Source of the DNA: Acidobacteria bacterium 13_1_20CM_3_53_8 | GTDB lineage: Bacteria; Acidobacteriota; Blastocatellia; Pyrinomonadales; Pyrinomonadaceae | Reading direction: 5' to 3' | Assembly: GCA_001920415.1 (NCBI GenBank) | Contig: MNJR01000142.1 | Location: 17,327 to 81,326 of the forward strand | DNA length: 64,000 nucleotides | Shown: positions 1-64,000 of the stretch, one piece after another | Numbering within the stretch: position 1 is the stretch's first letter | Layout of the letters: each line of letters begins with the position of its first letter | Position numbers and translations under genes: made by a program | Notes under the pieces: model-generated | Told to the model about the DNA's origin: nothing | What the model saw: only the letters and a program-made list of their open reading frames with translations | The model's database searches: none

Positions 1-75
1 CGCTTCAAGCCCGAGTCTGTTCACCTGACGCTCAAAGGACTGTGTCCCGAATGCCGCTCGGCGGGCGAGCCATAA
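1..75 (+). CDS. Fur/PerR-family regulator, C-terminal fragment
   Basis: The window opens inside a reading frame that gives about 24 residues ending in LTLKGLCPECRSAGEP and a TAA at 73-75. A GLCPEC tail with a CxxC pair is typical of the second structural zinc site of Fur-family repressors. Position upstream of a peroxiredoxin favours a PerR-like peroxide sensor (inference). The DNA-binding part lies outside the window, so subfamily and metal specificity cannot be judged. Confidence 0.6.
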   Translation, partial: RFKPESVHLTLKGLCPECRSAGEP

Positions 76-140
76 AGTTTGAGGGCGAGTTTAAGAAAGG
101 CGCGCACGGCATAAGCTCTGAAAGGCGTGGCGCTAGGAAA

Positions 141-263
141 ACAATGATGAATGCAGAGTGATGAGTGATGAATAAGAATTGATAGATTGAATCATTAATT
201 CATTGATTCAATGAACCAATGATTCAATTCATCACTCTGCACTCTGCATTCATCACTCATTTT
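141..263. repeat. hairpin repeat, ATGAGTGATGA/CATCACTC type
   Basis: The left arm (about 141-176) and right arm (about 230-263) are inverted copies built from GATGAATGCAGAGTGATGAG-like units. The interior (184-229) is itself a palindrome of GATTCAAT units. The right arm ends a few bases before the Shine-Dalgarno of the peroxiredoxin gene, so the transcript leader can fold into a long stem. Confidence 0.75.
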
Positions 264-274
264 ATGGAGGAATA

Positions 275-841
275 ATGCAAGCGACAGCGACAGCAACCGA
301 ACGAGCAATGGTGGGACAACCCGCACCGGATTTCAATATGGCCTCGACCAGGAATCTTGAGAAGCTGAACGAGAACGTCAAGCTAGCGGATTACAAAGGT
401 AAGTGGCTAGTGCTTCTCTTCTATCCTTTGGACTTCACGTTCGTCTGCCCTACGGAGTTGACCACATTCAGCGACCGCTACGATGATTTCGAGGGAATAG
501 GCGCGGACATAATAGGCGTTTCGACCGATTCCGTTTACTCGCACCGCGCATGGCTGCAAACGCCGCGCGACAAAGGCGGCGTAGAAGGATTGAAGTATCC
601 GCTCGCGGCTGATTCGACCAAACAGGTGGCGCGCGATTACGGCGTGCTCATAGAGGACAGAGGCATAGCGCTTCGCGGACTTTTCGTGATAGACCCTGAA
701 GGCACCTTGCGCTACAAGGTGATTCACGATCTAAACATAGGTCGCTCTGCCGAAGAGACCTTGCGCGTCATACAGGCGCTCCAGACCGGCGGCCTCTGCC
801 AGGCAGAATGGCGTCCGGGACAGGAAACAATTAAAGCGTGA
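275..841 (+). CDS. AhpC-type 2-Cys peroxiredoxin
   Basis: This 188-residue thiol peroxidase reduces H2O2 and organic peroxides in the cytoplasm. The peroxidatic motif PLDFTFVCPTE puts the active Cys at residue 58 with the conserved Pro51 and Thr55. The resolving Cys175 lies in GGLCQAEW near the C-terminus, so it is a typical 2-Cys (AhpC/Prx1) enzyme of usual length. The ATG at 275 follows GGAGG with correct spacing. Its neighbours, a Fur/PerR-like tail upstream and a thioredoxin-like protein downstream, suggest a peroxide-defence unit. No AhpF-type reductase is present; the downstream CGTC protein may be its electron donor (inference). Confidence 0.93.
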   Translation: MQATATATERAMVGQPAPDFNMASTRNLEKLNENVKLADYKGKWLVLLFYPLDFTFVCPTELTTFSDRYDDFEGIGADIIGVSTDSVYSHRAWLQTPRDKGGVEGLKYPLAADSTKQVARDYGVLIEDRGIALRGLFVIDPEGTLRYKVIHDLNIGRSAEETLRVIQALQTGGLCQAEWRPGQETIKA

Positions 842-845
842 AAGG

Positions 846-920
846 CAGTTTTAAGTTTTCAGTTTTCAGTTTTAAGCCAAAAGCTTTTTCTGGAAACTGA
901 AAACTAAAAACTGAAAACTG
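846..920. repeat. hairpin repeat, CAGTTTTCAGTTTT family (copy 1)
   Basis: Arms 846-876 and 892-920 are inverted copies of CAGTTTTCAGTTTTTAG-like units around a centre containing AAAAGCTTTTTC. The same family recurs at 25208-25290 and 39375-39470. The hairpin ends 3 bp before the ATG of the next gene. Confidence 0.85.
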
Positions 921-923
921 TTT

Positions 924-1403
924 ATGCCTATGAGAATTGGGACGGAGATGCCGCGGCTTGAGGGCGCGACCGAGTGGCTCAATGGGACTGCCGCGCACGC
1001 GGAAGCTGAAAGCAAAGGACGCCCGACGCTAGTGCATTTCTGGTCTGTTAGCTGCGGCACGTGCAAAGAGAATCTGCCGCGCGTGGCCGAGTGGCGTGAC
1101 CGTAGGCGCGACGAAGGGCTGAACGTGGTTGCTATACATATGCCGCGCTACGAGGCGGACACGGACGCCGAAGCGGTGCGCGATGCTGTAGCCAAGTTCA
1201 ACATCACAGAGCCTTGCGCGATTGATAACCAGCACACTTTGCGCGACGCTTTCAAGAACGAGCAGGGGTACGTGCCCGCTTATTATCTCTTCGATGCGGA
1301 AGGCAAGTTGAGGAGTTTCGCGGCAGGCGAGCGCGGACTTGATCTACTAGCCTCCGCGCTCGACCGCATGCTAACCACAGCGAACCAGCAAACAGCAGGA
1401 TGA
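924..1403 (+). CDS. TlpA/ResA-like thioredoxin-fold protein
   Basis: This 159-residue protein has a thioredoxin fold with the redox motif SCGTC (Cys44 and Cys47) after PTLVHFWSVS, matching the TlpA/AlkyHyperOx group. No signal peptide is visible, so it probably acts in the cytoplasm. There is no Shine-Dalgarno: the ATG at 924 directly follows a hairpin repeat, and a second ATG lies two codons later. It probably belongs to the peroxiredoxin transcript and may recycle oxidised thiols (inference). Exact substrate unknown. Confidence 0.8.
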   Translation: MPMRIGTEMPRLEGATEWLNGTAAHAEAESKGRPTLVHFWSVSCGTCKENLPRVAEWRDRRRDEGLNVVAIHMPRYEADTDAEAVRDAVAKFNITEPCAIDNQHTLRDAFKNEQGYVPAYYLFDAEGKLRSFAAGERGLDLLASALDRMLTTANQQTAG

Positions 1404-1411
1404 AATAAGAA

Positions 1412-1503
1412 GGGGTAAAAGGGGAAAGGGGTAAAAGGGAAAAAGGAGAAAGCAGTTAGCCTTTCCTTTTCCCTCTTACCCTCTTCCCCTTTTACCCCTT
1501 TAT
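1412..1503. repeat. hairpin repeat, AAAAGGGGTAAAAGG family
   Basis: The purine-rich left arm (about 1412-1450) and pyrimidine-rich right arm (about 1463-1503) are complementary. This is the G-rich variant of the AAAAGGTAAAAGG family seen elsewhere in the window. It lies between convergent genes and could act as a two-way terminator. Confidence 0.75.
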
Positions 1504-1650
1504 AGCGGTTCTCACTTGAATGCGACTCATGTCAGTACCGCCTGCGGTAGCGGGCGGGTCGTAGCCGCACCGATACCCGCCCGCTACCGCAGGCGGTACT
1601 GACCTGCATGCCTTGATCAGAGTGGTCGCACCCAAGTGAGAACCGCTATA
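1501..1650. repeat. nested palindrome: TATAGCGGTTCTCACTTG arms around a CCGCCTGCGGTAGCGG element
   Basis: Outer arms 1501-1526 and 1625-1650 match at 24 of 26 positions. Inside lies a perfect 29-bp inverted repeat (1531-1559 and 1575-1603) beginning GTCAGTACCGCCTGCGGTAG. The outer arm ends 2 bp from the stop codon of the DUF4112 gene. The inner element recurs at 6728-6800, 38880-38975 and 44995-45172. Confidence 0.9.
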
Positions 1651-1651
1651 G

Positions 1652-2176
1652 TTATATGTGTCCTGCAACGAATCGCACGATCATGATGGTGAGCGCGATA
1701 GAGCTAAACAGGAGCGCTAGAAGTAGAAGTATGATGAAGCCCAGGAACAGCCAGTCGCTCGTCCGTCCCGAACGTGCTTCTTTCGCCGTGACGGTTGCGC
1801 GCCTTCGTAGCAACTCTACATTCATCTGATTCGATTTCCAGAAAGCGTCGAAAATGTCTCCGATGATGGGGACTGAACCGAACAAGTAATCAATTCCTAT
1901 GTTCAATCCCATGCGCAGCAACGTTATCTTCGGCACGCGATAGCGCACGGCAGCGGCCAATATGTAGAAGGAGACGAGCGTGGTCGCTGTATCGCCTATG
2001 CCCGGAATCAAACCAACTATAGCGTCCAGGCCGAAGCGCCAGCCCACGCCGGGTATGCGGAACAGCCCATCCATCCAGCGGCTAATCTGATCCAGACTCT
2101 CCTCAATCTCGACCTGCTGAAGGCTGCGCGCCGACGTTGGCGTTGCACGACTCTTCAAATCCAAAGCTCTTTCCAT
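1652..2176 (-). CDS. DUF4112 family membrane protein
   Basis: The protein has 174 residues. A core FRIPGVGWRFGLDAIVGLIP followed by GIGD and a later LFGSVPIIGDIFD segment are hallmarks of DUF4112. A strongly hydrophobic C-terminal stretch (about residues 142-168) is a membrane anchor. Function is not known for the family. It is the last gene of a minus-strand set, 13 bp after the M1-like gene, so the three genes upstream are probably co-transcribed. Confidence 0.8.
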   Translation of the reverse strand: MERALDLKSRATPTSARSLQQVEIEESLDQISRWMDGLFRIPGVGWRFGLDAIVGLIPGIGDTATTLVSFYILAAAVRYRVPKITLLRMGLNIGIDYLFGSVPIIGDIFDAFWKSNQMNVELLRRRATVTAKEARSGRTSDWLFLGFIILLLLALLFSSIALTIMIVRFVAGHI

Positions 2177-2189
2177 CTCTCTTCTCCCT

Positions 2190-4019
2190 CTACCTTATTC
2201 TAGTCATCTGCTGCCAGAAGAATTTTCCCAGACGAGCGAATGCGTTGCGGTCGTTGTTCTTGGAAAAATTCGGGTTAAGCCCTAGCGCAGCCGCAAGCTG
2301 CGGGTCAGGGGGAGAGATGTCTTCGTCGCCATGCTTGCCTGAAAGCCAGCGATTGAATGTTCGAGTGACGGCGCGACGCTGCGGCAGCGCAGCTTCGGCC
2401 ACGAACGCGCCGCGCAGGTCGTCCATCTCGGCTATCTCGAAAGTGTTCGTCTTGTAATAGTTTCTGAGAGCGCGGAAGAATTTTTCGTGTCCCAGCAGCC
2501 GATGAAGCTCCGCAAACATCAACGCTCCCTTGCTTGAGACGATTGCTGCGTACTGGAAGAAGTTGCGATAGTCGCGCGCGTCGTGATCCGCTGTCATGTC
2601 CTCGCCGCCGAACGTGCGATAGATTTTATAGACGCCGCGCAGTTGATCTTCAAGCACTGCGTTGGCGCGCTCTTCGCCATGAATTTCGCGGTAGTAAAGA
2701 AGCGCAGACCAATTAGCAAGCGCTTCATCCATCACAGGGTCGCGTTCGGGATCGCTGCCAACGATAGCGCCCCACCACTGGTGCGCAATCACGTGAGCCG
2801 TAGTCCATTCAAGACTCTCTTCTACAGAAGAACGCTGCTCGCGTATCATTTCGGGCAGGTTGCGCATGAGAGGCGAGTTGAAATCAACGTAGTAGGCGCT
2901 CGCAATCGCGCAGAGGCCAGCGAATTCCACACTGCCTAATCCAGCTACGAGAGGCACATCAACTATGTTGATGGTCTTGTACGGCATTGGGCCAAAGTGC
3001 GCGGCGAAAGTCTGAACGGCGTCCGCAGATTGCGCGAGCACGCGGCGTCCAATCTGTTCGTGCTCCGCAGGAAAGACAGAGCGCACCCTGACGCCATCAA
3101 CGACGCGCTCTTCAGCATGAAGCGAGCGCCCTGCGAAGAGCGCAAAGTCCCTTAAATTCTCGCCCGAAAATTCCGTCACGCGGCGCGCACCGTTCACAGT
3201 TGTCTCATGCTCTTCGCCCGAACTGTAAACGGCGAGGTCTGCGGGCGCGTCAACCGTAACCCTATAGTCTGCGGCTTCAGTGAAGACCATGTCGCCTATT
3301 GTCGGCTCGACCTTTCGTTGCCAGTCGTCGCCATCGCGCGTAGCAAGCACAGGGTAGGATGTGCCCAGAAGCATCATCTCGCGGCAGCGGAAGTTTACGT
3401 CACGCGCGCGCCGCATCTCGCGCTCGCTTCTGAGCGCTGCGCCGACCTGCTGCAACACGTGCACGAACAGGCTTGTCTCTTCAGGGTCAATCTCGGGCAC
3501 GCTTCCCTTGTACTTCAATTCTATCTCGGTTGAAGCGCCTGCGGGCAGAGGCTCGTTTAAATTCACACGTAGCGTAATCTCTTGATCGTCCAGAGCGAAG
3601 GTAAGCTGCTCGCCTGTAGTCGCAGAGCGAACTTCGCTGACGTCAACGCGCGGCTCGTCTTGAGCGGAAGCAACGGGCGCAGCAATGGTTGATGAAGGGT
3701 TTGCTGTTTGCGCTGGAGTTGGCGAGGGCGTTGCGAGTGGCTTCGGCACGCGCATGTTTGCGTAAAGGTGGAAGAAGATAACGCTCGTGGCATGCTCGCT
3801 CTGGTTAGTCCAGCGCACGCGCTCAGTGCCTTGAAAAGTGCGCGCGTCAAAGTCTAGCGCCATCTTTATCTGATAAAAAGTGCGCGCAGCATCGCTAGCC
3901 TGCGTCCTGCCGGGATTTTGATGCGCCGTGATGGAAGGCAACGCGGTCGCAGAACAAAGCGCAAGGCTGAGAAACACACGCGCCGCAACGTAATAGAGTT
4001 TTCTGAATGCTCTTTTCAA
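2190..4019 (-). CDS. M1-like metallopeptidase with HVIAH instead of HEXXH
   Basis: This 609-residue exported protein has a signal peptide over about residues 1-32. The N-terminal beta domain and central catalytic domain follow aminopeptidase N order. The zinc-binding segment reads AHVIAHQWWG, followed after exactly 18 residues by DEALANW. Zinc ligands His409, His413 and Glu432 are therefore present, but the general-base Glu (residue 410) is Val, codon GTG at 2790-2792. The GAMEN-type motif is also diverged (GSVEF). It may be a non-catalytic M1 homologue or carry one A-to-T change. It sits 20 bp downstream of the HEAT-cyclophilin gene, probably in the same operon. Confidence 0.82.
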   Translation of the reverse strand: MKRAFRKLYYVAARVFLSLALCSATALPSITAHQNPGRTQASDAARTFYQIKMALDFDARTFQGTERVRWTNQSEHATSVIFFHLYANMRVPKPLATPSPTPAQTANPSSTIAAPVASAQDEPRVDVSEVRSATTGEQLTFALDDQEITLRVNLNEPLPAGASTEIELKYKGSVPEIDPEETSLFVHVLQQVGAALRSEREMRRARDVNFRCREMMLLGTSYPVLATRDGDDWQRKVEPTIGDMVFTEAADYRVTVDAPADLAVYSSGEEHETTVNGARRVTEFSGENLRDFALFAGRSLHAEERVVDGVRVRSVFPAEHEQIGRRVLAQSADAVQTFAAHFGPMPYKTINIVDVPLVAGLGSVEFAGLCAIASAYYVDFNSPLMRNLPEMIREQRSSVEESLEWTTAHVIAHQWWGAIVGSDPERDPVMDEALANWSALLYYREIHGEERANAVLEDQLRGVYKIYRTFGGEDMTADHDARDYRNFFQYAAIVSSKGALMFAELHRLLGHEKFFRALRNYYKTNTFEIAEMDDLRGAFVAEAALPQRRAVTRTFNRWLSGKHGDEDISPPDPQLAAALGLNPNFSKNNDRNAFARLGKFFWQQMTRIR

Positions 4020-4039
4020 CTTTCAGTTACGTTTCTTCT

Positions 4040-6451
4040 TCAATGGGGCGTCGCCCTTTTCTTCTTCGTGGAATTACCCTGCTGCCTGTTAGCCGCGCCG
4101 CCCGTGCTGGCCTCTCGCACGGTCGCACGATTGCCGCCCGCCGCCGGGCGCGTAGAGTTAGATGCAGGGCGCGCCCCTTCCGTTATCGTCACGTTCAAAA
4201 TTCTGTCGCCGCGCGCTATCTGGTCAACTACGTTCATGCCGTCTGTGACTCGACCGAAGACTGTGTAGCCGCCGTCCAGGTGCGGTTGCGCAGAGTGCGT
4301 GACGAACCACTGCGAGCCGCCAGTGTCTTTGCCCGATAGAGCCATGCCGACCGCGCCGCGCTCGTAAGCGACTTCGTTTATCTCGCAGCGAATCTGGTGG
4401 CCGGGGCCGCCGTTCCCGTCGCCGCGCGGGTCGCCGCCTTGAATCACGAAGTTTGGGACGACGCGATGAAAAGTTAAGTTATTGAAGAAACCTGTGCGCG
4501 CCAACTGCACGAAGTTGTCAACGGTGAGCGGCGCATCGTCCGGCAAAAGCTCAATCGTGAATGAGCCTTTCGTAGTGTTGACTACGGCGCGCACGAGTTT
4601 GCCGCTCCGAGCGAGCGCGCGGCGATAATCCGCTGCGGTGTTGCGCGTCTTCACCGTTCCTATGCGCGCGGAGAAATCGCCTGCATTATTTTCCCTCAAG
4701 CGCTCGACCGCGCGACGACGAATCAAATGATCCTGAGAATCAAGCGCGCTCTTGATAGCATCGTTCGCTTTTGTAGTCTTCTGTTTTGCGAGCGAATCGA
4801 GAATGGAGAGAGCAGCATCGTTCATCTCATCACGCATCGCTGCGGGCAGAGCTTCCACAAGCGCGCGAGCGTTCGTATCGTCCGGCGGCAGATCGCCAAG
4901 CATATCCGCTGCGTTTGCGCGAACTATCACGTCCGGGTTCTTTAACTCTTTCCGCAAAATTTCTGCGAGGTCTGCGGGCTTGAAAGCCGCAAGAGCGCGC
5001 AAGATATCTGGACGAGCGAGCGCAGGCAGAGGCGGATCGTTTAAGAGCAAGCGCAACATGATTGACGCATCAGCTTGCAGAAAGACTATGCCGTTGCCGG
5101 CAGCAGCCGCAGTCATCCCTGCGATTTCGTTTAGTCCCTGCGCAAAGCTCGACGCAACGTGCCAGTCGGCTTGCAGCCGTTCGCGCGTTGCTTGAGATGA
5201 AAGCTGGCTGAGCGGCGATTCGTGCAGATAAGCTGCGGGCGCGATTCGCGCGAAAACTATTTCAATTTCCGGCGCTGTCAATGCTTCAGCCGCGCGAAAT
5301 TCTCGCAGCCAAGCAATGGCATCCTGATTGTTCGTGCTTGCTAAAATGCGACCGAGCGTGGTCGCTATTTCCAGAAGCTCTATGACTTCGGCAGGCTGGT
5401 AAACGGGCGGCCTGTAAGCGGCTCTGCTGAAGTGAGAGAAGAGCGTCTTAGCCCGTTCGAGCAGAGGCGCGGCTGCGCTCGCAACTTTCAATGCTCCGAG
5501 CGCGCGAATGGCGCTAACGCGAACGCGCGAATCGGTGTCATTAATAGCGCGCTGCAACAGCAAGTCTGCGGAAGATTGATCCTCGGCAGCGCCTAGGGCG
5601 CGTGCGGCGTTTGCGCGCACGACGGCGTCCGTGTCTCTCGTCAACAGAGTGCGCAACTGCGAATTAGCATTCTTCGCTTTCAGTCGCGCGAGCGCGTTTG
5701 CAGCGTCTGCGCGAACTCGCGCGTCCGGGTGTCCCAGGAAATTCACTATCACAACGCTCGCGTCATCAGGCTTGGCGCGCAGCGCAGCCGTCAGCCCCGC
5801 TAGGCTCACCTCTCTAACGGGCTGCCTGCGATTCAGGCTCGACTCGAAACGAAGTGCGTCAAGAATTGCTTCGCCCAGGATGTGCGCGTCCACGGCCTGC
5901 GCTTTCGGCAGTGCGGCGGCTATCTTGCCCATAGCCTCTATTGCGCGCACGCGCAGTTCGCTTACATCGTGCGACCTCTCGCCTTTTTCGCTATCAATCA
6001 GAGCCGATATGGCATCGTCCGTTCCCGCAGGAGCTTCAATTTCGCCGAGCGCAAACGCGGCCATCGCGCGAACGCTCATGTCAGCATCCGCGCGCAACAG
6101 ATTCACAAGCGCTTCAACCGATTCTACATTTCCTATGCGCCCGGCAGCGAGCGCAGCACGACGACGAACGCGCGCGTCTCTGTCAGAGAGCAGTGCGGCC
6201 AACCGTTCGTCCCAACGCCGCTCGTCCTCCGCGCTCACGATGCGCAGCATAATCTCTTCAGAGATTGGCGACGGTGTCGGCGCTGGCGCTGATGCTCGCG
6301 GCTGCGGCTGTTGATTGGAACGTGCGCGCCCCTGTCCCGCTATGATGTTTGAGAAGAAGAGGCAGAACGCGCAGGCTAAAGCCGCGCAGAGGCCAGCGCG
6401 CCACTTTAGCGAAGCGACGTGCGTGAGCTTTTTAGCCGAACAATTCGTCAT
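4040..6451 (-). CDS. HEAT-repeat / cyclophilin-type peptidyl-prolyl isomerase fusion
   Basis: The protein has 803 residues. An N-terminal hydrophobic stretch (about 15-38) suggests export or anchoring. Residues of about 70-610 carry many HEAT-like repeats rich in RRRAALAAGRIG and VRANAARALG motifs. Residues 620-756 form a cyclophilin domain with TFHRVVPNFVIQGGD, GSQWFVTH and HLDGGYTVFG, which includes the usual catalytic Arg, Phe and Gln. A basic tail ends in KKKRATPH. It probably assists folding of exported proteins, with the HEAT solenoid as a docking surface (inference). It is the first gene of a three-gene minus-strand operon. Confidence 0.88.
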   Translation of the reverse strand: MTNCSAKKLTHVASLKWRAGLCAALACAFCLFFSNIIAGQGRARSNQQPQPRASAPAPTPSPISEEIMLRIVSAEDERRWDERLAALLSDRDARVRRRAALAAGRIGNVESVEALVNLLRADADMSVRAMAAFALGEIEAPAGTDDAISALIDSEKGERSHDVSELRVRAIEAMGKIAAALPKAQAVDAHILGEAILDALRFESSLNRRQPVREVSLAGLTAALRAKPDDASVVIVNFLGHPDARVRADAANALARLKAKNANSQLRTLLTRDTDAVVRANAARALGAAEDQSSADLLLQRAINDTDSRVRVSAIRALGALKVASAAAPLLERAKTLFSHFSRAAYRPPVYQPAEVIELLEIATTLGRILASTNNQDAIAWLREFRAAEALTAPEIEIVFARIAPAAYLHESPLSQLSSQATRERLQADWHVASSFAQGLNEIAGMTAAAAGNGIVFLQADASIMLRLLLNDPPLPALARPDILRALAAFKPADLAEILRKELKNPDVIVRANAADMLGDLPPDDTNARALVEALPAAMRDEMNDAALSILDSLAKQKTTKANDAIKSALDSQDHLIRRRAVERLRENNAGDFSARIGTVKTRNTAADYRRALARSGKLVRAVVNTTKGSFTIELLPDDAPLTVDNFVQLARTGFFNNLTFHRVVPNFVIQGGDPRGDGNGGPGHQIRCEINEVAYERGAVGMALSGKDTGGSQWFVTHSAQPHLDGGYTVFGRVTDGMNVVDQIARGDRILNVTITEGARPASNSTRPAAGGNRATVREASTGGAANRQQGNSTKKKRATPH

Positions 6452-6582
6452 TGGATTTTTGACATTTAGTTGCTGATGATCGAGCGCGAAATTCGCAGCG
6501 CTTCTCTTAAGGCACGGGGGAAGTTCTTCATTCTATGTATCAGGTAGAGACGGCATTCATGTCAAGTGGAAAGAAGTATCTT

Positions 6583-6882
6583 ATACCGGATTGCAGAACA
6601 AAATAAGGTTCAGCAAAAGCTGTCCACGCGCATCACACGCGCACAACACGAAGTCAGGCGCTATGTTTAGTGACGTTTCGTGTGATTTATGTACTTGGAC
6701 AAAATTAAGTGATGGTAGAAGCGGCAGGTCAGTACCGCCTGCGGTAGCGGGCGGGTAGTAGCCGCGATAGAACCCGCCCGCTACCGCAGGCGGTACTGAC
6801 CTGCTTCCGTTAGCTCAACCTAAATTTGTCCGACTACTTAGTTGATAATCTGTTGACCTTATTTTATTGTGCAATCCGGTAT
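6583..6882. repeat. four-level nested palindromic repeat
   Basis: The outermost arms 6583-6609 and 6856-6882 (starting ATACCGGATTGCA) match at 25 of 27 positions. Inside are a degenerate TCCACGCGCATCACACG / CGTGTGATTT hairpin (6622-6700), then arms GGACAAAATTAAG (6697-6709) and CTAAATTTGTCC (6820-6831), and at the centre a perfect 29-bp inverted repeat (6728-6756 and 6772-6800). The order looks like successive insertion of different palindromes into each other's loops. It fills most of the gap 6452-7008; no gene is visible there. Confidence 0.88.
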
Positions 6883-6936
6883 TAGTTGCAGGCACTATCC
6901 TCTACCATTTCGTGCCTTGAGGATCTGTAAACGGTA

Positions 6937-6989
6937 AAAGATGAAGAAGGCGCTCAAGCTACATTAGCCTGAGCGCCTTCTTCATCTTT
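6937..6989 (-). terminator. strong hairpin terminator of the bactofilin gene
   Basis: A perfect 20-bp stem (6937-6956 with 6970-6989) contains GAAGGCGCTCA and its complement. It lies about 20 bp past the stop of the bactofilin gene. Read on the minus strand it is followed by a short T-rich stretch. The symmetry would also let it stop plus-strand transcripts. Confidence 0.75.
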
Positions 6990-7008
6990 CTCTGTCTCTC
7001 TACCTGCT

Positions 7009-7707
7009 CTAGCTAGCCACGTCCGAATAGCTGGAGAGGTCTGTGGAATCGTCTGTCGAACTGGTGTCGCTGACAGCTTCCATACCGGAAGTGTCAAGCG
7101 CTTCGCTGTCATATGACTCGCTTGTGCTCGCGCTCCCGCTCGCGCCCGCCGCGGCGCTCTGCGCCTTCTCTTCAAAGTCGGCCTTCTGCTGCATCATGCG
7201 GCAGCTTCCCTCGAAGAGTGCGCCCTGCTCTATGACGAGCGACGGGGTCTGTATGTTGCCGTTGACTTTCGCAGCGCGCCCCAGTTCGAGCCGCTGGCTT
7301 GCCACGATGTCGCCGTTCACAGCGCCGTGAATGACTGCGACGGCCACGTCAATGTTGGCGTCAACCTGTCCGTTCGTGCCTACTATGAGCGTGCCATCGT
7401 CAGAGCTGACGCGGCCAGAAAGGTGGCCGTCCACCCTCAACATCATCTTGAAGTTCGCCTCGCCCGTGAGCGTCGTGCCGTTGCCCACGTAGCCACTCAG
7501 GTTTCCCTCCTTGATGTCGCGCGCTAGCGATTCACTCTCGGTGACGGCGCGTGTACCCGAGTTGCTGACCGAGACTTGCGCCGGGGGCGGCTGTGGCTGG
7601 TAAGACGAGCCGTAGCCGCGTGACGAATCGTATTGTGTAGTCTGATTGTCGTTCTTGTGTTCGGTATCTGTCTGATCCGTACTGGTATTCTTTCCCATTC
7701 TAAACAT
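7009..7707 (-). CDS. bactofilin (polymer-forming cytoskeletal protein)
   Basis: This 232-residue protein has a central beta-solenoid of bactofilin type (about residues 75-165), shown by GEANFKMMLRVDGHLSGRV, TLIVGTNGQVDANI, GAVNGDIVASQRLELG and AKVNGNIQTPSLVIEQGA. The N-terminal 60 residues and C-terminal 60 residues are disordered and Ser/Thr-rich. Bactofilins polymerise without nucleotide and scaffold envelope or shape proteins. It is a single gene with its own strong terminator. No M23 peptidase partner lies beside it. Confidence 0.88.
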   Translation of the reverse strand: MFRMGKNTSTDQTDTEHKNDNQTTQYDSSRGYGSSYQPQPPPAQVSVSNSGTRAVTESESLARDIKEGNLSGYVGNGTTLTGEANFKMMLRVDGHLSGRVSSDDGTLIVGTNGQVDANIDVAVAVIHGAVNGDIVASQRLELGRAAKVNGNIQTPSLVIEQGALFEGSCRMMQQKADFEEKAQSAAAGASGSASTSESYDSEALDTSGMEAVSDTSSTDDSTDLSSYSDVAS

Positions 7708-7941
7708 GATGAAACCTCCGCTTTCGCTTTCATTACCGCGAGCAGGGGGATTCTCAAGTGGCGAGTAATCACCGTATGAGTTAACCTGACCAACGCGCGA
7801 GAGTTGTGGGCTGATTTTGTCAACTGGATTGCGTAAACCAGCAGGGCGATTCGTGCTTGTCGCCCATCTTTTAAGGCAGAACGCTTTCCGACGAAGCGCG
7901 ACTCATAATAATTAAAAGCCCCAGACGTGTCCAGCCTTTTC

Positions 7942-8066
7942 AAGGTAAAAGTAAAAAGGAAAAAGGAAAAAGTGGCTTGCGGCCTCACTTTTTCAGATTT
8001 AGAGAGAGTAATAGAACTCTCTTCATCCTTATTCCTTTTGCCTTTTACCTTTTTACTTTTGCCTTT
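7942..8066. repeat. hairpin repeat, AAAAGGTAAAAGTAAAAAGG family with TAATAGAACTCTCTTCATCC core
   Basis: Arms about 7942-7967 and 8032-8066 are complementary. The loop holds a core with TAATAGAACTCTCTTCATCC that is shared with copies at 33366-33521 (inverted) and 52307-52432. It occupies most of the gap 7708-8130 upstream of ttcA; nothing else is recognised there. Confidence 0.82.
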
Positions 8067-8130
8067 TTCGTGTCCGGCGTGGCATCCTGAATAAGCAAAT
8101 CAAGGCGATTCGAGGAGTAAATTTCCAAAA

Positions 8131-8985
8131 ATGTTCGTGGAGAGCAAAATCAAGACAAAGCTGCTCAGGCAGATGGGCGAGGCTATCAAGGATTTCGGGA
8201 TGATAGAAGATGGCGACCGCGTGATGGTCTGTTTGTCGGGCGGCAAGGACAGTTACACCATGCTAGACCTGCTGCTTGACGTGCAAAAGCGCGCGCCCGT
8301 GCGATTTGAGATTCTGGCTGTCAATTTAGACCAGAAGCAGCCGAACTTCCCCGAACATGTTCTGCCGGAATATTTGACCGAAAGAGGCGTGCCCTTCCGC
8401 ATAGTAGAGAGCGACACCTACTCGGCTGTAAAAAGATTAGTGCCCGAAGGCAAGACCTACTGCTCTGTCTGCTCGCGCCTGCGACGCGGCATTCTATACA
8501 ACACCGCTGTCGAAGAAGGCTGCACGAAGATTGCGCTAGGCCACCACGCTGACGACATCATAGCGACTTTCCTATTGAACCTCTTCTACGTCGGCACGCT
8601 CAAGGCTATGCCGCCCGTCTTGCGCTCTGACGATGGGCGCAACACTGTGATACGCCCGCTCTCCTACTGTCGAGAGAAAGAGATTGTAAAGTTTGCCGCA
8701 GAGAAGAATTTTCCGATTATCCCTTGCGACCTGTGCGGCTCGCAGACTACTTTGAAGCGAGTGCGCGTCAAGCGACTGATTGCCGAACTCGAAAAAGAGA
8801 TTCCGTACATACGCAACTCCATGATGACGGCGCTTACAAACGTTGCGCCCTCGCATCTGCTTGACCCGAATCTCTTCGACTTTAAGCGACTCACGGCTGG
8901 CAGGGGCGACATAGAGGCCGAGCTTGATCTGGCTGTAGGACACACGGACGTTGATACAGGCCCGTCGCTGGTTTCAATTGCGTAA
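8131..8985 (+). CDS. ttcA: tRNA 2-thiocytidine biosynthesis protein TtcA
   Basis: This 284-residue enzyme puts sulfur on C32 of certain tRNAs, using ATP and an iron-sulfur cluster. The PP-loop SGGKDS is at residues 36-41. Cysteine pairs are C111xxC114 ([11 protein letters not shown]) and C199xxC202 (PCDLCGSQ), as in TtcA and unlike TilS. The length fits the family. It stands alone between repeat-filled gaps. Its substrate tRNAs are not encoded beside it. Confidence 0.88.
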
Positions 8986-9025
8986 AATGAATTCAGATTG
9001 AGTTGAAGAGTTGTAAAGTCTATGG

Positions 9026-9163
9026 TTCACGCTCTCTGGCGCAAAGACGCTAAGAAACGCAAAGGTGCTAATAGCCTTTCAAGCTTTATGCCCGCTTCAG
9101 CGTTGAGAGATGCTTAACCTTCTTCGCGCCTTTCTTTGCGTCTTAGCGTCTTTGCGTGAGACC
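9026..9163. repeat. hairpin repeat, ACGCAAAGACGCTAAG family
   Basis: The left part (about 9037-9070, GGCGCAAAGACGCTAAGAAA) and right part (about 9123-9163, ending TTAGCGTCTTTGCGTGAG) are inverted copies. It separates ttcA from the next gene and ends about 15 bp before the latter's start codon. A related hairpin is at 49160-49292. Confidence 0.75.
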
Positions 9164-9177
9164 TAATTCTTTCAATC

Positions 9178-10071
9178 ATGTCTCCTGCCGCAAAAAACCG
9201 CGAACTTGATCTGAGCGGCTTTCCGCCCGGCACCATATCCGAGTACACAACTCACGTTTGCCTCGCCTGCATCTTTGACATATTCACAAAACAGTTGGGA
9301 CTCGCGCCGCGCACGGCCTATTCCGAGATCAAACGTCACGCGCCGACCATAGAAGAGATGACCGAAGCCGCAGCGCAACGCCCCTACTTCGACAGCGATG
9401 AGAAGAACCCTCATTGCCCCTACTGCAACGCTGCAAAGCGCTGGCACGCGCGCTTTGACACCTATCGAATAGAAGGCGGCAAACTGACGGACGCGCAGCG
9501 CCGCGCGCTCATAAAATCTCTTCCGAAGTCGGACGACCAATTCATCACAGCCGAGAAGAAATCAACGCGCCGCGCAGTCTTCTTTGAATGGCTGGACACA
9601 TTGGGGCGCTCTCTTAATTTCGACGATGATGCGTGGTTGATAGAAGCCGCGCGCGCCTTTATGGAAAGGCGCGAACCGAAGACCGACTGGGCGCAAACCT
9701 TCGATGGCGTGCGCGCAGTGCGCCGCTCGCAAAGAATCGAAGAGGGATGGGAGCGCGACCGCGACCGTCTCTTCCTGGCCCCCGCGCTTTACAACGATGT
9801 GCTGTTAGTCCAATACCTTGTCAGCCGCTCGCACCAGCACGGCGGTCGCACCTTTGAAGGCCGCCTTACGCTGATAGAACTCGTGCGCCGCATGCGCTAC
9901 GGCGGCTATCTGGAATCACAGGGCATAACAGAGCGCGACCAGTTCGAGATTTTAGAGAAGCTGGTCGAACACCTCACGGGCGGGGACGAAGCCGTAAAGC
10001 TCCACTACATAGTTGACCGCCGCGACTTCCTCGAAAAAGTCAAAACCGTCTACGCCCGCTACGCCGCATAG
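9178..10071 (+). CDS. conserved hypothetical protein with a four-Cys zinc-ribbon-like motif
   Basis: I do not recognise this 297-residue protein. Two CxxC pairs, C28xxC31 (HVCLACIF) and C80xxC83 (HCPYCNAAKRW), suggest a bound zinc. The rest is helical and charged with many Arg residues, has no membrane segment and no signal peptide, and ends in a DFLEKVKTVYARYAA helix. The ATG at 9178 has no Shine-Dalgarno and sits just after a hairpin repeat. Codon usage resembles its neighbours, so the gene looks native and real. Function cannot be inferred. Confidence 0.75.
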   Translation: MSPAAKNRELDLSGFPPGTISEYTTHVCLACIFDIFTKQLGLAPRTAYSEIKRHAPTIEEMTEAAAQRPYFDSDEKNPHCPYCNAAKRWHARFDTYRIEGGKLTDAQRRALIKSLPKSDDQFITAEKKSTRRAVFFEWLDTLGRSLNFDDDAWLIEAARAFMERREPKTDWAQTFDGVRAVRRSQRIEEGWERDRDRLFLAPALYNDVLLVQYLVSRSHQHGGRTFEGRLTLIELVRRMRYGGYLESQGITERDQFEILEKLVEHLTGGDEAVKLHYIVDRRDFLEKVKTVYARYAA

Positions 10072-10161
10072 CGGAAAGGCAACTCAACCTTTCCTCCTTT
10101 AATACGCTAATCCCGCATATTAAAGGGAAAGGACATTGATAACATTCAGAATAAAATAGAG

Positions 10162-10506
10162 ATGAAAACAGAACCGGATCGTCAGGTTGTGGCTGAAAAG
10201 ATCGCAGAGATTGAGCGTGAAATGCGGCGCGTTGGGTTGTGGCAGACTGAGCCACTGCGCGAAGAGCAGTACGATTTTCGTCAGGCTTTTGGTATGGACA
10301 CGATGGCGTTTACACAGTGGTTGCAGTTCATCTTCATTCCGCGCGTCCAACAGATCATAAATAGCGGCGGAGAGTTTCCGGCCAAAAGCGAGGTCGGAGC
10401 GCAGGCGTTCAGAGAGTTCGTAGCATGGCCTGCTTACGGAGATTTCGAGACGGAAAAGTTGTTGGAAATGCTCAACGAGTTCGACGCGCTATTTACGTCC
10501 ACGTGA
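10162..10506 (+). CDS. YqcC-like (DUF446) protein
   Basis: This 114-residue all-helical protein matches the YqcC pattern: an N-terminal helix ending in MRRVGLW, then FGMDTMAFTQWLQFIFIPR and a later FETEKLLEMLNEFDALF. In gammaproteobacteria the family lies next to the tRNA pseudouridine synthase TruC, but no such gene is here. Molecular role unknown. Its last 18 bp overlap the end of the convergent gene on the minus strand. Confidence 0.75.
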   Translation: MKTEPDRQVVAEKIAEIEREMRRVGLWQTEPLREEQYDFRQAFGMDTMAFTQWLQFIFIPRVQQIINSGGEFPAKSEVGAQAFREFVAWPAYGDFETEKLLEMLNEFDALFTST

Positions 10507-11028
10507 TTTGTGATGTTGCGGCATCTCAATTATCCGACCCATGACCGCCGGTCGCGTAATTGCTCCCATCATCAATCCATCATCTGAAGCATTCACTATA
10601 TGGGAAGGCTCTTCATTAGCTAAAGTTCCCATCACTCTATTTGATTCGATCTGGCTCTCAGTCATTACGACGGACTCTAATTTATTCAGAGCCGTATAGA
10701 ATCCCAAGCCAGCAAGAAAGCTTAGAACAGTCGAAGCGATTGCCCTTGATATTTTCGAAAGTCTGTTCTTGATAGCCCGTAAACCCACTGGACAATTCTC
10801 AGTTAAAATTGTTCCGTCCCCGCGCCTGTAAAATCTCACGCACAATCGTCCTTCCGTGCGAGAGATTAGAGCTTCGGCTTCGCGCCTGCTCATTCCAGAA
10901 AGATTGTAAACGTTCAGTTGGCATTTCGCGCAAAAGCGCGCGCGTTCGTCGCCAATCATTTGATCCCAGTCCATAGAGCACGGAGCAGCTACTCGGACGC
11001 GGCTGAGCGGGTCTGTGTATCTACGCAT
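10489..11028 (-). CDS. Cys-rich small membrane protein, conserved hypothetical
   Basis: The protein has 179 residues. The N-terminal half carries five Cys: PCSMDWDQM (C17), RFCAKCQLNVYNLSGM (C33, C36), RLCVRF (C63) and ENCPVGL (C79). A membrane helix follows at about 95-113. The C-terminal 60 residues contain TRPAVMGRI-type sequence. The Cys pattern suggests metal or disulfide binding on the cytoplasmic side of a membrane-anchored protein. I have no named family for it. It overlaps the convergent YqcC-like gene by 18 bp. Confidence 0.7.
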   Translation of the reverse strand: MRRYTDPLSRVRVAAPCSMDWDQMIGDERARFCAKCQLNVYNLSGMSRREAEALISRTEGRLCVRFYRRGDGTILTENCPVGLRAIKNRLSKISRAIASTVLSFLAGLGFYTALNKLESVVMTESQIESNRVMGTLANEEPSHIVNASDDGLMMGAITRPAVMGRIIEMPQHHKSRGRK

Positions 11029-11144
11029 CTCTAATCACCCCACAGAAAGAATTGATCTGGCAAAAACGTTGATTGAACGCGGCGCAATCAAAAATCTTGC
11101 GCGCACAAGTTCTGTTCGAGATATGTTACCCGGAATTTCCTTTA

Positions 11145-11476
11145 ACTGATGTTACGCATCAGTAGCTTTGTCGAAGTCGCCCGAATGAGCCTGCGCTAGC
11201 AGGCGGAAGATTGTAGCCCCTGACGAAGCGAGAGCGGAGTCTGGGGTTATTCATTACACAGCGAACAGAGTCTGCGTTAGCCGCACGACAGATATTTATT
11301 CTCTAAAAATATCTTTCATCTCGCGCCTCTGCCGTCTGCTTAAGCAGACTCTAACAGTCTTCTCAACTTATACCCCAGACTCAGCTTTCGCTTCGTCAGG
11401 GGCTACAATCTTTCGTCTGCTATCGCAGACTTCTGTTGTCGCTTTATTTCAAACATTTCAACTACGTAACATGAGT
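11145..11476. mobile_element. MITE/REPIN-like element with ACTSATGTTACGYA ends
   Basis: Terminal inverted repeats ACTGATGTTACGCA (11145-11158) and the complement of ACTCATGTTACGTA (11463-11476) match at 12 of 14 positions. Inside are long inverted arms 11208-11250 and 11370-11411, carrying TGTAGCCCCTGACGAAGCG. Several small hairpins such as GTCTGCTTAAGCAGAC are also present. There is no open frame for a transposase. A second element with the same ends is at 54214-54477. It fills the gap 11029-11524. Confidence 0.6.
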
Positions 11477-11524
11477 AACTCAATACAGTGATTAGACGCC
11501 TCTTGAACGGGTTTGTTCCACATT

Positions 11525-12073
11525 CTAGTGCTTGAAATCCTCTGCGACTAATGAATACATGAAAGCGTCGCGTGGGTTGCCGTGATGCAGCAATCGCTTG
11601 CGCAGTATGCCTTCCTGTCGCGCTCCGGCCTTTTCCGCAGCGCGTCGGCTGGCCGAGTTCTCAACGTCCATCACAATCTGTATGCGTTGCAGATGGAGTT
11701 CTTCCAACCCGAACTGAGCGACGCGTCGCGCAGCCTGTGAAGCTACGCCGCGACCAGCCGCGCTAGTTCTGACCCAATAGCCCAGACTGCAAAACTGATA
11801 ACAACGATTGAACTGGTTCAGCCCAGTGCTGCCCAGAAATCGCCCCGTCTCGGCATTGCAGATTGCAAAGCTGTATTCCTCCTCTTTCTTCCAGGCATCT
11901 TCACGAGACAGAACGTAATTCGCGCTCTCTGCAATCGAAAAATTTTCATGACACCAAGGCATCCAGGGCGAAATCTCTTTGATTGATTCGCGCGCGGCCT
12001 TATAGACCGCTTCAACATCTTCTGCGCGAAAGGTTCTGATGAGAATCTGGCCGACTAGAAATTCTTTTTCCAT
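11525..12073 (-). CDS. GNAT family N-acetyltransferase (RimJ/RimL-like)
   Basis: This 182-residue protein has the RimL-type fold: ILIRTFRAEDVEAVYKAARE at the start, FLGSTGLNQF as the central strand, and an acetyl-CoA loop near GYWVRTSAAGRGVASQAARR. It likely acetylates a protein N-terminus or small amine; the substrate is not predictable. It is encoded 17 bp after a second GNAT gene on the same strand, so the two are probably co-transcribed. They are only distant paralogues. Confidence 0.85.
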   Translation of the reverse strand: MEKEFLVGQILIRTFRAEDVEAVYKAARESIKEISPWMPWCHENFSIAESANYVLSREDAWKKEEEYSFAICNAETGRFLGSTGLNQFNRCYQFCSLGYWVRTSAAGRGVASQAARRVAQFGLEELHLQRIQIVMDVENSASRRAAEKAGARQEGILRKRLLHHGNPRDAFMYSLVAEDFKH

Positions 12074-12090
12074 CTAACTCTCCAAAATCT

Positions 12091-12681
12091 TCATGAGCGA
12101 ACTTCGTCGGGCTTCAATTTAGTGTTCGTGAGCGCAGTCAGTATATGATCTTCCCAGCGCCCTGCTATCAAAAGGTAATCGCGCGCGTAACCTTCTACGC
12201 TGAATCCCAAACGGCGTAGTACGCGCCCGCTCCGCTCGTTGCGCGGCATGTAGTTAGCCATGATGCGATGCAGGCGCAGTTCATCGAAGACGTAACGAAT
12301 GGCTGCGGTCAGGGCTTCGTGCATCAGCCCACGACCCACAGCCTCTTTATCCAGCATGTAACCCAGATAGCAAGCCTGAAACGGGCCGCGTATGAAATTA
12401 GTGAAGTTGCATGTACCCAGAACGCGCCCGTCCTTTTGGTTTCGGCGGAAGAAGACAAGGCGTAGAGATTCACGGCGCTTGAATTCCTCGCGCGCCGTGC
12501 GAAGCCGCTCGCGCCAGTATTTTTCCGTAAAATATTCTTTGGGCACGAGTGGCGACCACTGCGCGTGGTGCTCGCGGTTTTCTGTGACATAACTGACCAT
12601 GCGCTGCGCCGCAGAAACGGGCGGCAGAGTTAGCATTAATCGTCTGGTCTTTATCAACGGAATTTCATCTCGCTCTGACAT
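12091..12681 (-). CDS. GNAT family N-acetyltransferase (RimJ-like)
   Basis: This 196-residue acetyltransferase has RRLMLTLPPVSAAQRMVSYV at the N-terminus, then GTCNFTNFIRG, and the CoA-binding stretch GYMLDKEAVGRGLMHEALTA. A C-terminal YARDYLLIAGRWEDHIL segment is typical of ribosomal-protein alanine acetyltransferase (RimJ) relatives. It is first in a two-gene GNAT operon. The substrate remains uncertain. Confidence 0.85.
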   Translation of the reverse strand: MSERDEIPLIKTRRLMLTLPPVSAAQRMVSYVTENREHHAQWSPLVPKEYFTEKYWRERLRTAREEFKRRESLRLVFFRRNQKDGRVLGTCNFTNFIRGPFQACYLGYMLDKEAVGRGLMHEALTAAIRYVFDELRLHRIMANYMPRNERSGRVLRRLGFSVEGYARDYLLIAGRWEDHILTALTNTKLKPDEVRS

Positions 12682-12735
12682 AATTATTTTAAGAAGCTTC
12701 CTTCACTTTGTCAGATAGTTTCATGCCACTTTACT

Positions 12736-12775
12736 ACAAAAACCCTCGCCCTGAGAGAATCTCAAGGCAAGGGTT
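12736..12775 (-). terminator. hairpin terminator of the Asn/Gly-repeat secreted protein gene
   Basis: A stem of AACCCTTGCCTTGAG with CTCAGGGCGAGGGTT (minus strand, one mismatch region) is followed by TTTTTG. It lies about 30 bp past the stop of the gene ending at 12806. Confidence 0.65.
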
Positions 12776-12805
12776 GAAAGAGAAAAAACCAGAACAGAAA
12801 TTTCT

Positions 12806-13366
12806 TTAGCGCGGCGGGCGATTGCTATTAGTGTTCCCGCTCGTATTGCTGTTGATTGGCCCACGCGGTGTGCCCGGAGTTGGATTGGGACCGCGCTCTA
12901 TCCTGCGAGGCGTCCCCGGAGTCGGGTTGCCTCTGTTCGTGTGTGTATTGCCGTTAGTATTCCCGTTGCTGTTCACGTTGGCATTCATGTTTGTATTGCT
13001 GTTCATGTTGCCATTCGTGTTCCCGTTCGAGTTGAAGTTCGAGTTAGTGTTGGTGTTCGTGTTGATGTTCGTATTCGTGTTCGTGTTTGAGTTCGAGTTC
13101 ATGTTGCCGTTCATATTCCCGTTGGCATTCGTGTTCCCGTTTTCGTTGCCGTTCATGTTACCGTTCGTGTTCTCGTTACGGTTGATCGGCCCACGCGGTG
13201 TGCCGGGTTCTGGGTTACGACCACGCCCGCGATTACTCGTGGGCACGCCCGGCGTTGCATTGTTGTTCTGCGTCCCCTGCCCTGTCGGCAGCGCTATGAC
13301 TGAGATGGCGAAAAGGACTAAGAATAAGGCTACGCCTTTCGCTGCATCAATTAGTCTAGACTTCAT
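12806..13366 (-). CDS. small secreted protein with Asn-x repeats and PGTPR motifs
   Basis: The start is set at 13366 because AAGGAGGAG lies just upstream of that ATG, which gives 186 residues. A signal peptide covers about 1-30 (VALFLVLFAISVIALPTG). Next comes NATPGVPTSNRGRGRNPEPG with TPRG, then about 85 residues of near-perfect Asn-x dipeptides (NTNGNMNGN type). The C-terminus has two NPTPGTPR copies. Nothing catalytic is visible. The first motif block is shared with the next secreted gene, showing paralogy. Probably an extracellular or envelope protein of low structure; function unknown. Confidence 0.75.
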   Translation of the reverse strand: MKSRLIDAAKGVALFLVLFAISVIALPTGQGTQNNNATPGVPTSNRGRGRNPEPGTPRGPINRNENTNGNMNGNENGNTNANGNMNGNMNSNSNTNTNTNINTNTNTNSNFNSNGNTNGNMNSNTNMNANVNSNGNTNGNTHTNRGNPTPGTPRRIERGPNPTPGTPRGPINSNTSGNTNSNRPPR

Positions 13367-13532
13367 GCAAAGCTCCTCCTTGTGAATCCCTGCCATGAAG
13401 GCAGAGAATAAGAGTTAGGGCACACAGGGAAAAAGTTTAAGGAGAATAAGGGAATTTTTTATGGGTGGCTGTGTTTAGTCTACAACTTGACAGCGCCCTT
13501 TACAAGCACAGTGGGAAAGCAAAGATGAAGAA

Positions 13533-13634
13533 GAGACGCGGAGACGCGGAGAGAAAAAACAAACTAATGTTACCTGAGTAATATCCAACCTCTCCGTTTT
13601 TTCGCCGCGTCTCCGTGTCCCCGCGTCTCCGCGT
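13533..13634. repeat. hairpin repeat, GAGACGCGGAGACGCGG family (copy 1)
   Basis: The left arm (13533-13553, GAGACGCGGAGACGCGGAGA) pairs with the longer right arm (13589-13634, rich in CCGCGTCTCCG). The loop contains TAATGTTACCTGAG. A second copy at 36822-36953 forms the end of a methyltransferase gene. Confidence 0.8.
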
Positions 13635-13652
13635 CATTTCCTCCCCACCAGA

Positions 13653-13991
13653 TCAATGATTGTGGTGGTGACGGCGCACCCTGCGGCGGCGCGGGATGCC
13701 CGGAAACGGGTTACGATTGTCATGGTGCGTATGTCGAAAGATGCGGCTGCGATAGATACGCCCGCGCGGAATGCCCGGGTCTGAATAGCGCCCGCGCCCG
13801 CGCGGACTCTCCGGGATGCCCGGCGTAGCATTGGGCAATCCCACAATGCTGGGTCTGCCTCCGCCGTGACCACCACCGCGCCCGTGACCGCCGCCGTGAC
13901 CCTGTCCGAATGCGATTGGTGCGCAGACTAATAGAGACAATAAAAGAAGTGCTGTCGCGGCCAATTTGCCGCCTGAAATTTTCGCAAACAT
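13653..13991 (-). CDS. small secreted Gly/His/Arg-rich protein with PGIPR motifs
   Basis: The ATG at 13991 follows AAGGAGGG with good spacing, giving 112 residues. A signal peptide runs to about residue 30 (ending CAPIAFGQ), then GHGGGHGRGGGHGGGRPS. The following block NATPGIPESPRGRGRYSDPG with IPRG closely parallels the preceding secreted protein. The C-terminus has NPFPGIPRRRRVRRHHHNH, strongly basic. Possible roles such as metal or polyanion binding are guesses. One of three tandem secreted PGxPR proteins. Confidence 0.72.
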   Translation of the reverse strand: MFAKISGGKLAATALLLLSLLVCAPIAFGQGHGGGHGRGGGHGGGRPSIVGLPNATPGIPESPRGRGRYSDPGIPRGRIYRSRIFRHTHHDNRNPFPGIPRRRRVRRHHHNH

Positions 13992-14149
13992 ACCTAATCC
14001 CTCCTTTTGAGCATTTACAGGCTCGATCATCTTCACATAGTTCGCGGGGGTATTAGGGAGAGTGCTTGAGCGAATATAGAAGCTACTGATGAAGAATCAA
14101 CGGATTAAATCTCAAATTTGTGTTGAGTCTGTATGTTCTGAGCACGAAG

Positions 14150-14198
14150 AAAAGGCTCATTGTTCTGCCCGGACTTGGCCGAAGCAGTACAATGAGCC
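14150..14198 (-). terminator. hairpin terminator of the 69-residue secreted protein gene
   Basis: A perfect 10-bp stem GGCTCATTGT / ACAATGAGCC (14154-14163 and 14189-14198) is followed on the minus strand by TTTTC. It lies about 40 bp past the stop of the gene ending at 14235. Confidence 0.6.
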
Positions 14199-14234
14199 GC
14201 CGAAGACTGTAGAGAGAGACCGAGGCGCGGATTG

Positions 14235-14444
14235 TCAACGAGTATTCGCGTTGTTGACGGAGCGGCGCGGCGTGCCCGGATGACGGTTACGCCCGCGATG
14301 GACTCTGCGCCCTCTGTGGTGCTTCATATGCCCGTGCCCGCGCATGTTGCCCATGCCGTTGCACTGCGCATTAGCCGAAACAGATAAGCCTGTCATCAAT
14401 ACGGCAGCAAGGCTGATTACTTTGATAGCTCGCCAAATTTTCAT
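14235..14444 (-). CDS. tiny secreted basic protein with a HPGTPRR motif
   Basis: This 69-residue precursor has a clear signal peptide ending near SVSANAQ (about residue 26). The mature part is a Gly/His/Arg-rich peptide, MRGHGHMKHHRGRRVHRG and RNRHPGTPRRSVNN. AGGAGGA stands at good distance from the ATG at 14444. It has its own terminator. The HPGTPRR segment links it to the two upstream-lying secreted genes on the same strand. Function unknown. Confidence 0.68.
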   Translation of the reverse strand: MKIWRAIKVISLAAVLMTGLSVSANAQCNGMGNMRGHGHMKHHRGRRVHRGRNRHPGTPRRSVNNANTR

Positions 14445-14642
14445 TTCTATCTTCCTCCTAAATCATCCTGCAAGATCAGGACTGTTGTTAAAGGTTTCGA
14501 GAGAGCCTCCGGGCAAGTATAAGGACGCGACTACAAAAGTCAATTGCTTTGATTTCACAGTAGCATGTCAATTTCAGATTATCACTGCGATGAATACCAT
14601 AGAAACTTTCGGCTCATGTCAAGAATCGGTGCAGATGAAAAC

Positions 14643-14738
14643 TATCCACGCGCTTCACACGAAACTACACGAAGAGAAACTTTTTCTTCATTCGTGTGAT
14701 TTAGTGTGGCTTCGTGGATTCTCCTTTCTCTTATCATT
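14643..14738. repeat. hairpin repeat, TCCACGCGCATCACACGAAA family (copy 2)
   Basis: The arm beginning ATCCACGCGCTTCACACGAA pairs with one ending TTCGTGTGATTTAGTG plus GATT. Related copies lie at 6622-6700, 34925-34997, 56161-56237 and 60003-60079. The gap 14445-14812 holds only this element; nothing else is recognised. Confidence 0.75.
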
Positions 14739-14812
14739 GTCTTGTTCTTTCATCAGCACTAATCTTTTACATGCGTCAAACCGAGCCACTGCTAATTTCA
14801 CTCCCTCTTTTA

Positions 14813-16498
14813 TTAGCTGCTCGTTCCAACGCTCTCAGTTTGTGCGCCCGCGCGGCGGCGGTAGCGGTGCGTAATGGGGCGGCGTCGGCCAATTCCTATG
14901 GCGTTGCGCGAGATGATGAGCGTCGGAGGCAGTTGACGGCGCTTGAATTCGTTGGCGGGCGATTCGACGCGATTCAGTAGGTCGTAAACAAGTTCGGCGT
15001 CGCGGCCTGCGGCTACGATCTCTTCGGGCGTAGCCTTCTGTTCAAAATACATCTTCAGTATGGGATCAATCTTTTCGTAAGGCGGCAACGTTTGTTCATC
15101 GAACTGTCCGGGCGCAAGCTCCGCACTTGGTTTCTTCTCTATTATGGCGTTTGGAATTATCTCGCTCTGCCGGTTGTAATGGCGCGCTAAGCTGTAAACT
15201 TCAGTCTTCAACAGATCACCGATGACCGCCAGACCGCCGTTCGTGTCACCGTAGAGCGTGCAGTAGCCCAGCGCGAGTTCCGATTTGTTGCCTGTGGAAA
15301 GAAGCAGACGGCCTTCGGCGTTCGAGATGCTCATCAGTATGTTGCCCCTTAGACGCGACTGAAGATTTTCTGCTGCGAGCACATCGCCGCCTCGCGTGGG
15401 TTTTTGGAGATTAAGCTCTTTAACCAGCACCTCGAAAGCATCCGAGATAGGATGCTCTATGATTTTCATTCCGAGCGTGCGCCCCAATGCGAGCGAATCC
15501 TCTATGCTCCCGCGCGACGAATAAGGCGAAGGCATCATCACGCCTAAAACATTCTCAGACCCGATTGCTTCGCACGCGAGCGCCGCAACGACCGCAGAAT
15601 CAATCCCGCCCGAAAGCCCCAGCACTGCCGTAGTGAACCGATTTTTTCGGGCGTAATCATGTATGCCAAGCACTAGCGCGCGTTTGATAGTTTCAATATC
15701 TTCACCGGGCAGGCAATAGTCGTCTGCAACTCCGCAATCCAGATCAACCGTCCCGAAGAACTCTTCAAACGGCGGAGCTTGCAAAATAATCTCGCCCTTA
15801 CAATCCGCTACAATGCTTGCGCCATCGAAGATGATGCCGTCGTTTGCTCCAACCAGATTGACGAAGACAATCGGCAGCCCTGCGGCTTTCGCGCGGTGCG
15901 AGACCATCTTGCAACGCTGTCCCATCTTGCCTTTATTGAATGGCGATGCGTTGATTGATACCAGCACGCTCGCGCCCAGTTCAATCAATTCGTCAACGGG
16001 ATCGTTAGCGTAAAGACGCTCGCGCCAGAACGTCTTGTCGTTCCACATGTCCTCGCAGATGCCCACGCCGAGCATGCCGCTTTTTATCGGGAACAGTTGA
16101 TGCCCGTGCGCAGGCTCGAAATAGCGCGGATCGTCAAAGACATCGTATTCTGGCAACAGGGTTTTGTCTTCGTAGCCTATCAACTTTCCATTCTGAATTA
16201 TCGCCGCAGAGTTGTAGAGTCTTCGCCCTGTAGGCTGGTCAGTCGGGCGCGCCGTGCCGACGACAGCCGTCAATCCTTCCGTCGCAGGGATTATCTGTTC
16301 GAGCGGTTTAAGAACGTCCCGCGAAACGTCGCGGTCTAGAAACCAATCGAAAGACATGTAGCCCTGCACTGCGATTTCGGGCAACACGACCAGATCAGCG
16401 CGATCCTTCTTTGCCCTCTCAATCGCGCGAAGAATGCTCGCAGTGTTTCCCTCGTAGTCGCCGTTCGTAGTGTTTATCTGTCCGATTGTGACGCGCAT
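14813..16498 (-). CDS. nadE: glutamine-dependent NAD+ synthetase
   Basis: The enzyme has 561 residues. The N-terminal nitrilase-type glutaminase domain has Glu41 (LPEIAVQGY), Lys112 (DKTLLPEYDV) and catalytic Cys148 (GVGICEDMWND). The C-terminal synthetase carries the ATP loop LGLSGGIDSAVVAALA (about 294-309) and STGNKSELALGYCTLYGD. It converts deamido-NAD to NAD with ammonia channelled from Gln. The basic C-terminal tail (about 25 residues rich in Arg) is extra to the usual fold. Single gene, transcribed away from the hyu operon. Confidence 0.95.
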   Translation of the reverse strand: MRVTIGQINTTNGDYEGNTASILRAIERAKKDRADLVVLPEIAVQGYMSFDWFLDRDVSRDVLKPLEQIIPATEGLTAVVGTARPTDQPTGRRLYNSAAIIQNGKLIGYEDKTLLPEYDVFDDPRYFEPAHGHQLFPIKSGMLGVGICEDMWNDKTFWRERLYANDPVDELIELGASVLVSINASPFNKGKMGQRCKMVSHRAKAAGLPIVFVNLVGANDGIIFDGASIVADCKGEIILQAPPFEEFFGTVDLDCGVADDYCLPGEDIETIKRALVLGIHDYARKNRFTTAVLGLSGGIDSAVVAALACEAIGSENVLGVMMPSPYSSRGSIEDSLALGRTLGMKIIEHPISDAFEVLVKELNLQKPTRGGDVLAAENLQSRLRGNILMSISNAEGRLLLSTGNKSELALGYCTLYGDTNGGLAVIGDLLKTEVYSLARHYNRQSEIIPNAIIEKKPSAELAPGQFDEQTLPPYEKIDPILKMYFEQKATPEEIVAAGRDAELVYDLLNRVESPANEFKRRQLPPTLIISRNAIGIGRRRPITHRYRRRAGAQTESVGTSS

Positions 16499-16607
16499 AC
16501 AATTTTGGATTTTGGGCTACACTTATTTCTGTTTAGATGCAACTTATTTCTGTTAAGAAATAATCTCACGCCAAGACGCTCAGACGCAAAGAGAGACGCG
16601 AAAAGTT

Positions 16608-18329
16608 TTATTCTTTCACGCCGTAGCCGCCGCCGCCCGGAGTCTCAATTCTTACACGCATTCCGGCTTCGAGTTGCCAGCTACCTTTTGCGCTGATGCG
16701 GCGCTTGTCTTCGCCTTTGATTAGAAAATCGCGCCCCGCTTCGCCGTCTTCGCCGCCATGTAACCCATAAGGCGCGCGTTTACGTCTATCCGCAAGAAGC
16801 GACATGCGCGCGGGCACCAGAGTTTCAATCTCGCGCACTACGCCATCGCCTCCGCGCTGCTTCCCCACGCCGCCGGAATTCTTTCTGATTTCGTAGCGGC
16901 GCACGCGCAACGGGTAAGCGTATTCCAAAGCTTCAGCCGGAGTGTTTAGACTGTTCGTCATGTGCGTGTGAACGGCGCTCATGCCGTCATGTTGGGGACG
17001 CGCGCCCATGCCGCCCGCGACCGTTTCGTAGTAAGAGAACTCGCTATCGGTTCTAGTATCAATGCCGCCTATAGTCAGGTTGTTCATAGTGCCCTGGCTC
17101 GCCGCAGGAATTTTTTCGGGCAGCGCCTTAGCCAAAGCTTTCAAGAGAGTGTCAACGATTCTCTGCGACGTTTCGACGTTACCTCCTGCGACAGACGCAG
17201 GATGCGCTGCATTGACGACCGTGCCCGACGGCGCGACCACTTCAATCGGCTCTATCAATCCTGCGCTCGCCGGAACATCTGCACCAACCAGACAGCGGAA
17301 GACGTAAGAGACGGCGGAGACGGTGATGGCTTCGACAGCGTTGATTGCCCCAGAAACCTGCGTAGAGCTTCCCGTAAAATCAACTCGCGCGCGGTCGTTT
17401 TTAATCTCAACGCGCACGCGAATCTTCACCTCTTCGTCCGTCAACCCGTCATCATCAAGCGCATCTTCAGCCTCGTACACGCCGTCAGGAATTTGGCGTA
17501 TAGCGCTACGCATCATGCGCGAAGAGTAGGCGATTAAATGCTGCGCATAGTGAAGCGCGTCCTCAGCGCCGCGCCTTTCGACGATTTCAAGAAGTCGCAT
17601 CGCACCTGTTTTCAAAGACCCAATCTGCGCCTCGAAATCCGCGCGACGCTCCGTAGCCCCGCGCACGTTCGCAAGCAACAACTTCATCATGTCGACATCA
17701 ACGTGGCCGCCGCGCACAATGCGCACAGGCGGAATGCGCAACCCCTCGCCGTAAACATCCGTCGCAAGCCCCATAGAACCCGGCGTAGCCCCGCCAATGT
17801 CAGCGTGATGCGCTCGGTTGGCTACGAAAAAGATTGGGGGGAAATGGGGAAATGGGGAAGAGGGTAAAAGGTGATGCCTTGAATCGCTATATCCCGCTTT
17901 TCCCTTTCCCCTTTTAACCTTTTTCCCTTTTCCCCCTTTTTTACTTCCCCCTTCTTCCCGAAAGACTCCCGCAACCAGCGTAACGTCCGGCAAGTGTGTG
18001 CCGCCAGCGAAAGGATCGTTGAGCGCAACGACATCGCCCGGCTCTATCTTGATTTCGCGCAAAGCTGAAGCGACGGCCATAGGCATAGAGCCAAGATGCA
18101 CAGGCATGTGGTCGCCCTGCGCTATGACGCGGCCATGAGAGTCGAAGACGGCGCATGAGTAATCGCGCCGCTCCTTGATGTTTGGCGAAAACGCTGTGCG
18201 GCGGAGCGCTATGCCCATCTCTTCGGCAACGGAAGTATACAGCGCGCGATAAATCTCAAGCGTTGTAGGGTCAAACTTGCCGACCTCTTCGCTTCTCTTT
18301 TTGCTCTGCCTCTTGCGGGAATCTTTCAT
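16608..18329 (-). CDS. hydantoinase B / 5-oxoprolinase beta-type subunit with repeat-encoded insert
   Basis: This 573-residue protein has the HyuB family core ([56 protein letters not shown] end). With HyuA it hydrolyses cyclic amides such as hydantoins or 5-oxoproline using ATP. The start codon overlaps the HyuA stop by 4 bp (18326-18329), so translation is coupled. About 40 residues (126-165, genomic about 17836-17955), rich in Lys/Gly then Pro/Phe/His, interrupt the conserved run [10 protein letters not shown] / [10 protein letters not shown]. They are translated from a palindromic repeat inserted in frame. Whether activity survives is unknown. Confidence 0.9.
17836..17955. repeat. palindromic repeat inserted in frame inside hyuB
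   Basis: The left side is GGGGGAAATGGGGAAATGGG-like, followed by AGGGTAAAAGG. The right side is CTTTTCCCTTTCCCCTTTTA-like, ending in CCCCC. The two arms complement each other and belong to the AAAAGGGGTAAAAGG family of intergenic hairpins. The reading frame of hyuB passes through with no stop codon and both flanks stay in frame. Confidence 0.85.
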
Positions 18330-20353
18330 GGCTCTATGATTATGTTACCGAATTCATCCGCTCGCGCGCTTGCGCCTTCGGGTATGAGCGTCGTGGCGGA
18401 ATATTCTATCAATATTGAAGGCGAGCGAAGACGCGCGCCCGGCGCTAAATCTTCGCGGCAATATAGAGCGGCGCGTGTTGGCTTCGATGAAAAGTGGACT
18501 GATGCGTGATCGTGTGTACGCGCGAAAGATTTTTGGAGTTTGCGGCTTCGCTTCATCTTCAACTGCTCGACCAGCCCTGACGAGCGCAGACGCGCGCTCA
18601 CAATCTCGACCATGTTCGAACTCTGTGCGTAGCCGTATCTTGCCAGATGCGCACGATGAAATTTTTCCGAAACACTGCCTTCGCGCGACCAGTTAATCTC
18701 AAGCTCGAAGGACTGCCCCTTGTAACGCGCGGCCAGCTTTCGCTCGTGCCGTTGACGGTTTTCTGGAAAACCTTCGCGCCGAAGCGATTGACGCGCGTCG
18801 CGTTCCATCTCACGAAAAGCTTTTTGCAGCCGTTCAGAAAAATCGCCGCGCGCTTCCATCATCACCGTGCGGCTGCGATCTTTCACCACGTCGGCGGCAA
18901 GACAGCCCGTTGCCGAGAGCGCGCCGGGTTCTGCTGGCAGAATCACGCGCGGTATTCTGAGCGCGCGCGCAAGCTCTACTGCGTGAAGGCCGCCAGCGCC
19001 GCCGAAAGGAATCAGTGCGAACTCGCGCGGGTCGTAACCGCGTTCGACGGAGATTGCGCGAAGCGCACGCTCCATGTTTACGCTTACAACTTTCAGAACG
19101 CCTAGCGCTGCTTCAATCACGTTCACTCGCCTCTCAGCCGCGCGACTCATCTCTTCCGCCAGATTCGATAAAGCAAGGCGTGCTCGCTCTTCATCCAACT
19201 TGAACTCGCCACCCAGAAGTCCAGCGCCGCCGAAGTGATTCAGAACCGCGTGCGCGTCCGTTACCGTAGGCAATAGCGAATGGCCGTAGCACGCGGGGCC
19301 TGGACTAGCGCCTGCGGATTCCGGGCCGACGCGCAAGCTTCCGCCTTCGTCAACGCGCGCAATTGATCCTCCGCCTGCGCCGACTGTGTGAATATCCATG
19401 ACGGGCACTGCTACGGGGAGACCTGAGACCGTAGCCTCGCTCGTCATGCGCATCCCGCGCTCGTCGCAGAGCGCAACGTCGGTTGATGTGCCTCCCATGT
19501 CGAACGTGATTATCCTATGAAGATTGATTGCGCGGCTCGCGCGCAACGCGCCAACCACTCCGCCCGACGGCCCCGAAAGGATTGTGCGCACAGGTTCAAG
19601 GGCAGCGTTTCTGGCCGAAATGCTCCCGCCCGACGATTGCATCACGCGAAGGCTTGGCGCGTGTTTGCGCAGACGGTTGAGGTAAGCGCCCATCAATGGT
19701 TGAAGGTAAGCGTTAATCGTAATGGTTGATGTGCGCTCGTACTCTCGATATTCGGGAAGGAGTTTGTGCGAGATTGAAAGCGGCACGTTCAACTCAGCAA
19801 GCGCGCGTGCGATGCGTCGTTCATGTTCAGGATGAACGAAGGAGAAGATTAGCGAGACGGCAATTGATTCGACGCGCGCCCGCTTTAATTTTTTTACGAG
19901 CGATGAAAGGTCGTCTTCGCTCAGTTCTTCCAGTACGTTGCCGTCGGCTGTGACGCGCTCGCGCACGCCGAACCGCAGTTCACCGGGAACGAGCGGCGCG
20001 CTCTTTTGCGCATTCAGATCATAGAGCGCGGGGCGCGCCTGTCTTCCAATCTCAAGCACGTCCTCGAAGCCTTTGGTGGTGACGAGCGCCGTGCGAGCGC
20101 CGCGCCGCTGCAATAGCGCATTCGTGCCTACGGTTGTGCCGTGAACGACTTCAATCTCGCTGAGCCGCGCGCCCGTTTCATCTGCGACGCGCCGCAAACC
20201 TTCCATGATTGCCAGCGAAGGGTCTGCAGGAGTGGAAGGCAGCTTGAACACGCGCAAGCGCTCGCCCGATTGGAAAACGAAATCGGTGAACGTGCCGCCC
20301 GTATCAACGCCTACGCGAACGCGACGCATCTTTTTTCTTCTGAATTCAGGCAT
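18326..20353 (-). CDS. hydantoinase A / 5-oxoprolinase alpha-type subunit
   Basis: This 675-residue protein opens with the nucleotide-binding motif RVRVGVDTGGTFTDFVF, then VVHGTTVGTNALLQRRGA, TFDMGGTSTDVALCDE and HTVGAGGGSIARVDEGG. These define the HyuA/oxoprolinase N-terminal ASKHA-type domains. It forms the ATP-dependent half of a hydantoinase or 5-oxoprolinase with the downstream HyuB. Hydantoin versus 5-oxoproline versus acetone-carboxylase-like substrates cannot be separated by eye. Two-gene operon with a 4-bp overlap. Confidence 0.92.
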   Translation of the reverse strand: MPEFRRKKMRRVRVGVDTGGTFTDFVFQSGERLRVFKLPSTPADPSLAIMEGLRRVADETGARLSEIEVVHGTTVGTNALLQRRGARTALVTTKGFEDVLEIGRQARPALYDLNAQKSAPLVPGELRFGVRERVTADGNVLEELSEDDLSSLVKKLKRARVESIAVSLIFSFVHPEHERRIARALAELNVPLSISHKLLPEYREYERTSTITINAYLQPLMGAYLNRLRKHAPSLRVMQSSGGSISARNAALEPVRTILSGPSGGVVGALRASRAINLHRIITFDMGGTSTDVALCDERGMRMTSEATVSGLPVAVPVMDIHTVGAGGGSIARVDEGGSLRVGPESAGASPGPACYGHSLLPTVTDAHAVLNHFGGAGLLGGEFKLDEERARLALSNLAEEMSRAAERRVNVIEAALGVLKVVSVNMERALRAISVERGYDPREFALIPFGGAGGLHAVELARALRIPRVILPAEPGALSATGCLAADVVKDRSRTVMMEARGDFSERLQKAFREMERDARQSLRREGFPENRQRHERKLAARYKGQSFELEINWSREGSVSEKFHRAHLARYGYAQSSNMVEIVSARLRSSGLVEQLKMKRSRKLQKSFARTHDHASVHFSSKPTRAALYCREDLAPGARLRSPSILIEYSATTLIPEGASARADEFGNIIIEP

Positions 20354-20401
20354 CTATGGTTTTAAGCCGGTAATAACATACCTACGTCAGAAGCGGCTTG
20401 G

Positions 20402-20608
20402 TCATCGTACCCTGACGTTCTTCTTAATCCATGAAATAGCCCAAAGGAGAGTTGCGAGTAACATCAAGGCCAACGAAATTCCTAAAGCATAAGCACCGAT
20501 TACAATGAACGATGCGACATGCAGCCGAAGTCCAAATCCTAAAGGAACAATGGTGAAGCTCAAGATTCCCATCGCAATCATCCAGATAATTTTAACTGCC
20601 CTTTCCAT
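20402..20608 (-). CDS. small two-helix membrane protein
   Basis: The protein has 68 residues and two hydrophobic helices (about 5-28 and 33-60), with a basic end WIKKNVRVR. It follows the Gfo/Idh/MocA gene by only 3 bp and precedes hyuA by 48 bp on the same strand, so it is probably translated from a shared message. No family is recognised. It could be a spurious frame, but the membrane pattern and tight spacing argue that it is real. Confidence 0.55.
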   Translation of the reverse strand: MERAVKIIWMIAMGILSFTIVPLGFGLRLHVASFIVIGAYALGISLALMLLATLLWAISWIKKNVRVR

Positions 20609-20611
20609 TCT

Positions 20612-21724
20612 TCACTCTGTACCGCTCTCTTTTACTTCAGACAAGCAGCCTGTCTTGTTCGAGCGGCGAGCGGCGTCCAGAACCAACTGCGTGCGATAGC
20701 CATCTTCAAAAATGGCCGCGCCTTCTACTGTGCTTCGTCCTTCGCGCAGAGCTTCTACTATGCGCGGCGCGAAAGCAGTAAAGCCGCGCGACCAACTGCT
20801 ATCGCGCATCCCTTCGGCCAACCGTCCGCGCTCTGTTTCAATTCGCTTCCATTCGCCCGCGCCGATCTCCGCATGCCAAATCTGCCCGCTGTCTTCTATG
20901 GCGAATGCGCCGCGCGTGCCGAAGATTTCCACGCGATGCTCCGCGCGCCCCTGCTCTACCATTGACATGGAGATTGTCGCGGTCGCGCCTCGCGTCAAAT
21001 CGTTGTCGCGGAAACGAAGTATAAGCAACGCTTCATCATCGCTCGTGACAGGGCGCATATCATTTGCCCTCGCAATCGGCCTCTCCGCCACGTGCGTTGC
21101 GAGCGAGCCGAACACTTCGGAAACTTCAGCGCCGAGCAGCCAACGGAAAGAGTCAACGGCGTGCGAGCCAATCGCTCCTAAAACTCCGCCACCTTTAGTT
21201 TCGTCAGACCACCAGTTCCAGGGGCGCGAAGCATCTGCGCGCGAATCGGAGCGGAAGAGAAACTTCGCATGTCGAACCTCTCCAATCTCGTCGTCCAGCA
21301 GCATGTCTCTCATCTTTCGTCTACTGGCCAGGAAGCGCAGCTCATGGTCAATCAAATTGAGCGCGCCCGTCTTTTGCGCGCGTTCGCGCATCCTTCGAGC
21401 TTCACTAGCGTTCATAGCCATAGGCTTCTCGCACAAGACCGCTTTGCCATTATCGAGCGCGGCCAGCGTCATCTCCATGTGAGTGACGGGCGGCGTGACC
21501 ACGCTCACCAGATCAACGTCGTCTCGGCTTACAAGCTCGCGCCAGTCGTCGGCCACGTTCGGGATACCAAACTCGCGCGCCACGCTTTCGGCATGCTCAC
21601 GGTGCGCGCTCGCTATGCAAGAAACCAGCGCGCCCTCGCACGCACGAAATCCCGGAATCTGTGTCGAGCGCGCAAAGCCTGCGCCGATGATTCCTATACG
21701 AACTACATCTTTTTCATCCCCCAT
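20612..21724 (-). CDS. Gfo/Idh/MocA family NAD(P)-dependent oxidoreductase
   Basis: The protein has 370 residues. The N-terminal Rossmann motif RIGIIGAGFARSTQIPGF is followed by AVLCEKPMAMNASEARRM, containing the family EKP motif with its catalytic Lys. The C-terminal substrate domain has the GGGVLGAIGSHAVDSFRWL segment with a conserved His. It probably oxidises or reduces a sugar, inositol or related compound; the substrate is not predictable. It is the first gene of a set running into the small membrane protein and possibly hyuA-hyuB. Confidence 0.9.
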   Translation of the reverse strand: MGDEKDVVRIGIIGAGFARSTQIPGFRACEGALVSCIASAHREHAESVAREFGIPNVADDWRELVSRDDVDLVSVVTPPVTHMEMTLAALDNGKAVLCEKPMAMNASEARRMRERAQKTGALNLIDHELRFLASRRKMRDMLLDDEIGEVRHAKFLFRSDSRADASRPWNWWSDETKGGGVLGAIGSHAVDSFRWLLGAEVSEVFGSLATHVAERPIARANDMRPVTSDDEALLILRFRDNDLTRGATATISMSMVEQGRAEHRVEIFGTRGAFAIEDSGQIWHAEIGAGEWKRIETERGRLAEGMRDSSWSRGFTAFAPRIVEALREGRSTVEGAAIFEDGYRTQLVLDAARRSNKTGCLSEVKESGTE

Positions 21725-22019
21725 TCCTTCGCCCTCATCCCTTCTTTATCATCTATGTCTCGCAGCCTCTTCTTCGACGCTCGCTAGCATCTCCTGTAAA
21801 TCTGTCTTTGACAAAAATCTTCCGCCCATGACGACCGTTTCGATGAAGGATTATTTCTTTTTTGAGCGAATGAGGAGAGAGGCAGTGTGATGAGGAGCAG
21901 AAACGAGCACGCTTTGATGAAAGCGATTCTAAGCACAAAGAAAGTAGTATAAACTGATAAGCATCGAAGAGATATGATGTGCCCTCGCCCCGACTCGAAC
22001 GGGGAACCAACAGATTATG

Positions 22020-22424
22020 CATGCCACTACGGCTTTCGCCGCCCCCTTAGAATTTTCGATTTTGGATTTGCGATTTTAGATTGGAAGAGGATTGAAGATT
22101 TAAGAATAACTGCTCTTCATCCTTATCCAATCGAAAATCTAAAATTACAAATCGAAAATCCCTTCAGGTTTGTGGTCTGGACTATACCTTCGCTTTACGC
22201 GCTCGCCGTCTAGTCTCTCGACCTTCCTCAAAAAGCTTGAGGCTTGGTTCGGGATTACCATACCGCTTTCGCTGGCTTAGGCTTCCCCGAATTTGACGAG
22301 TTCTACAAGCGCGCCTGAAACAAATTCCGAAAAATCTCGGACTTGAGTGTAATGCGCTTGCAACCCATTTTTGAAAGTCTTATGGATGAACATGGCTCAT
22401 CCACTTAGACCTTTCAAAGAACTG
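22020..22424 (-). ncRNA. group I self-splicing intron (IC3-like) in the tRNA anticodon loop
   Basis: The 405-nt intron lies between U33 and C34, with U before the 5' site and G as last intron base. The internal guide GGUCU (22407-22411) pairs with exon AGACU, giving the expected U-G wobble at the splice site. P2 is the hairpin at 22384-22402. Core elements are GGGGAAGCCUAAGCC (about 22279-22294), AAUCCCGAACCAAGCC (22241-22256), the P7 strand GAGAGACUAGACGG (22206-22219) and its partner AAGGUAUAGUCCAGAC (22175-22190). They resemble cyanobacterial tRNA-Leu introns. No homing endonuclease frame is present. Confidence 0.9.
22052..22160. repeat. GATTTTGGATTTGCGATTTTAG-family hairpin inside the intron
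   Basis: Arms 22052-22084 and 22126-22160 are inverted copies of the units found in intergenic elements at 35788-35908, 40796-40912 and 46274-46385. The loop ends in CTCTTCATCCTTATCC, also seen in another hairpin family. It lies 3' of the P7 strand, so it would extend a P9-type peripheral stem. Confidence 0.85.
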
Positions 22425-22576
22425 AGTCTGCTGCTCTAACCATTGAGCTACGAGGGCACAAAGTTTTCAGTAGCTGCTTCTTTGAAGTTTAGTGAAAAGT
22501 TGGCGCGCGAGCAACCGCCGAAGAGCATCTGTTGAGAGGCGAGCACTTTCGTTTAGTGAAAAGTTTGAAGGGAGAT

Positions 22577-22613
22577 GAAAAGGCCGGAGTCGCATGAACG
22601 TCTCCGGCCTTTA
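22577..22613 (-). terminator. hairpin terminator of the DUF4214 protein gene
   Basis: A 10-bp stem AAGGCCGGAG / CTCCGGCCTT (22602-22611 with 22580-22589) is followed on the minus strand by TTTTC. It lies about 25 bp past the stop codon at 22637. Confidence 0.75.
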
Positions 22614-22636
22614 TCTTATAACAGATGTTGCGAGCG

Positions 22637-24439
22637 TTAACGACCGCACTCTGCGTTGGAATGAGTGGTTACGGAAGAGAACCTCTTCTGGTATTCCGTA
22701 GATGTGGTGAAGGCGCAAACCATAGCAAGATAGTTTCCTGCCACTCGGTTGTTCAATACATCCAGCCAGAAGGTTTCGCCGCCCGCGTCTGGATTTCGGC
22801 GCAGGTAGCCGAAGTATTGCATACGTACGAACGCGCCGTTGTACTCTCTGGCCTGGAACTGCTGCGTGTCTATGACTTGGCCCAGCACGTCCGCGCGCGT
22901 CTTAGCGCCCGATTGCATGTCGCCCGCAAGTTGCGCGGCCAGATTTGCGTCCGTCAACCCTGCCTTATTCATCAGGTGGTTGACGAAATTCGTGGCCGTC
23001 ATAGAGTCAGGGTACTCTGCGCGGAAGGCATCTCTGCTAATCCACTGATTGAGGAACGCAGCCTTCGACGCTGCGAGTTGGCTACCGGCTATCACCTGAC
23101 TCCTATCAGGCGTGAACTGCTCGTAGGTCGGAGCCGCGCCATAAGAGGCTTTGTACAGACGATAGACGAATGAGCCAGTAGCTTGGAATTCGTTCTCGAT
23201 GTAGAAGGCCGCTGCAATTGAGTCGCGGCGGCTAGACAGGCAACCCGAATCGCCGTTGCATTCATAGAGGCTGTTGCTCCAATAGTTCAGTCCTCCGCTG
23301 TCTGGTTCGCGCCCCATGAAATCCAGATACTGCTGGCGCACGAAATATTCAGGCGTGTCCAGCGGATTGGTCGTCTCCCTAGCATCCGCCTGAGCCGTGA
23401 ATGTCGCGTCCGTCTTGTTGCCCAGCAACGAGAAGGAGCGCGTCTGTGGACCGAACGAGTAGTTTGCGCGCACGGGCGTGACTGTGTAGAAGTTGTCCGA
23501 TGGCAGATTGTCGAAACGGTAATTGCCATTGCTGTCCGTAATGGCGCGAGACGACTGCGCCCCGTCAAGATGCAGCGCAACTCCTGCAACCGGATTCCCG
23601 TCTGCGTCAGTGACGCGCCCCGTGATGCTCACATCGCTCGCCGTCGGAGTGGCAGAATTGAAAAGGGCAATCTCGCCTTTCCATGCCGTGACATTAGTCG
23701 CAGTCCATATGGTTTGTGCTCCGACTGAGCCGAAAGTTGTTGTAATCAGATGCCCGGCGGCTGAGGTCGTGCGGTTAGGAGTTCCGGCATTGAGGTCTGC
23801 CTGCTTGATCCAAGCATCGCTATTCGTCCCCGTATTTGTAAATCCACCGTATGTTCCCGAACTTGACGTTGTGTTAACAGTGAAGCCTGCTACGGAAAGC
23901 GAGGGAAATTTTGTCGGGGTGACGTTACCTGTCGTCATCGTCGTTGTCGTTCCGCTGTTTAAGTTAGAGGCACTAAACGGAGTCGTCGTATCTATCCCGC
24001 TAAACTCATAAATTTGCAGAGTAATCAGCGTTGGTGTCGGCGCAACCGTAACCGTGACGTTCGTCGTTTCTACCGCTCCGGTTATACGGTAAAAGATGCC
24101 TTCTCCCGGCCCGGAAGAGAAATCATTGCTGGTGGCTGCTGTGAACGTCGGATTAGTTGCACCTGGCGAAGCAACTGAGACCGTCGTCTCGCTATCCCCT
24201 GTTCCGACAACGGCGACGATCAGGTGACCTGTTGTTGGCGTCGCGCCGAAATTCGCAGTAAGAGTTAATTGAGGCGTGCTGGTGAACGTACCAGTCGTCT
24301 GAACCAGCGCCTGTGCTTGAGCACTGTGCGGCAGAGCGAAGAAGAGGCTGAAAGCAGCGAACACAAAAAGACCGCGCCAGAGGCTTAAACGATTGCGCCT
24401 GGCTCGCGCGGAAGTATTTAGGGGCGTTTGTAGGAACAT
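22637..24439 (-). CDS. secreted DUF4214 protein with carboxypeptidase-regulatory-like domain
   Basis: The ATG at 24439 is chosen because AAGGAG lies 8 bp upstream, which gives 600 residues; a longer frame exists but lacks a ribosome site. A signal peptide (about 12-42) ends in HSAQAQA. Next comes a beta-rich N-terminal domain of about 220 residues rich in Thr, then a CarboxypepD-regulatory-like Ig fold (SITGRVTDADGNPVAGVALH). Two DUF4214 units follow, with FVRQQYLDFMGREPDSGGLN and FVRMQYFGYLRRNPDAGGET. Such proteins are common in acidobacterial envelopes, with no proven role. It has its own terminator. Confidence 0.88.
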   Translation of the reverse strand: MFLQTPLNTSARARRNRLSLWRGLFVFAAFSLFFALPHSAQAQALVQTTGTFTSTPQLTLTANFGATPTTGHLIVAVVGTGDSETTVSVASPGATNPTFTAATSNDFSSGPGEGIFYRITGAVETTNVTVTVAPTPTLITLQIYEFSGIDTTTPFSASNLNSGTTTTMTTGNVTPTKFPSLSVAGFTVNTTSSSGTYGGFTNTGTNSDAWIKQADLNAGTPNRTTSAAGHLITTTFGSVGAQTIWTATNVTAWKGEIALFNSATPTASDVSITGRVTDADGNPVAGVALHLDGAQSSRAITDSNGNYRFDNLPSDNFYTVTPVRANYSFGPQTRSFSLLGNKTDATFTAQADARETTNPLDTPEYFVRQQYLDFMGREPDSGGLNYWSNSLYECNGDSGCLSSRRDSIAAAFYIENEFQATGSFVYRLYKASYGAAPTYEQFTPDRSQVIAGSQLAASKAAFLNQWISRDAFRAEYPDSMTATNFVNHLMNKAGLTDANLAAQLAGDMQSGAKTRADVLGQVIDTQQFQAREYNGAFVRMQYFGYLRRNPDAGGETFWLDVLNNRVAGNYLAMVCAFTTSTEYQKRFSSVTTHSNAECGR

Positions 24440-24846
24440 GAATTTTACTCCTTGTTTTTGGCTGCACATGCGAGGCAGCGAAAGCTCGGTCGTGGTAGCG
24501 ATCTCGTAGAACTCAGATCGGAATCGCCGCTCCGCGTGCTTCACAAGCAGTTGGTGGCGAAAGTGCTTAAGGAACGAAGTGCAAGGTCGGCATAGAAAAC
24601 TCGATAGCCTTCAAATCCAGGAATGCTCAATTGGAATCCAGCCAAAAAGCTATAGACATCGCAGCGATGATGAAAAGAGGGTCACGGTCAGTGAATGGTT
24701 TCTGCATCAGCCAACTCAATCCTAAGTTAAAGTGCGCTCATACTACGTTTACGCCAGCCCAAAGTCAAGAATCTAATTTAAGGAATATGCCCAAAACTCC
24801 CAACCTTAGCCAACTGAGTATGAGCGGAAGATGAAAGCAGCAGACG
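24440..24846. other. 407-bp gap with no gene recognised
   Basis: This gap separates the DUF4214 gene start from the end of the HIT gene. I see no hairpin repeat, RNA or convincing frame in it; one plus-strand frame of 67 codons (24631-24834) has no ribosome site. It must contain the promoter of the DUF4214 gene. Confidence 0.5.
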
Positions 24847-25194
24847 TTAACCGGGAGGCCACTCGAGGGCGCGCCCACCTAGCATATGTACGTGAAGGTG
24901 AAACACTGATTGGCCTGCGCCTGCGCCCGTGTTGATGACCGCGCGATAGCCGCTCTCCGAGTGTCCCATCTCGTTGGCGACGCGCGCTGCGACTCTCAAC
25001 AGATGGCCGAGCAGCGCTTCATCTTTCTGCGTCGCATCGTCAAGCGATTCGATGTGCTCGCGCGGGACGACCAGCACATGCGTGGGCGCTTGCGGGTTGA
25101 TGTCGCGGAAGGCAACAGAGCGTTCGTCGCTGTAAATAATCTCGGCGGCAATCTCGCCCGCCACTATTCGGCAAAAGAGACAATTGTTTTCCAT
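24847..25194 (-). CDS. HIT family (histidine triad) nucleotide-binding protein
   Basis: This 115-residue protein starts NNCLFCRIVAGEIAAEIIY with the CxxC often seen in HINT proteins. It ends with the histidine triad VFHLHVHMLGGR, whose middle His is the catalytic nucleophile. HINT-type enzymes cleave nucleoside phosphoramidates and adenylates in the cytoplasm. Length is normal. It is separated from murA upstream by a hairpin repeat, so it may be independently transcribed. Confidence 0.93.
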   Translation of the reverse strand: MENNCLFCRIVAGEIAAEIIYSDERSVAFRDINPQAPTHVLVVPREHIESLDDATQKDEALLGHLLRVAARVANEMGHSESGYRAVINTGAGAGQSVFHLHVHMLGGRALEWPPG

Positions 25195-25207
25195 AAGTGA
25201 TTAAGAG

Positions 25208-25290
25208 CAGTTTTCAGTTTTTAGTTTTAAGTTTTAAGTTAAAAGCTTTTCGCTTCTTTCTGAAAACTGAAAACTAAAAACTGAAAACTG
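25208..25290. repeat. hairpin repeat, CAGTTTTCAGTTTT family (copy 2)
   Basis: Arms 25208-25238 and 25260-25290 are complementary around AAAAGCTTTTCGCTTC. It fills the gap between the HIT gene and murA. Confidence 0.85.
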
Positions 25291-25300
25291 TTCTTTGCTT

Positions 25301-26635
25301 TCAATTTATTCCCGTAGCAACTTCTTCGGCTTGCGGCGCAGCGCCGCGTAGGCTGCCTGTGACCGAAGCTTTCTGGCGCTCTATATCTGCGCCTATGGCG
25401 CGCAGCTTTCTCTCTATGCGCTCGTAACCTCGGTCTATGTGATAGACGCGGTCAATGATCGTCTCGCCTTGCGCAGCAAGTCCTGCGAGTACGAGCGAGG
25501 CGGAAGCGCGCAAGTCTGAAGCTTGAACGCGCGCACCCGTTAATTGCGTAGGCCCTTCTACAATGGCCGTGTTCCCCTCTATGGCTAGCGCCGCGCCCAT
25601 GCGCTGCATCTCGGAAGCGTGCATGAAGCGATTCTCGAAGATGTTTTCGGTGATACGCGCCACACCTTCCGATTGCGTCATCAGCGCCATGTACTGCGCC
25701 TGCATATCTGTTGGAAAGCGCGGGTGTGGCTCCGTCACAACATCCTGCGCCCGAAGCCCCTGCGCGCAGCAGCGAACATGCAACGTACTCTGGTTCACTT
25801 CTTCAATCTCTACGCCGACCTCGCGCAGCTTCGCAATCACAATTGCGGAATGTTCGGGGCGGCAACCCTTTATCTCAAGCTCGCCTTTTGTTATCGCAGC
25901 CGCCACCATGAAAGTTCCCGTCTCTATTCGATCAGGGATGATTGTATGCTCCGCGCCGCCAAGCGATTCAACTCCGTCAATCGTTATGGTCGGCGTGCCG
26001 CAACCGCGCACGCGCGCTCCCATCTTGTTCAGAAGCTCGCCCAAATCTGCAATCTCAGGCTCGCGCGCGGCGTTGTGAATCACTGTCTTACCTTCGGCCA
26101 GCGCTGCCGCCATCATCAAATTTTCCGTGCCCGTCACAGTCACTTTGTCGAAATGAACTTCCGAGCCGCGAAGGCGTCCCCCACTAGGCGCGCGCGCAAC
26201 AACGTCGCCGGATTCCAGCCCGACTTCCGCGCCCAAGTGCTGGAAAGCGGCCAGATGAAGATCAATCGGTCGCGTGCCAATTGCGCAACCTCCGGGAAGA
26301 GAGACGCGCGCACGCCCGAATCGCGCGAGCAGTGGCCCTAGAGCTAGCACGCTCGCTCTCATAGTTTTGACCAATTCGTAAGGCGCTTCGAAAAGCTCCA
26401 CGTGATCCGCCATAATCTTGTGCGTGCGAAGCTCTGGCGTGAGCACGGTCGCGCCTATGTCTTCCAGAAGCCGTCGCTGTGTGATGATGTCGCGCACGTA
26501 AGGAATGTTGTGCAGCGTAACGGTCTCTGAAGTCAGCAGAGCGGCAGCCATGCACGGCAGCGCAGAGTTCTTCGCGCCGCTAATCGAGACACGACCGCGC
26601 AGGGGGTTGCCGCCCGTTATACGGAACTTGTCCAT
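25301..26635 (-). CDS. murA: UDP-N-acetylglucosamine 1-carboxyvinyltransferase
   Basis: This 444-residue enzyme transfers enolpyruvate from PEP to UDP-GlcNAc, the first committed step of peptidoglycan synthesis. The AKNSALP motif with Lys22-Asn23 and the loop LPGGCAIGTRPIDLH with catalytic Cys117 are intact; Cys at this position predicts fosfomycin sensitivity. The C-terminal extension (GAAPQAEEVATGIN) is slightly longer than usual. Single gene flanked by repeat-filled gaps. Confidence 0.96.
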   Translation of the reverse strand: MDKFRITGGNPLRGRVSISGAKNSALPCMAAALLTSETVTLHNIPYVRDIITQRRLLEDIGATVLTPELRTHKIMADHVELFEAPYELVKTMRASVLALGPLLARFGRARVSLPGGCAIGTRPIDLHLAAFQHLGAEVGLESGDVVARAPSGGRLRGSEVHFDKVTVTGTENLMMAAALAEGKTVIHNAAREPEIADLGELLNKMGARVRGCGTPTITIDGVESLGGAEHTIIPDRIETGTFMVAAAITKGELEIKGCRPEHSAIVIAKLREVGVEIEEVNQSTLHVRCCAQGLRAQDVVTEPHPRFPTDMQAQYMALMTQSEGVARITENIFENRFMHASEMQRMGAALAIEGNTAIVEGPTQLTGARVQASDLRASASLVLAGLAAQGETIIDRVYHIDRGYERIERKLRAIGADIERQKASVTGSLRGAAPQAEEVATGIN

Positions 26636-26711
26636 TTACGAGAAAGATTAATAGAAAAAGGCGAAAGGTGGAAGGGGAAAACCGCAGGCTTTGTGGATTT
26701 GGAGCAATTTT

Positions 26712-26902
26712 CAGTTGAGTGTGGTGAATTAACCGCAGAGGGTAAGAAGATTATGCAGATAAGAATAAAGTATTTGAGATTTGAAATTTCAAATCTGAGA
26801 TTTGAGAGTTTCAGTTCCTCAAATTTTTAATTTTAAATTTCAAATTAAAAATTTTCTCTGTGTTCCCTGCGATGAAGATAAACTCTAAGTCGCACTCAAC
26901 TG
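26712..26902. repeat. nested palindromes upstream of murA
   Basis: The outer arms CAGTTGAGTGTGG (26712-26724) and CGCACTCAACTG (26891-26902) are complementary. Inside are two AT-rich palindromes, 26772-26806 (TTTGAGATTTGAAATTTCAA) and 26820-26854 (AATTTTAAATTTCAAATTAA). The gap 26636-27106 contains no recognised gene. Confidence 0.7.
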
Positions 26903-27106
26903 GTATACGTCCTGTCAAATGCAGAAAAAATTCATCGCGAGCGGTGCGCCGAAAAGAATCAGGAGCCTACCATCCGAATTGAACGCGAGAGTCGCCCTTG
27001 CTCGACTCTGCATTACACTTACCGCACGTACCGCCCGCGATGAAATTTAAAAGATCACGCTTGTCTGACAGTAACCTAGGCTTGTTCAATCTAACCGGAA
27101 ACTTTT

Positions 27107-27937
27107 CTACTGAGAAGATTTCTGCTTGATGACTACTCCGCCGTTCGTCGTGTATATGCGAACCGGCGCTCCGCCCGAACCTACGTTGGTCGAAAGCTCT
27201 CTCTGGCGGCGATCAACCTGCGCTATGGAAGGGCTGACCACGAGGTTGCCGTTGACCGTACCCGTTTCAAGAAACGCGGAGTAATTGTCCGGCAAGCTCA
27301 AAACGACTCCGCCGTTCGTTGTCTTCACATCCAAGCCTTCACCATCCCACCGGCTGCCGTTCAAATCAACCACAAGGCCGCCGTTCGTTGTGCCGCCGTG
27401 AACCGACCCGCCAACGCGCTTTAGAACAACGCCGCCGTTTGTGGTGTGCACGTCAATGCGACCGCGCACGTCCGAGACAACTATGCCGCCGTTGTGCGCT
27501 TCGAGCGAGAGGTTGGATTGGAAGGGCACGAAGACTTCGTAAGTAACCTCCCAGTTGTAGTGGTTGTGGCGCTCAGGCCCCTCTGCATGAATCTGCGCGC
27601 CTGCGGTCTCCACGCGAATTTGAGAGGCAAGCTGGTCTGCCTCTTCCTGCGTGGGCGCGTGCGATTGAATTCTATAGCGAACCAGAATCTCGTTGCGCTC
27701 CCAACCTTTCACTGCCACGCCGCCGTTTTCACGTCCATCCACGTTGACGGTGCCGCCCGTCGCCGCAAGAGTCTGTTCTTTAATCTCGCAGTGTGTCTGG
27801 CTGTCACTATAAATACTGTCGTCGTTGCACGAGAGCGAGCCTCTCTCACGTTCGCTCCTTTGGGCCAATGCGGATGTGCAGGCCAGGGCAAGAACGAAGA
27901 GCACGAGCGCAATGTGGTTTAGAATCTTCTTCATCAT
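27107..27937 (-). CDS. secreted DUF4097-like beta-helix (putative adhesin) protein
   Basis: The protein has 276 residues. A signal peptide (1-25) ends in TSALAQ. The mature part has repeated strands with TTNGGVV: DVHTTNGGVVLKRVGG, GGTTNGGLVVDLNGS, DVKTTNGGVVLSLP and YTTNGGVVIKQ. This right-handed beta-helix pattern is that of DUF4097/DUF4098 putative adhesins. Two Cys near the N-terminus (SLSCNDD, THCEIKE) may form a disulfide. It lies 212 bp after prmC on the same strand, across a GC-rich structured gap. Role unproven. Confidence 0.82.
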   Translation of the reverse strand: MMKKILNHIALVLFVLALACTSALAQRSERERGSLSCNDDSIYSDSQTHCEIKEQTLAATGGTVNVDGRENGGVAVKGWERNEILVRYRIQSHAPTQEEADQLASQIRVETAGAQIHAEGPERHNHYNWEVTYEVFVPFQSNLSLEAHNGGIVVSDVRGRIDVHTTNGGVVLKRVGGSVHGGTTNGGLVVDLNGSRWDGEGLDVKTTNGGVVLSLPDNYSAFLETGTVNGNLVVSPSIAQVDRRQRELSTNVGSGGAPVRIYTTNGGVVIKQKSSQ

Positions 27938-27939
27938 CT

Positions 27940-28149
27940 TCGGTTTTCCTGTAAAAAAATTTTGGATGTTTGACGGAGTAAGCCCGGGGGCACGGGTATC
28001 GCGGTCTGCCGCCTCGCGTTGCCCTCTCTTTCAACTTGAGAAGCAGGCCGTGATGCCCGCGTCCCTGGGTTTTCCCTACTCTCAATTGTGTAAACACCGC
28101 GTGTCTGGGCTTTGTGGCAGAAAAATTTTCGGCGGGCTAAAATTTTTTT
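27940..28149 (-). other. GC-rich leader able to fold, between prmC and the DUF4097-like gene
   Basis: On the minus strand the gap holds several possible stems, among them GAGAGTAGG with CCTGCTTCTC and a GGCGGCAGACCGC segment. It is bounded by AAAATTTT stretches. It is not made of the simple units that build the other repeats. It could be a structured 5' leader; no known riboswitch class fits convincingly. Confidence 0.3.
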
Positions 28150-29016
28150 TCAGTAAGCTCTTTTTCGTAGCGCTACTGTGCGCGGGATGCCCTGCAAATC
28201 TTTGTGAATGTCCAGCAGCGTCCAGATTTTCGGATTAATCCATGCAGAGACACGCTCGTGCTGATCGAAGCCAATCTCGATAAGCAGGTGGCCGCCGGGC
28301 TTGAGAAAGCGCGGCGCATCTCTCAGAATTTTTCGTATGATGCTGAGACCGTCCGCGCCCGGGCTGAGAGCAACGCGCGGCTCGTGTTCGCGCACCTCTC
28401 GCTGCAACCCGCGCAAATCTTTCTCGGCGACGTAAGGCGGGTTAGAGACTATCATCTCAAACTTTGCATCGGGCGCGAGCGCGTCGAAGCAGTCGGATTC
28501 TATCAACTCAATGCGCTCGCTCACACCAAGGCGCTCGGCGTTGCGCGCCGCCACACGAAGCGCGCGAGTCGAAACATCAAGACCAAGGCCGCGCGCACCT
28601 TTTTCTTCATGCAGAATTGAAATCAGGACGCAGCCGGAGCCTGTGCCCACGTCGCAGATGAGAGGCGAAGGAGCATTCACTTCATCTAAAATCTTTAGCG
28701 CCGCTTCTACCATCAATTCGGTTTCAGGTCTTGGGATGAGCACGTCCGGCGTAACTTCAAAATCGAGACGAAAAAATTCCTGATGACCCGTGATGTACTG
28801 AAGCGGCTCGCCCGACGCGCGACGCTCGATGGCCTGACGATATTGTTCAATCTCATCGGCCTTCAACTCTTCATCGTCGTGCGCAATCAAAAAAGTCTGG
28901 TCGCGCCGCGTGACGTGCGCAAGCAACGACGAAGCATCGCGCCGCGCTTCCGACACACCAGCCTCGCGCAAAGCCTGCGCCGCTTCTTGAATAGCCTGTG
29001 CTATTGAAAGACTCAT
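28150..29016 (-). CDS. prmC: peptide chain release factor N5-glutamine methyltransferase
   Basis: This 288-residue methyltransferase modifies the GGQ Gln of release factors RF1 and RF2. The N-terminal helical domain contains GEPLQYITGHQEFFRLDFEV and VLIPRPETELMVE. The SAM site follows (CDVGTGSGCVLISIL), with the catalytic motif NPPYVAE. No prfA lies beside it in this window. The ATG at 29016 is followed immediately upstream by a hairpin repeat. Confidence 0.94.
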   Translation of the reverse strand: MSLSIAQAIQEAAQALREAGVSEARRDASSLLAHVTRRDQTFLIAHDDEELKADEIEQYRQAIERRASGEPLQYITGHQEFFRLDFEVTPDVLIPRPETELMVEAALKILDEVNAPSPLICDVGTGSGCVLISILHEEKGARGLGLDVSTRALRVAARNAERLGVSERIELIESDCFDALAPDAKFEMIVSNPPYVAEKDLRGLQREVREHEPRVALSPGADGLSIIRKILRDAPRFLKPGGHLLIEIGFDQHERVSAWINPKIWTLLDIHKDLQGIPRTVALRKRAY

Positions 29017-29023
29017 AGTTAAG

Positions 29024-29099
29024 GGGTAAATGGTGAATGGTAAATGGTGAATGGTTAAAGAGCTTTTCTCTATTTACCATTGACCATTTACCATTTACC
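29024..29099. repeat. hairpin repeat of GGTAAATGGTGAATGG units
   Basis: The left arm 29024-29054 and right arm 29070-29099 (CATTTACCATTTACCC) are complementary around AAAGAGCTTTTC. It lies between divergent genes prmC and the HMA protein. Confidence 0.82.
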
Positions 29100-29238
29100 C
29101 GCTTTTTGCCTTTGCCTTTTGCCTTCTCTATAATACGCTTCACTGATATTAACGCGAAAAAGTTTCGATTGAGTGCTTTCGGCTGCTTGAAGCGCGAGCG
29201 CCGCAAGCGAGGGGGCATTTCGGCAAGGAGGTTTCGAG

Positions 29239-29478
29239 ATGAAAGCGGAGTTTCACATCAAGGGGATGCATTGCGAATCGTGCGCTGTGGACATCAGAGA
29301 GACGCTGGAAGGGACTGCGGGCGTGCGCAAGGCGGACGTTACGTTCAATGGCAAGACTGCGAACGTTGATTTCGACGAATCGGTTGTGCAGCAGAGCACG
29401 CTGATTAAGAAGATTCAGGATTTGGGCTACAACGCAACAATCGGGGACGAACCGCAAGGTGAAGCAAGAGGAGCATGA
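29239..29478 (+). CDS. heavy-metal-associated (HMA) domain protein, CopZ-like
   Basis: The protein has 79 residues and a single ferredoxin-like HMA domain with the metal site GMHCESC (Cys12 and Cys15). The hydrophobic pattern TFNGKTANVDFD and the C-terminal GYNATIG are typical. It probably carries copper(I) in the cytoplasm. AAGGAGG is placed 8 bp before the ATG. The partner P-type ATPase is not in the window. A small gene follows 12 bp later and is likely co-transcribed. Confidence 0.88.
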   Translation: MKAEFHIKGMHCESCAVDIRETLEGTAGVRKADVTFNGKTANVDFDESVVQQSTLIKKIQDLGYNATIGDEPQGEARGA

Positions 29479-29490
29479 AGGGAGCACTAG

Positions 29491-29739
29491 GTGAACGACG
29501 AAGCGAAGATTACGAATCAAGCTATTGATGATCGCGGCACGAACGAAACCGAAGGCCGCGCCATTCTCAAGCGGCTGCGCGACACAGGCTTCGACGGCAG
29601 CGACGAACAATTAGCCGTCGCATTGGGACGCCCTCTGGAAGAAGTCCAGGGTTGGACTGGCGGCGCTGAACCCGTTGACGATGACGTGATAATGAAAGCG
29701 CGCGGCATTGCGAAAGAACGAGGGCTGGAGATCGAATAA
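29491..29739 (+). CDS. small hypothetical protein downstream of the HMA protein
   Basis: The protein has 82 residues, is acidic and starts at GTG 29491 after GGGAG. The middle is helix-turn-helix-like (DEQLAVALGRPLEEVQGWTG), and the end VIMKARGIAKERGLEIE may be a helix. No family is recognised. Its tight link to the HMA gene suggests joint expression; a role as a small regulator is only a guess. Confidence 0.6.
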   Translation: MNDEAKITNQAIDDRGTNETEGRAILKRLRDTGFDGSDEQLAVALGRPLEEVQGWTGGAEPVDDDVIMKARGIAKERGLEIE

Positions 29740-29743
29740 AAGC

Positions 29744-29873
29744 AGTGATAAGTGATGAGTGATAAGTGATAAGAGAGAGAAGAAGCTGATAGCTGACAGC
29801 TATCAGCTAATAGCTTTTGACTTCAGAATCCAGACTTTCTTATCACTTATCACTCATCACTTATCACTTATCA
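29744..29873. repeat. hairpin repeat, GTGATAAGTGATGAGTGATA family with nested GATAGCTGACAGCTATCAGC
   Basis: The outer arms 29744-29772 and 29838-29873 are complementary. The loop has a second palindrome (29786-29816) and AATCCAGACT-type sequence shared with the GATTTTGG family. The right arm ends 4 bp before the ATG of the serine acetyltransferase gene. Confidence 0.85.
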
Positions 29874-29877
29874 CGCT

Positions 29878-30792
29878 ATGAATAAAAAGATCGAGCAGGC
29901 GGCGCAGGCTCTTTTCGAGTCTTACGGTGGCGAAGGCGTTAAGATTCATCACCTTGATCGTCGTCCTCTGCCTTCGCACGCAGAGATCATACGCGTGCTC
30001 GTCACCATGCACGAGTTGCTGTTCCCCGGCTACATAGGGGCGCAAGGGTTGACGGGAAAAACCTTGCGCGAGCGCGTAGAGTCGCGCGTGAGTTGGCTCT
30101 ACGAGGTGATGACAGAGCAGATAAGCCGCGCGATTGATCACGGCACGAAGATTGGCGAGGCTTGCCGCGTCACAGACCGCGAGGCGGGCGACTGCGCTGC
30201 CAGCTTTCTAGCGGAACTCCCGCGCATACGCGAAATTCTTGCGACCGACGTGCAGGCGGCCTACGATGGCGACCCTGCGGCCAATTGCGTGGACGAAATA
30301 ATCTTCAGCTATCCGAGCATCTACGCCGTGATGGTCTATCGTCTTGCGCACGAGCTTCACAAGATGAGAGTGCCTCTTTTGCCGCGCATCATGACCGAGC
30401 ACGCGCATCACCGCACAGGGATAGACATTCATCCGGGCACGGAGATTGGCTCGTCCTTCTTCATAGATCACGGCACGGGCGTAGTCATAGGCGGCACAGC
30501 TATTCTTGGCAACAACGTCAAGCTCTATCAGGGCGTGACCATAGGCGCGTTTTCGTTCGACAAAGACTCGGACGGTGAATTGGTTCGCAACACCAAACGC
30601 CATCCTACGCTCGAAGACGACGTAGTGGTTTACGCAGGGGCAACCATACTCGGCGGCGACACAGTGATAGGGCGCGGCTCCGTCATAGGCGGCAACGTCT
30701 GGCTCACGCATTCAGTCCCACCCGGCACGCGCGTTCTTCAAGACTCACCCAACTTGAGAATCATCACGCCCGAAGAGGCAGCAGCATCCTGA
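29878..30792 (+). CDS. serine O-acetyltransferase (EpsC/CysE type)
   Basis: This 304-residue enzyme acetylates serine with acetyl-CoA, the first step to cysteine. A helical N-terminal domain precedes the left-handed beta-helix with HHRTGIDIHPGTEIGSSFFI, DHGTGVVIGGTAILGNNVKL and YQGVTIGAFSFDKD. The C-terminal part is GGNVWLTHSVPPGTRV. The longer N-terminus and missing C-terminal regulatory tail fit the EpsC type. There is no Shine-Dalgarno: the start directly follows a hairpin repeat. The cysteine synthase gene is not in the window. Confidence 0.92.
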   Translation: MNKKIEQAAQALFESYGGEGVKIHHLDRRPLPSHAEIIRVLVTMHELLFPGYIGAQGLTGKTLRERVESRVSWLYEVMTEQISRAIDHGTKIGEACRVTDREAGDCAASFLAELPRIREILATDVQAAYDGDPAANCVDEIIFSYPSIYAVMVYRLAHELHKMRVPLLPRIMTEHAHHRTGIDIHPGTEIGSSFFIDHGTGVVIGGTAILGNNVKLYQGVTIGAFSFDKDSDGELVRNTKRHPTLEDDVVVYAGATILGGDTVIGRGSVIGGNVWLTHSVPPGTRVLQDSPNLRIITPEEAAAS

Positions 30793-30894
30793 AGTTGAAA
30801 TCCTGTCTTATTCATTCACACACGGCGGCAATCGTTTCGACTATCGTGTGTGCTACAATTCGTTGTCAAAGGTTGATGGATTAACCGAGGACGC

Positions 30895-31275
30895 ATGACA
30901 ACTATCACACTCGATTTACCTGACGAAGTGGCGGAACAACTCAAGATTGATCCCCAACAGCTTTCAGCTTTGATCCGCGAAGCTATCACCGCCAGAACTG
31001 CGAAGCATACACCGGACGCTACAGCCTCGAAGACAGAGATTCCCGTTTATCAAGAGTTGGTTGACTTTTTGACATCCAGCCCTTCAACCGAACAGATCAT
31101 AGCGTTCAAGATTTCGGCGGAAGCACAGGAGCGCCTTAACGATCTACTATACAAGAACCGCGAAGAAGTTCTGACACAGAACGAGCGTACGGAATTAGAA
31201 ACCTACCTACATCTGAGCCAACTCATCACACGACTCAAAGCGCGCGCGCGCAACGGTCAGCCATTTATTAGCTAA
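30895..31275 (+). CDS. hypothetical protein paired with an HNH nuclease gene
   Basis: The protein has 126 residues. The start MTTITLDLPDEVAEQLKIDPQQ resembles ribbon-helix-helix antitoxin-like or UPF0175-like N-termini. The rest is charged and helical (EEVLTQNERTELETYLHLSQ). It lies 8 bp upstream of an HNH gene and probably shares its transcript. A toxin-antitoxin role is possible but not shown; such pairs also occur as plain two-gene cassettes. Confidence 0.7.
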   Translation: MTTITLDLPDEVAEQLKIDPQQLSALIREAITARTAKHTPDATASKTEIPVYQELVDFLTSSPSTEQIIAFKISAEAQERLNDLLYKNREEVLTQNERTELETYLHLSQLITRLKARARNGQPFIS

Positions 31276-31283
31276 CATATTTC

Positions 31284-31676
31284 ATGCCCCGCCCTCATAT
31301 CCCCAACGCGCTGCGCCGTCTGGTCATAGAGCGTGCGCGCGGGCTTTGCGAATACTGTCTTGTGCATCAAGACGACCGTCCTGAATCGCATCAAATAGAT
31401 CATATTCTCGCACTCAAGCATGGAGGCGAAACTGTTAACGATAACCTAGCTCTCGCTTGCGCTGTTTGTAATAACTACAAGGGTGCAGACCTTGCTTCGA
31501 TTGATCCGTTTGACCGTTCAATCGTGCCGCTTTTTAATCCACGCACACAAAACTGGCACGACCATTTTCGACTTGACGCTGCTCGCATCATAGGCCTCAC
31601 GCCAACGGGGGACGCGCGACGGCGGAGTTGTTACATCTCAACGATGAAGAACGCTTATACGAGCGCCAGGAATTGA
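31284..31676 (+). CDS. HNH endonuclease with frameshifted 3' end
   Basis: The first 107 residues are a compact HNH nuclease: GLCEYC and CAVC metal-site pairs, HQIDHILALKHGGETVNDNL as the catalytic core, and NYKGADLASIDP. After GLTPTG the frame continues as DARRRSCYIST to a stop at 31676. The +1-shifted frame instead reads ATAELLHLNDEERLYERQEL and ends NRYPPGN with a stop at 31708, which looks like the natural end. The shift falls in a run of five G at 31607-31611; six G would restore the frame. This is either a real recent mutation or a sequencing error. Confidence 0.8.
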   Translation: MPRPHIPNALRRLVIERARGLCEYCLVHQDDRPESHQIDHILALKHGGETVNDNLALACAVCNNYKGADLASIDPFDRSIVPLFNPRTQNWHDHFRLDAARIIGLTPTGDARRRSCYISTMKNAYTSARN

Positions 31677-31832
31677 TGACCGCGAATCGCTATCCACCGG
31701 GAAATTAATTGCGTAGAAGCGGCTGCATTCAATCACATACTTTCAAAAAAGCGACTCTTATCAGCTTTATATTTTCAAATCGGCCTACCATTTTTTAGCT
31801 TTCGCTGATTGTGTTAGAGTAAACAGAAAGAG

Positions 31833-33362
31833 GTGAAAGCAGGCACAAGGAAAAGGGCGCAGAGGGTTAGGACGCGCATGCGCTACGAGCGTAGACGTTT
31901 GAAGCGCGTCTCGCGCACGGCCACGCTTGGCGGCCTCTTCCTATCCTTCCTTAAAGTCGGGTTGACGGGATTCGGCGGCGGCCTTGCCGTCATAGCCCAG
32001 ATAAGAACTCTTACAGTTTTCACGCGCGATTGGTTGACAGACCGCGAGTTCGCAGAAGGTTTCGCGCTCGCGCAGAGTTTGCCGGGCACGAACTCTGGCA
32101 ACACTGTCACGTACATTGGTCTGCGTCTTCGCGGTGTCAAGGGCGCGTGCGTCGCAATGGTAGGCTTCATACTGCCTTCCATGATGATGATGATTGCGCT
32201 CGCAATTCTGTATCGTCATCTGCGTTACCTGCCCGACACGGATCGTCTTTTTCGTGGCTTGAACGCTGCGGTCGTCGCGCTCATCCTGGTGACCGCGTGG
32301 CGCATGGGGCGCAACACTCTTACCAAACCCTGGCAATGGTACATGGCCGTCCTCTCATGCCTTATAGTCACAATCTTCAACGCTACGCTCATCGAAGTTG
32401 TACTGTCGGCTGGCTTGATAGGTATCTACATTGACTCTATCGCCGAGCCGCGATGGCAGCGTTGGCGCAGAATCGCGCGCGTAGCTGCGCGCCGTCGCGC
32501 TCGCCGTGTCGAACTCAGAAGGAAGAATTTCGTCGGCGGATACATCACGCGCGCCGTTGCAGAAGAACGTCTTGATCGCATCAAGGCCAAGAGGCGCAAG
32601 GCGAAAGCCCAGAGTACGCGTGCAAGACAGGCCATTGGCGAGGGCGACATGGAAGCTATAGGGGCGCAAGATTTGTCGGACGCTTTGATGAAGACGGAAA
32701 GCATCGTGCAGGATGATGCTTTTTCAGACGAGGAAGAAGTTTCATTCGATGAAGTCGCTTCAACGGATAAATCTGACGGGCGATTCTCTTTCGTCCCTTT
32801 CATCGCGGCAGGCATGCCTATACTGGCGAAGCTGGGTCTGCTCGTCACGCTATCCGTTATCTTTCTGCGAATCGGTGCGATAACTTTCGGTGGCGGCTTC
32901 GTTATGATTCCCCTGATCGAAGCCGAAGTGGTGGATTCTAATCACTGGCTCACGCACCAGGAGTTCGTTGACGCAACTGCGCTGGGACAGATAACGCCCG
33001 GCCCCGTACTCATCACCGCGACCTTCATAGGCTATCGCGTCGCCGGAACACTGGGCGCTCTCGTTGCAACCTTGAGCGTCTTTCTACCGGCCTTCTTGAT
33101 GACGATTGCTGCCGGGTCGTCGCTCAGAAAATTTCGCGCGAACCGGCAGGTGCAGGCTTTCCTGCGCGGCGTAACTCCGGCGGTCGTTGGCCTACTGGTC
33201 GCCGCAGCCGTGAGCATAGGGCGCGCAGGCATTCATACATGGGTAGGACTTGCGATGGCTCTTGCAGCCATTTACATTCTCATACGCTTTCGCGTCAACG
33301 CCGTCTGGGTCATCTTCGGTGCCGGACTTTTGCGCTTTCTGCTGGGCTACGTGTTTGGATGA
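31833..33362 (+). CDS. chrA: chromate transporter ChrA-type, two-domain, with long basic linker
   Basis: This 509-residue membrane protein carries two CHR domains. The first has LGGLFLSFLKVGLTGFGGGL and SLPGTNSGNTVTYIG; the second has FLRIGAITFGGGFVMIPLIE and GQITPGPVLITATFIGY. About 110 residues lie between them (about 215-325), strongly basic at first (RVAARRRARRVELRR) and acidic later (DDAFSDEEEVSFDEV), which is longer than usual. It exports chromate by proton symport or a related anion. Start GTG at 31833; the ATG at 31878 is an alternative. Confidence 0.88.
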   Translation: MKAGTRKRAQRVRTRMRYERRRLKRVSRTATLGGLFLSFLKVGLTGFGGGLAVIAQIRTLTVFTRDWLTDREFAEGFALAQSLPGTNSGNTVTYIGLRLRGVKGACVAMVGFILPSMMMMIALAILYRHLRYLPDTDRLFRGLNAAVVALILVTAWRMGRNTLTKPWQWYMAVLSCLIVTIFNATLIEVVLSAGLIGIYIDSIAEPRWQRWRRIARVAARRRARRVELRRKNFVGGYITRAVAEERLDRIKAKRRKAKAQSTRARQAIGEGDMEAIGAQDLSDALMKTESIVQDDAFSDEEEVSFDEVASTDKSDGRFSFVPFIAAGMPILAKLGLLVTLSVIFLRIGAITFGGGFVMIPLIEAEVVDSNHWLTHQEFVDATALGQITPGPVLITATFIGYRVAGTLGALVATLSVFLPAFLMTIAAGSSLRKFRANRQVQAFLRGVTPAVVGLLVAAAVSIGRAGIHTWVGLAMALAAIYILIRFRVNAVWVIFGAGLLRFLLGYVFG

Positions 33363-33365
33363 AGA

Positions 33366-33521
33366 AGTCAAAAGTAAAAAGGTAAAAGGCAAAAGGGATA
33401 AGGATGAAAGAAATTCTATTACTCTTTCCTAATCTGAAAAAGTGTCTTCATCCGCACTTTTGACTTTTTACTTTTACCTTTTGACTTCACTTTTGCCTTT
33501 TACCTTTTTACTTTTGCCTTT
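33366..33521. repeat. hairpin repeat, AAAAGTAAAAAGGTAAAAGG family (with extra right arm)
   Basis: The left arm 33368-33399 can pair with either of two adjacent right arms (about 33457-33485 and 33487-33520), as if one arm were duplicated. The loop carries the inverted TAATAGAATTTCTTTCATCC core seen in the copy at 7942. The rest of the gap 33363-33795 shows nothing else. Confidence 0.8.
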
Positions 33522-33795
33522 CTTTATTGTCCGAAGATAAAGCATTAGTGCAGTACAATGTATGGAAACTGCGCCGCGATTATCATCGTAAAAATTTTCC
33601 CGCCGACACCAAACACGCTCGCATCTCTCTCTTTTCAAAATAGTTCTCTCAAGTCCCGAATCATAAAGATGAAGCCGGAGACGGGCTGGCATGTAGCTTG
33701 CCGTCTCTTCTGTTGAAAATAGAGCAAAGGTTTTTCTTCTCCAAAACCCTGGCTCTACTTTTGACTCGCACCGTACATTGAAGGAGGTTTTGAAA

Positions 33796-34008
33796 ATGGG
33801 ACTGCCGAATAAAGATGAGATGGAAGGCAAATGGGATCAAGCTAAGGGGACTGTGAAAGAGAACGTTGGACGAGCCGCTGGCGACAGAGAGATGGAATCA
33901 GAAGGTGCTGCGGATCGCGCCGGAGGCAACTTGCGTGAAGGCTTCGGCACTGCGCGACGCAAAGTCGGCGAAGCCGTCGAAGACATGGGCGAAGACATTG
34001 GTCATTGA
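33796..34008 (+). CDS. CsbD family stress protein
   Basis: This 70-residue hydrophilic protein starts at ATG 33796, after GGAGG. It has MEGKWDQAKGTVKENVGRA, the CsbD signature, followed by a repeat-like EGAADRAGGNLREGFG and an acidic end. CsbD proteins are abundant under general stress; the mechanism is not known. Single gene followed by a hairpin repeat. Confidence 0.9.
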   Translation: MGLPNKDEMEGKWDQAKGTVKENVGRAAGDREMESEGAADRAGGNLREGFGTARRKVGEAVEDMGEDIGH

Positions 34009-34030
34009 AGAGGCCAGCAACAAAAAACCG

Positions 34031-34103
34031 GTGATAAGTGATGAGTGATGAGTGATAAGAAAAAGCTTTCCTCTTATCACTCATCACTTGTCACTTATCA
34101 CTG
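34031..34103. repeat. hairpin repeat, GTGATAAGTGATGAGTGATA family
   Basis: Arms 34031-34058 and 34072-34103 are complementary around AAAAAGCTTTCC. It lies between the convergent csbD-like and Gly-zipper genes. Confidence 0.88.
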
Positions 34104-34107
34104 TTTT

Positions 34108-34617
34108 TTACTCCTGCTTGATGTGCTCGCCGCCCAGATCGTCAAGAAGCTTTTCGAGTTTGTCTGCCTCTTCCTCGCTTCTCGCTTCAACGCCGAGCAG
34201 TATGCCGCCGCTTTGCAAGCCCGCATCGTAAACTTTGGCGCGATGCTCTGGGATGCCTGCGCCAACGAGCGCGCCTATCACGCCGCCCGTAGCAGCGCCT
34301 GCACCTGCGCCCGCAAGAGCCGCTGCCAATGGCCCTGCTATAACAAGACCGCCGAGCGGCGGGAAAGTTATCGTCGCCGTTGCCGCCACAATCGCTGCCA
34401 GCACAGCGCCGACCGTGCCTCCTACGGCGCCGCCTATGCCTGCGCCGTCCGCAGCGTGCGACCTTGTCTGAACAGCGAACTCTTTGTGGCGCGTCGCATC
34501 GGACATCAGCACGCTGATGTCGTCGCGCGTAAATCCACGTTTGATGAGCGTGTCAACGGCTGCCTCAGCCGCAACGCGCGATTTGAAAAGTCCCGTCACC
34601 AATCTAGCTTTAGCCAT
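34108..34617 (-). CDS. general stress protein 17M-like / Gly-zipper protein
   Basis: The protein has 169 residues. The N-terminal half KARLVTGLFKSRVAAEAAVD and TLIKRGFTRDDISVLMS matches the heat-induced YflT (general stress 17M) domain. A Gly/Ala-rich central stretch (about 58-125) forms a glycine zipper likely to enter membranes. The end GILLGVEARSEEEADKLEKL is a soluble tail. It faces the CsbD gene, another stress protein, but on the opposite strand. Confidence 0.75.
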   Translation of the reverse strand: MAKARLVTGLFKSRVAAEAAVDTLIKRGFTRDDISVLMSDATRHKEFAVQTRSHAADGAGIGGAVGGTVGAVLAAIVAATATITFPPLGGLVIAGPLAAALAGAGAGAATGGVIGALVGAGIPEHRAKVYDAGLQSGGILLGVEARSEEEADKLEKLLDDLGGEHIKQE

Positions 34618-34924
34618 AACTCATCTCTCCTTCACCGTCCAATTTTCTAAAGACGAAATAGCCCGCACATAGCATCCCCTTTGAAGTGGCAAGATGCGTG
34701 CCGACAGAGTGCTAGGCTTCGATTAATTTGGGGATTTTCGAGTTTAATGTTGAGCCAGCGAAGCATAGCCCGCCAACCGAGCGCGAATGGGATAGGAAGA
34801 CTAGCCGGGTGCTGCGTACCAAAGCAAGCCAATTTCAGTCTTTCCGGCTGATGCTGATTAGAACAGTTTTCCTGAATAACGCGTGTTCGAAAATAGAATA
34901 GCAAAAGGGAATCCAATCATACTG

Positions 34925-34997
34925 TCCACTAAATCATACGAAACAACACGAAATCAACGCTTTTTATCTTAGTGTTGTTTCGTGTGATTTAGTGGAT
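34925..34997. repeat. hairpin repeat, TCCACTAAATCACACGAAA family (copy 3)
   Basis: The left arm TCCACTAAATCATACGAAAC (34925-34953) pairs with GTTTCGTGTGATTTAGTGGA (34968-34997). The gap 34618-35120 otherwise shows no gene. Confidence 0.85.
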
Positions 34998-35120
34998 CAT
35001 CCTCCTTTTGCCCTGCTTGTTTCTTCGAAATTCACGTTAGATAGTTTTGTCGAAAGAAGACAGCCCCGTGCTATGTGTTGTAAGGTAATCGCGGTCAGAA
35101 ATTTTTCAGGAGATTTTTTT

Positions 35121-35789
35121 GTGATTAAAGCAGTCATCTTCGACATTGACGGGACGCTCGTTGATTCCGTTGACCTTCATGCGCAGGCTTGGAAAGAGGC
35201 TTTCAAGCATTTTGGAAAAGATGTTCCTTACGAGCAGGTGCGTCATCAAATTGGCAAAGGCGGCGACCAACTGATGCCCGTCTTCTTAACTAGAGAAGAG
35301 TTGGAAGAGTTCGGCGATGAGTTGGAAGAATACCGCAGCAAGATTTTCAAACGCGATTCTCTACCGCGCGTGCGAGCCTTTCCTAAAGTGCGCGAGCTTT
35401 TTCAGAAGATAAAGCAGGACGGCAAAAGAATCGCGCTAGCTTCATCGGCGAAAGAGGATGAGCTGAAGGTTTATAAAAAGATCGCTCAGATAGAAGACCT
35501 TGTTGAAGAAGAGACGAGCGCAGACGACGCAGACAAATCGAAACCGCACCCGGATATTTTCAAGGCCGCGCTCGAACGTCTAGACGACATTAAGCCTAGA
35601 GAAGCAATCGCAGTCGGCGATACGCCTTACGATGCAGAGGCGGCTGGCAAAACGGGCATACGAACCATAGGCTTGCTCTGCGGCGGCTTTCCAGAAGACG
35701 AGTTGAGCGCGGCTGGCTGCACAGCCATCTTCGACGATCCGGCAGATTTGCTCGCGCGCTATAATGAATCGCCCCTCGCACAACTATAA
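35121..35789 (+). CDS. HAD-superfamily phosphatase (phosphoglycolate phosphatase-like)
   Basis: The start GTG 35121 is chosen because AGGAG is spaced 7-8 bases upstream; longer in-frame starts run into a hairpin repeat. The 222 residues begin IKAVIFDIDGTLVDSVDLH with nucleophile Asp8 and acid Asp10. Motif II is LASSAK, motif III is DKSKPHPDIFKAALERL and motif IV is AIAVGDTPYDAEAAGK. The helical cap (C1 type) fits phosphoglycolate phosphatase or beta-phosphoglucomutase relatives. The substrate is not predictable. Confidence 0.9.
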   Translation: MIKAVIFDIDGTLVDSVDLHAQAWKEAFKHFGKDVPYEQVRHQIGKGGDQLMPVFLTREELEEFGDELEEYRSKIFKRDSLPRVRAFPKVRELFQKIKQDGKRIALASSAKEDELKVYKKIAQIEDLVEEETSADDADKSKPHPDIFKAALERLDDIKPREAIAVGDTPYDAEAAGKTGIRTIGLLCGGFPEDELSAAGCTAIFDDPADLLARYNESPLAQL

Positions 35790-35908
35790 GTCTGGAGTCA
35801 GACTGATTTTGGATTTTAGATTTTAGATTTGCGATTTAAAAGCTTTCCGCTTCTTCCAATCCAAAATCCAAAATCCAAAATCGAAAATCCATTTGGCTTC
35901 AGACTTTT
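35788..35908. repeat. GATTTTGGATTTTAG-family hairpin flanked by AGTCTGGAGTCAGA arms
   Basis: An outer pair AGTCTGGAGTCAGA and TGGCTTCAGACT encloses GATTTT-unit arms and a centre with AAAGCTTTCCGCTTCTTCC. The left outer arm begins inside the TAA stop of the HAD gene. The right outer arm overlaps the proposed TTG start of the next gene. Confidence 0.82.
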
Positions 35909-36963
35909 TAACGGATAACGAAACGCTTGTGGCAGATGCGCCGCGAAAACTGTTTGGAAGTTCTAACGAAGCCGTGCGTTCCGCGCTCAATCAATTCGAG
36001 GAGGTCGCGTGCCCGCTCTGCTGCGTGACTCCCGTGCGCTTTGCGGTTGATTATCAGGGCTTTCAACTTTGTCGTTGTCCTACATGCGACTTACAGTTTT
36101 TAAGTCCGCGTCCGACCGTAGAGCAGTTGACCGAGAACGTCTACAACGAAACATATTTTTCGGAATCTGAATCTGCAAATGAACTTGCAGCCGCCGACCG
36201 CTATCAATTCGGTCGGCAACTTGGAAACTTTGAAAAGTTTCTGGCCGGTCGCGGAACCATATTGGACGTTGGCTGCGGCGATGGCTCGTTCCTTCGTTAC
36301 GCGCAAAGTGAAGGTTGGCGGGTGGCTGGCACAGACATACGGTTGGCTGCGGGCGCGCGCGCAATGAGTTGCCCTCTATGGGAAGGCCAGTTGCAAGAGA
36401 TTGATTTCGGAGGCCGCCGCTTTGACGTTGTTCGCTTCAATCAAGTGCTCGAACATACGCAGAACCCTCTGCTTGAATTAGCGCGCAGCCGCGAGTTGCT
36501 CAATGCGGGCGGTATAGTCTTCGTCAGTGTGCCCAATATCGCCGGACTCAGTCCGCGCTTGAAGAGCGCGCAGAGCCGTTTTCATCTGAAGCGCAAACGC
36601 TGGCGCCATTACGCAGCGCTGCATCACCTATGGTTCTTCTCGACGGACACACTGCAACGTCTGGTTGAGCACGCAGGTCTTCGAGTGCTCCACTGGGAGA
36701 CTCCCGTTCTAAAGAAGAGCGGACAGAGTTCATTCATAGAGCGCCTGTACCGTAAATTCCTGGAAGGCTCACGCACGGCCAGCATTTTAGATTTCTACTG
36801 CCAGCGTGAAGAGACGGAAGGAGAGACGCGGGGACGCGGAGACGCGGAGACGCGGGGAGAAAGCAAGAGCAGTCATGCTCACTCTACATCAATTCTTCCG
36901 CTCATCCTTTTCCTTCGCCGCGTCCCCGCGTCCCCGCGTCTCCGCGTCTCTCTTTGCTTTTAG
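35893..36963 (+). CDS. zinc-ribbon class I SAM methyltransferase with repeat-encoded C-terminus
   Basis: The frame has 356 residues if TTG 35893 is the start; GTG 35929 is an alternative outside the repeat. N-terminal Cys pairs CPLC and CPTC form a zinc ribbon, followed by LDVGCGDGSFLRYAQSEGW (SAM site), VLEHTQNPLLEL and SVPNIAG. This matches methyltransferases of sugar or surface-glycan clusters. Residues after about 305 (REETEGETRGRGDAE onward) are translated from a GAGACGCGG hairpin, so the natural end is earlier. A glycosyltransferase gene overlaps the tail. Confidence 0.82.
   Translation: MASDFLTDNETLVADAPRKLFGSSNEAVRSALNQFEEVACPLCCVTPVRFAVDYQGFQLCRCPTCDLQFLSPRPTVEQLTENVYNETYFSESESANELAAADRYQFGRQLGNFEKFLAGRGTILDVGCGDGSFLRYAQSEGWRVAGTDIRLAAGARAMSCPLWEGQLQEIDFGGRRFDVVRFNQVLEHTQNPLLELARSRELLNAGGIVFVSVPNIAGLSPRLKSAQSRFHLKRKRWRHYAALHHLWFFSTDTLQRLVEHAGLRVLHWETPVLKKSGQSSFIERLYRKFLEGSRTASILDFYCQREETEGETRGRGDAETRGESKSSHAHSTSILPLILFLRRVPASPRLRVSLCF
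36822..36953. repeat. hairpin repeat, GAGACGCGGAGACGCGG family (copy 2)
   Basis: Arms 36822-36859 and 36916-36953 are complementary. It lies inside the 3' end of the methyltransferase frame and ends 15 bp before the ATG of the glycosyltransferase gene. Confidence 0.85.
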
Positions 36964-36968
36964 CGCGG

Positions 36969-38081
36969 ATGAGAATTCTACAGATCAACTCAGCTCGTTC
37001 GATTGGCGGAGGCGAAAGGCATCTGGCCGATCTTGTAACCGCGCTCTCTCAAAGAGGCCACGACGTTTACGTTGCGCTCGCGCCGTCTTCGCCAATTCGC
37101 GTTGAACTCTCTGCGCTTTTGGAGCGGAATATTTTCAGCGTGCGAATGCGAAACGCCTTGGATATTTCGTCTGCCCAAAAACTTGCGCGATTTATAAAAG
37201 AGCATGAGATAGAGATAGTTCATTCGCATCTGGCGCGCGATTATCCTCTGGCCGCATTCGCTGTCAGAAAAAATGTTGATGCGCGGCTCGTTTTAACAAG
37301 ACATCTTGAACGTCCTCTGAACAATCTTCACGCATTTGCCCTGAAACGGGTCGCGCGCGTCATAGCAGTCTCGAAATCGGTCGAGCGCGCCCTTCGTGCC
37401 CAAGAAATTTTTCCGCCGTACAAGATTCGTCACGTGCCCAACGGAATTGACGTGGAAAAGTTTGAGCGCGCCGGGCATGACTTTGATCGTGAAGCGTATC
37501 GTCGCAGCCTGCCGACGAGCGCACGCCTTTTGGTCGGAATCGTAGGAGAACTCAGAGAGCATAAAGGCCAAGAAGATTTTCTTCGCGCGGCTGCGCAGAT
37601 CGCGCTAGAGATTGATTCGGTTGATTTTCTCATCGTTGGTGAAGACCCTTCGCCAGACAAACGATACGGCGCGCATCTCATGCATCTAATCAAAGAACTT
37701 GGTCTTCAACGGCGCGTTCATTTCTTAGGCTGGCGCGAAGATGTGCCGGAACTTCTTCACGCGCTCGATCTCTTTATCTCCTCTTCGCGCATTGAGCCGT
37801 TCGGTCTCGTGATGGTTGAAGCGCTCGCATGTGGTCTTGCGGTTGTTGCGACCAAGACGGGCGGCGCTCAAGAGATTATTGAAGACGGCGAGACAGGAAG
37901 GCTCGTGCCAGTCGCTGATGTGGAAGCTCTGGCGAAAGCTGCGCGCGAATTGCTCGAAGACGCGCTGGAACGCAAACGATTGGGCGAAAATGCGCGCAGC
38001 GCAGCGCGTGAGCGATTCAATCTAGCACGCATGGTCACGGCCACAGAGCAGATTTATCGTGAAGCGTTAGACACGAAGTGA
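36969..38081 (+). CDS. GT4-family glycosyltransferase
   Basis: The protein has 370 residues from ATG 36969 (MRILQINSARSIGGGERHLA). A two-domain GT-B fold: the N-terminal domain has VVHSHL-type EIVHSHLARDYP, the C-terminal donor domain has RLLVGIVGELREHKGQED and SSRIEPFGLVMVEALACG with the EX7E motif, then KTGGAQEIIEDGETG. It transfers a sugar from a nucleotide donor, probably for surface polysaccharide, since methyltransferase genes stand on both sides. The acceptor is unknown. Confidence 0.92.
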   Translation: MRILQINSARSIGGGERHLADLVTALSQRGHDVYVALAPSSPIRVELSALLERNIFSVRMRNALDISSAQKLARFIKEHEIEIVHSHLARDYPLAAFAVRKNVDARLVLTRHLERPLNNLHAFALKRVARVIAVSKSVERALRAQEIFPPYKIRHVPNGIDVEKFERAGHDFDREAYRRSLPTSARLLVGIVGELREHKGQEDFLRAAAQIALEIDSVDFLIVGEDPSPDKRYGAHLMHLIKELGLQRRVHFLGWREDVPELLHALDLFISSSRIEPFGLVMVEALACGLAVVATKTGGAQEIIEDGETGRLVPVADVEALAKAARELLEDALERKRLGENARSAARERFNLARMVTATEQIYREALDTK

Positions 38082-38094
38082 TATTTTAAATTGA

Positions 38095-38910
38095 ATGGAC
38101 AAAGCAAGATTAGAGAGCCAGTCACTCATGGCCGAGACAATCATCGAGCGTCAACCCATTGCGCTCGCGCACGAAGCCATTCACGACGTGGTGGAGCAGA
38201 TTTTAGGTAAACTTCCACGCGGCGCTCTGCTTGATGTCCCGGCTGGCGAAGGAGCGCTCTCCCTGCGCTTGCTAGGTCTTGGCTTCGATGTTCGCTGCTG
38301 CGATCTTTACACGGAAATATTTCGTTTACGCGGAGTTGAAATCAAGCGCGGCGATCTGAGTGGTGTGTTGCCGTATGAGGAAGGCGAATTTGATTACGTC
38401 ACCTGCGTTGAAGGAATCGAGCACATAGAAAATCCTCAACAGGCCGTGCGTGAGTTTCATCGTCTTCTGCGTCCGGGTGGACATCTAATCGTCTCTACGC
38501 CGAACATTCTCAACGTAGAGGAGCGTGTCAAGTGGCTGCTCTACGGCTACACCTCGCATTTTAAGCCAATCTCGCAGGAGCATCTGGAAAACTTGCGCAA
38601 AGACATGGGCGAAATGGAAGAAGTCGCGCTGCACGTCAACCCCATCTCTTATTCCGAACTCCGTTATACGCTGGAAAAATATGGCTTCGAGATTCTGCGC
38701 TTTTATCGAGACAAACCCAAAAAGCATATCTGGGCTTACTGGCCCATCGTTCTCTTGATTCGACTGCTGGGGCGATTGACGCCTGAACGCAGGCGGCGCG
38801 AGCGCTGGACTCTAGAGTTACAATCAGATGAAGTTCTGCTAGGCGGCAACACCTTGATCGTTCATGCTGTGAAAGCAAGGTCAGTACCGCCTGCGGTAGC
38901 GGGCGGGTAA
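38095..38910 (+). CDS. class I SAM methyltransferase with repeat-encoded tail
   Basis: The protein has 271 residues (an ATG at 38128 is also possible). The SAM site is LLDVPAGEGALSLRLLGLGF, then CVEGIEHIENPQQAVREFH and LRPGGHLIVSTPNILNVEER as in ubiquinone- and glycan-type methyltransferases. A hydrophobic segment (about 215-230) suggests membrane contact. The last residues RSVPPAVAGG and the stop come from the left arm of a 29-bp inverted repeat. It follows the GT4 gene by 13 bp, so the cluster is likely one transcript. Confidence 0.88.
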   Translation: MDKARLESQSLMAETIIERQPIALAHEAIHDVVEQILGKLPRGALLDVPAGEGALSLRLLGLGFDVRCCDLYTEIFRLRGVEIKRGDLSGVLPYEEGEFDYVTCVEGIEHIENPQQAVREFHRLLRPGGHLIVSTPNILNVEERVKWLLYGYTSHFKPISQEHLENLRKDMGEMEEVALHVNPISYSELRYTLEKYGFEILRFYRDKPKKHIWAYWPIVLLIRLLGRLTPERRRRERWTLELQSDEVLLGGNTLIVHAVKARSVPPAVAGG

Positions 38911-38975
38911 TAGTGGCTGCGTTACTTGTTCGCTATCTAAAGCATTACCCGCCCGCTACCGCAGGCGGTACTGAC
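38880..38975. repeat. 29-bp perfect inverted repeat ending two convergent genes
   Basis: Arms 38880-38908 and 38947-38975 (beginning GTCAGTACCGCCTGCGGTAG) are perfect complements with a 38-bp loop. Each arm encodes SVPPAVAGG plus stop for the gene running into it. Confidence 0.95.
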
Positions 38976-39295
38976 ATAGCGTCTATTTTCGCCGCCAGGA
39001 TGAAGTCGCTTTCCGTGAGGCCGTCAATCTTGTGCGTGTAAATTGTGATCTCTGCGCGTCCCCAGCCGAAGCAGATGTTCGGGTGATGTCCCTGCTCTTC
39101 TGCTATTTGACTCACGCGATTGACGAACTCAAGCGATTCACGGAAATTTTTGAACGTATAGCTCTTCTTCAAATGATGCTCTTCGACTGCCTCCCATCCG
39201 CTCAACTCCTGTAGAAGCCCAAGAATCTCTGCGCCATTCATAGGCGGAACTCCCCCTCGACAAGGCACGCACTCGCGGCTAGCCAAATCTGCCAT
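38945..39295 (-). CDS. pterin-4a-carbinolamine dehydratase
   Basis: This 116-residue enzyme dehydrates 4a-hydroxytetrahydrobiopterin. It has SRECVPCRGGVPPMNGAEI at the N-terminus, KKSYTFKNFRESLEFVNRV, then the active-site segment EEQGHHPNICFGWGRAEITI with the His pair, and TIYTHKIDGLTESDF. The C-terminus SVPPAVAGG is contributed by the repeat arm. In organisms without phenylalanine hydroxylase the role is often pterin salvage for molybdopterin; no such gene is beside it. Confidence 0.93.
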   Translation of the reverse strand: MADLASRECVPCRGGVPPMNGAEILGLLQELSGWEAVEEHHLKKSYTFKNFRESLEFVNRVSQIAEEQGHHPNICFGWGRAEITIYTHKIDGLTESDFILAAKIDAMSVPPAVAGG

Positions 39296-39374
39296 CGCCC
39301 GAAACTCCTCTTCAAGTTCTGATAAAAATTTTCAGTGGAACTATGTCACACCTGGAATTCACTCTTCAATCCGA

Positions 39375-39470
39375 TAAGAGCAGTTTACAGTTTTCAGTTT
39401 TCAGGTTTCAGTTAAAAGCCGGTTCGCTTCTTTCTGAAAACTGAAAACTGTAAACTGTAAACTGCTCTTA
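39375..39470. repeat. hairpin repeat, CAGTTTTCAGTTTT family (copy 3)
   Basis: Arms about 39375-39412 and 39433-39470 are complementary, with TAAGAGCAGTTT and AAACTGCTCTTA ends. The gap 39296-39555 otherwise shows nothing. Confidence 0.85.
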
Positions 39471-39555
39471 CCACTTGGCAAAACGGCTCGCAAGCGAGTA
39501 GTCTTTACTTCCTAAAGAGCATCATTCATCCGAAAATTTTTGAAGGAGAACACTC

Positions 39556-40788
39556 GTGGCAGTCATTCATCCTTTCAAAGCTTTACGTCCGCCTGCGACG
39601 CGCGCGGCAGAAGTTTCCGCGCCGCCTTACGATGTGGTCAACACGGAAGAGGCTCGCCAGTTAGCCGCAGGCAATCCCTTCAATTTCCTTCACGTCTCGC
39701 GCCCCGAAATTGATCTACCCGACGGCACGGACATCTACAGCGACAGGGTTTATAGCAAGGCCGTTGACAATTTCGAGAATCTGAAAAGAGAAGCCCCGCT
39801 CGAAGAGGAAGAGCAGCCGAGCCTCTATCTTTATCGCTTAATCATGAATGATCATGAGCAGATAGGAATCGCAGCGTGTTGCTCCGTTGACGAATATGAT
39901 AAGGATATAATACGCAAGCATGAGCGTACGCGCCGCGACAAAGAGGATGACCGAACGCGTCACATACTCGCCCTGCGAGCGCAGACCGGCCCAGTCTTCT
40001 TAACCTATCGCGGCAACCAGACGATTGACACTATGGTCATGGAAGTGACCTTGATGGAAGCGCTCTACGATTTCACCGCATCGGACGGAGTGCAGCACAC
40101 AGTCTGGCGCGTGCCCGACCCTGTTCGTTTCGTCAACGCATTCCGCGACGTGCCCTTTCTATACATAGCTGACGGTCATCACCGCGCAGCCAGCGCCAGC
40201 CGCGCACGCATGGAATCGCGCGACCGAAGCTTTTCGCACACGGGCGACGAAGAGTACAACTTTTTTCTGGCGGTAATCTTCCCCGCAGACCAGTTGCAGA
40301 TACTTCCCTACAACCGCGTAGTTCGTGATTTGAATGGAATGACTGCGGAGGAATTTCTTGAAAGAGTCGGCGCGAGATTTCATATCAACGACGCCGGTAG
40401 TCCCGTGCCGAATGCGCGCGGCCATTTCAGTATGTATCTGGACGGGCGCTGGTACGGTCTGGCTTTGAACGCAGCGTCGCCGCAGCCGACCGCAGACGAC
40501 TCGATTACTTCGCTAGACGTGAGCATTCTTCAAGATTATCTTTTAGACCCAATCCTGGGCATCAAGGATATTCGCACAGACAAGCGCATAGATTTCGTCG
40601 GCGGCATTCGCGGCACTGAGGGGTTGGAAAAATTGGTGAACGAAGGCAAGGCGGCAGTCGCTTTTTCTCTCTATCCAACAACTGTAGAAGATTTAATCCG
40701 AGTCTCCGACGCTGGCGGCATCATGCCCCCTAAATCAACATGGTTCGAGCCGAAATTGAGAGACGGGCTTCTGATACACACTATTTGA
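39556..40788 (+). CDS. DUF1015 family protein
   Basis: The protein has 410 residues, starting at GTG 39556 after GAAGGAG. It opens VIHPFKALRPPATRAAEVSA with PPYDVVNTEEAR, the family signature. Inside are LYRLIMNDHEQIGIAACCSV, IRKHERTRRDKEDDRTRHIL and YIADGHHRAASASRAR. A conserved His/Asp-rich ADGHHR motif hints at a metal or nucleotide site. In many bacteria DUF1015 genes stand near serA and serC, and serA follows here. Function is not established. Confidence 0.92.
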   Translation: MAVIHPFKALRPPATRAAEVSAPPYDVVNTEEARQLAAGNPFNFLHVSRPEIDLPDGTDIYSDRVYSKAVDNFENLKREAPLEEEEQPSLYLYRLIMNDHEQIGIAACCSVDEYDKDIIRKHERTRRDKEDDRTRHILALRAQTGPVFLTYRGNQTIDTMVMEVTLMEALYDFTASDGVQHTVWRVPDPVRFVNAFRDVPFLYIADGHHRAASASRARMESRDRSFSHTGDEEYNFFLAVIFPADQLQILPYNRVVRDLNGMTAEEFLERVGARFHINDAGSPVPNARGHFSMYLDGRWYGLALNAASPQPTADDSITSLDVSILQDYLLDPILGIKDIRTDKRIDFVGGIRGTEGLEKLVNEGKAAVAFSLYPTTVEDLIRVSDAGGIMPPKSTWFEPKLRDGLLIHTI

Positions 40789-40795
40789 AAAGTCT

Positions 40796-40912
40796 GGAGT
40801 CAGATTGATTTTCGATTTTAGATTTGCGATTTTCGATTGGAAGAAGCGGAAAGCTTTTAAATCGAAAATCCAAAATCGAAAATTCTTCTGGCTCCAGACT
40901 CCAGACTTGAAT
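40796..40912. repeat. GATTTTCGATTTTAG-family hairpin flanked by AGTCTGGAGTCAGA arms
   Basis: An outer pair AGTCTGGAGTCAGA and GGCTCCAGACTCCAGACT encloses GATTTT-unit arms centred on GGAAAGCTTTTAAA. It directly precedes the ATG of serA, which has no Shine-Dalgarno. Confidence 0.88.
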
Positions 40913-40913
40913 T

Positions 40914-42122
40914 ATGAAAGTTCTGATTGCTGACAAGTTCGAGCAGTCCGGGCGAGACGGATTGCAGGCGATTGGTTGCGAGGTTTCGTTCCAGCCGGAT
41001 TTGAAAGACGAGGCGCTGGTGGAGGCTATTGGACAGGAGCAGCCGGACGTTCTGGTCGTGCGCTCTACGAAAGTTAATGAAGCGATGCTGGACGCTGGCG
41101 CGTTGAAGCTTGTAGTGCGCGCGGGCGCTGGCTACAACACGATTGACGTTGCTGCTGCTTCTCGTCGTGGTATTTACGTCTCGAACTGCCCCGGCAAAAA
41201 TTCCATAGCCGTCGCCGAGCTTGCCTTCGCTCTGATTCTAGCTCTTGACCGCCGCATCGCTGACAATGTTATAGCCTTGCGTCGCGGCGAGTGGAATAAG
41301 AAAGAGTTCTCCAAAGCGCGCGGGCTTTTCGGTCGCACGCTTGGGCTTATTGGCGTAGGCCAAATCGGCCAAGAAATGATTCCGCGTGCTCGCGCTTTCG
41401 GAATGCCCGTAGTCGCGTGGAGCAGAAGTTTGACGACTGAGAGAGCGGAAGCGCTTGGCATCGAACGAAAAGAGACGCCGCAAGGTGTCGCGCGAGTTTC
41501 AGACATCTTGAGCGTTCATCTTGCTTTGAAACCCGAAACCCGAAACCTGGTTGGCGCAGACGTTCTCAACTCCATGCGCGAGGGCGCTTATTTTATAAAC
41601 ACTTCACGCGGCGAAGTCGTTGACCAAACAGCGCTCCTGCACGCTATGAAGACGCGCGGCATACGCGCTGGCCTTGACGTTTACGCTTCAGAGCCAACAT
41701 CGGGCACGGGCGAATTCACGGACGAGATAGCGCGCGAACAGAACCTTTACGGCACGCACCACATAGGCGCTTCCACAGATCAGGCGCAGGAGGCAATCGC
41801 CGCCGAAACCGTTCGCATCGTCCAGAATTTTAAAGAGACAGGCAAAGTCCCGAATGTAGTGAACCTCGCTCGCCAGACTCCGGCCACGCATCGCTTAGTC
41901 GTTCGTCATCGCGACCGTCCCGGCGTCCTTGCCACAGTGCTCGACGCCATCAAATCGGCAGACATCAATGTGCAGGAGATGGAGAACATCATCTTCGAAG
42001 GCGCAGAAGCGGCGGTTGCGCGAATCAATCTTGACAACGCGCCGCCCGCAGAGATGCTTGAAAGATTACGCGCTGAGAATTCTGACATTATCGAATTGAA
42101 CTTGCTCGAACTCAAAAGCTAA
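40914..42122 (+). CDS. serA: D-3-phosphoglycerate dehydrogenase
   Basis: This 402-residue enzyme catalyses the first step of serine synthesis. Cofactor motif GRTLGLIGVGQIGQEMIPRA, catalytic Arg in NTSRGEVVDQ, Glu in the EPTSG region and His in THHIGASTDQAQE are intact. The C-terminal ACT-type domain (HRDRPGVLATVLDAIKSADI) may bind serine for feedback control. The total is shorter than the 520-residue type, so the intervening domain is missing. serC lies 1.7 kb downstream on the same strand. Confidence 0.94.
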   Translation: MKVLIADKFEQSGRDGLQAIGCEVSFQPDLKDEALVEAIGQEQPDVLVVRSTKVNEAMLDAGALKLVVRAGAGYNTIDVAAASRRGIYVSNCPGKNSIAVAELAFALILALDRRIADNVIALRRGEWNKKEFSKARGLFGRTLGLIGVGQIGQEMIPRARAFGMPVVAWSRSLTTERAEALGIERKETPQGVARVSDILSVHLALKPETRNLVGADVLNSMREGAYFINTSRGEVVDQTALLHAMKTRGIRAGLDVYASEPTSGTGEFTDEIAREQNLYGTHHIGASTDQAQEAIAAETVRIVQNFKETGKVPNVVNLARQTPATHRLVVRHRDRPGVLATVLDAIKSADINVQEMENIIFEGAEAAVARINLDNAPPAEMLERLRAENSDIIELNLLELKS

Positions 42123-42141
42123 CCCTCGCAAGGTGTCTGTT

Positions 42142-42888
42142 ATGAAAAACAGAATCGCTTCTCTCTTGGTATTCCTGCTCGCCGGTCTCTTATTAACGAC
42201 CGCTCAGATCACGCGAGCGCAGCAGTCGTCTAATGAAAGCTCACGCACTCAGTTGCCTGATGAGAGTTGTAAAGAACCCGTCATTGTTAAGGGCGCGGTG
42301 CGTGCCCCTAGCCGCTTCGAGATGCGACGGCGTGTGCGTCTCATCGAAGTGCTCGCGCTCGTTGGCGGCGTGACCGAAAATGCTGGGCAAACTGTTAAGA
42401 TAACTCATTCCATCCCGGCCTCCGCTTGTGGCAATCTTGTTCCGAACGGTTCATCAGAGACAACAGAGACCTACAATCTCGCAGACGTATCGCGCGGCGA
42501 TGAAAGAGCTAATCCTTACCTGCGACCGGGTGATGCGATAGAGGTGTCATCGCTCGACGCAGTGTATGTCGTTGGGCAGGTGGTAAAACCGCAAGGGATT
42601 TATTTGAGAGGGCCGTTGACTGTGACGCAAGCTGTTGCAATGACTGGCGGTGTATTGGCGGACGCGCGAACCGATAGAGTGCGCATTAGTCAACTGGGAG
42701 TTGGAAGCAATACTGTTACGAGAATTATTGTTGACTTGAAAGCAATAAAGAAACACCGTGCAGAAGATGTGGTTCTTCAGCCATATGATATTGTTGAAGT
42801 GCCGAGCAAGAAATATGGTGGAGGCAGACTTTTGGGGCGGGGTATGAAGACACAGCCTCCGCAGCTTCCCTTGCGCATAATCGAATAG
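42142..42888 (+). CDS. SLBB-domain polysaccharide export-like protein
   Basis: The protein has 248 residues from ATG 42142. A signal peptide runs to about residue 27 (TTAQITRAQ). Two soluble-ligand-binding beta-grasp (SLBB) units follow: PVIVKGAVRAPSRFEMRRRV with LIEVLALVGGVTENAG, and VYVVGQVVKPQGIYLRGPLT with QAVAMTGGVLADARTD. The N-terminal polysaccharide-export domain is missing, so it is an accessory SLBB protein rather than a full Wza. The nearby GT4 and methyltransferases fit surface-glycan export. Confidence 0.85.
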   Translation: MKNRIASLLVFLLAGLLLTTAQITRAQQSSNESSRTQLPDESCKEPVIVKGAVRAPSRFEMRRRVRLIEVLALVGGVTENAGQTVKITHSIPASACGNLVPNGSSETTETYNLADVSRGDERANPYLRPGDAIEVSSLDAVYVVGQVVKPQGIYLRGPLTVTQAVAMTGGVLADARTDRVRISQLGVGSNTVTRIIVDLKAIKKHRAEDVVLQPYDIVEVPSKKYGGGRLLGRGMKTQPPQLPLRIIE

Positions 42889-42911
42889 GATTTCAGATAT
42901 TTTTTGAAACC

Positions 42912-43694
42912 ATGAAAACTAATCTCATCACGGGCGCATCAAGCGGAATTGGCGAAGTGTTTGCGCGAAAGATCGCGGCGCAGAATGAAAATGTTCTGTT
43001 GGTGGCGCGTTCCGAAGATAAACTTAAACGGTTGTGCGAAGAGTTGAGCGAGCGGCATAACGTTGACGCGCAGTACATCGCGGCGGATTTGAGCGAGCGT
43101 AATGCGGGCGCACGTGTGTTTGATGAGACAGTGCGGCGCAAGCTTGATGTTGAGATGCTTGTGAATAACGCTGGCTTTGGTTCGATGGGCGATTTTCTGG
43201 AACAGGATTTAGAGCGCGAGTTGAACATGATTGATTTAAACGTGCGCGCCCTGGTTGATCTCACTTATCGCTTTCTCGCGCCGATGCGTGAGAGAAAGTC
43301 CGGCGCGATAATCAACGTGGCTTCGACCGCAGGCTTTCAGCCAGTGCCTTTCATGGCGACTTACGCCGCGACGAAAGCTTTCGTCCTTAACTTTTCCATA
43401 GCGCTCTGGGAAGAGAATCGCCAGCACAATGTTCATGTAATGGCGCTCTGCCCCGGCGTGACCGATACCAACTTTTTTGAGGCCGCGCAGATTGACCGCC
43501 CGCCCAGTCGCGCTGTGCAGACGCCGGAAGCGGTGGTCGAAACCGCGCTCTCTGCATTAAAGCGCGGTCGCAGCCACGTCGTATCGGGTTGGCCCAACTT
43601 TTTAATGGTCGAAGCCGAACGCCTGGTGCCGCGCTCAATCGTTGCGCGCGCCGCCGGAGCAATGATGAGGAAAAACAAGAACGGTGATAAGTGA
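42912..43694 (+). CDS. short-chain dehydrogenase/reductase (SDR)
   Basis: This 260-residue protein has the classical SDR fold: the cofactor loop TGASSGIGEVFARKIAAQ, NNAGFGSMG, catalytic Ser in NVASTAGFQ, and YxxxK as YAATKAFV. The basic residue after the first strand suggests NADPH. The C-terminal part FLMVEAERLVPRSIVARAAG resembles reductases near the YqjQ/DltE group. The substrate is unknown. It stands between SLBB and serC genes, each with its own start. Confidence 0.92.
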   Translation: MKTNLITGASSGIGEVFARKIAAQNENVLLVARSEDKLKRLCEELSERHNVDAQYIAADLSERNAGARVFDETVRRKLDVEMLVNNAGFGSMGDFLEQDLERELNMIDLNVRALVDLTYRFLAPMRERKSGAIINVASTAGFQPVPFMATYAATKAFVLNFSIALWEENRQHNVHVMALCPGVTDTNFFEAAQIDRPPSRAVQTPEAVVETALSALKRGRSHVVSGWPNFLMVEAERLVPRSIVARAAGAMMRKNKNGDK

Positions 43695-43807
43695 TGAGTG
43701 ATAAGTGATAAGTGAGAGAAGAAGCTGATAGCTGTTAGCTTATAGCTATCAGCTATCAGCTATTAACTTTTGACTCCAGACTCACTTATCACTCATCACT
43801 TATCACT
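43684..43807. repeat. hairpin repeat, GTGATAAGTGATGAGTGATA family with nested GATAGCTGTTAGC palindrome
   Basis: Arms 43684-43714 and 43782-43807 are complementary. The loop has a GATAGCTGTTAGCTTATAGC palindrome and TTTTGACTCCAGACTC, parallel to the copy at 29744-29873. The left arm overlaps the last codons of the SDR gene. Confidence 0.88.
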
Positions 43808-43827
43808 TTTTCATGGAGTGAAAACGA

Positions 43828-44913
43828 ATGACTGAGAGAATCTTTAATTTCAGCGCGGGGCCTGCTGTGCTGCCTGTGCCGGTGTTGGAGCAGGCGCGGG
43901 ATGAGATGTTGAGTTTGCCGAATGTTGGGATGAGCGTGATGGAGATAAGCCATCGCTCGAAGACGTTTGATGAAATCATTCATGGCGCGGAGACGGGCGT
44001 GCGCGAGCTTCTGGGCGTGCCGGAAAATTATCGCGTGCTATTTCTTCAGGGCGGCGCGAGCTTGCAGTTTTCTATGATACCTATGAATTTTCTGCCCGAA
44101 GGCGGGAGCGCGGATTACGTTATCACTGGAAGCTGGGGCAAGAAGGCGATCAAAGAGGCGAAGAAGCAGGGCAACGCGAACAAGCCTGCGGACATGGCCG
44201 ACGGCGGATACACGCGCACGCCCTCGCAGGAAGAGTTGAAGTTGGACGAACGCGCCGCTTACGTTCATATCACTACGAACGAGACGATTGAAGGCGTAGA
44301 GTGGAAACGTGAACCGGAAGTCGGTGATGTGCCGCTCTTTGCAGACTCATCGTCGGACATCATGTCGCACCCTGTGGCTATAGAAAAGTATGCTCTCATT
44401 TACGCTGGCGCGCAGAAGAATCTTGGGCCGAGCGGTGTAACGCTGGTCATCCTGCGTGATGATCTTCTAGCAAAAATCCCTGAAGGTCTTCACACGATGC
44501 TGGATTACCGAACGCATGTTCAGAACAACTCGCTTTATAACACGCCGAACACCTGGGGCATCTACATACTCAATCTGGTTTGCAAGTGGGTGAAGGAGCA
44601 GGGCGGCGTTGAGGCCATGAAGAGCCGTAACGAAACAAAGGCGCAGATGATTTATGACGCGATTGATGCGACCCAATTTTACAGAGGCCACGCAGACCCT
44701 GACTCGCGCTCTATTATGAACGTCACGTTCAGGCTTGCGTCGGAAGAGCTTGAGAAAAAATTTACGCAGGAAGCTACGGCACTGGGGTTGGACGGATTGA
44801 AAGGCCACCGCGCTGTTGGCGGCATACGCGCCTCCATTTACAACGCTTTTCCTGTAGAAGGCGTTGAAGCGCTGGTCGCGTTTATGAAGGAGTTTGAGAA
44901 GAAAAATGGATGA
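43828..44913 (+). CDS. serC: phosphoserine aminotransferase
   Basis: This 361-residue PLP enzyme turns 3-phosphohydroxypyruvate into phosphoserine. It starts IFNFSAGPAVLPVPVLEQAR, carries FLQGGASLQFSMIPMNFL, and binds PLP at the Lys in YAGAQKNLGPSGV. The end GLKGHRAVGGIRASIYNAFP is typical. GGAGTGA is spaced upstream of the ATG. It shares the direction and region of serA but not an operon. Confidence 0.95.
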   Translation: MTERIFNFSAGPAVLPVPVLEQARDEMLSLPNVGMSVMEISHRSKTFDEIIHGAETGVRELLGVPENYRVLFLQGGASLQFSMIPMNFLPEGGSADYVITGSWGKKAIKEAKKQGNANKPADMADGGYTRTPSQEELKLDERAAYVHITTNETIEGVEWKREPEVGDVPLFADSSSDIMSHPVAIEKYALIYAGAQKNLGPSGVTLVILRDDLLAKIPEGLHTMLDYRTHVQNNSLYNTPNTWGIYILNLVCKWVKEQGGVEAMKSRNETKAQMIYDAIDATQFYRGHADPDSRSIMNVTFRLASEELEKKFTQEATALGLDGLKGHRAVGGIRASIYNAFPVEGVEALVAFMKEFEKKNG

Positions 44914-44916
44914 AAG

Positions 44917-45198
44917 AGATTTGCGATTTGCGATTTGCGATTTTGGATTTTCGATTTGGTTGATGATGAAAGGCTCGCTGTGGCAAGCGCCCGTGTCAGT
45001 ACCGCCTGCGGTAGCGGGCGGGTGAAGAAGGCAAAAGGCAAAAGTAAAAAGGTAAAAGGGATAAGGCTAAAAGCATTTCAATTAAAAATTAAAAATGGTT
45101 TGTCCTATCTTTTGCCTTTGCCTTTTACCTTTTTACTTTTGCCTTTGCGAAGCTACCGCAGGCGGTACTGACCTATCCTTAATCCAAAATCGCAAATT
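44917..45198. repeat. triple-nested repeat: GATTTTGG arms, 29-bp element, AAAAGGCAAAAG hairpin
   Basis: The outermost arms GATTTGCGATTTGCGATTTT (from 44917) and AATCCAAAATCGCAAAT (to 45198) surround a 29-bp-family element whose left arm (44995-45023) is whole and right arm (45152-45172) has lost 8 bases. In its loop sits a complete AAAAGGTAAAAG hairpin (45029-45146) with an AATTAAAAATTAAAAATGG core. The insertion order, outside oldest, is readable. Confidence 0.88.
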
Positions 45199-45211
45199 AC
45201 TTTTACACTAA

Positions 45212-46273
45212 ATGAAAAAATCAATCTCGCTTTTTCTTTTCTTGCTGATGACGGCGGCGTTAGTTTCCTCTCGATCTCAAACGAGCGCGCCTTCCTCTCA
45301 ATCGCTCGCGCTTCCCAGTGAAAGGCATCTGCGAAACATCAAGCAATTAAGTTTTGGCGGACAGAATGCCGAAGCGTATTTCAGCGGCGATGGTCGGCAG
45401 CTAATCTTTCAATCGCAGCGCGACGGGCGCGAGTGCGATCAGATTTACACGATGAACGCGGACGGGTCGAACGTGAAGATGGTTTCTACTGGAATGGGGC
45501 GAACGACCTGTTCCTACTTCTTCCCGCACAAGAAACGTATTCTCTATTCATCAACGCACATGGGTTCGACCGCCTGCCCGCCGCGCCCAGATTACTCGCA
45601 CGGTTACGTCTGGCCTATCTATTCTTCTTACGACATCTTCACTGCGCGGCCTGATGGTTCGGATTTGAAGCGGCTGACGACAACGCCGGGTTACGACGCG
45701 GAAGCGACCATTTCAACCGACGGACGCAACATAGTTTTCACTTCTATGCGCGACGGCGATCTTGATGTTTACATGATGGATGCGAATGGGAAGCATGTGA
45801 AGAGATTGACGACCGAGTTGGGCTACGACGGCGGGGCGTTCTTTTCGGCGGACGGCAGAAAGATAGTCTATCGCGCCTATCATCCGAAGACGCCTGCGGA
45901 GATTTCAAGGTACAAGCAGAAGCTTGCGGAGAATCTGATTGAGCCGACTGTGTTTGAAATCTGGGTGATGAATGCGGACGGGTCAAACAAAAGGCAGGTA
46001 ACGAATCTGGGTGTGGCTAGCTTCGCGCCCTACTTTTTCCCGGACGCTCGACGCATTATCTTCGCCTCGAACCTGAACGATCCGGGCGGGCGCAACTTCG
46101 ATCTCTACGTGGTCAACGCGGACGGCACAGGGTTGGAGCGTATCACTTACAACGACACTTTCGACGGCTTTCCAATGTTCTCGCCGGATGGCAAGAAGTT
46201 GGTCTTTGCCTCAAACCGCAATGCTAGAGTGAGGGGCGAAACGAATGTTTTTATTGCAGATTGGGTGGAATAA
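45212..46273 (+). CDS. secreted TolB-like beta-propeller (PD40) protein
   Basis: The protein has 353 residues with a signal peptide (1-22, LFLLMTAALVSS). Five or six PD40-type blades follow: AYFSGDGRQLIFQSQRDG, CDQIYTMNADGSNVKMV, EATISTDGRNIVFTSMRDGD, AFFSADGRKIVYRA and MFSPDGKKLVFASNRNARVR. It looks like the TolB propeller without the TolB N-terminal domain, so a periplasmic binding protein or part of a peptidase system is likely. No Tol-Pal genes are near. Confidence 0.85.
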   Translation: MKKSISLFLFLLMTAALVSSRSQTSAPSSQSLALPSERHLRNIKQLSFGGQNAEAYFSGDGRQLIFQSQRDGRECDQIYTMNADGSNVKMVSTGMGRTTCSYFFPHKKRILYSSTHMGSTACPPRPDYSHGYVWPIYSSYDIFTARPDGSDLKRLTTTPGYDAEATISTDGRNIVFTSMRDGDLDVYMMDANGKHVKRLTTELGYDGGAFFSADGRKIVYRAYHPKTPAEISRYKQKLAENLIEPTVFEIWVMNADGSNKRQVTNLGVASFAPYFFPDARRIIFASNLNDPGGRNFDLYVVNADGTGLERITYNDTFDGFPMFSPDGKKLVFASNRNARVRGETNVFIADWVE

Positions 46274-46385
46274 AGTCAGATTAATTTTAGATTTTAGATT
46301 TTAGATTTTCGATTGGAAGAAGCGGAAAGCTTTTAAATCGAAAATCTAAAATCTAAAATCTAAAATTAATCTGACTCCAGACTAT
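46274..46385. repeat. GATTTTAGATTTTAG-family hairpin flanked by AGTCAGATTAATT / AATTAATCTGACTCC arms
   Basis: The inner arms are complementary around GGAAGAAGCGGAAAGCTTTT. The right end AATCTGACTCCAGACTA is 10 bp before the ATG of the M28 gene, which has no Shine-Dalgarno. The left arm starts just after the preceding stop. Confidence 0.88.
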
Positions 46386-46393
46386 TCTTTTAT

Positions 46394-48025
46394 ATGAGAT
46401 TTGAAATCAAGCAGCGAAGGCTTCTGAGCCTTTCTCTCATCCTCATCTTTGCTCTTAGTGTTCCGGCGCAACAGACCAGAATCGAGCAGAGCGCGCCGAA
46501 TGTAGAACGTCTGCGCTCGCACATCACTTATCTGGCGTCGGATGCGCTGGAAGGTAGAAGAACAGGGACAGAGGGAGCGAATAAGGCTGCGGAATATATC
46601 GCGCGAGAGTTCGCGCAGTACGGGCTGATACCTGCTGGCGGCTCTCTATCCGAAGCTCACACCGGCGCTAGCTTCCAGAAATTTCCATTCGTCGCGGGCG
46701 TGGAGCTTGGCCGAACCAACGCAATGCTGTTCACGCCGTCTGCTGCGACATCCGGCGCGACGGCGCAAACTCGCGCGACTTCGCTTGATCTTCGTTTGCA
46801 GGAAGATTGGATGCCGCTTGGTTTTTCGATGAACGGGCGTGCGGAGAATCTGTCTGCGACGTTCGTGGGATACGGCATCACTGCGTCGGAGTTGAATCAT
46901 GATGATTACGCGAGTGCAGATGTGAATGGAAGAGTTGCGATTGCGCTCGCAGACACGCCTGACGGTGATAATCCACACGGGCAGTTCGCGCGCTACGCGG
47001 ACGTGCGCTGGAAGGCGATTGCTGCGCGAGAGCATGGCGCGCGTGCGCTCATGGTCGTAGCAAGCGAAGAGAATTTCAGGGATGAGAGGCTTGCTAAATT
47101 GTCTTATGACAACAGCGCTGGCGACGCTGGCCTGCCCGTCGTTATCGTTTCGCGCCAGTCCGCGCAGAGAATTCTGACCACAGGCGGACTCGCTCCTCTA
47201 GCAGATTTAGAGAGAGCGGCGCGTGAAAGAATTTCATCAACGAGTTCGAGCGCGGCTGTGGCTGTAGGCGCTAATCAAGCGCATAAGCCTCTGGCCCTGC
47301 CGCTTCAGAACGTTTCGTTGACGATTGCTGTTGACATCAAGCGGCGCGAAGTCCCTGCGATGAATGTCATAGGAATTCTAGAAGGCTCAGACCCGCAGTT
47401 GAAAACGGAGGCGATAGTAATCGGCGCGCATTACGATCATCTAGGTCGTGGTGGAAGCGGAAGCCTTGCGCCGCGCGAGGGCGACATACATCACGGCGCT
47501 GACGACAACGCTTCGGGCGTCGCAGGTCTTCTTGAACTCGCTCGAATTTTTTCCGCCAAAAGAGCGAGAATAAGTCGCACGCTCGTCTTCATAGCATTCA
47601 GCGGCGAAGAAGAAGGACTTCTGGGGTCAAGCTTTTATGTGAACCATCCGGTCGTGCCGCTCGAACAGACAGTTGCCATGATAAATATGGATATGATTGG
47701 CCGCATGCGAGATAACAAGTTGATCGTTGGCGGCGTCGGAACCGCAACGGAGTGGCGCGATTGGATTGGTATGGCTAATTTCAAGGCCGCGCCTGGTGGA
47801 CTCGTTTTCACCACGCCAGATCAGCCTAACGGCCCGCGTCATCCAATCAGTGAACTACCTGCGGGTGCAAGCGTAAATGGCTCGATTATTGGCACACCCA
47901 AATTTACGTTAACGCTCAACGAAGACGGCTACGGGCCCAGCGATCATTCTTCGTTCTACGCGAAGAAGATTTCTGTGCTCTTCGCGCATAGTCTCTTTCA
48001 TCGGAAATATTATTCGCTCAATTGA
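46394..48025 (+). CDS. M28 family zinc peptidase, C-terminus lost by deletion/frameshift
   Basis: The frame has 543 residues with a signal peptide (about 8-25). A PA-type insert precedes the catalytic domain: VIGAHYDHLGRGG, HHGADDNASGVAGLLELARI, FIAFSGEEEGLLGSS and INMDMIG give most zinc ligands and the general base. After DHSSFYAKKISVLF the frame reads AHSLFHRKYYSLN and stops. The usual THxDYH segment with the last zinc His is missing. The other frame continues from 47985 as RIVSFIGNIIRSID into a PDZ domain. An out-of-frame deletion at about 47983/47984 fits, so the enzyme is probably inactive. Confidence 0.85.
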   Translation: MRFEIKQRRLLSLSLILIFALSVPAQQTRIEQSAPNVERLRSHITYLASDALEGRRTGTEGANKAAEYIAREFAQYGLIPAGGSLSEAHTGASFQKFPFVAGVELGRTNAMLFTPSAATSGATAQTRATSLDLRLQEDWMPLGFSMNGRAENLSATFVGYGITASELNHDDYASADVNGRVAIALADTPDGDNPHGQFARYADVRWKAIAAREHGARALMVVASEENFRDERLAKLSYDNSAGDAGLPVVIVSRQSAQRILTTGGLAPLADLERAARERISSTSSSAAVAVGANQAHKPLALPLQNVSLTIAVDIKRREVPAMNVIGILEGSDPQLKTEAIVIGAHYDHLGRGGSGSLAPREGDIHHGADDNASGVAGLLELARIFSAKRARISRTLVFIAFSGEEEGLLGSSFYVNHPVVPLEQTVAMINMDMIGRMRDNKLIVGGVGTATEWRDWIGMANFKAAPGGLVFTTPDQPNGPRHPISELPAGASVNGSIIGTPKFTLTLNEDGYGPSDHSSFYAKKISVLFAHSLFHRKYYSLN

Positions 48026-48356
48026 TGCGAACCAGCAGCGGCCCACTTACACAGTTGCGCGAAGCGAATCAGCGGGGCGCACAATGGGTTTTCGAGTTTA
48101 TCTTGGGACGATTCCTAACTACTCGGATTCAAACGACGGAGTGTTGCTTGACGGTATTCGGGATGATTCGCCTGCGGCGAAAGCCGGATTGAAGGCCGGA
48201 GACAGGATCATACGGCTAGCGGGGCGCGAGGTTCACAACGTTTACGATTACACCTACGCGCTAGGAGAGATGAAGGCCGGACAGGAGTATGAAATAGAGG
48301 TAGTGCGCGGCAGCGAACACCTCAAGCTGAAGATAATTCCTGCCGCGAGAAGGTGA
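47985..48356 (+). pseudogene. detached PDZ-domain end of the M28 peptidase
   Basis: From 47985 the frame gives 123 residues: RIVSFIGNIIRSIDANQQRP, TYTVARSESAGRTMGFRVYL, then the PDZ core GVLLDGIRDDSPAAKAGLKA and GDRIIRLAGREVHNVYDY. In intact relatives this follows the peptidase domain directly. An ATG at 48084 could start a separate 90-residue PDZ protein, but no Shine-Dalgarno is evident. I read it as a remnant. Confidence 0.75.
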
Positions 48357-48360
48357 AATA

Positions 48361-48460
48361 GAAGGCAAAAGGTAAAAGTAAAAAGGCAAAAGTAAGGAGG
48401 GGCTTTCCAATAAAAGCTCCTGCCTTCACTTTTGCCTTTTACCTTTTTACTTTTGCCTTA
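48361..48460. repeat. hairpin repeat, AAAAGGTAAAAGTAAAAAGG family, supplying the RRM gene stop
   Basis: The left arm (48361-48393) pairs with CTTTTGCCTTTTACCTTTTT and the rest of the right arm (about 48428-48460). The loop is AGGAGGGGCTTTCCAATAAA-like. The TTA at 48458-48460 is the reverse complement of the TAA stop of the RNA-binding protein gene. Confidence 0.85.
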
Positions 48461-48805
48461 CCAACGCGGCTCGCGTTCGTCGCGGCTGCCGCGATCATAG
48501 TCGCGCTCGCCGCCTCGGTTGTCGCCGCCGTAGCTGCGTCCACCGCCGCCGCGATCAACTCGTGGCTTGGCCTCGTTGACGGTCAGGTTGCGACCGCCGA
48601 ACTCTTTGCCATTAAACTGCTCTATGGCAGCATTGGCCTCTTCCTGCGCAGCCATCTCTACGAAGCCGAAGCCGCGCGAGCGACCCGTCTCTCTATCTTC
48701 GATGATGTTGGCAGATTCGACCGTTCCCGCCTGCGCGAACAGTTCACGAAGGTCTTCGCTAGTCGTGCGAAACGACAGATTACCTACATAAAGTCTCGTA
48801 GCCAT
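48458..48805 (-). CDS. RRM-domain RNA-binding protein
   Basis: This 115-residue protein has one RNA recognition motif with RNP2 LYVGNL (residues 5-10) and RNP1 RGFGFVEM (about 44-51). A Gly/Arg/Asp-rich tail follows ([20 protein letters not shown]). It matches bacterial glycine-rich RRM proteins often linked to cold response. Target RNAs are unknown. The stop codon lies in a hairpin repeat. Confidence 0.93.
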
Positions 48806-49159
48806 ATTTCTATTCTTCCCTTTTCGAGGTTAAGGAAGCGCGGGCTTTTCTGGAGAATCGCCTAGAATGGAAGGATAAGGGAGACGATGTAGACCTTCTC
48901 TGACGATAGCGCGACTGGGGCCCGTGTGCTCTAATCGAGCAGCTTCTAACAAGTTTACAAACCTAGCCTAACTCTCTTCTTTCCGCGTCCTTCGTCGCCT
49001 GACTGACGGCGGGCATGCGTGAACCTCCTGGCGGTCACGCAAGAGCAAGCATCTGACAGAATTAAGTATGCAGCTATTTTGCATAAAGCGCAAGATGCTG
49101 GATTGCATGCTGTATTGAAAACTTCATGATGACGAAGATTAGAGCGCAATTCAAAACCC

Positions 49160-49292
49160 CTTTGCGAGCTTTGCTCTTTTCTTTGCGCCTTTGCGAGAAA
49201 CAGTAACTCTCTTAACACTTAAGATTGATGTGAATTGAAGGTTCACGCAAAGGCGCAAAGAGAAATACTTAAGCTCGCTAAGTGTTGAGTAG
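49160..49292. repeat. hairpin repeat, TTTGCGCCTTTGCGAGAAAC family
   Basis: The left part (49160-49202, CTTTGCGCCTTTGCGAGAAA) and right part (49240-49292, TTCACGCAAAGGCGCAAAGA) are inverted copies. Also inside is ACACTTAAG with its inverse. The gap 48806-49515 contains this element and no recognised gene. Confidence 0.75.
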
Positions 49293-49515
49293 TTATTATG
49301 GATTTTGAAGTGGTCTCTGATTCTTATCTTCAAACTGAGATGCTTCTGGCTGTGTCTGTATGCTGTAAGCCCCGAAAACACGAGTAATGAAAATCATTGC
49401 GTAGAGCATGGCAGAGCGAGTATTTTAGGACGGCGAATTTGACTCTCCCCTTCCGCCCCTGTTTTTACAGGGCTTCGACTCTCGCGCGTAGACTTTCAAC
49501 TCACGGAGATGCGTC

Positions 49516-51933
49516 ATGAATAAGCGTACGATAATTGCTCTATTACTTTTGCTCTCTTTCGTCATAACGGGTTTGGGCCAACAACCGACTACACAGACTC
49601 AAGCTCAGACGCAGCAGAGCGCTCCTTCGCCTCCTGCGCAAACCAGAGAGGATGTCGTGCGCATCACCACGAATCTTGTGCAGGTGGACGTGTCCGTCAC
49701 GGATCATAACGGTCAGCCCGTGACGGATTTGACTGCGGACGATTTCGAGGTGACAGAGGACGGGCGACCGCAGAAGATAAGTAATCTGAGTTTCATCAAG
49801 CCAGCTAGCGCCGAGCCGCCGCCGCCAGCCGCGCCTGCGCCCGCAGTCAGGCCAGCCAGAGGAGTCGCGCCCGTACCTCCGCCTCCGCCAGTTCATCTGC
49901 GACCCGAACAGGTACGCCGCACCGTCGCGCTGGTAGTTGACGACCTGGGACTTTCTTTTGAAAGCTCGCACTACGTGCGCGAGGCTCTCAAGAAATTTGT
50001 TGACGAGCAGATGCAGCCGGGCGATCTGGTCGCCGTCATACGCACGGGCGCAGGCATAGGCGCGCTTCAACAGTTCACTGCCGACCGAAGCTTGCTCTAC
50101 GCTGCGATTGATCGTGTGCGCTACAACTTGAACAGCCGTAACTTCAGCGCGTTCGCTCCCGTAGGCAATGACATACGAACTGTAGGTTCGAGCGTTATCG
50201 GCATGAATGGCAGGGATGAGAGTATCAGCACTTTCAGAAATTCAGATGATACTCACGATAGCCAGTACAATCCCGGCAACGAGCTAATCAATTCGCTGTT
50301 GAGACTCTCGACGCCGGGCATACAGGCCAACCAATATCGTGACGACATCTTTTCCGTAGGCACGCTCGGCGCGCTCAATTACATAATCCGTGGGCTTCGC
50401 ACTCTTCCCGGTCGGAAATCAATAGTCCTCTTCTCCGATGGCTTCCGTATGTACGACCAGGATCAAGGTTCACAGCGCATACTGGATTCTATGAATCGCC
50501 TTGTTGATCTTGCGAATCGCGCGTCGGTCGTCATCTACACGATTGACCCGCGCGGGGTTCAGGTTCTTGGAGTGACGGCGGCGGACAATTTTGCAGGCCC
50601 GTTCTCGCACGGCAATACTAATTTTGCGTCAGACAACGGAGACCCTTTGCAGGAGCAGTGGGTGCAGGGCATTGATAGCGATCTTCAGACAAGACGCAAC
50701 GATTTTTTTGCCACGCAGCAGGGATTGAGCTATCTGGCGAAACAGACCGGAGGGCTTTTCATCAGGAACAATAACGACATCGTAGGCGCATTGCGCCGCG
50801 TACTCAACGATCAGAAGGGTTATTATCTTCTGGGCTATCGTCCAGACGAATCAACTGTCAACGAACAAGGAAGACGCGCAGGCTTTCATCACATCACTGT
50901 GAAAGTTAAGCGACCGGGATTGTCCGTCAGAACACGCTCGGGCTTCTATCATTTCACGGACGAAGAGGCTTTGCGCCCAGTGTATCAAAGCGTGCCTCAA
51001 CAACTCTACGCCGCTCTGGCTTCGCCTTTCACATCGGGCGACATTAACGTTCGCATGTCCAGTGTCTTCGGCTTCGACCCGGAGCGCGGCGGCTCTTTCA
51101 CAGAATCAATCCTGCACATAAACGGGCAGGACCTGACATTCACGAAGCAGCCCGACGGCACGCACAAGGCTTCGTTTCAAATACTGTCCGTCACCTTTGG
51201 CGACAACGGCAGGGTCGTTGATCAGGACGCGCGCGCCTATTCGATCGTCGTAGAGGAGGCCAACCTTGAGCATACGCGCAACTCAGGATTAATCTACGTC
51301 GTGACGCTTCCCATCAAGAAACCCGGCGCGTACCAACTGCGCATGGCTATACGCGATTCCACGAGCGGGCACGTAGGCTCTGCCAACCAGTTCATAGAAG
51401 TGCCGGACATAAAGAAGAAACGTCTGACGCTCTCAGGCATCATACTGAGCAGAAGCGCGCCGCAGCCTACGACTAACTCGACCGTTTCAAATTCCGCATC
51501 GAACGGCGCGGCCAACCCTGCATCAGGCGCTGGCGCATCTGCGGCAGGCACACCCGAAATCAGCGCTACACAAGGACAGGTTCAGGAAGCCCATCCGCTC
51601 GTGAGTCAAGCCATACGCAGATTCCAGCACGGCCAGGCGCTCACCTACGGCTATTACATCTACAACGCGCGTCTAAATTCCGCGCGTCGCCCGCAACTCC
51701 AAACACAGTTGCGACTCTACCGCGACGGCCAGCTTGTTTATACCGGAAAGATTAACGAGTTCGACGCAGCAGGCCAAACAGATATGCGACAGATAGAGGC
51801 GGGCGGCATACTGCGTCTGGGCACAGACCTGAAGCCCGGCGAGTATGTCCTGCAAGTCATAGTCATTGACAAACTCGCCACAAGCGACGCTAGCCTTGCG
51901 ACGCAGTGGATGGATTTTGATCTGGTTGATTAG
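49516..51933 (+). CDS. VWFA-related acidobacterial-domain secreted protein
   Basis: The protein has 805 residues with a signal peptide (1-21). After a Gln/Thr/Pro-rich stretch comes REDVVRITTNLVQVDVSVTD with HNGQPVTDLTADDFEVTEDG, the signature of the VWFA-related acidobacterial domain. The VWA-like domain follows: TVALVVDDLGLSF, RTLPGRKSIVLFSDGFR and VVIYTIDPRGVQ. The C-terminal 350 residues are beta-rich, perhaps repeated Ig-like folds. Its DDLGLS resembles but does not exactly match DxSxS. The family is large in Acidobacteriota with no assigned function. Confidence 0.92.
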   Translation: MNKRTIIALLLLLSFVITGLGQQPTTQTQAQTQQSAPSPPAQTREDVVRITTNLVQVDVSVTDHNGQPVTDLTADDFEVTEDGRPQKISNLSFIKPASAEPPPPAAPAPAVRPARGVAPVPPPPPVHLRPEQVRRTVALVVDDLGLSFESSHYVREALKKFVDEQMQPGDLVAVIRTGAGIGALQQFTADRSLLYAAIDRVRYNLNSRNFSAFAPVGNDIRTVGSSVIGMNGRDESISTFRNSDDTHDSQYNPGNELINSLLRLSTPGIQANQYRDDIFSVGTLGALNYIIRGLRTLPGRKSIVLFSDGFRMYDQDQGSQRILDSMNRLVDLANRASVVIYTIDPRGVQVLGVTAADNFAGPFSHGNTNFASDNGDPLQEQWVQGIDSDLQTRRNDFFATQQGLSYLAKQTGGLFIRNNNDIVGALRRVLNDQKGYYLLGYRPDESTVNEQGRRAGFHHITVKVKRPGLSVRTRSGFYHFTDEEALRPVYQSVPQQLYAALASPFTSGDINVRMSSVFGFDPERGGSFTESILHINGQDLTFTKQPDGTHKASFQILSVTFGDNGRVVDQDARAYSIVVEEANLEHTRNSGLIYVVTLPIKKPGAYQLRMAIRDSTSGHVGSANQFIEVPDIKKKRLTLSGIILSRSAPQPTTNSTVSNSASNGAANPASGAGASAAGTPEISATQGQVQEAHPLVSQAIRRFQHGQALTYGYYIYNARLNSARRPQLQTQLRLYRDGQLVYTGKINEFDAAGQTDMRQIEAGGILRLGTDLKPGEYVLQVIVIDKLATSDASLATQWMDFDLVD

Positions 51934-51951
51934 CTATAGGAACGAAGCCAT

Positions 51952-52308
51952 ATGATTGATGTAGAGTTGAAACGCTTCGACGACCCTGAAGAGACGCGAG
52001 TCTTCGAGAAAGGCAGATTCGATATTGTCAGAGTCGGCGGTCTCACCATAGGGCGAGCAACTTACGAACCGGGCTGGAAGTGGTCTGAGCATGTCAGTCC
52101 CACGGTTGGCGCTCCGCTCTGTGAAGTCGAGCACGTAGGCTTGGTCGTTTCAGGGCGCGCGGTCGCAGCGATGTCGGACGGCAGAGTTATAGAGCTTGCG
52201 CCCGGCGACCTCTTTTACATACCGCCCGTCGCTCACGATAGCTGGGTCGTAGGCGACGAGCCTTACGTGTCGCTCCATTTTCTAGGCGCAGAGCATTATT
52301 CAAAATAA
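51952..52308 (+). CDS. cupin-domain protein
   Basis: The protein has 118 residues and a single cupin barrel: GLTIGRATYEPGWKWSEHVS and CEVEHVGLVVSGRAVAAMSD carry the metal-ligand His residues (SEHV, EHVG), and GDLFYIPPVAHDSWV gives the second motif. It might bind a metal and act as a small dioxygenase, isomerase or sensor. It starts 19 bp after the VWFA gene and could be co-transcribed. Confidence 0.88.
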   Translation: MIDVELKRFDDPEETRVFEKGRFDIVRVGGLTIGRATYEPGWKWSEHVSPTVGAPLCEVEHVGLVVSGRAVAAMSDGRVIELAPGDLFYIPPVAHDSWVVGDEPYVSLHFLGAEHYSK

Positions 52309-52432
52309 GGCAAAAGGTAAAAGTAAAAAGGCAAAAGTGTGGCGGAAGCCGCTTTTACAGATTTAGTAAGAAGTAATAGCACTCTCTTCATCCTTATCCC
52401 TTTTGCCTTTTACCTTTTTACTTTTGACTTTT
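52307..52432. repeat. hairpin repeat, AAAAGGTAAAAGTAAAAAGG family with shared core
   Basis: Arms 52307-52337 and 52399-52432 are complementary. The loop core TAATAGCACTCTCTTCATCC matches the copy at 7942-8066 nearly base for base. The left arm starts in the stop codon of the cupin gene. Confidence 0.85.
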
Positions 52433-52510
52433 CTTCTCCTCTCGTTTTGGCATATAGTTCATCCCTCTTAGTTCATCAAAAATAATTCATCGAAAGGCAG
52501 CATTGTCATC

Positions 52511-53971
52511 ATGCCAAAAAGCGTTCCTATCACAGTCGCGCACGGCGACGGCATCGGCCCGGAAATCATGGACGCGACGCTCACCATACTGAAAGGCGCG
52601 GGCGCTTCGCTCGACATAGAAACCATTGTCATAGGCGAAAAGGCTTATCTCGCCGGCAACACCGCAGGCATTGAGCCTAGCGCGTGGGAATCCTTGCGCC
52701 GCACGAAAGTTTTCCTGAAAGCTCCCATAACGACGCCGCAGGGTGGAGGCTTCAAGAGCATGAACGTGACTGTGCGCAAGGCGCTGGGGCTTTACGCTAA
52801 CGTGCGACCCTGTGTCTCTTATCATCCTTTCGTCGAAACGAAACATCCGAGCATGGACGTTGTCATAGTGCGCGAGAACGAAGAAGACCTCTATGCCGGA
52901 ATAGAACATCGTCAGACCGATCAGGTCTTTCAATGTCTGAAGCTAATCTCGCGCCCGGGTTGCGAAAAGATTGTGCGCTATGCGTTCGAGTATGCACGAT
53001 TGAACAACCGCAAGAAGGTCACTTGCTTCACGAAAGACAACATAATGAAGATGACCGACGGGCTATTCCATAAAGTTTTTGACGAGATAGCGGCTGAGTA
53101 TACTGAGATAGAGAACGAGCACTGGATTGTAGACATAGGCGCTGCGAAACTTGCGGACACGCCCACAACGTTCGATGTCATCGTGATGCCGAATCTTTAC
53201 GGCGACATTCTCTCGGACGTTGCCGCGCAGATAGCAGGCTCCGTAGGTCTTGCAGGCTCTGCGAACATAGGAACGCACGCCGCTATGTTTGAAGCCATTC
53301 ACGGCTCAGCCCCTCGTCGCGCCGGACAGAATCTGGCGAATCCTTCCGGCCTTCTCCTAGGCGCTGTGATGATGCTGGTTCATATTGGACAAGCTGACGT
53401 TGCCGAGCGCGTTCACAACGCATGGCTTCGCACGATTGAAGACGGCATTCACACCTACGACGTTTACGACGAGCGCGTGAGCAAGAAGAAAGTTGGCACG
53501 CGCGAGTTCGCGCAGGCAGTTGTAGGGCGAATTGGTCAGAAGCCGCAGCAGCTAAAAGTCGTCAGCTACAAGGCTGCGAAGAATGCGGATGAAAGTCTCA
53601 CAGATACAGTTTTCATCACGGAAGAGAGCGGAGCGAAGAAAGAGCTTGTTGGCGTTGATGTGTTTCTTGATTGGTCAAAGGGAACGCCCGGCGATCTTGG
53701 CGAAGGAATAAGCTCGCTCGTCGTAGACGGGCTAAAACTTGCTATGATAAGCAATCGCGGAACAAAAGTGTGGCCTGAAGGATTTCCAGAAACTTTCAAC
53801 ACGGATCACTGGCGCTGCCGCTTTCTATCGAGCGCGGACGGCGGCACTGTGACTCATCAGCAGATAGTCACACTCCTTCAGCGCGTGAGCGAAGCAGGGT
53901 TTGATTTCATAAAAATTGAAAACCTGTGCAACTTCGACGGGCGACCCGGCTACTCGCTAGATCAGGGTTAG
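52511..53971 (+). CDS. icd: NADP-type isocitrate dehydrogenase
   Basis: This 486-residue enzyme oxidatively decarboxylates isocitrate in the TCA cycle. It starts VPITVAHGDGIGPEIMDATL; the substrate loop is KSMNVTVRKALGLYANVRPC with the conserved Ser and Arg residues. It has RENEEDLYAGIEHR, the Asp ligand loop NLYGDILSDVAAQIAGSVGL, and GTHAAMFEAIHGSAP with cofactor contacts. The extra C-terminal domain of about 150 residues (SLTDTVFITEESGAKKELV) matches the longer Thermus-like type. Single gene with a hairpin repeat upstream. Confidence 0.92.
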   Translation: MPKSVPITVAHGDGIGPEIMDATLTILKGAGASLDIETIVIGEKAYLAGNTAGIEPSAWESLRRTKVFLKAPITTPQGGGFKSMNVTVRKALGLYANVRPCVSYHPFVETKHPSMDVVIVRENEEDLYAGIEHRQTDQVFQCLKLISRPGCEKIVRYAFEYARLNNRKKVTCFTKDNIMKMTDGLFHKVFDEIAAEYTEIENEHWIVDIGAAKLADTPTTFDVIVMPNLYGDILSDVAAQIAGSVGLAGSANIGTHAAMFEAIHGSAPRRAGQNLANPSGLLLGAVMMLVHIGQADVAERVHNAWLRTIEDGIHTYDVYDERVSKKKVGTREFAQAVVGRIGQKPQQLKVVSYKAAKNADESLTDTVFITEESGAKKELVGVDVFLDWSKGTPGDLGEGISSLVVDGLKLAMISNRGTKVWPEGFPETFNTDHWRCRFLSSADGGTVTHQQIVTLLQRVSEAGFDFIKIENLCNFDGRPGYSLDQG

Positions 53972-54003
53972 ACAAAAAATTTTCAAAATGGGAGAAACTT
54001 TTC

Positions 54004-54174
54004 ATGAGTTCAAATGAAGGACAGGTGAGCGCACGAGACGACGAAGAGATTGATCCAAGCGAAAGCCCAACGGAGAAGCTTGAAGGCAAGCAGCCACCCG
54101 GCTCGCCCATACCCGGCGCGCAGAATCCCGAAAGCACAGAGATAAAGAAGGAAGAGAAACCGAATACTGAATAG
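54004..54174 (+). CDS. small acidic disordered protein
   Basis: The frame starts at ATG 54004, after GGGAGAA, and gives 56 residues: an acidic Ser/Glu/Pro-rich chain with DDEEIDPSESPTEKLEGKQP and a KKEEKPNTE end. No fold or family is visible; it appears unstructured. It follows icd by 32 bp and could ride on its transcript. A longer in-frame start at 53926 lies inside icd and is less likely. Confidence 0.55.
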   Translation: MSSNEGQVSARDDEEIDPSESPTEKLEGKQPPGSPIPGAQNPESTEIKKEEKPNTE

Positions 54175-54176
54175 GA

Positions 54177-54525
54177 GTTTCAAGTTTCAAGTTTCAGGTT
54201 TCAAGTTAAGAAAGCTCATCTTACGCGAAGGTTGGATTTCAGCCCGCGCAAGCGGGCGACAGCATAAAGCGAGAGTGCGTGAGCGCTGGGAATAGAGTTG
54301 AAAGAAAATAGTTAGAGCTATCGAAGATAGCGATAGCCCTTTGTTATCAACACGACGCTCGCCCATTTCATGGGCTTGATAATCTTCATTGCCGTGATTT
54401 ACCCAGCGCTTACGCACTGGGCTTTACTCTGCCGCCGTCTTCGACGGCTTAACAGCTTCTGACTGCGTAACATGAGTTAAAAGCTTTCTTAACTTGAAAC
54501 TTGAAACTTGAAACCTGAAACTTGA
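54177..54525. repeat. hairpin repeat of GTTTCAAGTTTCAAG units, split by a MITE-like element
   Basis: The left arm (54177-54213) and right arm (54479-54525, CTTAACTTGAAACTTGAAAC) are complementary and would meet at AAGAAAGCTTTCTTAA. The loop is opened by the element at 54214-54477. Part of the centre AAAGCT appears on both sides of the insertion. Confidence 0.82.
54214..54477. mobile_element. MITE/REPIN-like element with ACTCATGTTACGCA ends
   Basis: Ends GCTCATCTTACGCG (54214-54227) and the complement of ACTCATGTTACGCA (54464-54477) match at 11 of 14 positions and resemble the ends at 11145-11476. Inside are hairpins such as AGCCCGCGCAAGCGGGC and CCCAGCGCTTACGCACTGGG. There is no transposase frame. 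Confidence 0.6.
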
Positions 54526-54533
54526 TTTAAGTG

Positions 54534-55037
54534 ATGAGTTCTGAATCTTCTTCAGAAAAGCCGTTGGTAGCCGTCATCATGGGGAGCAAGTCCGATTGGG
54601 AGACTATGAGCGCGGCTTCCCGTATTTTGACGGAGTTCGATGTGGCGCACGAGTGTCGCGTGGTCTCCGCGCATCGCACGCCGCGCTTCATGACGGAATT
54701 TGCTGTGGCGGCTGAGAAGCGCGGGCTTGAAGTGATAATAGCTGGCGCGGGCGGCGCTGCTCACCTGCCCGGCATGGTCGCGGCGCAGACGCTTGTGCCT
54801 GTGCTGGGCGTGCCTGTGAAGAGCAAGTCTCTGAAAGGTCTGGACAGCCTTCTCTCCATAGTGCAGATGCCCGGCGGCGTACCCGTAGGCACGCTCGCAA
54901 TAGGCGAGGCAGGAGCAAAGAACGCTGCGCTTCTAGCCATTGCCATACTCGCCAACACGCGCCCCGAATTGCGCGAACGGCTGCGCCAATTTCGAGAGGA
55001 TCAAGAACGCGAGGCGCGCGAGGCCGAGTTGAAGTGA
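54534..55037 (+). CDS. purE: N5-carboxyaminoimidazole ribonucleotide mutase
   Basis: This 167-residue enzyme of purine synthesis has the motif [20 protein letters not shown], the active-site [15 protein letters not shown], and [20 protein letters not shown]. The following [20 protein letters not shown] is typical of class I PurE that needs PurK. The start is ATG 54534. The end overlaps purK by 4 bp, which fits coupled translation. Confidence 0.95.
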
Positions 55038-56116
55038 ACTTGAAGCCAATACTGCCCGGCTCGACCATAGGCGTACTCGGCAGCGGCCAACTCGGGCGCA
55101 TGTTCGCTATGGCCGCGCGCCGCATGGGCTATCTCGTTCACACCTTCTCATCCGAAACAGACACGCCCACAGGTCAAATCTCCGACAGAGAATTTACGGC
55201 CTCTTACGACGACCGCGAACGGGTGCAAGAGTTCGCGCGCGGAGTTGATGTCGTCACGTTTGAATTCGAGAACGTGCCGTCTTCAACCGTTGAAGCCGTT
55301 GCGGAAGTTGTTTCTGTGAGGCCGAGCGGGCATGTGCTTCACACAACGCAGCACCGTGTACGCGAGAAAACTTTTCTTGCAAGTCACGGCTTTCCAGTCA
55401 CGCCTTTTCGTCACGTCAAATCAATAGAAGACTTTCGGGAAAGTCTTCGTGAACTCGGAGTGCCTGCGATTTTAAAGACCGCAGGGTTCGGCTACGACGG
55501 CAAAGGCCAGAGCATGATTGAACGCATAGAAGATGCGGAGAAAGCTTTCGCTGCTATGGGGCAACAGGAAGCCATACTCGAAACGTTCGTTGATTTCGAG
55601 CGCGAGGTTTCCGTCATAGCCGCGCGCGGGCTTGATGGTGCGGTTGCAAACTACGGCGTCATAGAAAACACTCATCACCGGCACATACTTGATTTCTCGC
55701 TCGCGCCCGCCCATGTGTCGCCCAGCGTTCTACGCGAGGCAACGGAGATTGCAGAGAGCATTCTTGTTGAGCTTGATGTCACGGGCGTGCTCTGTGTAGA
55801 ATTTTTCCTAAAATCGGACGGCAAGCTCTTCGTCAATGAATTAGCGCCGCGCCCGCACAACTCAGGCCACCTCACGATTGACGCCTGCGTGACCAGCCAG
55901 TTCGAGCAACAGCTACGCGCCGTCTGCGGTCTGCCGCTAGGCTCAACAGAACAGTTTACACCTTCTGCTATGGCGAACCTTCTTGGCGATTTGTGGCAGG
56001 CGGGCGAACGCAGGAAGATGGGACACCTCACTGCGCGTGCGGCGACGACCGCAGAAGCGCTGGAACTTGTGCGCGCGGCACGCGAATCTCTGACGAGCGG
56101 CCTGCGCATAAATTAA
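55034..56116 (+). CDS. purK: 5-(carboxyamino)imidazole ribonucleotide synthase
   Basis: This 360-residue ATP-grasp enzyme carboxylates AIR to N5-CAIR, which PurE then rearranges. It starts at GTG 55034 within purE's last codons. It has [52 protein letters not shown], and [17 protein letters not shown] with Mg/ATP contacts. Length normal. With purE it forms a two-gene operon. Confidence 0.95.
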
Positions 56117-56160
56117 TGCGAGTTCGATATAAGCATTTAGAAAAGCATGGAGGGGAAATA

Positions 56161-56237
56161 TTATCCACTAAACCACACGAAAGAACACGAAACTAATTGG
56201 GCTTTCTTCGTGTAGCTTCGTGTGATGCGCGTGGATC
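56161..56237. repeat. hairpin repeat, TCCACTAAACCACACGAAA family (copy 4)
   Basis: The left arm TTATCCACTAAACCACACGA pairs with a right arm containing TCGTGTGATGCGCGTGGAT. Preceding it, 56114-56134 carries GAGTTCGATATAAGC as in the outer arms at 59968-60120. The gap 56117-56550 otherwise shows no gene. Confidence 0.8.
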
Positions 56238-56550
56238 GTCCTCGCGCTCTCTTCCTTTCTCTCTTACTATCTAATTCACGATTTCGATTAATCTTCTCAT
56301 CTGCCGAGCCTGCGGTGACCAGACAAGTTGGCTTCGACACTTCACGCGCCGGGTCTTTAACTTCAAGGTTTCTCTTGAACTTCGGCTCACCAAGAGTAAC
56401 TATTTTCGCTTGGAAAACTCTCTGATTTGGCGCAGAATGCTTGCCACCTGATAGTTCATCCTTGATGCGCACGCCGTGGGGCCGAGGCGCTAGTGACTTT
56501 CGTCTTGCAATCTCTTTCGAATGGGTAAATAGGAAGGAAGCCCGGAAGCA

Positions 56551-59500
56551 ATGATAGGCCAGACCATCTCGCATTATCGAATACTGGAGAAACTCGGCGA
56601 GGGCGGGATGGGCTTGGTCTACAGTGCAGAAGACATGCGGCTGGGTCGCCGCGTTGCTATCAAGTTTCTGATTCCAACCACTGCCCCCGACGTTCATCAA
56701 TTTCGCGCCCGTTTTTTGCGTGAGGCGCGAGCCGTCTCTATGCTCTCGCACCCGAACATAGCGCCCATCTTTGATTACGGCGAGACGGAAGAAGGCCAGC
56801 CCTTCATCGTCATGGAGCTAATCAAGGGGCAGACTCTAGACGATCTGCTGGACGAGAGCGCGCTTACCATTCCGCGCGCCGTAGAGATAATAGAGCAGGT
56901 CACAGGCGCGCTGGAAGAAGCTCACAGGCAGGGCATCATACACCGCGACATAAAACCGTCGAACGTCATCATCAACGAGCGCGGGCAGATCAAGGTACTG
57001 GACTTCGGCCTTGCGAAACAGTTAGGAGACGCGGAATCCCACGGCGAGGGAACAGACCCCGAGGCGAAAACTCTTATAGGAACACGCACGCGCAGCGATG
57101 TTGTCGTAGGCACTCCGCTTTATCTCTCGCCTGAGCAGGCTATGGGCGCGCCCGTTGATGCGCGCAGCGATCTTTTCTCGCTCGGCGCTCTGCTTTACGA
57201 GTGCATAGCAGGTCGGCCTGCCTTCTCAGGATCGAGCTTGATAGAGATTGGCGGGCAGGTGCTTCACGTGAACCCGCCTGCGCCTTCCGAGGTGAACCCG
57301 CGCGTTCCAGCCGAGCTTGACCGCATCACCATGAAGGCGCTGGCGAAGAAACCGGAAGAGCGTTACCAGTCTGCCGAAGAGATGCTGTCGGATTTGCGGC
57401 TGGCACGCATACATCTGACCGAGGACGCGCACCCCACGAAGCGCATTACGGGCGAGCATGGAAACGGGCGCAGCAGCGCCTTCATGATCATCTCGCACAG
57501 TTTGCGCACGCCGCGCCTCTCCATCTTCGCTTTCATAATCGCGCTCGTTGCCATCATCGCACTCGCGTGGGGCGCGTACAAATTATTTCGGCAGGGGCCG
57601 CACAAGCCTCCGCCCAACGCGCAACGCCTGTACGACACGGGGACGAACTACCTGCGCGACGGCGCGTACAATCAGGCCAGAAAAGCATTCGAGGGCGCGT
57701 TGCAGATTGATGACAAATTCGCTCTGGCACACGCGGGGCTGGCCGAAGCCTGGATGGAGCTTGATTACGCAGATAGGTCTAAGGAAGAGATGCTGCGCGC
57801 GACGAGTCTTGTCACGGATCGCTCGTCGCTCTCAACGCTCGACGCGCTCTACATGGATGCAATTAGCGCGACCGTTTCGCACGATTACGCGCGAGCCATA
57901 CAGGCCTACAGCGAGATAGCGCGAAAGATGCCGGACAAGGCGCAGGTCTATCTTGATCTGGGGCGCGCTTACGAAAGGCACGACGAGGTTGACCATGCGC
58001 TGGAAAATTATGTGAAGGCCACAGATATTGACGGGCAGTACGCTACTGCCTACTTGCGCGCAGGCATACTACACGAGCGCAATCTGGATCACGCCAGCGC
58101 CGCAGCGGCATTCGACCGCGCAGACTCGCTCTTTCAGACTTTCGGAAATATAGAAGGTCATACGGAAGTTCTCTACAACCGCGCAGCACTTCTCAGTGGC
58201 GAGAACAGACCGCAGCAGGCACTAGATACTTTGCAGCAGGCGCTAAACGTGGCGAGCGCCAATGGCAACGAATCGCAGCAGATAAACATACTCATGCGTA
58301 TCAGCCGCGTCTATTATACTCAGGGTGAGACCGCGCAGGCGCAAGAGCATGCGCAGCAGGCAATCGAGTTCGCGGAGACGCGAGGACTGAACACGCTGGT
58401 CGTGCGCGGGCTGAACGAGATGGGTCACGCGCTTTACGCCAACGGCAAGTATGATGACGCGGAGAAGGTCTTCAGCAAGGCGCTTGAGATAGCCGAGCGC
58501 ATCAACTCGCCGTACCTAGTAGCGCTCAGCCGCAGAAACCGCGCAGGGCTATATATAACCCAACTGCGCACGGACGAAGCATTAGGCGAAGCCGAACAAG
58601 CGCTGGCCTTCTTCCGCGACAATAATTATCAGTCCGACATTTCAGTGACCCTGACGACCATCTCTCGCGCGCACAGACGAAGGGGCGAGTACGACAAGGC
58701 GCTTGAGGTGATACAGCAGAAGCTTCAGCTTGCGCAGAAGGCGAACGACCAGCGCGACATAGCCTTTGCTTACGGCGACCTTGCGACCGTTTTGTTCGAT
58801 CAGGAGCGATTGCCCGAAGCGCTCAGCCAGTACGAACAGGCTCTCAACACCAATAAATTCATTAGAGATCGTCTTCGTATAGCGTATAATGCTATGAATC
58901 GGGGCAACGTACTGTGGCGTCTTGGGCGATATGCTGAAGGCATCTCATCTCTGAACGAGGCGGCAGAGCTTGCGGGCAATCAGGAAGCAGGAAGCTACCC
59001 GCAGGTGCTCGCCGAAGTGGAGATGATTCACGGCCAGATTGCTTTGAGCCAGCGTCACTTTCCAGAAGCCATTGCTCGCAGCCAACATGCGATTGCGCTT
59101 TCGGGCGAGCAGTACAAAGATGTGGCTGTGCCTGCCACGTACACTTTGGGTCTTTCTCAAGCTCTTTCAGGTGATACGCGCGAAGGAGTGAAGACTTGCG
59201 CGCAGGCCGTAGCGATGGCCAGGGCAGAAGGAGACGCAGCACTGCTTTCGCGCGCAATGCTCGCGCTCGCAGAAGCGCTGGAAGCAAGCGGCGATGCACA
59301 GAACGCCCTGAGTACAGCGCTCGAAGCTCAAAAAAGATTTGCCGGCGGCGGGCAGCAGGAGTCAGAATGGCGCGCATGGCTCATAGCGTCGCTCGCCAGC
59401 CGACGTAAACATGATGAGACAGGAGCGCAAGAGGAATTGGCTCGCGCGCAAGAAGCGTTCTCGGCGCTCAGGCAGAAATGGGGCGACGACTATTTCAATC

Positions 59501-59574
59501 CGTACTTGTCGCGGCCAGACATACAATTTTCGCACAAGCAACTCGGCGTAGCAGTAAACGCTGAAAACCATTAA
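56551..59574 (+). CDS. Ser/Thr protein kinase with transmembrane helix and TPR sensor domain
   Basis: The protein has 1007 residues. The kinase domain (about 9-292) has the Gly loop LGEGGMGLVYSAED, Lys38 (VAIKFL), HRDIKPSNV with Asp133, and DFGLAKQ with Asp151. A membrane helix spans about 322-344. The C-terminal 650 residues are TPR repeats (YNQARKAFEGALQIDDKFAL, YDDAEKVFSKALEIAERINS, YDKALEVIQQKLQLAQKAND), probably outside the membrane. It probably senses an envelope partner and phosphorylates cytoplasmic proteins; targets are unknown. A 44-codon gene follows 28 bp later. Confidence 0.94.
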   Translation: MIGQTISHYRILEKLGEGGMGLVYSAEDMRLGRRVAIKFLIPTTAPDVHQFRARFLREARAVSMLSHPNIAPIFDYGETEEGQPFIVMELIKGQTLDDLLDESALTIPRAVEIIEQVTGALEEAHRQGIIHRDIKPSNVIINERGQIKVLDFGLAKQLGDAESHGEGTDPEAKTLIGTRTRSDVVVGTPLYLSPEQAMGAPVDARSDLFSLGALLYECIAGRPAFSGSSLIEIGGQVLHVNPPAPSEVNPRVPAELDRITMKALAKKPEERYQSAEEMLSDLRLARIHLTEDAHPTKRITGEHGNGRSSAFMIISHSLRTPRLSIFAFIIALVAIIALAWGAYKLFRQGPHKPPPNAQRLYDTGTNYLRDGAYNQARKAFEGALQIDDKFALAHAGLAEAWMELDYADRSKEEMLRATSLVTDRSSLSTLDALYMDAISATVSHDYARAIQAYSEIARKMPDKAQVYLDLGRAYERHDEVDHALENYVKATDIDGQYATAYLRAGILHERNLDHASAAAAFDRADSLFQTFGNIEGHTEVLYNRAALLSGENRPQQALDTLQQALNVASANGNESQQINILMRISRVYYTQGETAQAQEHAQQAIEFAETRGLNTLVVRGLNEMGHALYANGKYDDAEKVFSKALEIAERINSPYLVALSRRNRAGLYITQLRTDEALGEAEQALAFFRDNNYQSDISVTLTTISRAHRRRGEYDKALEVIQQKLQLAQKANDQRDIAFAYGDLATVLFDQERLPEALSQYEQALNTNKFIRDRLRIAYNAMNRGNVLWRLGRYAEGISSLNEAAELAGNQEAGSYPQVLAEVEMIHGQIALSQRHFPEAIARSQHAIALSGEQYKDVAVPATYTLGLSQALSGDTREGVKTCAQAVAMARAEGDAALLSRAMLALAEALEASGDAQNALSTALEAQKRFAGGGQQESEWRAWLIASLASRRKHDETGAQEELARAQEAFSALRQKWGDDYFNPYLSRPDIQFSHKQLGVAVNAENH

Positions 59575-59602
59575 CCTCATCACTCCAAAAGGAGAAACCA
59601 AT

Positions 59603-59737
59603 ATGATTGAACTTAAATTTCAAGGTGACCCGCCACCAGGTGGCGGCGATGCTCCCACGGGCGGCGATCCACCACCGGGTGGCGGCGACCCACCACCAGG
59701 CGGCGGTGACCAGCCGGATGGAGGCGGCACAGGCTAG
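59603..59737 (+). CDS. 44-residue peptide with DPPPGGG repeats
   Basis: ATG 59603 follows AAAAGGAG at 7-8 bases. The peptide opens MIELKFQG, then has DPPPGGG, DAPTGG, DPPPGGG, DPPPGGG and DQPDGGG, and ends TG with TAG at 59735-59737. The underlying DNA is a near-tandem repeat of GGCGGCGACCCACCACCAGG-like units. No signal peptide, Cys or cleavage motif is visible. It follows the kinase gene by 28 bp, probably on the same message. Function unknown; a ribosomal-peptide precursor or short linker-type protein are possible readings. Confidence 0.65.
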   Translation: MIELKFQGDPPPGGGDAPTGGDPPPGGGDPPPGGGDQPDGGGTG

Positions 59738-60132
59738 GCGAGTTGCTGTAATAACTGAGAAGAATTACTGAACTCGTAGATGAGGTGGGAGCTATGGAAA
59801 TTTAATAGCTCCCATCGTAGAAAAGCAGAGATGAAGGCAGAAGGGTGAAGGACGAAAAAGTAACTGCTCGGCATGAGTAAGCGCTCTTTACGCTTTCACC
59901 ACTCTACCTTCATCCTTACAGTTCTTCCCCTCCCGCTTTCATCCTTTATCGCTGTAGTTCCTATCTTTAACGTAAGTTCGATGTAAGAGAGAAAAGGAGA
60001 GAACTATCCACGCGCATCACACGAAACCACACTAAATGAATCGTCCTCTTCGTGTAGTTTAGTGTGGTTTAGTGGATAATTCACTTGCTCATACTTCGTC
60101 TTATATCGAACTCACGTTATCTTTACTCTTCA
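59738..60132. repeat. repeat-filled gap: GAGTTCGATATAAG outer arms, TCCACGCGCATCACACG hairpin
   Basis: After a small hairpin (59786-59814, TGGGAGCTAT/ATAGCTCCCA, no U-run) lies a GAAGGATGAAGG-type palindrome (about 59829-59950). Next come outer arms TAACGTAAGTTCGATGTAAG (59968-59987) and CTTATATCGAACTCACGTTA (60100-60120), enclosing copy 5 of the TCCACGCGCATCACACG hairpin (60003-60079). No gene is visible. Confidence 0.75.
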
Positions 60133-61818
60133 TCACTGTTCTGTTTTTTGTAGAGCGCGAGCATTGCGCGCGAATTTCTGCGCGGGTGATTCATCTGCTT
60201 CGATCTGGCCGCCGTTGAATGCGCGTGCGGCGCGCTCGCGGAAAGCAGCGTCTGCGATTTCGGCCAACCACCAGAATGTGCCGCGCGTTCCAAGATGCTC
60301 GCGCACGCGGCTGAAGATGCGCGGGTAGAGCTTGGCCGTATGGCCCAAAAGTTTTTTGAACGCGCTCAAGCTCAAACGATCAAGGAAAAGCTCGCGTCGC
60401 ACACGTTCGTCCAGCGCATGCAGCGCCATCATCACAGCGTTCAAAGTCTCGTTCACAGCCGAAGGCGCGCTCTTTGGCGTGGGTCGCAGGAACTCGGCCA
60501 GCCGCGCTCCTTGCGCAACGCGTGGCGCGTACGCACAAACCTCTGCGAGCGACGCAGCATCAAGCATGTCTGCTTCCAGAGCCAGATCGGTCAAATGAGT
60601 CTGACGATTTAGCCCGCGCACGTGCGCACCAAAATTATTGAAAGCCAGAGGACTGTTCGCGTTTCCCGCATCGCCAACAGCCATCACGCGCATCTCTGTG
60701 CCGCGCCCGCGCTGATTCCAACCACGCGACGGCTGAAAGCCTTCGACGTAACCGAAAACGGGGCGCAGAACGCGCCACTGCGCGCCCGTGCGTTTGTAAG
60801 CGGGAAGCTTCTCGAAGTAGCGCTCAAATAGCGCTAGCAGAGATTTGTCTGCCAAAGAATCAACCGCGTCGTAAAAGAATAGATAAGTCGCGTACTCGTC
60901 GCGTGCAAGTTTTTGCGCCAATGCCTCCCAGATTAGCTGGCGATGCGCGCTAGCATCCTCGTTGCTAACCAGAATCTCGCCGACATTGAAATCCGCAGCA
61001 TCCGCCTCGACGCCGCGCACGAAGCCGCGCGCCACAGTTCCCACCATAGGACTCACGTGCGTCACGGCGCGCACGCCGTTTAGCTGGCGAAGCACACGGG
61101 AGCCAGCGCCGCTCGCATCAACGAAAAGCCGCGCCGCGAAAAATTTATGCTCACCGGTGCGCACGTCTTCGAGTTCGACCGTGACACGCGCGGGCTGAAC
61201 GTAGCATCGCACGAACCTGTAGAGATCGAGCGCGAGCGAGCCAGTATCGCCATCTTCAATTTTCCTCTTCGCTTTGCCGAGCAGCACATCCGCATCAACG
61301 GACACATCCAGCACGCCGTCCATCCAGAGCCGCGGGCTTTTCACACGCGAGGCCACATCATGAAATTTGACAAAGCCGGAACGATAACGATTGTTGACCG
61401 CCGCTTCTATCTCCTCTTTAGTAAAAAGCCCTGCGCGCTCTAACTCCCTCAAATCTTCATCCGAGATATTCCACCCACGCCCAGTCCTGCCAGCTTCTCC
61501 TTCATCGAAAACCATCACGCGACGCTTGTAACACGCCGCCATCACAGCCGCATGAAGAAGCCCCAACGAGCCGCCAGCATAGATGACATCAAACTCAGCT
61601 TCTATTGGCAGGCGCGCAGGCGGCGCTCCCTTTACAATCACTTCCCGCGCGCCATCGCGTCCCATCTCTTCATGCCAGCGCACCTCTTCCTGCCAGATGC
61701 CGCGCAGCCATTTCTCACGATTCCCCAGAGAACCGAACTGCGCGACGGTCAGAGGATACCGCCTGCGAAACTCGCTCAAATCCGGCGCTCCGTTTTTGTC
61801 CTTAATAATTGTGGTCAT
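60133..61818 (-). CDS. FAD-dependent oxidoreductase, lycopene-cyclase-like
   Basis: The protein has 561 residues. The Rossmann motif FDVIYAGGSLGLLHAAVMAA with VMVFDEGEAG binds FAD. RLFVDASGAGSRVLRQLNG, and AVGDAGNANSPLAFNNFGAH late in the chain, match the geranylgeranyl-reductase/lycopene-cyclase group. The C-terminal 100 residues are helical. The substrate is unknown; carotenoid or lipid chemistry is possible (inference). A hairpin over the ribosome site (61828-61855) may control translation. Confidence 0.8.
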   Translation of the reverse strand: MTTIIKDKNGAPDLSEFRRRYPLTVAQFGSLGNREKWLRGIWQEEVRWHEEMGRDGAREVIVKGAPPARLPIEAEFDVIYAGGSLGLLHAAVMAACYKRRVMVFDEGEAGRTGRGWNISDEDLRELERAGLFTKEEIEAAVNNRYRSGFVKFHDVASRVKSPRLWMDGVLDVSVDADVLLGKAKRKIEDGDTGSLALDLYRFVRCYVQPARVTVELEDVRTGEHKFFAARLFVDASGAGSRVLRQLNGVRAVTHVSPMVGTVARGFVRGVEADAADFNVGEILVSNEDASAHRQLIWEALAQKLARDEYATYLFFYDAVDSLADKSLLALFERYFEKLPAYKRTGAQWRVLRPVFGYVEGFQPSRGWNQRGRGTEMRVMAVGDAGNANSPLAFNNFGAHVRGLNRQTHLTDLALEADMLDAASLAEVCAYAPRVAQGARLAEFLRPTPKSAPSAVNETLNAVMMALHALDERVRRELFLDRLSLSAFKKLLGHTAKLYPRIFSRVREHLGTRGTFWWLAEIADAAFRERAARAFNGGQIEADESPAQKFARNARALQKTEQ

Positions 61819-61827
61819 AAAGCAGAA

Positions 61828-61855
61828 AAGCTCTCCATTAAAAGGGGGAGAGCTT
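61828..61855 (-). promoter_or_regulatory. hairpin covering the ribosome-binding site of the FAD oxidoreductase gene
   Basis: A 9-bp stem AAGCTCTCC / GGAGAGCTT (61847-61855 and 61828-61836) has its downstream strand containing GGAGAG, the likely Shine-Dalgarno, 12 bases before the ATG at 61818. Stem formation would hide it. This is read from sequence only. Confidence 0.45.
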
Positions 61856-62046
61856 AAACTATTTCCTTCGCAAATAAACTACGGAATCTTGTTAATTTTA
61901 GCTAAAGAGAAGAGTAACAAGAATATTTTTTAATCTTTAGTTATCAGCTCTTAGTTTTCCGTATTAAGAAAGAAGCCAAATGCTTTTATTAAAATCCATG
62001 AATTAAAAATTAAAAATTCTCTCTTGCTCGTCACTCGTCACAGCTT

Positions 62047-62562
62047 TTATGCTGTATCATTCAGCCGCCTAAGAAACTCTTCCGCCTCTGCGCTGGACTT
62101 CAACCGAATGATCTGCCTGTCTTGAGAATGCTTCTCAAGCAGCGCCATCACTTTTGGCTTCGTCCTGTTCGGATAATCCCACACCCAGCGCATGAACTCC
62201 CAGTTGAATTTCTCCGCACAGCCTTCGGCCATGTCCGGCCTATGCCTGTTTCGATATAACACTGCTCTTTTTAGAATGCGCCACAGACAGGTTGTGCGCG
62301 CTATGTCCAGAAATATCACTGTGTCACACGCCTCAAGCCTACGTTCAAGTGTGCTCAAATAATTCCCGTCAATAATCCAGGAGTCGCGCTTCAACAAAGT
62401 CTCAATCGTCTTCCGCCACTCATCCTTGGGCGTCTCTACCCATCCCGGATTCCAGTAGAGTGAGTCAAGATGTATGACTTCGATGCCAAGGATTTGTCCA
62501 AGCCTTTTCGCAAAGGTGGATTTACCAGCCCCGCCTGAGCCAATCACCAAGACCTTTCTCAT
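62047..62562 (-). CDS. P-loop kinase, FlaR/adenylate-kinase-like
   Basis: The protein has 171 residues from ATG 62562; a longer frame starts at 62601 but adds only an unlikely segment. P-loop MRKVLVIGSGGAGKSTFAKR (Walker A GSGGAGKS at about 8-15), then LGIEVIHLDSLYWNPGWVET, WIIDGNYLSTLERRLEACDT with VIFLDIARTTCLWRILKR. This matches the topology-modulation (FlaR) or AAA-type small kinase group. The phosphate acceptor is not known. Confidence 0.82.
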   Translation of the reverse strand: MRKVLVIGSGGAGKSTFAKRLGQILGIEVIHLDSLYWNPGWVETPKDEWRKTIETLLKRDSWIIDGNYLSTLERRLEACDTVIFLDIARTTCLWRILKRAVLYRNRHRPDMAEGCAEKFNWEFMRWVWDYPNRTKPKVMALLEKHSQDRQIIRLKSSAEAEEFLRRLNDTA

Positions 62563-62593
62563 ATTGCACAGAGCGCGATGGCACAGACATGTT

Positions 62594-62710
62594 GAAGGCA
62601 AAAGTAAAAAGGTAAAAGGAAAAAGGGGTAGGGCGAAAAGCTTTTTAATTAAAATTTAAAAATGGTTTGAGCCTTCCTTTTTCCTTTTACCTTTTTACTT
62701 TTGCCTTTTC
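62594..62710. repeat. hairpin repeat, AAAAGTAAAAAGGTAAAAGG family with AAATGGTTTG core
   Basis: The left arm 62594-62629 pairs with the right arm 62678-62710. The loop core GAAAAGCTTTTTAATTAAAA continues to AAATGGTTTGAGCC, closely matching the nested copy at 45029-45146. Confidence 0.85.
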
Positions 62711-62715
62711 TTTCT

Positions 62716-62991
62716 TCACAGCCTGCTTCGTGAAATCAGACTGATGACGGCGACGAAGAGGGCTGAGCCTATGATTGACCAGATGATCGGAAAGCGCGTG
62801 CCGCCTATGGGAAAAACGAAAAGCTCCGGTAGGCCAAGAACACGTGCCAGCCACATGCCTATGAGCGCGCCTATGAAACCGAGCGCGATTGCTACTAGAC
62901 AACCGCCGCGCGAATAGCCGCTAATGGCTTGACCCAACGAACCGCACACGCCAGCCACCAGAAGAAGTAGAAGCAGATCAATCAGAGTCAT
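62716..62991 (-). CDS. GlsB/YeaQ/YmgE-like small membrane protein
   Basis: The protein has 91 residues and three hydrophobic helices: LIDLLLLLLVAGVCGSLGQA, GGCLVAIALGFIGALIGMWL and IIWSIIGSALFVAVISLISR. The GYSRGG turn and a GFIGALIG glycine pattern are typical of transglycosylase-associated (GlsB) proteins, linked to envelope stress. The name is historical; enzymatic activity is not shown. Confidence 0.82.
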   Translation of the reverse strand: MTLIDLLLLLLVAGVCGSLGQAISGYSRGGCLVAIALGFIGALIGMWLARVLGLPELFVFPIGGTRFPIIWSIIGSALFVAVISLISRSRL

Positions 62992-63054
62992 AAAGATTTT
63001 CCCCTTTAATTTCTGCCTACAAGTGTCGCGCCAAAATCAATATCAATCAAGTGG

Positions 63055-63187
63055 ATTTCGGAATGCGGATTTCGGAATGCGGATTGAAAGCTCTGATTTT
63101 AAATTTCAAATCTGAAATCTCAAATTTGAAATTTAAAATCAAAGAATTTAATCCTCCTATTAAATCCGCATTCCGAAATCCGCAATT
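63055..63187. repeat. nested hairpin: GGATTTCGGAATGCGGATTT outer, AATTTCAAATCTGAAATC inner
   Basis: The outer arms 63055-63085 and about 63161-63187 are complementary (GCATTCCGAAATCCGC). The inner palindrome (63095-63142) is AT-rich and resembles 26772-26854. It lies just past the stop of the amidohydrolase gene. Confidence 0.8.
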
Positions 63188-63191
63188 GGAC

Positions 63192-64000
63192 TCAGTGGCT
63201 CAATTCATCACGAAAGACTTGTCCGCCTTTCATCACGAATCGCACGCGCTCAAGCTCTGTGATGTCTTGCGTCGGATCGTTTGCTACGGCAACTATGTCC
63301 GCGAATTTTCCCGCTTCGATAGCGCCCATGTCATCAGTTGCGTCAAGAAGTTCGGAAGCCGTGATGGTTGCGGATTGAATCGCCTGCATAGGCGTCATCC
63401 CGTAGCGAACCATGAACGCGAACTCTTTCGCAGCGTTCTCAGTCCAGGGAAATGCGCCCGCGTCCGTGCCGAAAGCCACCTTCACGCCCTTTCGCACAGC
63501 GACGCCGAATATTTTTGCTTCCATGTCGCGCATGGTCATATAGATTGGTCTGCCTTCGCGCGCTCGCCCTTCGGCGACGTAAACGCCCGTGTAGATAGTA
63601 GGGCACCAGTAAGTCCCCTGCCGCACCATGCGATCAATCAACTCTTCGTCAAGCCCATAGCCATGCTCAATCGAATCAACCCCGGCTCTAAGCGCTGCGT
63701 CAATTCCTTCGCGTCCCATTGCGTGCGACGCTACGCGATGACCCAGACGATGAGCCTCTTCGACGAAAGCTTTCATCTCTTCGTCCGTAAAATTGACCCA
63801 ACTGTGCAGCACGCCCGCTTTCATGTAGTAGCGGCGATCAGCATAAAACTTTATCCAATCCGCGCCGTACTTCACTTCCTCGCGCACAGCACGGCGAATG
63901 TTCTCCACTCCGTCCACAATCTGCACGCCTTCCGGCATAGTCAATTCCCAGGAGTAACCCAGAAGCGGATACATTCCGGTTCCAGAAAACGCGCGCGTAG
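63192..64000 (-). CDS. metal-dependent amidohydrolase, N-terminal part outside window
   Basis: The frame is open to the window edge; about 269 residues are visible. RRAVREEVKYGADWIKFYAD supplies the Lys usually carbamylated or ligand-forming, HRVASHAMGREGIDAALRAG and SIEHGYGL give metal-binding His residues, and VAFGTDAGAFPW has the Asp. The end MGAIEAGKFADIVAVANDPT is the family's C-terminal strand. It fits imidazolonepropionase-like or prolidase-type amidohydrolases. The N-terminal HxH site is not seen. Substrate unknown. Confidence 0.88.
   Translation of the reverse strand, partial: TRAFSGTGMYPLLGYSWELTMPEGVQIVDGVENIRRAVREEVKYGADWIKFYADRRYYMKAGVLHSWVNFTDEEMKAFVEEAHRLGHRVASHAMGREGIDAALRAGVDSIEHGYGLDEELIDRMVRQGTYWCPTIYTGVYVAEGRAREGRPIYMTMRDMEAKIFGVAVRKGVKVAFGTDAGAFPWTENAAKEFAFMVRYGMTPMQAIQSATITASELLDATDDMGAIEAGKFADIVAVANDPTQDITELERVRFVMKGGQVFRDELSH

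Follow-up and report, generated by a model that had tools for sequence, protein, structure and literature searches.

Asr and similar enterobacterial periplasmic proteins are small, disordered, basic and rich in Lys, Ala and Gln, and they carry a signal peptide. Two other described systems are short segments instead of whole proteins. PEP-CTERM and MYXO-CTERM signals consist of a motif, then a membrane helix, then a basic tail, and the AT-hook, with its RGRP core, is found in DNA-binding proteins. Acidobacteriota are abundant in soil, and their secreted proteins are largely uncharacterised. Here we describe three small genes, P1, P2 and P3, of an acidobacterial genome of 6.1 Mb in 155 contigs (G000, contig 53). 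Their products would resemble Asr in a putative signal peptide, small size, probable disorder and a basic, His/Pro-containing mature part, but they are Arg/Gly/Asn-rich with no Pfam match, and we know of no PGxPR motif in Asr-type proteins. As with PEP-CTERM and MYXO-CTERM, a short conserved segment near the C-terminus occurs on unrelated exported proteins of one lineage; here, however, the motif has no helix after it, may be found at either terminus and may occur in several copies. Reading the carrier sequences by eye, we found nothing hydrophobic after the motif, and a sorting signal of the PEP-CTERM type was rejected. The AT-hook is likewise a short linear motif of Arg, Gly and Pro found in basic disordered proteins, whereas the core here is PGxPR[GR] and the proteins have signal-like N-termini. 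It was also rejected, as P1–P3 have no RGRP, P2 having just PRGRG. Our reading, with a probability of roughly 0.4, is that P1–P3 are exported, disordered, cationic proteins built on a lineage-specific short linear motif that binds an anionic partner in the envelope or matrix.

The original prediction of three tandem reading frames for small secreted proteins holds: downstream of nadE, in the order P3, P2, P1, all three are present on the minus strand of the window, which is the whole 64,000-nucleotide stretch analysed. P1 (12806–13366, 186 residues) is composed of a putative signal peptide, a PGxPR block, an Asn-x repeat of ~85 residues, a second PGxPR block and an Asn-rich tail. P2 (13653–13991, 112 residues) has a putative signal peptide, a Gly/His-rich part, a PGxPR block and the C-terminal DNRNPFPGIPRRRRVRRHHHNH, and P3 (14235–14444, 69 residues) has a putative signal peptide, a Met/Gly/His/Arg-rich part and the C-terminal RGRNRHPGTPRRSVNNANTR. 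The conserved upstream neighbour nadE (14813–16498, minus strand) encodes NAD synthase and CN_hydrolase domains. The other conserved boundary of the locus is a gene for a TtcA-like protein (8131–8985, plus strand), named by eye from SGGKDSY and CxxC. Two adjoining GNAT acetyltransferase genes (11525–12681) follow P1. As predicted, a strong Shine-Dalgarno sequence immediately precedes each of P1–P3 (AGGAGGAAGATAGAAATG, AAAGGAGGGATTAGGTATG and AAGGAGGAGCTTTGCATG). Promoter-like sites on the minus strand, assigned purely by consensus match, lie upstream of P3 (14516–14543, TTGACT-16-TATACT) and of P2 (14073–14100, TTGATT-16-TATATT). Two of the three genes had been credited with terminators of their own. 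On the minus strand, that of P1 is clear (12741–12775, a hairpin of 16 pairs with a TTTTTG tail) and P3 is followed by a terminator-like 15-nt inverted repeat (14154–14198) and TTTTC, while the gap between P1 and P2 holds a dispersed inverted-repeat element, not a simple terminator. This element (13520–13640) has GACGCGGAGACGCGGAGA arms, which match 74 times genome-wide, often as opposed arms; a further copy in the window is at 36825–36948. Between nadE and P3 (14640–14745) is a palindromic intergenic sequence, CACGAAACTACACGAAG ... TTCGTGTGATTTAGTGTGGCTTCGTGG, with a single copy in the window. No plasmid match was found, and a plasmid origin of the locus is unsupported.

PGxPR is a real motif. 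The blocks quoted in the original prediction are all in place, NATPGVPTSNRGRGRNPEPGTPRG in P1, NATPGIPESPRGRGRYSDPGIPRG in P2 and HPGTPRR in P3, and additional copies are found in P1 (NPTPGTPRR and NPTPGTPRGP) and in P2 (NPFPGIPRR). The consensus is RG-x-N-P-x-P-G-[TIV]-P-R-[GR]. P1 carries block A (13175–13267, NATPGVPTSNRGRGRNPEPGTPRGPIN, E = 7.3e-14) and block B (12845–12937, NPTPGTPRRIERGPNPTPGTPRGPIN, E = 3.1e-12), and P2 carries one block (13746–13838, NATPGIPESPRGRGRYSDPGIPRGRIY, E = 7.0e-15) and a C-terminal single motif (13671–13724, NPFPGIPRRRRVRR, E = 2.0e-4), all on the minus strand and all profile seeds, for which E-values are circular. The single motif of P3 (14250–14300, minus strand, RGRNRHPGTPRRSVNN) was matched at E = 1.9e-5 by a profile built without P3. 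The Asn-x stretch of P1, also foreseen, is a DNA array at 12951–13177 on the same strand. Together the three mature parts hold six PG[TIV]PR copies; shuffling gives 0.0086 on average, and none of 20,000 shuffles reached six. Over the 6.1-Mb genome the Nxx-PGxPR DNA pattern has eight matches, five of them inside this 1.6 kb, compared with three for the reversed-pattern control. A pattern demanding PRGRG after PG matched nothing. Convergence can likewise produce a short motif made of low-complexity residues. As the blocks of P1 and P2 share 71% identity across 84 nt and a 69-nt stretch is duplicated within P1, at least these two are related by duplication.

Homologues, whose absence would have counted against the original prediction, do exist: motif profiles pick out relatives in several genera, all within the one Acidobacteriota family. 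With the double-block profile, G034, G035 and G109 each yielded a single small, basic, probably exported protein, and G040 yielded a weak match (E = 0.0036) that was later used as a seed. Non-seed matches of this profile include those in G035 (6.8e-11), G013 (7.1e-6), G038 (6.2e-5) and G009 (3.2e-4), and P2 itself as query finds a relative in G036 (E = 2.2e-9). By combining the Asn-x spacer seen in P1 with the RGRN..TPRRSVNN tail seen in P3, the G040 protein ties P1, P2 and P3 together. G034, G035 and G109 share the arrangement of the window, with the gene located in the interval from nadE to the TtcA-like gene. The G040 gene comes immediately after nadE, and the nadE–TtcA interval is empty in G038 and G039. 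After nadE in G036 (L111, 2187 onward) we also noted a different Gly/Arg-rich exported protein, which suggests that small exported proteins can replace one another at this site.

An expanded, lineage-specific exported family had been proposed. Its lineage specificity stands, while the expansion is limited to this genome (three tandem copies versus one in relatives) and the distribution is patchy, with small basic or Asn-rich proteins in 9 of 119 family genomes. Outside the family, no convincing match was found in 396 sampled genomes of the phylum or 162 genomes of the class. On reading, the weak profile matches there proved to be antisense or unrelated frames, as did most of the N-xx-PGxPR matches within the family. 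When 84,980 species genomes were scanned for exact DNA matches, three Acidobacteria MAGs were returned, corresponding to G038, G013 and G009, along with one 108-codon Streptomyces frame in which the motif stands almost at the beginning and which we took as chance. As had been anticipated, no known family was recognised: Pfam (all named motif carriers) and NCBIfam (P1–P3) gave nothing above the curated cut-offs. The best sub-threshold matches were between the Asn repeat of P1 and Bactofilin (15.8 bits against a cut-off of 27.9) and between the signal peptide of P3 and the PA0050 family (17.5 bits against 45). The motif proteins have no match in the PDB. Among the open-access papers searched, PGTPR and related strings appear in nine, and judged by title none of these deals with bacterial proteins. 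P1–P3 are an uncharacterised family of a generally known kind, and we found the motif described nowhere.

We ran an 18-column motif profile on the 119 family genomes and read the matches by eye. At E < 0.002, ~0.24 chance matches are expected over the 119 genomes, and every protein matched has a hydrophobic segment at its N-terminus, as judged by eye and with several matches being profile seeds. The motif occurs in Cys4 proteins with an Asn-x repeat (G009, G013 and G038), in a Cys4 protein with a Pro-Thr repeat (G036), at the mature N-terminus of a Pro-Ser repeat protein (G020, E only 0.0175), and in FecR-like proteins (G106, G107 and G038), which were named by eye and have no Pfam match. As it is present also in these unrelated exported proteins, the conserved unit is the motif rather than the whole proteins. 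In the FecR-like proteins it lies between two Cys in the tail PCRRGxNPxPGxPRGRNxECR, the best-conserved part, in which 17 of 21 residues are invariant versus 40–44% identity over the whole protein. Since this tail comes after a hydrophobic stretch and starts with CRRGR, it could face the cytoplasm by the positive-inside rule. A Cys4-Asn protein of G111 is without the motif, which is thus gained or lost as a module. Only ~12 of the 119 family genomes carry a convincing copy, and the motif is therefore dispensable. Two groups of candidates were set aside. The lipoproteins of genus g22 (L032–L035 and L037), which are conserved and match no Pfam family, have three TPGIP copies at ~20-residue spacing; TPGIP is all that they share, the Arg portion is missing, and we left them out of the count. 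Frames of repeated SSVRSGMFVACGRNKDPGAPRGATRFGP units (L083 1240–1660 in G061, also L087) are a DNA-level repeat mimicking the motif and were taken as unrelated.

The main rival to the binding of an anionic partner is that the motif serves as a lineage-specific extracytoplasmic recognition tag, in which a dedicated protease, cross-linking or attachment enzyme would read PGxPRG on unrelated exported proteins, so that these are processed or anchored in the envelope or matrix. This would suit a motif found on at least four different exported architectures, often 10–30 residues before the C-terminal end and next to a low-complexity spacer, and its strong conservation between the two Cys of the FecR-like tail. 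However, its position varies, being N-terminal in the G020 protein and repeated in P1 and P2, the small proteins have no membrane-anchor segment after it, and the related G111 protein does without it. No common neighbouring enzyme was found among the carriers: outside the nadE locus no neighbour is common to different carrier types, and our search found no partner, receptor or processing enzyme for the motif, which counts also against the binding of an anionic partner. We consider such a tag unlikely.

The codons of the motif bear on whether it is under selection as protein. Comparing motif copies in 78 pairs, we counted 62, 42, 12, 36 and 58 synonymous differences at the fixed positions 2, 7, 8, 11 and 12 (G, P, G, R and G), respectively, and 0 non-synonymous ones; as the fixed residues help define the motif, the zero is partly by construction and the synonymous counts are the informative half. 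G013 and G038, which belong to different genera, have an identical 20-residue block with 13 synonymous differences. The many silent differences between copies indicate that the motif DNA is old and its protein sequence has been kept. These data argue against fast-evolving, nearly neutral exported low-complexity ORFs in which a functionless motif was spread by DNA-level repeat expansion, and so does the FecR-like tail, conserved more than the rest of its protein. Low complexity, patchy distribution, the Asn-x tandem array, internal duplications and the empty nadE–TtcA gap of G038 and G039 would agree with neutrality, but the fixed residues differ only synonymously across genera, and we regard this explanation as very improbable.

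The N-termini of P1–P3 are signal-peptide-like by eye and by hydrophobicity, in line with the predicted signal peptides, and the three proteins are presumably exported. Their mature parts are as basic as had been claimed, with pI ~12, net charge of +8 to +21 and hydrophobic content of 10–23%. AlphaFold gives P2 a signal helix only, the mature part having pLDDT ~45–53 and no secondary structure, which with five sequences is weak evidence of disorder; the low pLDDT agrees with the composition. Hence the mature part of P2 is predicted to be disordered, and those of P1 and P3 are probably so. The model of the FecR-like protein (pLDDT 35) was too poor for use. In P2, P3 and the relatives from G034, G035, G109 and G036, 6–14% of the mature residues are His, and these are clustered (e.g., HHHNH and HGKHKHK). 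This raises the idea of periplasmic or surface buffers that take up metal or protons through the His/Gly/Arg-rich parts, as proposed for acid-shock-type proteins. Yet a single His is present in P1 and three are present in the G040 relative, although both proteins have the motif, and the conserved motif has no fixed His or Cys, which makes a buffer quite unlikely. Small size, signal-like N-termini, positive charge, tandem copies and rapid evolution outside the motif would also fit antimicrobial peptides that are secreted, cationic and rich in Pro, Arg and Gly. Known proline-rich antimicrobial peptides are similarly Pro/Arg-rich, cationic and secreted, but the motif is also on larger FecR-like and Cys-rich proteins, and no immunity, maturation, processing or dedicated export gene was recognised alongside, the neighbours being the nadE and GNAT genes. 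An antimicrobial function is thus very unlikely. Judged by composition, the binding of a polyanion is a better fit than a role purely in metal binding or in antimicrobial action.

The motif is conserved at the protein level, the small proteins share a common locus, and the motif recurs in different proteins with signal-like N-termini. For the binding of an anionic partner we envisage that duplication at an old post-nadE locus gave rise to P1–P3, and that their functional core would be the short linear motif common to unrelated exported proteins of this bacterial family. The motif would display an Arg-flanked Pro-Gly turn outside the cytoplasm, with the Asn-x, Gly/His or Pro-Thr stretches as flexible spacers, and the turn may bind a surface polysaccharide, a peptidoglycan-linked polymer or extracellular DNA. 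The polyanionic nature of the partner, above all, is what we infer. Conserved at the protein level across genera and without an entry in the family databases searched, the motif offers a concrete handle on the surface organisation of these bacteria.

Follow-up and report, generated by a model that had tools for sequence, protein, structure and literature searches.

An IC3-like group I intron before the wobble base of a tRNA-Ile2(CAU) gene in an acidobacterial genome

The split tRNA gene and the fold of its intron

A tRNA gene with the anticodon CAU was identified on the minus strand of the window (the whole 64-kb stretch of DNA analyzed) at positions 21980-22457, where it is interrupted after U33 by a group I intron of 405 nt (Table 1). 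Without introns, ARAGORN reported zero tRNAs across the window; with introns permitted, it reported this tRNA(CAU) and its intron. The spliced exons, GCCCTCGTAGCTCAATGGTTAGAGCAGCAGACT|CATAATCTGTTGGTTCCCCGTTCGAGTCGGGGCGAGGGCA, comprise 73 nt that form a complete cloverleaf with the loop CUCAUAA, and the CCA end is not encoded. The junction U33|C34 was the sole shift in the ARAGORN solution that kept a mature tRNA together with a U before the intron and a G at its end. A sequence-only reading of this DNA had proposed the perfect 73-nt cloverleaf with the loop CTCATAA, the 405-nt intron between U33 and C34, and the bordering U and G; the cloverleaf was recovered from the joined exons and by ARAGORN, while the length, site, and bordering bases agreed with ARAGORN. 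Split in this way, the gene is invisible to standard tRNA searches, so genomes of the host's group appear to be without a tRNA-Ile2.

Table 1. Features of the split tRNA-Ile2(CAU) gene and its intron, in order of transcription
Feature	Positions	Strand	Remarks
5' exon of tRNA-Ile2(CAU)	22425-22457	-	Bases 1-33 (33 nt), last base U33
Group I intron	22020-22424	-	405 nt; preceded by U, last base G; RF00028 match 22145-22348
P1-loop hairpin, GGUCU...GUGGAUGA / UCAUCCAU..AGACUUUC	22373-22411	-	Site of the antisense HNH gene in relatives
8-codon frame MDEHGSST-stop	22382-22408	+	Start and stop positions are those of the relatives' HNH gene
P10 candidate, G22366, U22367, A22368 with C34 A35 U36		-	
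Internal guide GGGUUG (most likely)	22361-22366	-	Pairs with exon G30 A31 C32 U33; U33-G wobble at the splice site
P2 hairpin (CAAGCGC / GCGCUUG)	22306-22360	-	Immediately 3' of the guide; two-sided changes in 7/7 pairs among relatives
P3 5' strand CUCGUC	22295-22300	-	3' strand GGCGAG 22202-22207; 100% of cells paired; two-sided changes in 5/6 pairs
P4 (UUCGGG 22286-22291 / CCCGAA 22248-22253)	22248-22291	-	Encloses P5
P7 (GACUA 22211-22215 / UAGUC 22180-22184)	22180-22215	-	Encloses P8 (22191-22201); 100% of cells paired
AT-rich imperfect palindrome, P9 region, 112 nt	22050-22161	-	Copy of a dispersed genomic repeat; outside the catalytic core
Intron 3' end, GGC-GAAA-GCC hairpin and terminal G	22020-22045	-	Conserved in relatives
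C34 of tRNA-Ile2(CAU)	22019	-	Wobble base, predicted lysidine site
3' exon of tRNA-Ile2(CAU)	21980-22019	-	Bases 34-73 (40 nt)

The check suggested in the sequence-only reading, a search with the Rfam group I model, gave a match for RF00028 on the minus strand with 40.3 bits and an E-value of 1.1e-8. This score lies below the gathering score of 50, so that with the curated cut-offs Rfam returned no matches anywhere in the window. Some introns at the same site in relatives do pass the cut-off, for example with 58.0, 56.1, and 55.9 bits.

The core fold was examined among 40 same-site introns from several phyla, using the pairs of P2, P3, P4, P5, P6, P7, and P8 as named from the window. Pairing was kept in 96.8% of the cells and fell to 44-47% when partners were slid by one column. 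The covariation score was 0.561, compared with 0.163 +/- 0.010 for shuffled data and at most 0.10 for the slid alignment, and changes on both sides of a pair were counted in 295 cells as against 92 in the shuffles. Covariation was strong in the individual helices, where the proportion of paired cells was 100% in P3 and P7, 97.9% in P4, 97.5-100% in P6, and 95.8% in P8. The window also contributes compensated pairs of its own, specifically CUCG/CGAG in P3 and an A-U pair in P7 where most family members have U-A.

The intron hence has the P3-P8/P4-P6 core and P7 pseudoknot by which group I is defined structurally, and its boundaries are those of the group, with the U before the 5' site paired to a guide G and a G as the last base. 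The Rfam match and the covariation of the core both support the earlier identification as group I, and the P7-type strands that it had pointed to are present. Over aligned bases, the core is ~70-72% identical to two Azoarcus-type Ile2 introns of Betaproteobacteria, and the label IC3-like, likewise retained, rests on this core similarity. Judged by its sequence and by comparison, the intron RNA almost certainly removes itself from the tRNA precursor.

The internal guide and P10

The guide is most likely GGGUUG, located just before P2, as suggested by an alignment of 76 introns (L070, L087, and L106 were anchored on the alignment, L214 was added by hand, and the anchor of L181 is doubtful). The pair between exon base 31 and the guide was A-U or G-C in 74 of the 76, where the shuffle maximum was 62. 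Specifically, the guide carries U or C as exon base 31 is A or G: GGGUUG accompanies the constant exon GACU, and GGGCU. accompanies exons ending in GGCU, a combination found in tRNA-fMet of several phyla and in tRNA-Ile2 of Chloroflexota. Two introns do not fit, one of which (L181) looks mis-anchored, with GGGUUG further upstream, while the other has a G-U pair. Among the points against the reading as a whole, P1 is short, with four pairs of which two are G-U. A G precedes the guide and is able to pair with C34, and the whole anticodon CAU is pairable with an intron AUG; a P10 of at least three pairs is available in only 39 of the 76 introns, namely that of the window and 38 others.

The sequence-only reading had placed the guide of the group I intron at GGUCU (22407-22411) instead. 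This segment is present and could form five pairs with the exon bases AGACU, including a U-G at the splice site. However, among 24 family members the exon is constantly GACU while the segment varies (GAUCU, AACCU, GGCCU, ACUCU, and others), such that the pair at exon position -1 is lost as a U-G in half of the 24 and the pair at -2 is lost in 10. The segment covaries instead with positions 22374-22379, with which it forms a separate hairpin in the P1 loop (pairing in 128 of 144 cells, at most 118 in row shuffles), whereas GGGUUG tracks the exon across phyla. GGUCU was rejected as the guide by this comparison, and we consider its use very unlikely.

With GGGUUG as the guide, the intron can be compared with the Azoarcus-type group IC3 intron, which is found in Betaproteobacteria in the same tRNA, tRNA-Ile(CAU), and has the same type of core. 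Two introns of the comparison set (L307 and L308) are taken by us to be of this type from their guide GUG and from the sequence of the Azoarcus intron. Their guide, like that of the window's intron, is short, lies immediately before P2, and places a U-G at the splice site. In contrast, they are inserted after U36 (U36|A37) with the exon CAU and the guide GUG, features that the window's intron lacks, as it is inserted at U33|C34 with the exon GACU and the guide GGUU. A guide of 3 nt has been described for the Azoarcus intron (PMC6274277).

Identity of the tRNA and the proposed order of splicing and modification

The split gene combines the anticodon CAU with a body of the tRNA-Ile2 type. Its joined exons resemble intact 73-nt tRNAs of relatives (91% in L127), which are themselves tRNA-Ile2-like, and their nearest genes in E. 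coli are annotated as tRNA-Ile. The same genome encodes TilS (180.5 bits) and one intact CAU tRNA (L021), which has a different body resembling that of elongator tRNA-Met. Together, these observations back the assignment to tRNA-Ile2 made in the earlier reading. An elongator tRNA-Met would share the anticodon, and Met is the label given by ARAGORN from the anticodon alone; yet the body resembles tRNA-Ile2 as found in relatives and in E. coli, and the distinct Met-like body is that of L021, which makes this identity highly improbable, even more so than the use of GGUCU as guide.

Among the tRNAs read in the assembly no tRNA-Ile(UAU) was present, and neither an intact tRNA-Ile2 nor an fMet gene was found in the assembly. 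Without an fMet gene the assembly must be incomplete, and an extra intact Ile2 gene might conceivably lie inside an assembly gap; the split gene is the only tRNA-Ile2 gene confidently assigned to this acidobacterial genome. Least probable of all is a decayed intron in a pseudogene, with AUA read by another tRNA, for which the missing endonuclease gene, the dispersed repeat in the P9 region, and a second tRNA(CAU) gene in the same assembly (contig C59) could be cited, but against which stand the flawless cloverleaf of both exons, the intact core helices (P3 and P7 having compensated pairs specific to the window), the lack of an intact tRNA-Ile2 or a tRNA-Ile(UAU) among the genes found in the assembly, and the nature of the C59 gene, which is also interrupted, by a group II intron, and lies on an 8.3-kb contig that is probably a contaminant, given its Chloroflexota-like tRNA-Ile2 body.

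The C59 locus (L157, region 4482-5130) consists of an Ile2-like tRNA(CAU) split near 38/39 by an ORF-less group II intron of ~550 nt (RF00029, 64.5 bits). To our knowledge, group II introns seem rare in bacterial tRNA genes.

Overall, we are confident that the locus is best explained as an IC3-like group I self-splicing intron in tRNA-Ile2 at U33|C34, with the guide GGGUUG and from a lineage common to many phyla. Group I introns are removed through two transesterifications, started by guanosine. In the window, the split gene would be transcribed as one piece, after which the intron would fold and GGGUUG would bind exon bases 30-33. Guanosine would then attack after U33, and the released 5' exon would attack after the intron's terminal G while P10 keeps C34, A35, and U36 bound to the intron AUG. 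Exon joining at C34 would yield a normal tRNA(CAU), in which TilS would turn C34 into lysidine and thereby enable the decoding of AUA as Ile, and the cell would presumably depend on splicing for this tRNA. TilS is expected to act after joining because C34 sits in the other exon and is paired in P10. In addition, lysidine forms a pair with A and not with G, which means that modifying C34 too soon would destabilize P10. It is plausible that C34 can become lysidine only once the intron is gone, as the sequence-only reading had suggested; the same would apply to any anticodon-loop intron. One possible obstacle to rapid folding is the dispersed repeat near P9.

A further proposal combines several elements: a bacterium-wide intron lineage specialized for U33|C34 of CAU tRNAs, an Ile2 branch spread by the antisense HNH gene of the P1 loop, and a strict gating of lysidine by splicing through the pairing of the intron AUG with the anticodon in P10. 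This combination is put forward tentatively, and as a whole we find it rather doubtful. If strict gating were true, the amount of AUA-reading tRNA available could be determined by how efficiently the intron is spliced.

Distribution, endonuclease genes, and other introns of the family

Related introns at the same site of the same tRNA were found at 25 distinct loci in the host's own and neighboring families. Same-site loci of Pyrinomonadaceae, Aridibacter, and Acidobacteria gp4, together with their identity to loci of the own family, place the host in the Acidobacteriota, class Blastocatellia. The presence of the intron varies, as several of the host's relatives have an empty site. This distribution was extended by a pattern search across named genomes. 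Among the matches listed, the U33|C34 site was used in tRNA-Ile2 of Betaproteobacteria (Accumulibacter, Rhodoferax, Glomeribacter, and Chitinilyticum), Planctomycetota (Pirellula and Gemmataceae), and Chloroflexi/Chloroflexota, as well as in tRNA-fMet of Patescibacteria (Kaiserbacteria and Nomurabacteria), Rhodothermales, Omnitrophota, Nitrospirales, and Elusimicrobia. Several pattern matches, such as L189, L193, and L232, were dismissed as chance.

The kind of intron is already known, as group I introns are reported in tRNA-Ile2 of Acidovorax and Burkholderia in a passage of PMC8450103 that states no site; these share the tRNA and the intron group with the window, while the host phylum differs. 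The related Betaproteobacteria Rhodoferax, Glomeribacter, and Accumulibacter have exactly the window's site among the matches listed. Similarly, that source reports group I introns in tRNA-fMet of Synechocystis and Gloeobacter, likewise in a CAU anticodon loop but of a different tRNA. The fMet introns outside Cyanobacteria among the matches listed, those of the five groups named above, are inserted at U33|C34 like that of the window, and their guide GGCU matches the exon GGCU.

The host is hence an addition to a known kind, and so, as far as the literature searched (mostly open-access papers) shows, are its insertion site and the HNH gene encoded antisense in relatives. The sequence-only reading had known of no description of this combination of host and position. 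Its site is not singular, occurring at 25 loci and in other phyla, while an earlier report of such an intron in Acidobacteriota was not found in that literature. In a tRNA gene review, the group I introns listed for bacterial tRNAs are confined to Cyanobacteria and alpha- and beta-Proteobacteria, with most of them at 37/38 (PMC4033280). In the present analysis, such introns interrupt tRNA-Ile2, Asn, Lys, Leu, and Arg within a single bacterial family, where they occupy 33/34, 34/35, and 35/36; insertion at 33/34 is seen again in other phyla. Group I introns of 22-49 nt have also been claimed in cyanobacterial tRNAs (PMC5733544), although inserts of this length could not accommodate the core of a group I intron, and the claim was set aside.

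An antisense ORF of 105-122 codons was found in 13 same-site introns (12 from the search of the host's family, and L220), with its start and stop codons within the P1-loop hairpin. It was identified as an HNH endonuclease by PHROGs (phrog_2255, E 2.5e-21) and picked up weakly by Pfam (E 0.035). Its median dN/dS of 0.11 (8 measurable pairs) indicates purifying selection in the relatives, where the endonuclease would drive the homing of the intron into tRNA-Ile2 genes that lack it. A homologous-looking antisense ORF occupies the same place in a Chloroflexota intron (L240), and in one intron of the family (L124) the ORF is a LAGLIDADG gene in sense orientation instead (E 1e-19). Antisense homing endonuclease genes are also described in nuclear rDNA group I introns (PMC9548176), but there the genes are of the His-Cys type and the host DNA is eukaryotic rDNA, whereas the window's relatives have HNH genes in bacterial tRNA-Ile2.

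The window's intron has no frame of more than 66 codons (stop to stop) and neither an HNH nor a LAGLIDADG gene. Lacking the encoded homing endonuclease of a mobile intron, which its same-site relatives have, this copy is now likely immobile on its own. The 8-codon frame in its P1-loop hairpin may be the footprint of a lost HNH gene, though the stem alone could also yield it. For the repeat in its P9 region (AAAATCGAAAATC... type), BLAST gave 131 matches within the genome, many of which correspond to the two arms of a single copy or to both strands. Together, the HNH-bearing, HNH-less, and empty sites form a natural series in which site choice, homing, and splicing before modification are testable.

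Two more tRNA introns and one 23S intron were found in the same genome. The first (L001, G000:C75:76547-76811) is a 263-nt group I intron (77.2 bits) at U35|U36 of tRNA-Asn(GUU), which is also present in many family members; a reading of this split tRNA as Thr was rejected. The second (L003, G000:C60:38726-38916) is a group I intron at U35|U36 of a tRNA best read as Lys(CUU), the Arg proposed by ARAGORN having been rejected, and contains an AT-rich palindromic insert resembling that of the window's intron. The 23S rRNA group I intron (L002, G000:C97:99-352; 68.4 bits) lies between GAGACAGT (before) and TCGGTCCC (after). Across the host family (L005-L126), group I intron matches occurred in 52 of 119 genomes, with sites in tRNA-Leu(UAA) at U34|A35 and tRNA-Arg(UCU) at U34|C35 in addition to those in Ile2, Asn, and Lys.

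Arrays of tRNA genes were observed at contig ends, with 17 tRNAs in L009 (G000:C9:132421-134277) and six in L011 (G000:C53:123818-125012, on the window's contig). Among their genes are intact Asn(GUU) and Lys(CUU), the same tRNAs that introns interrupt at other places in this genome, and the two arrays are perhaps one broken array or a mobile element. In Elusimicrobia, the same-site intron of a tRNA-fMet (L209) is 664 nt long and has a sense ORF of ~170 codons with KIQVK-like motifs, possibly a PD-(D/E)XK nuclease like I-SspI. In a Rhodocyclales genome (L306), a split tRNA that ARAGORN labels Asp is better interpreted as Asn(GUU) interrupted at U35|U36, and under this interpretation the same site of tRNA-Asn would also be used outside Acidobacteriota.
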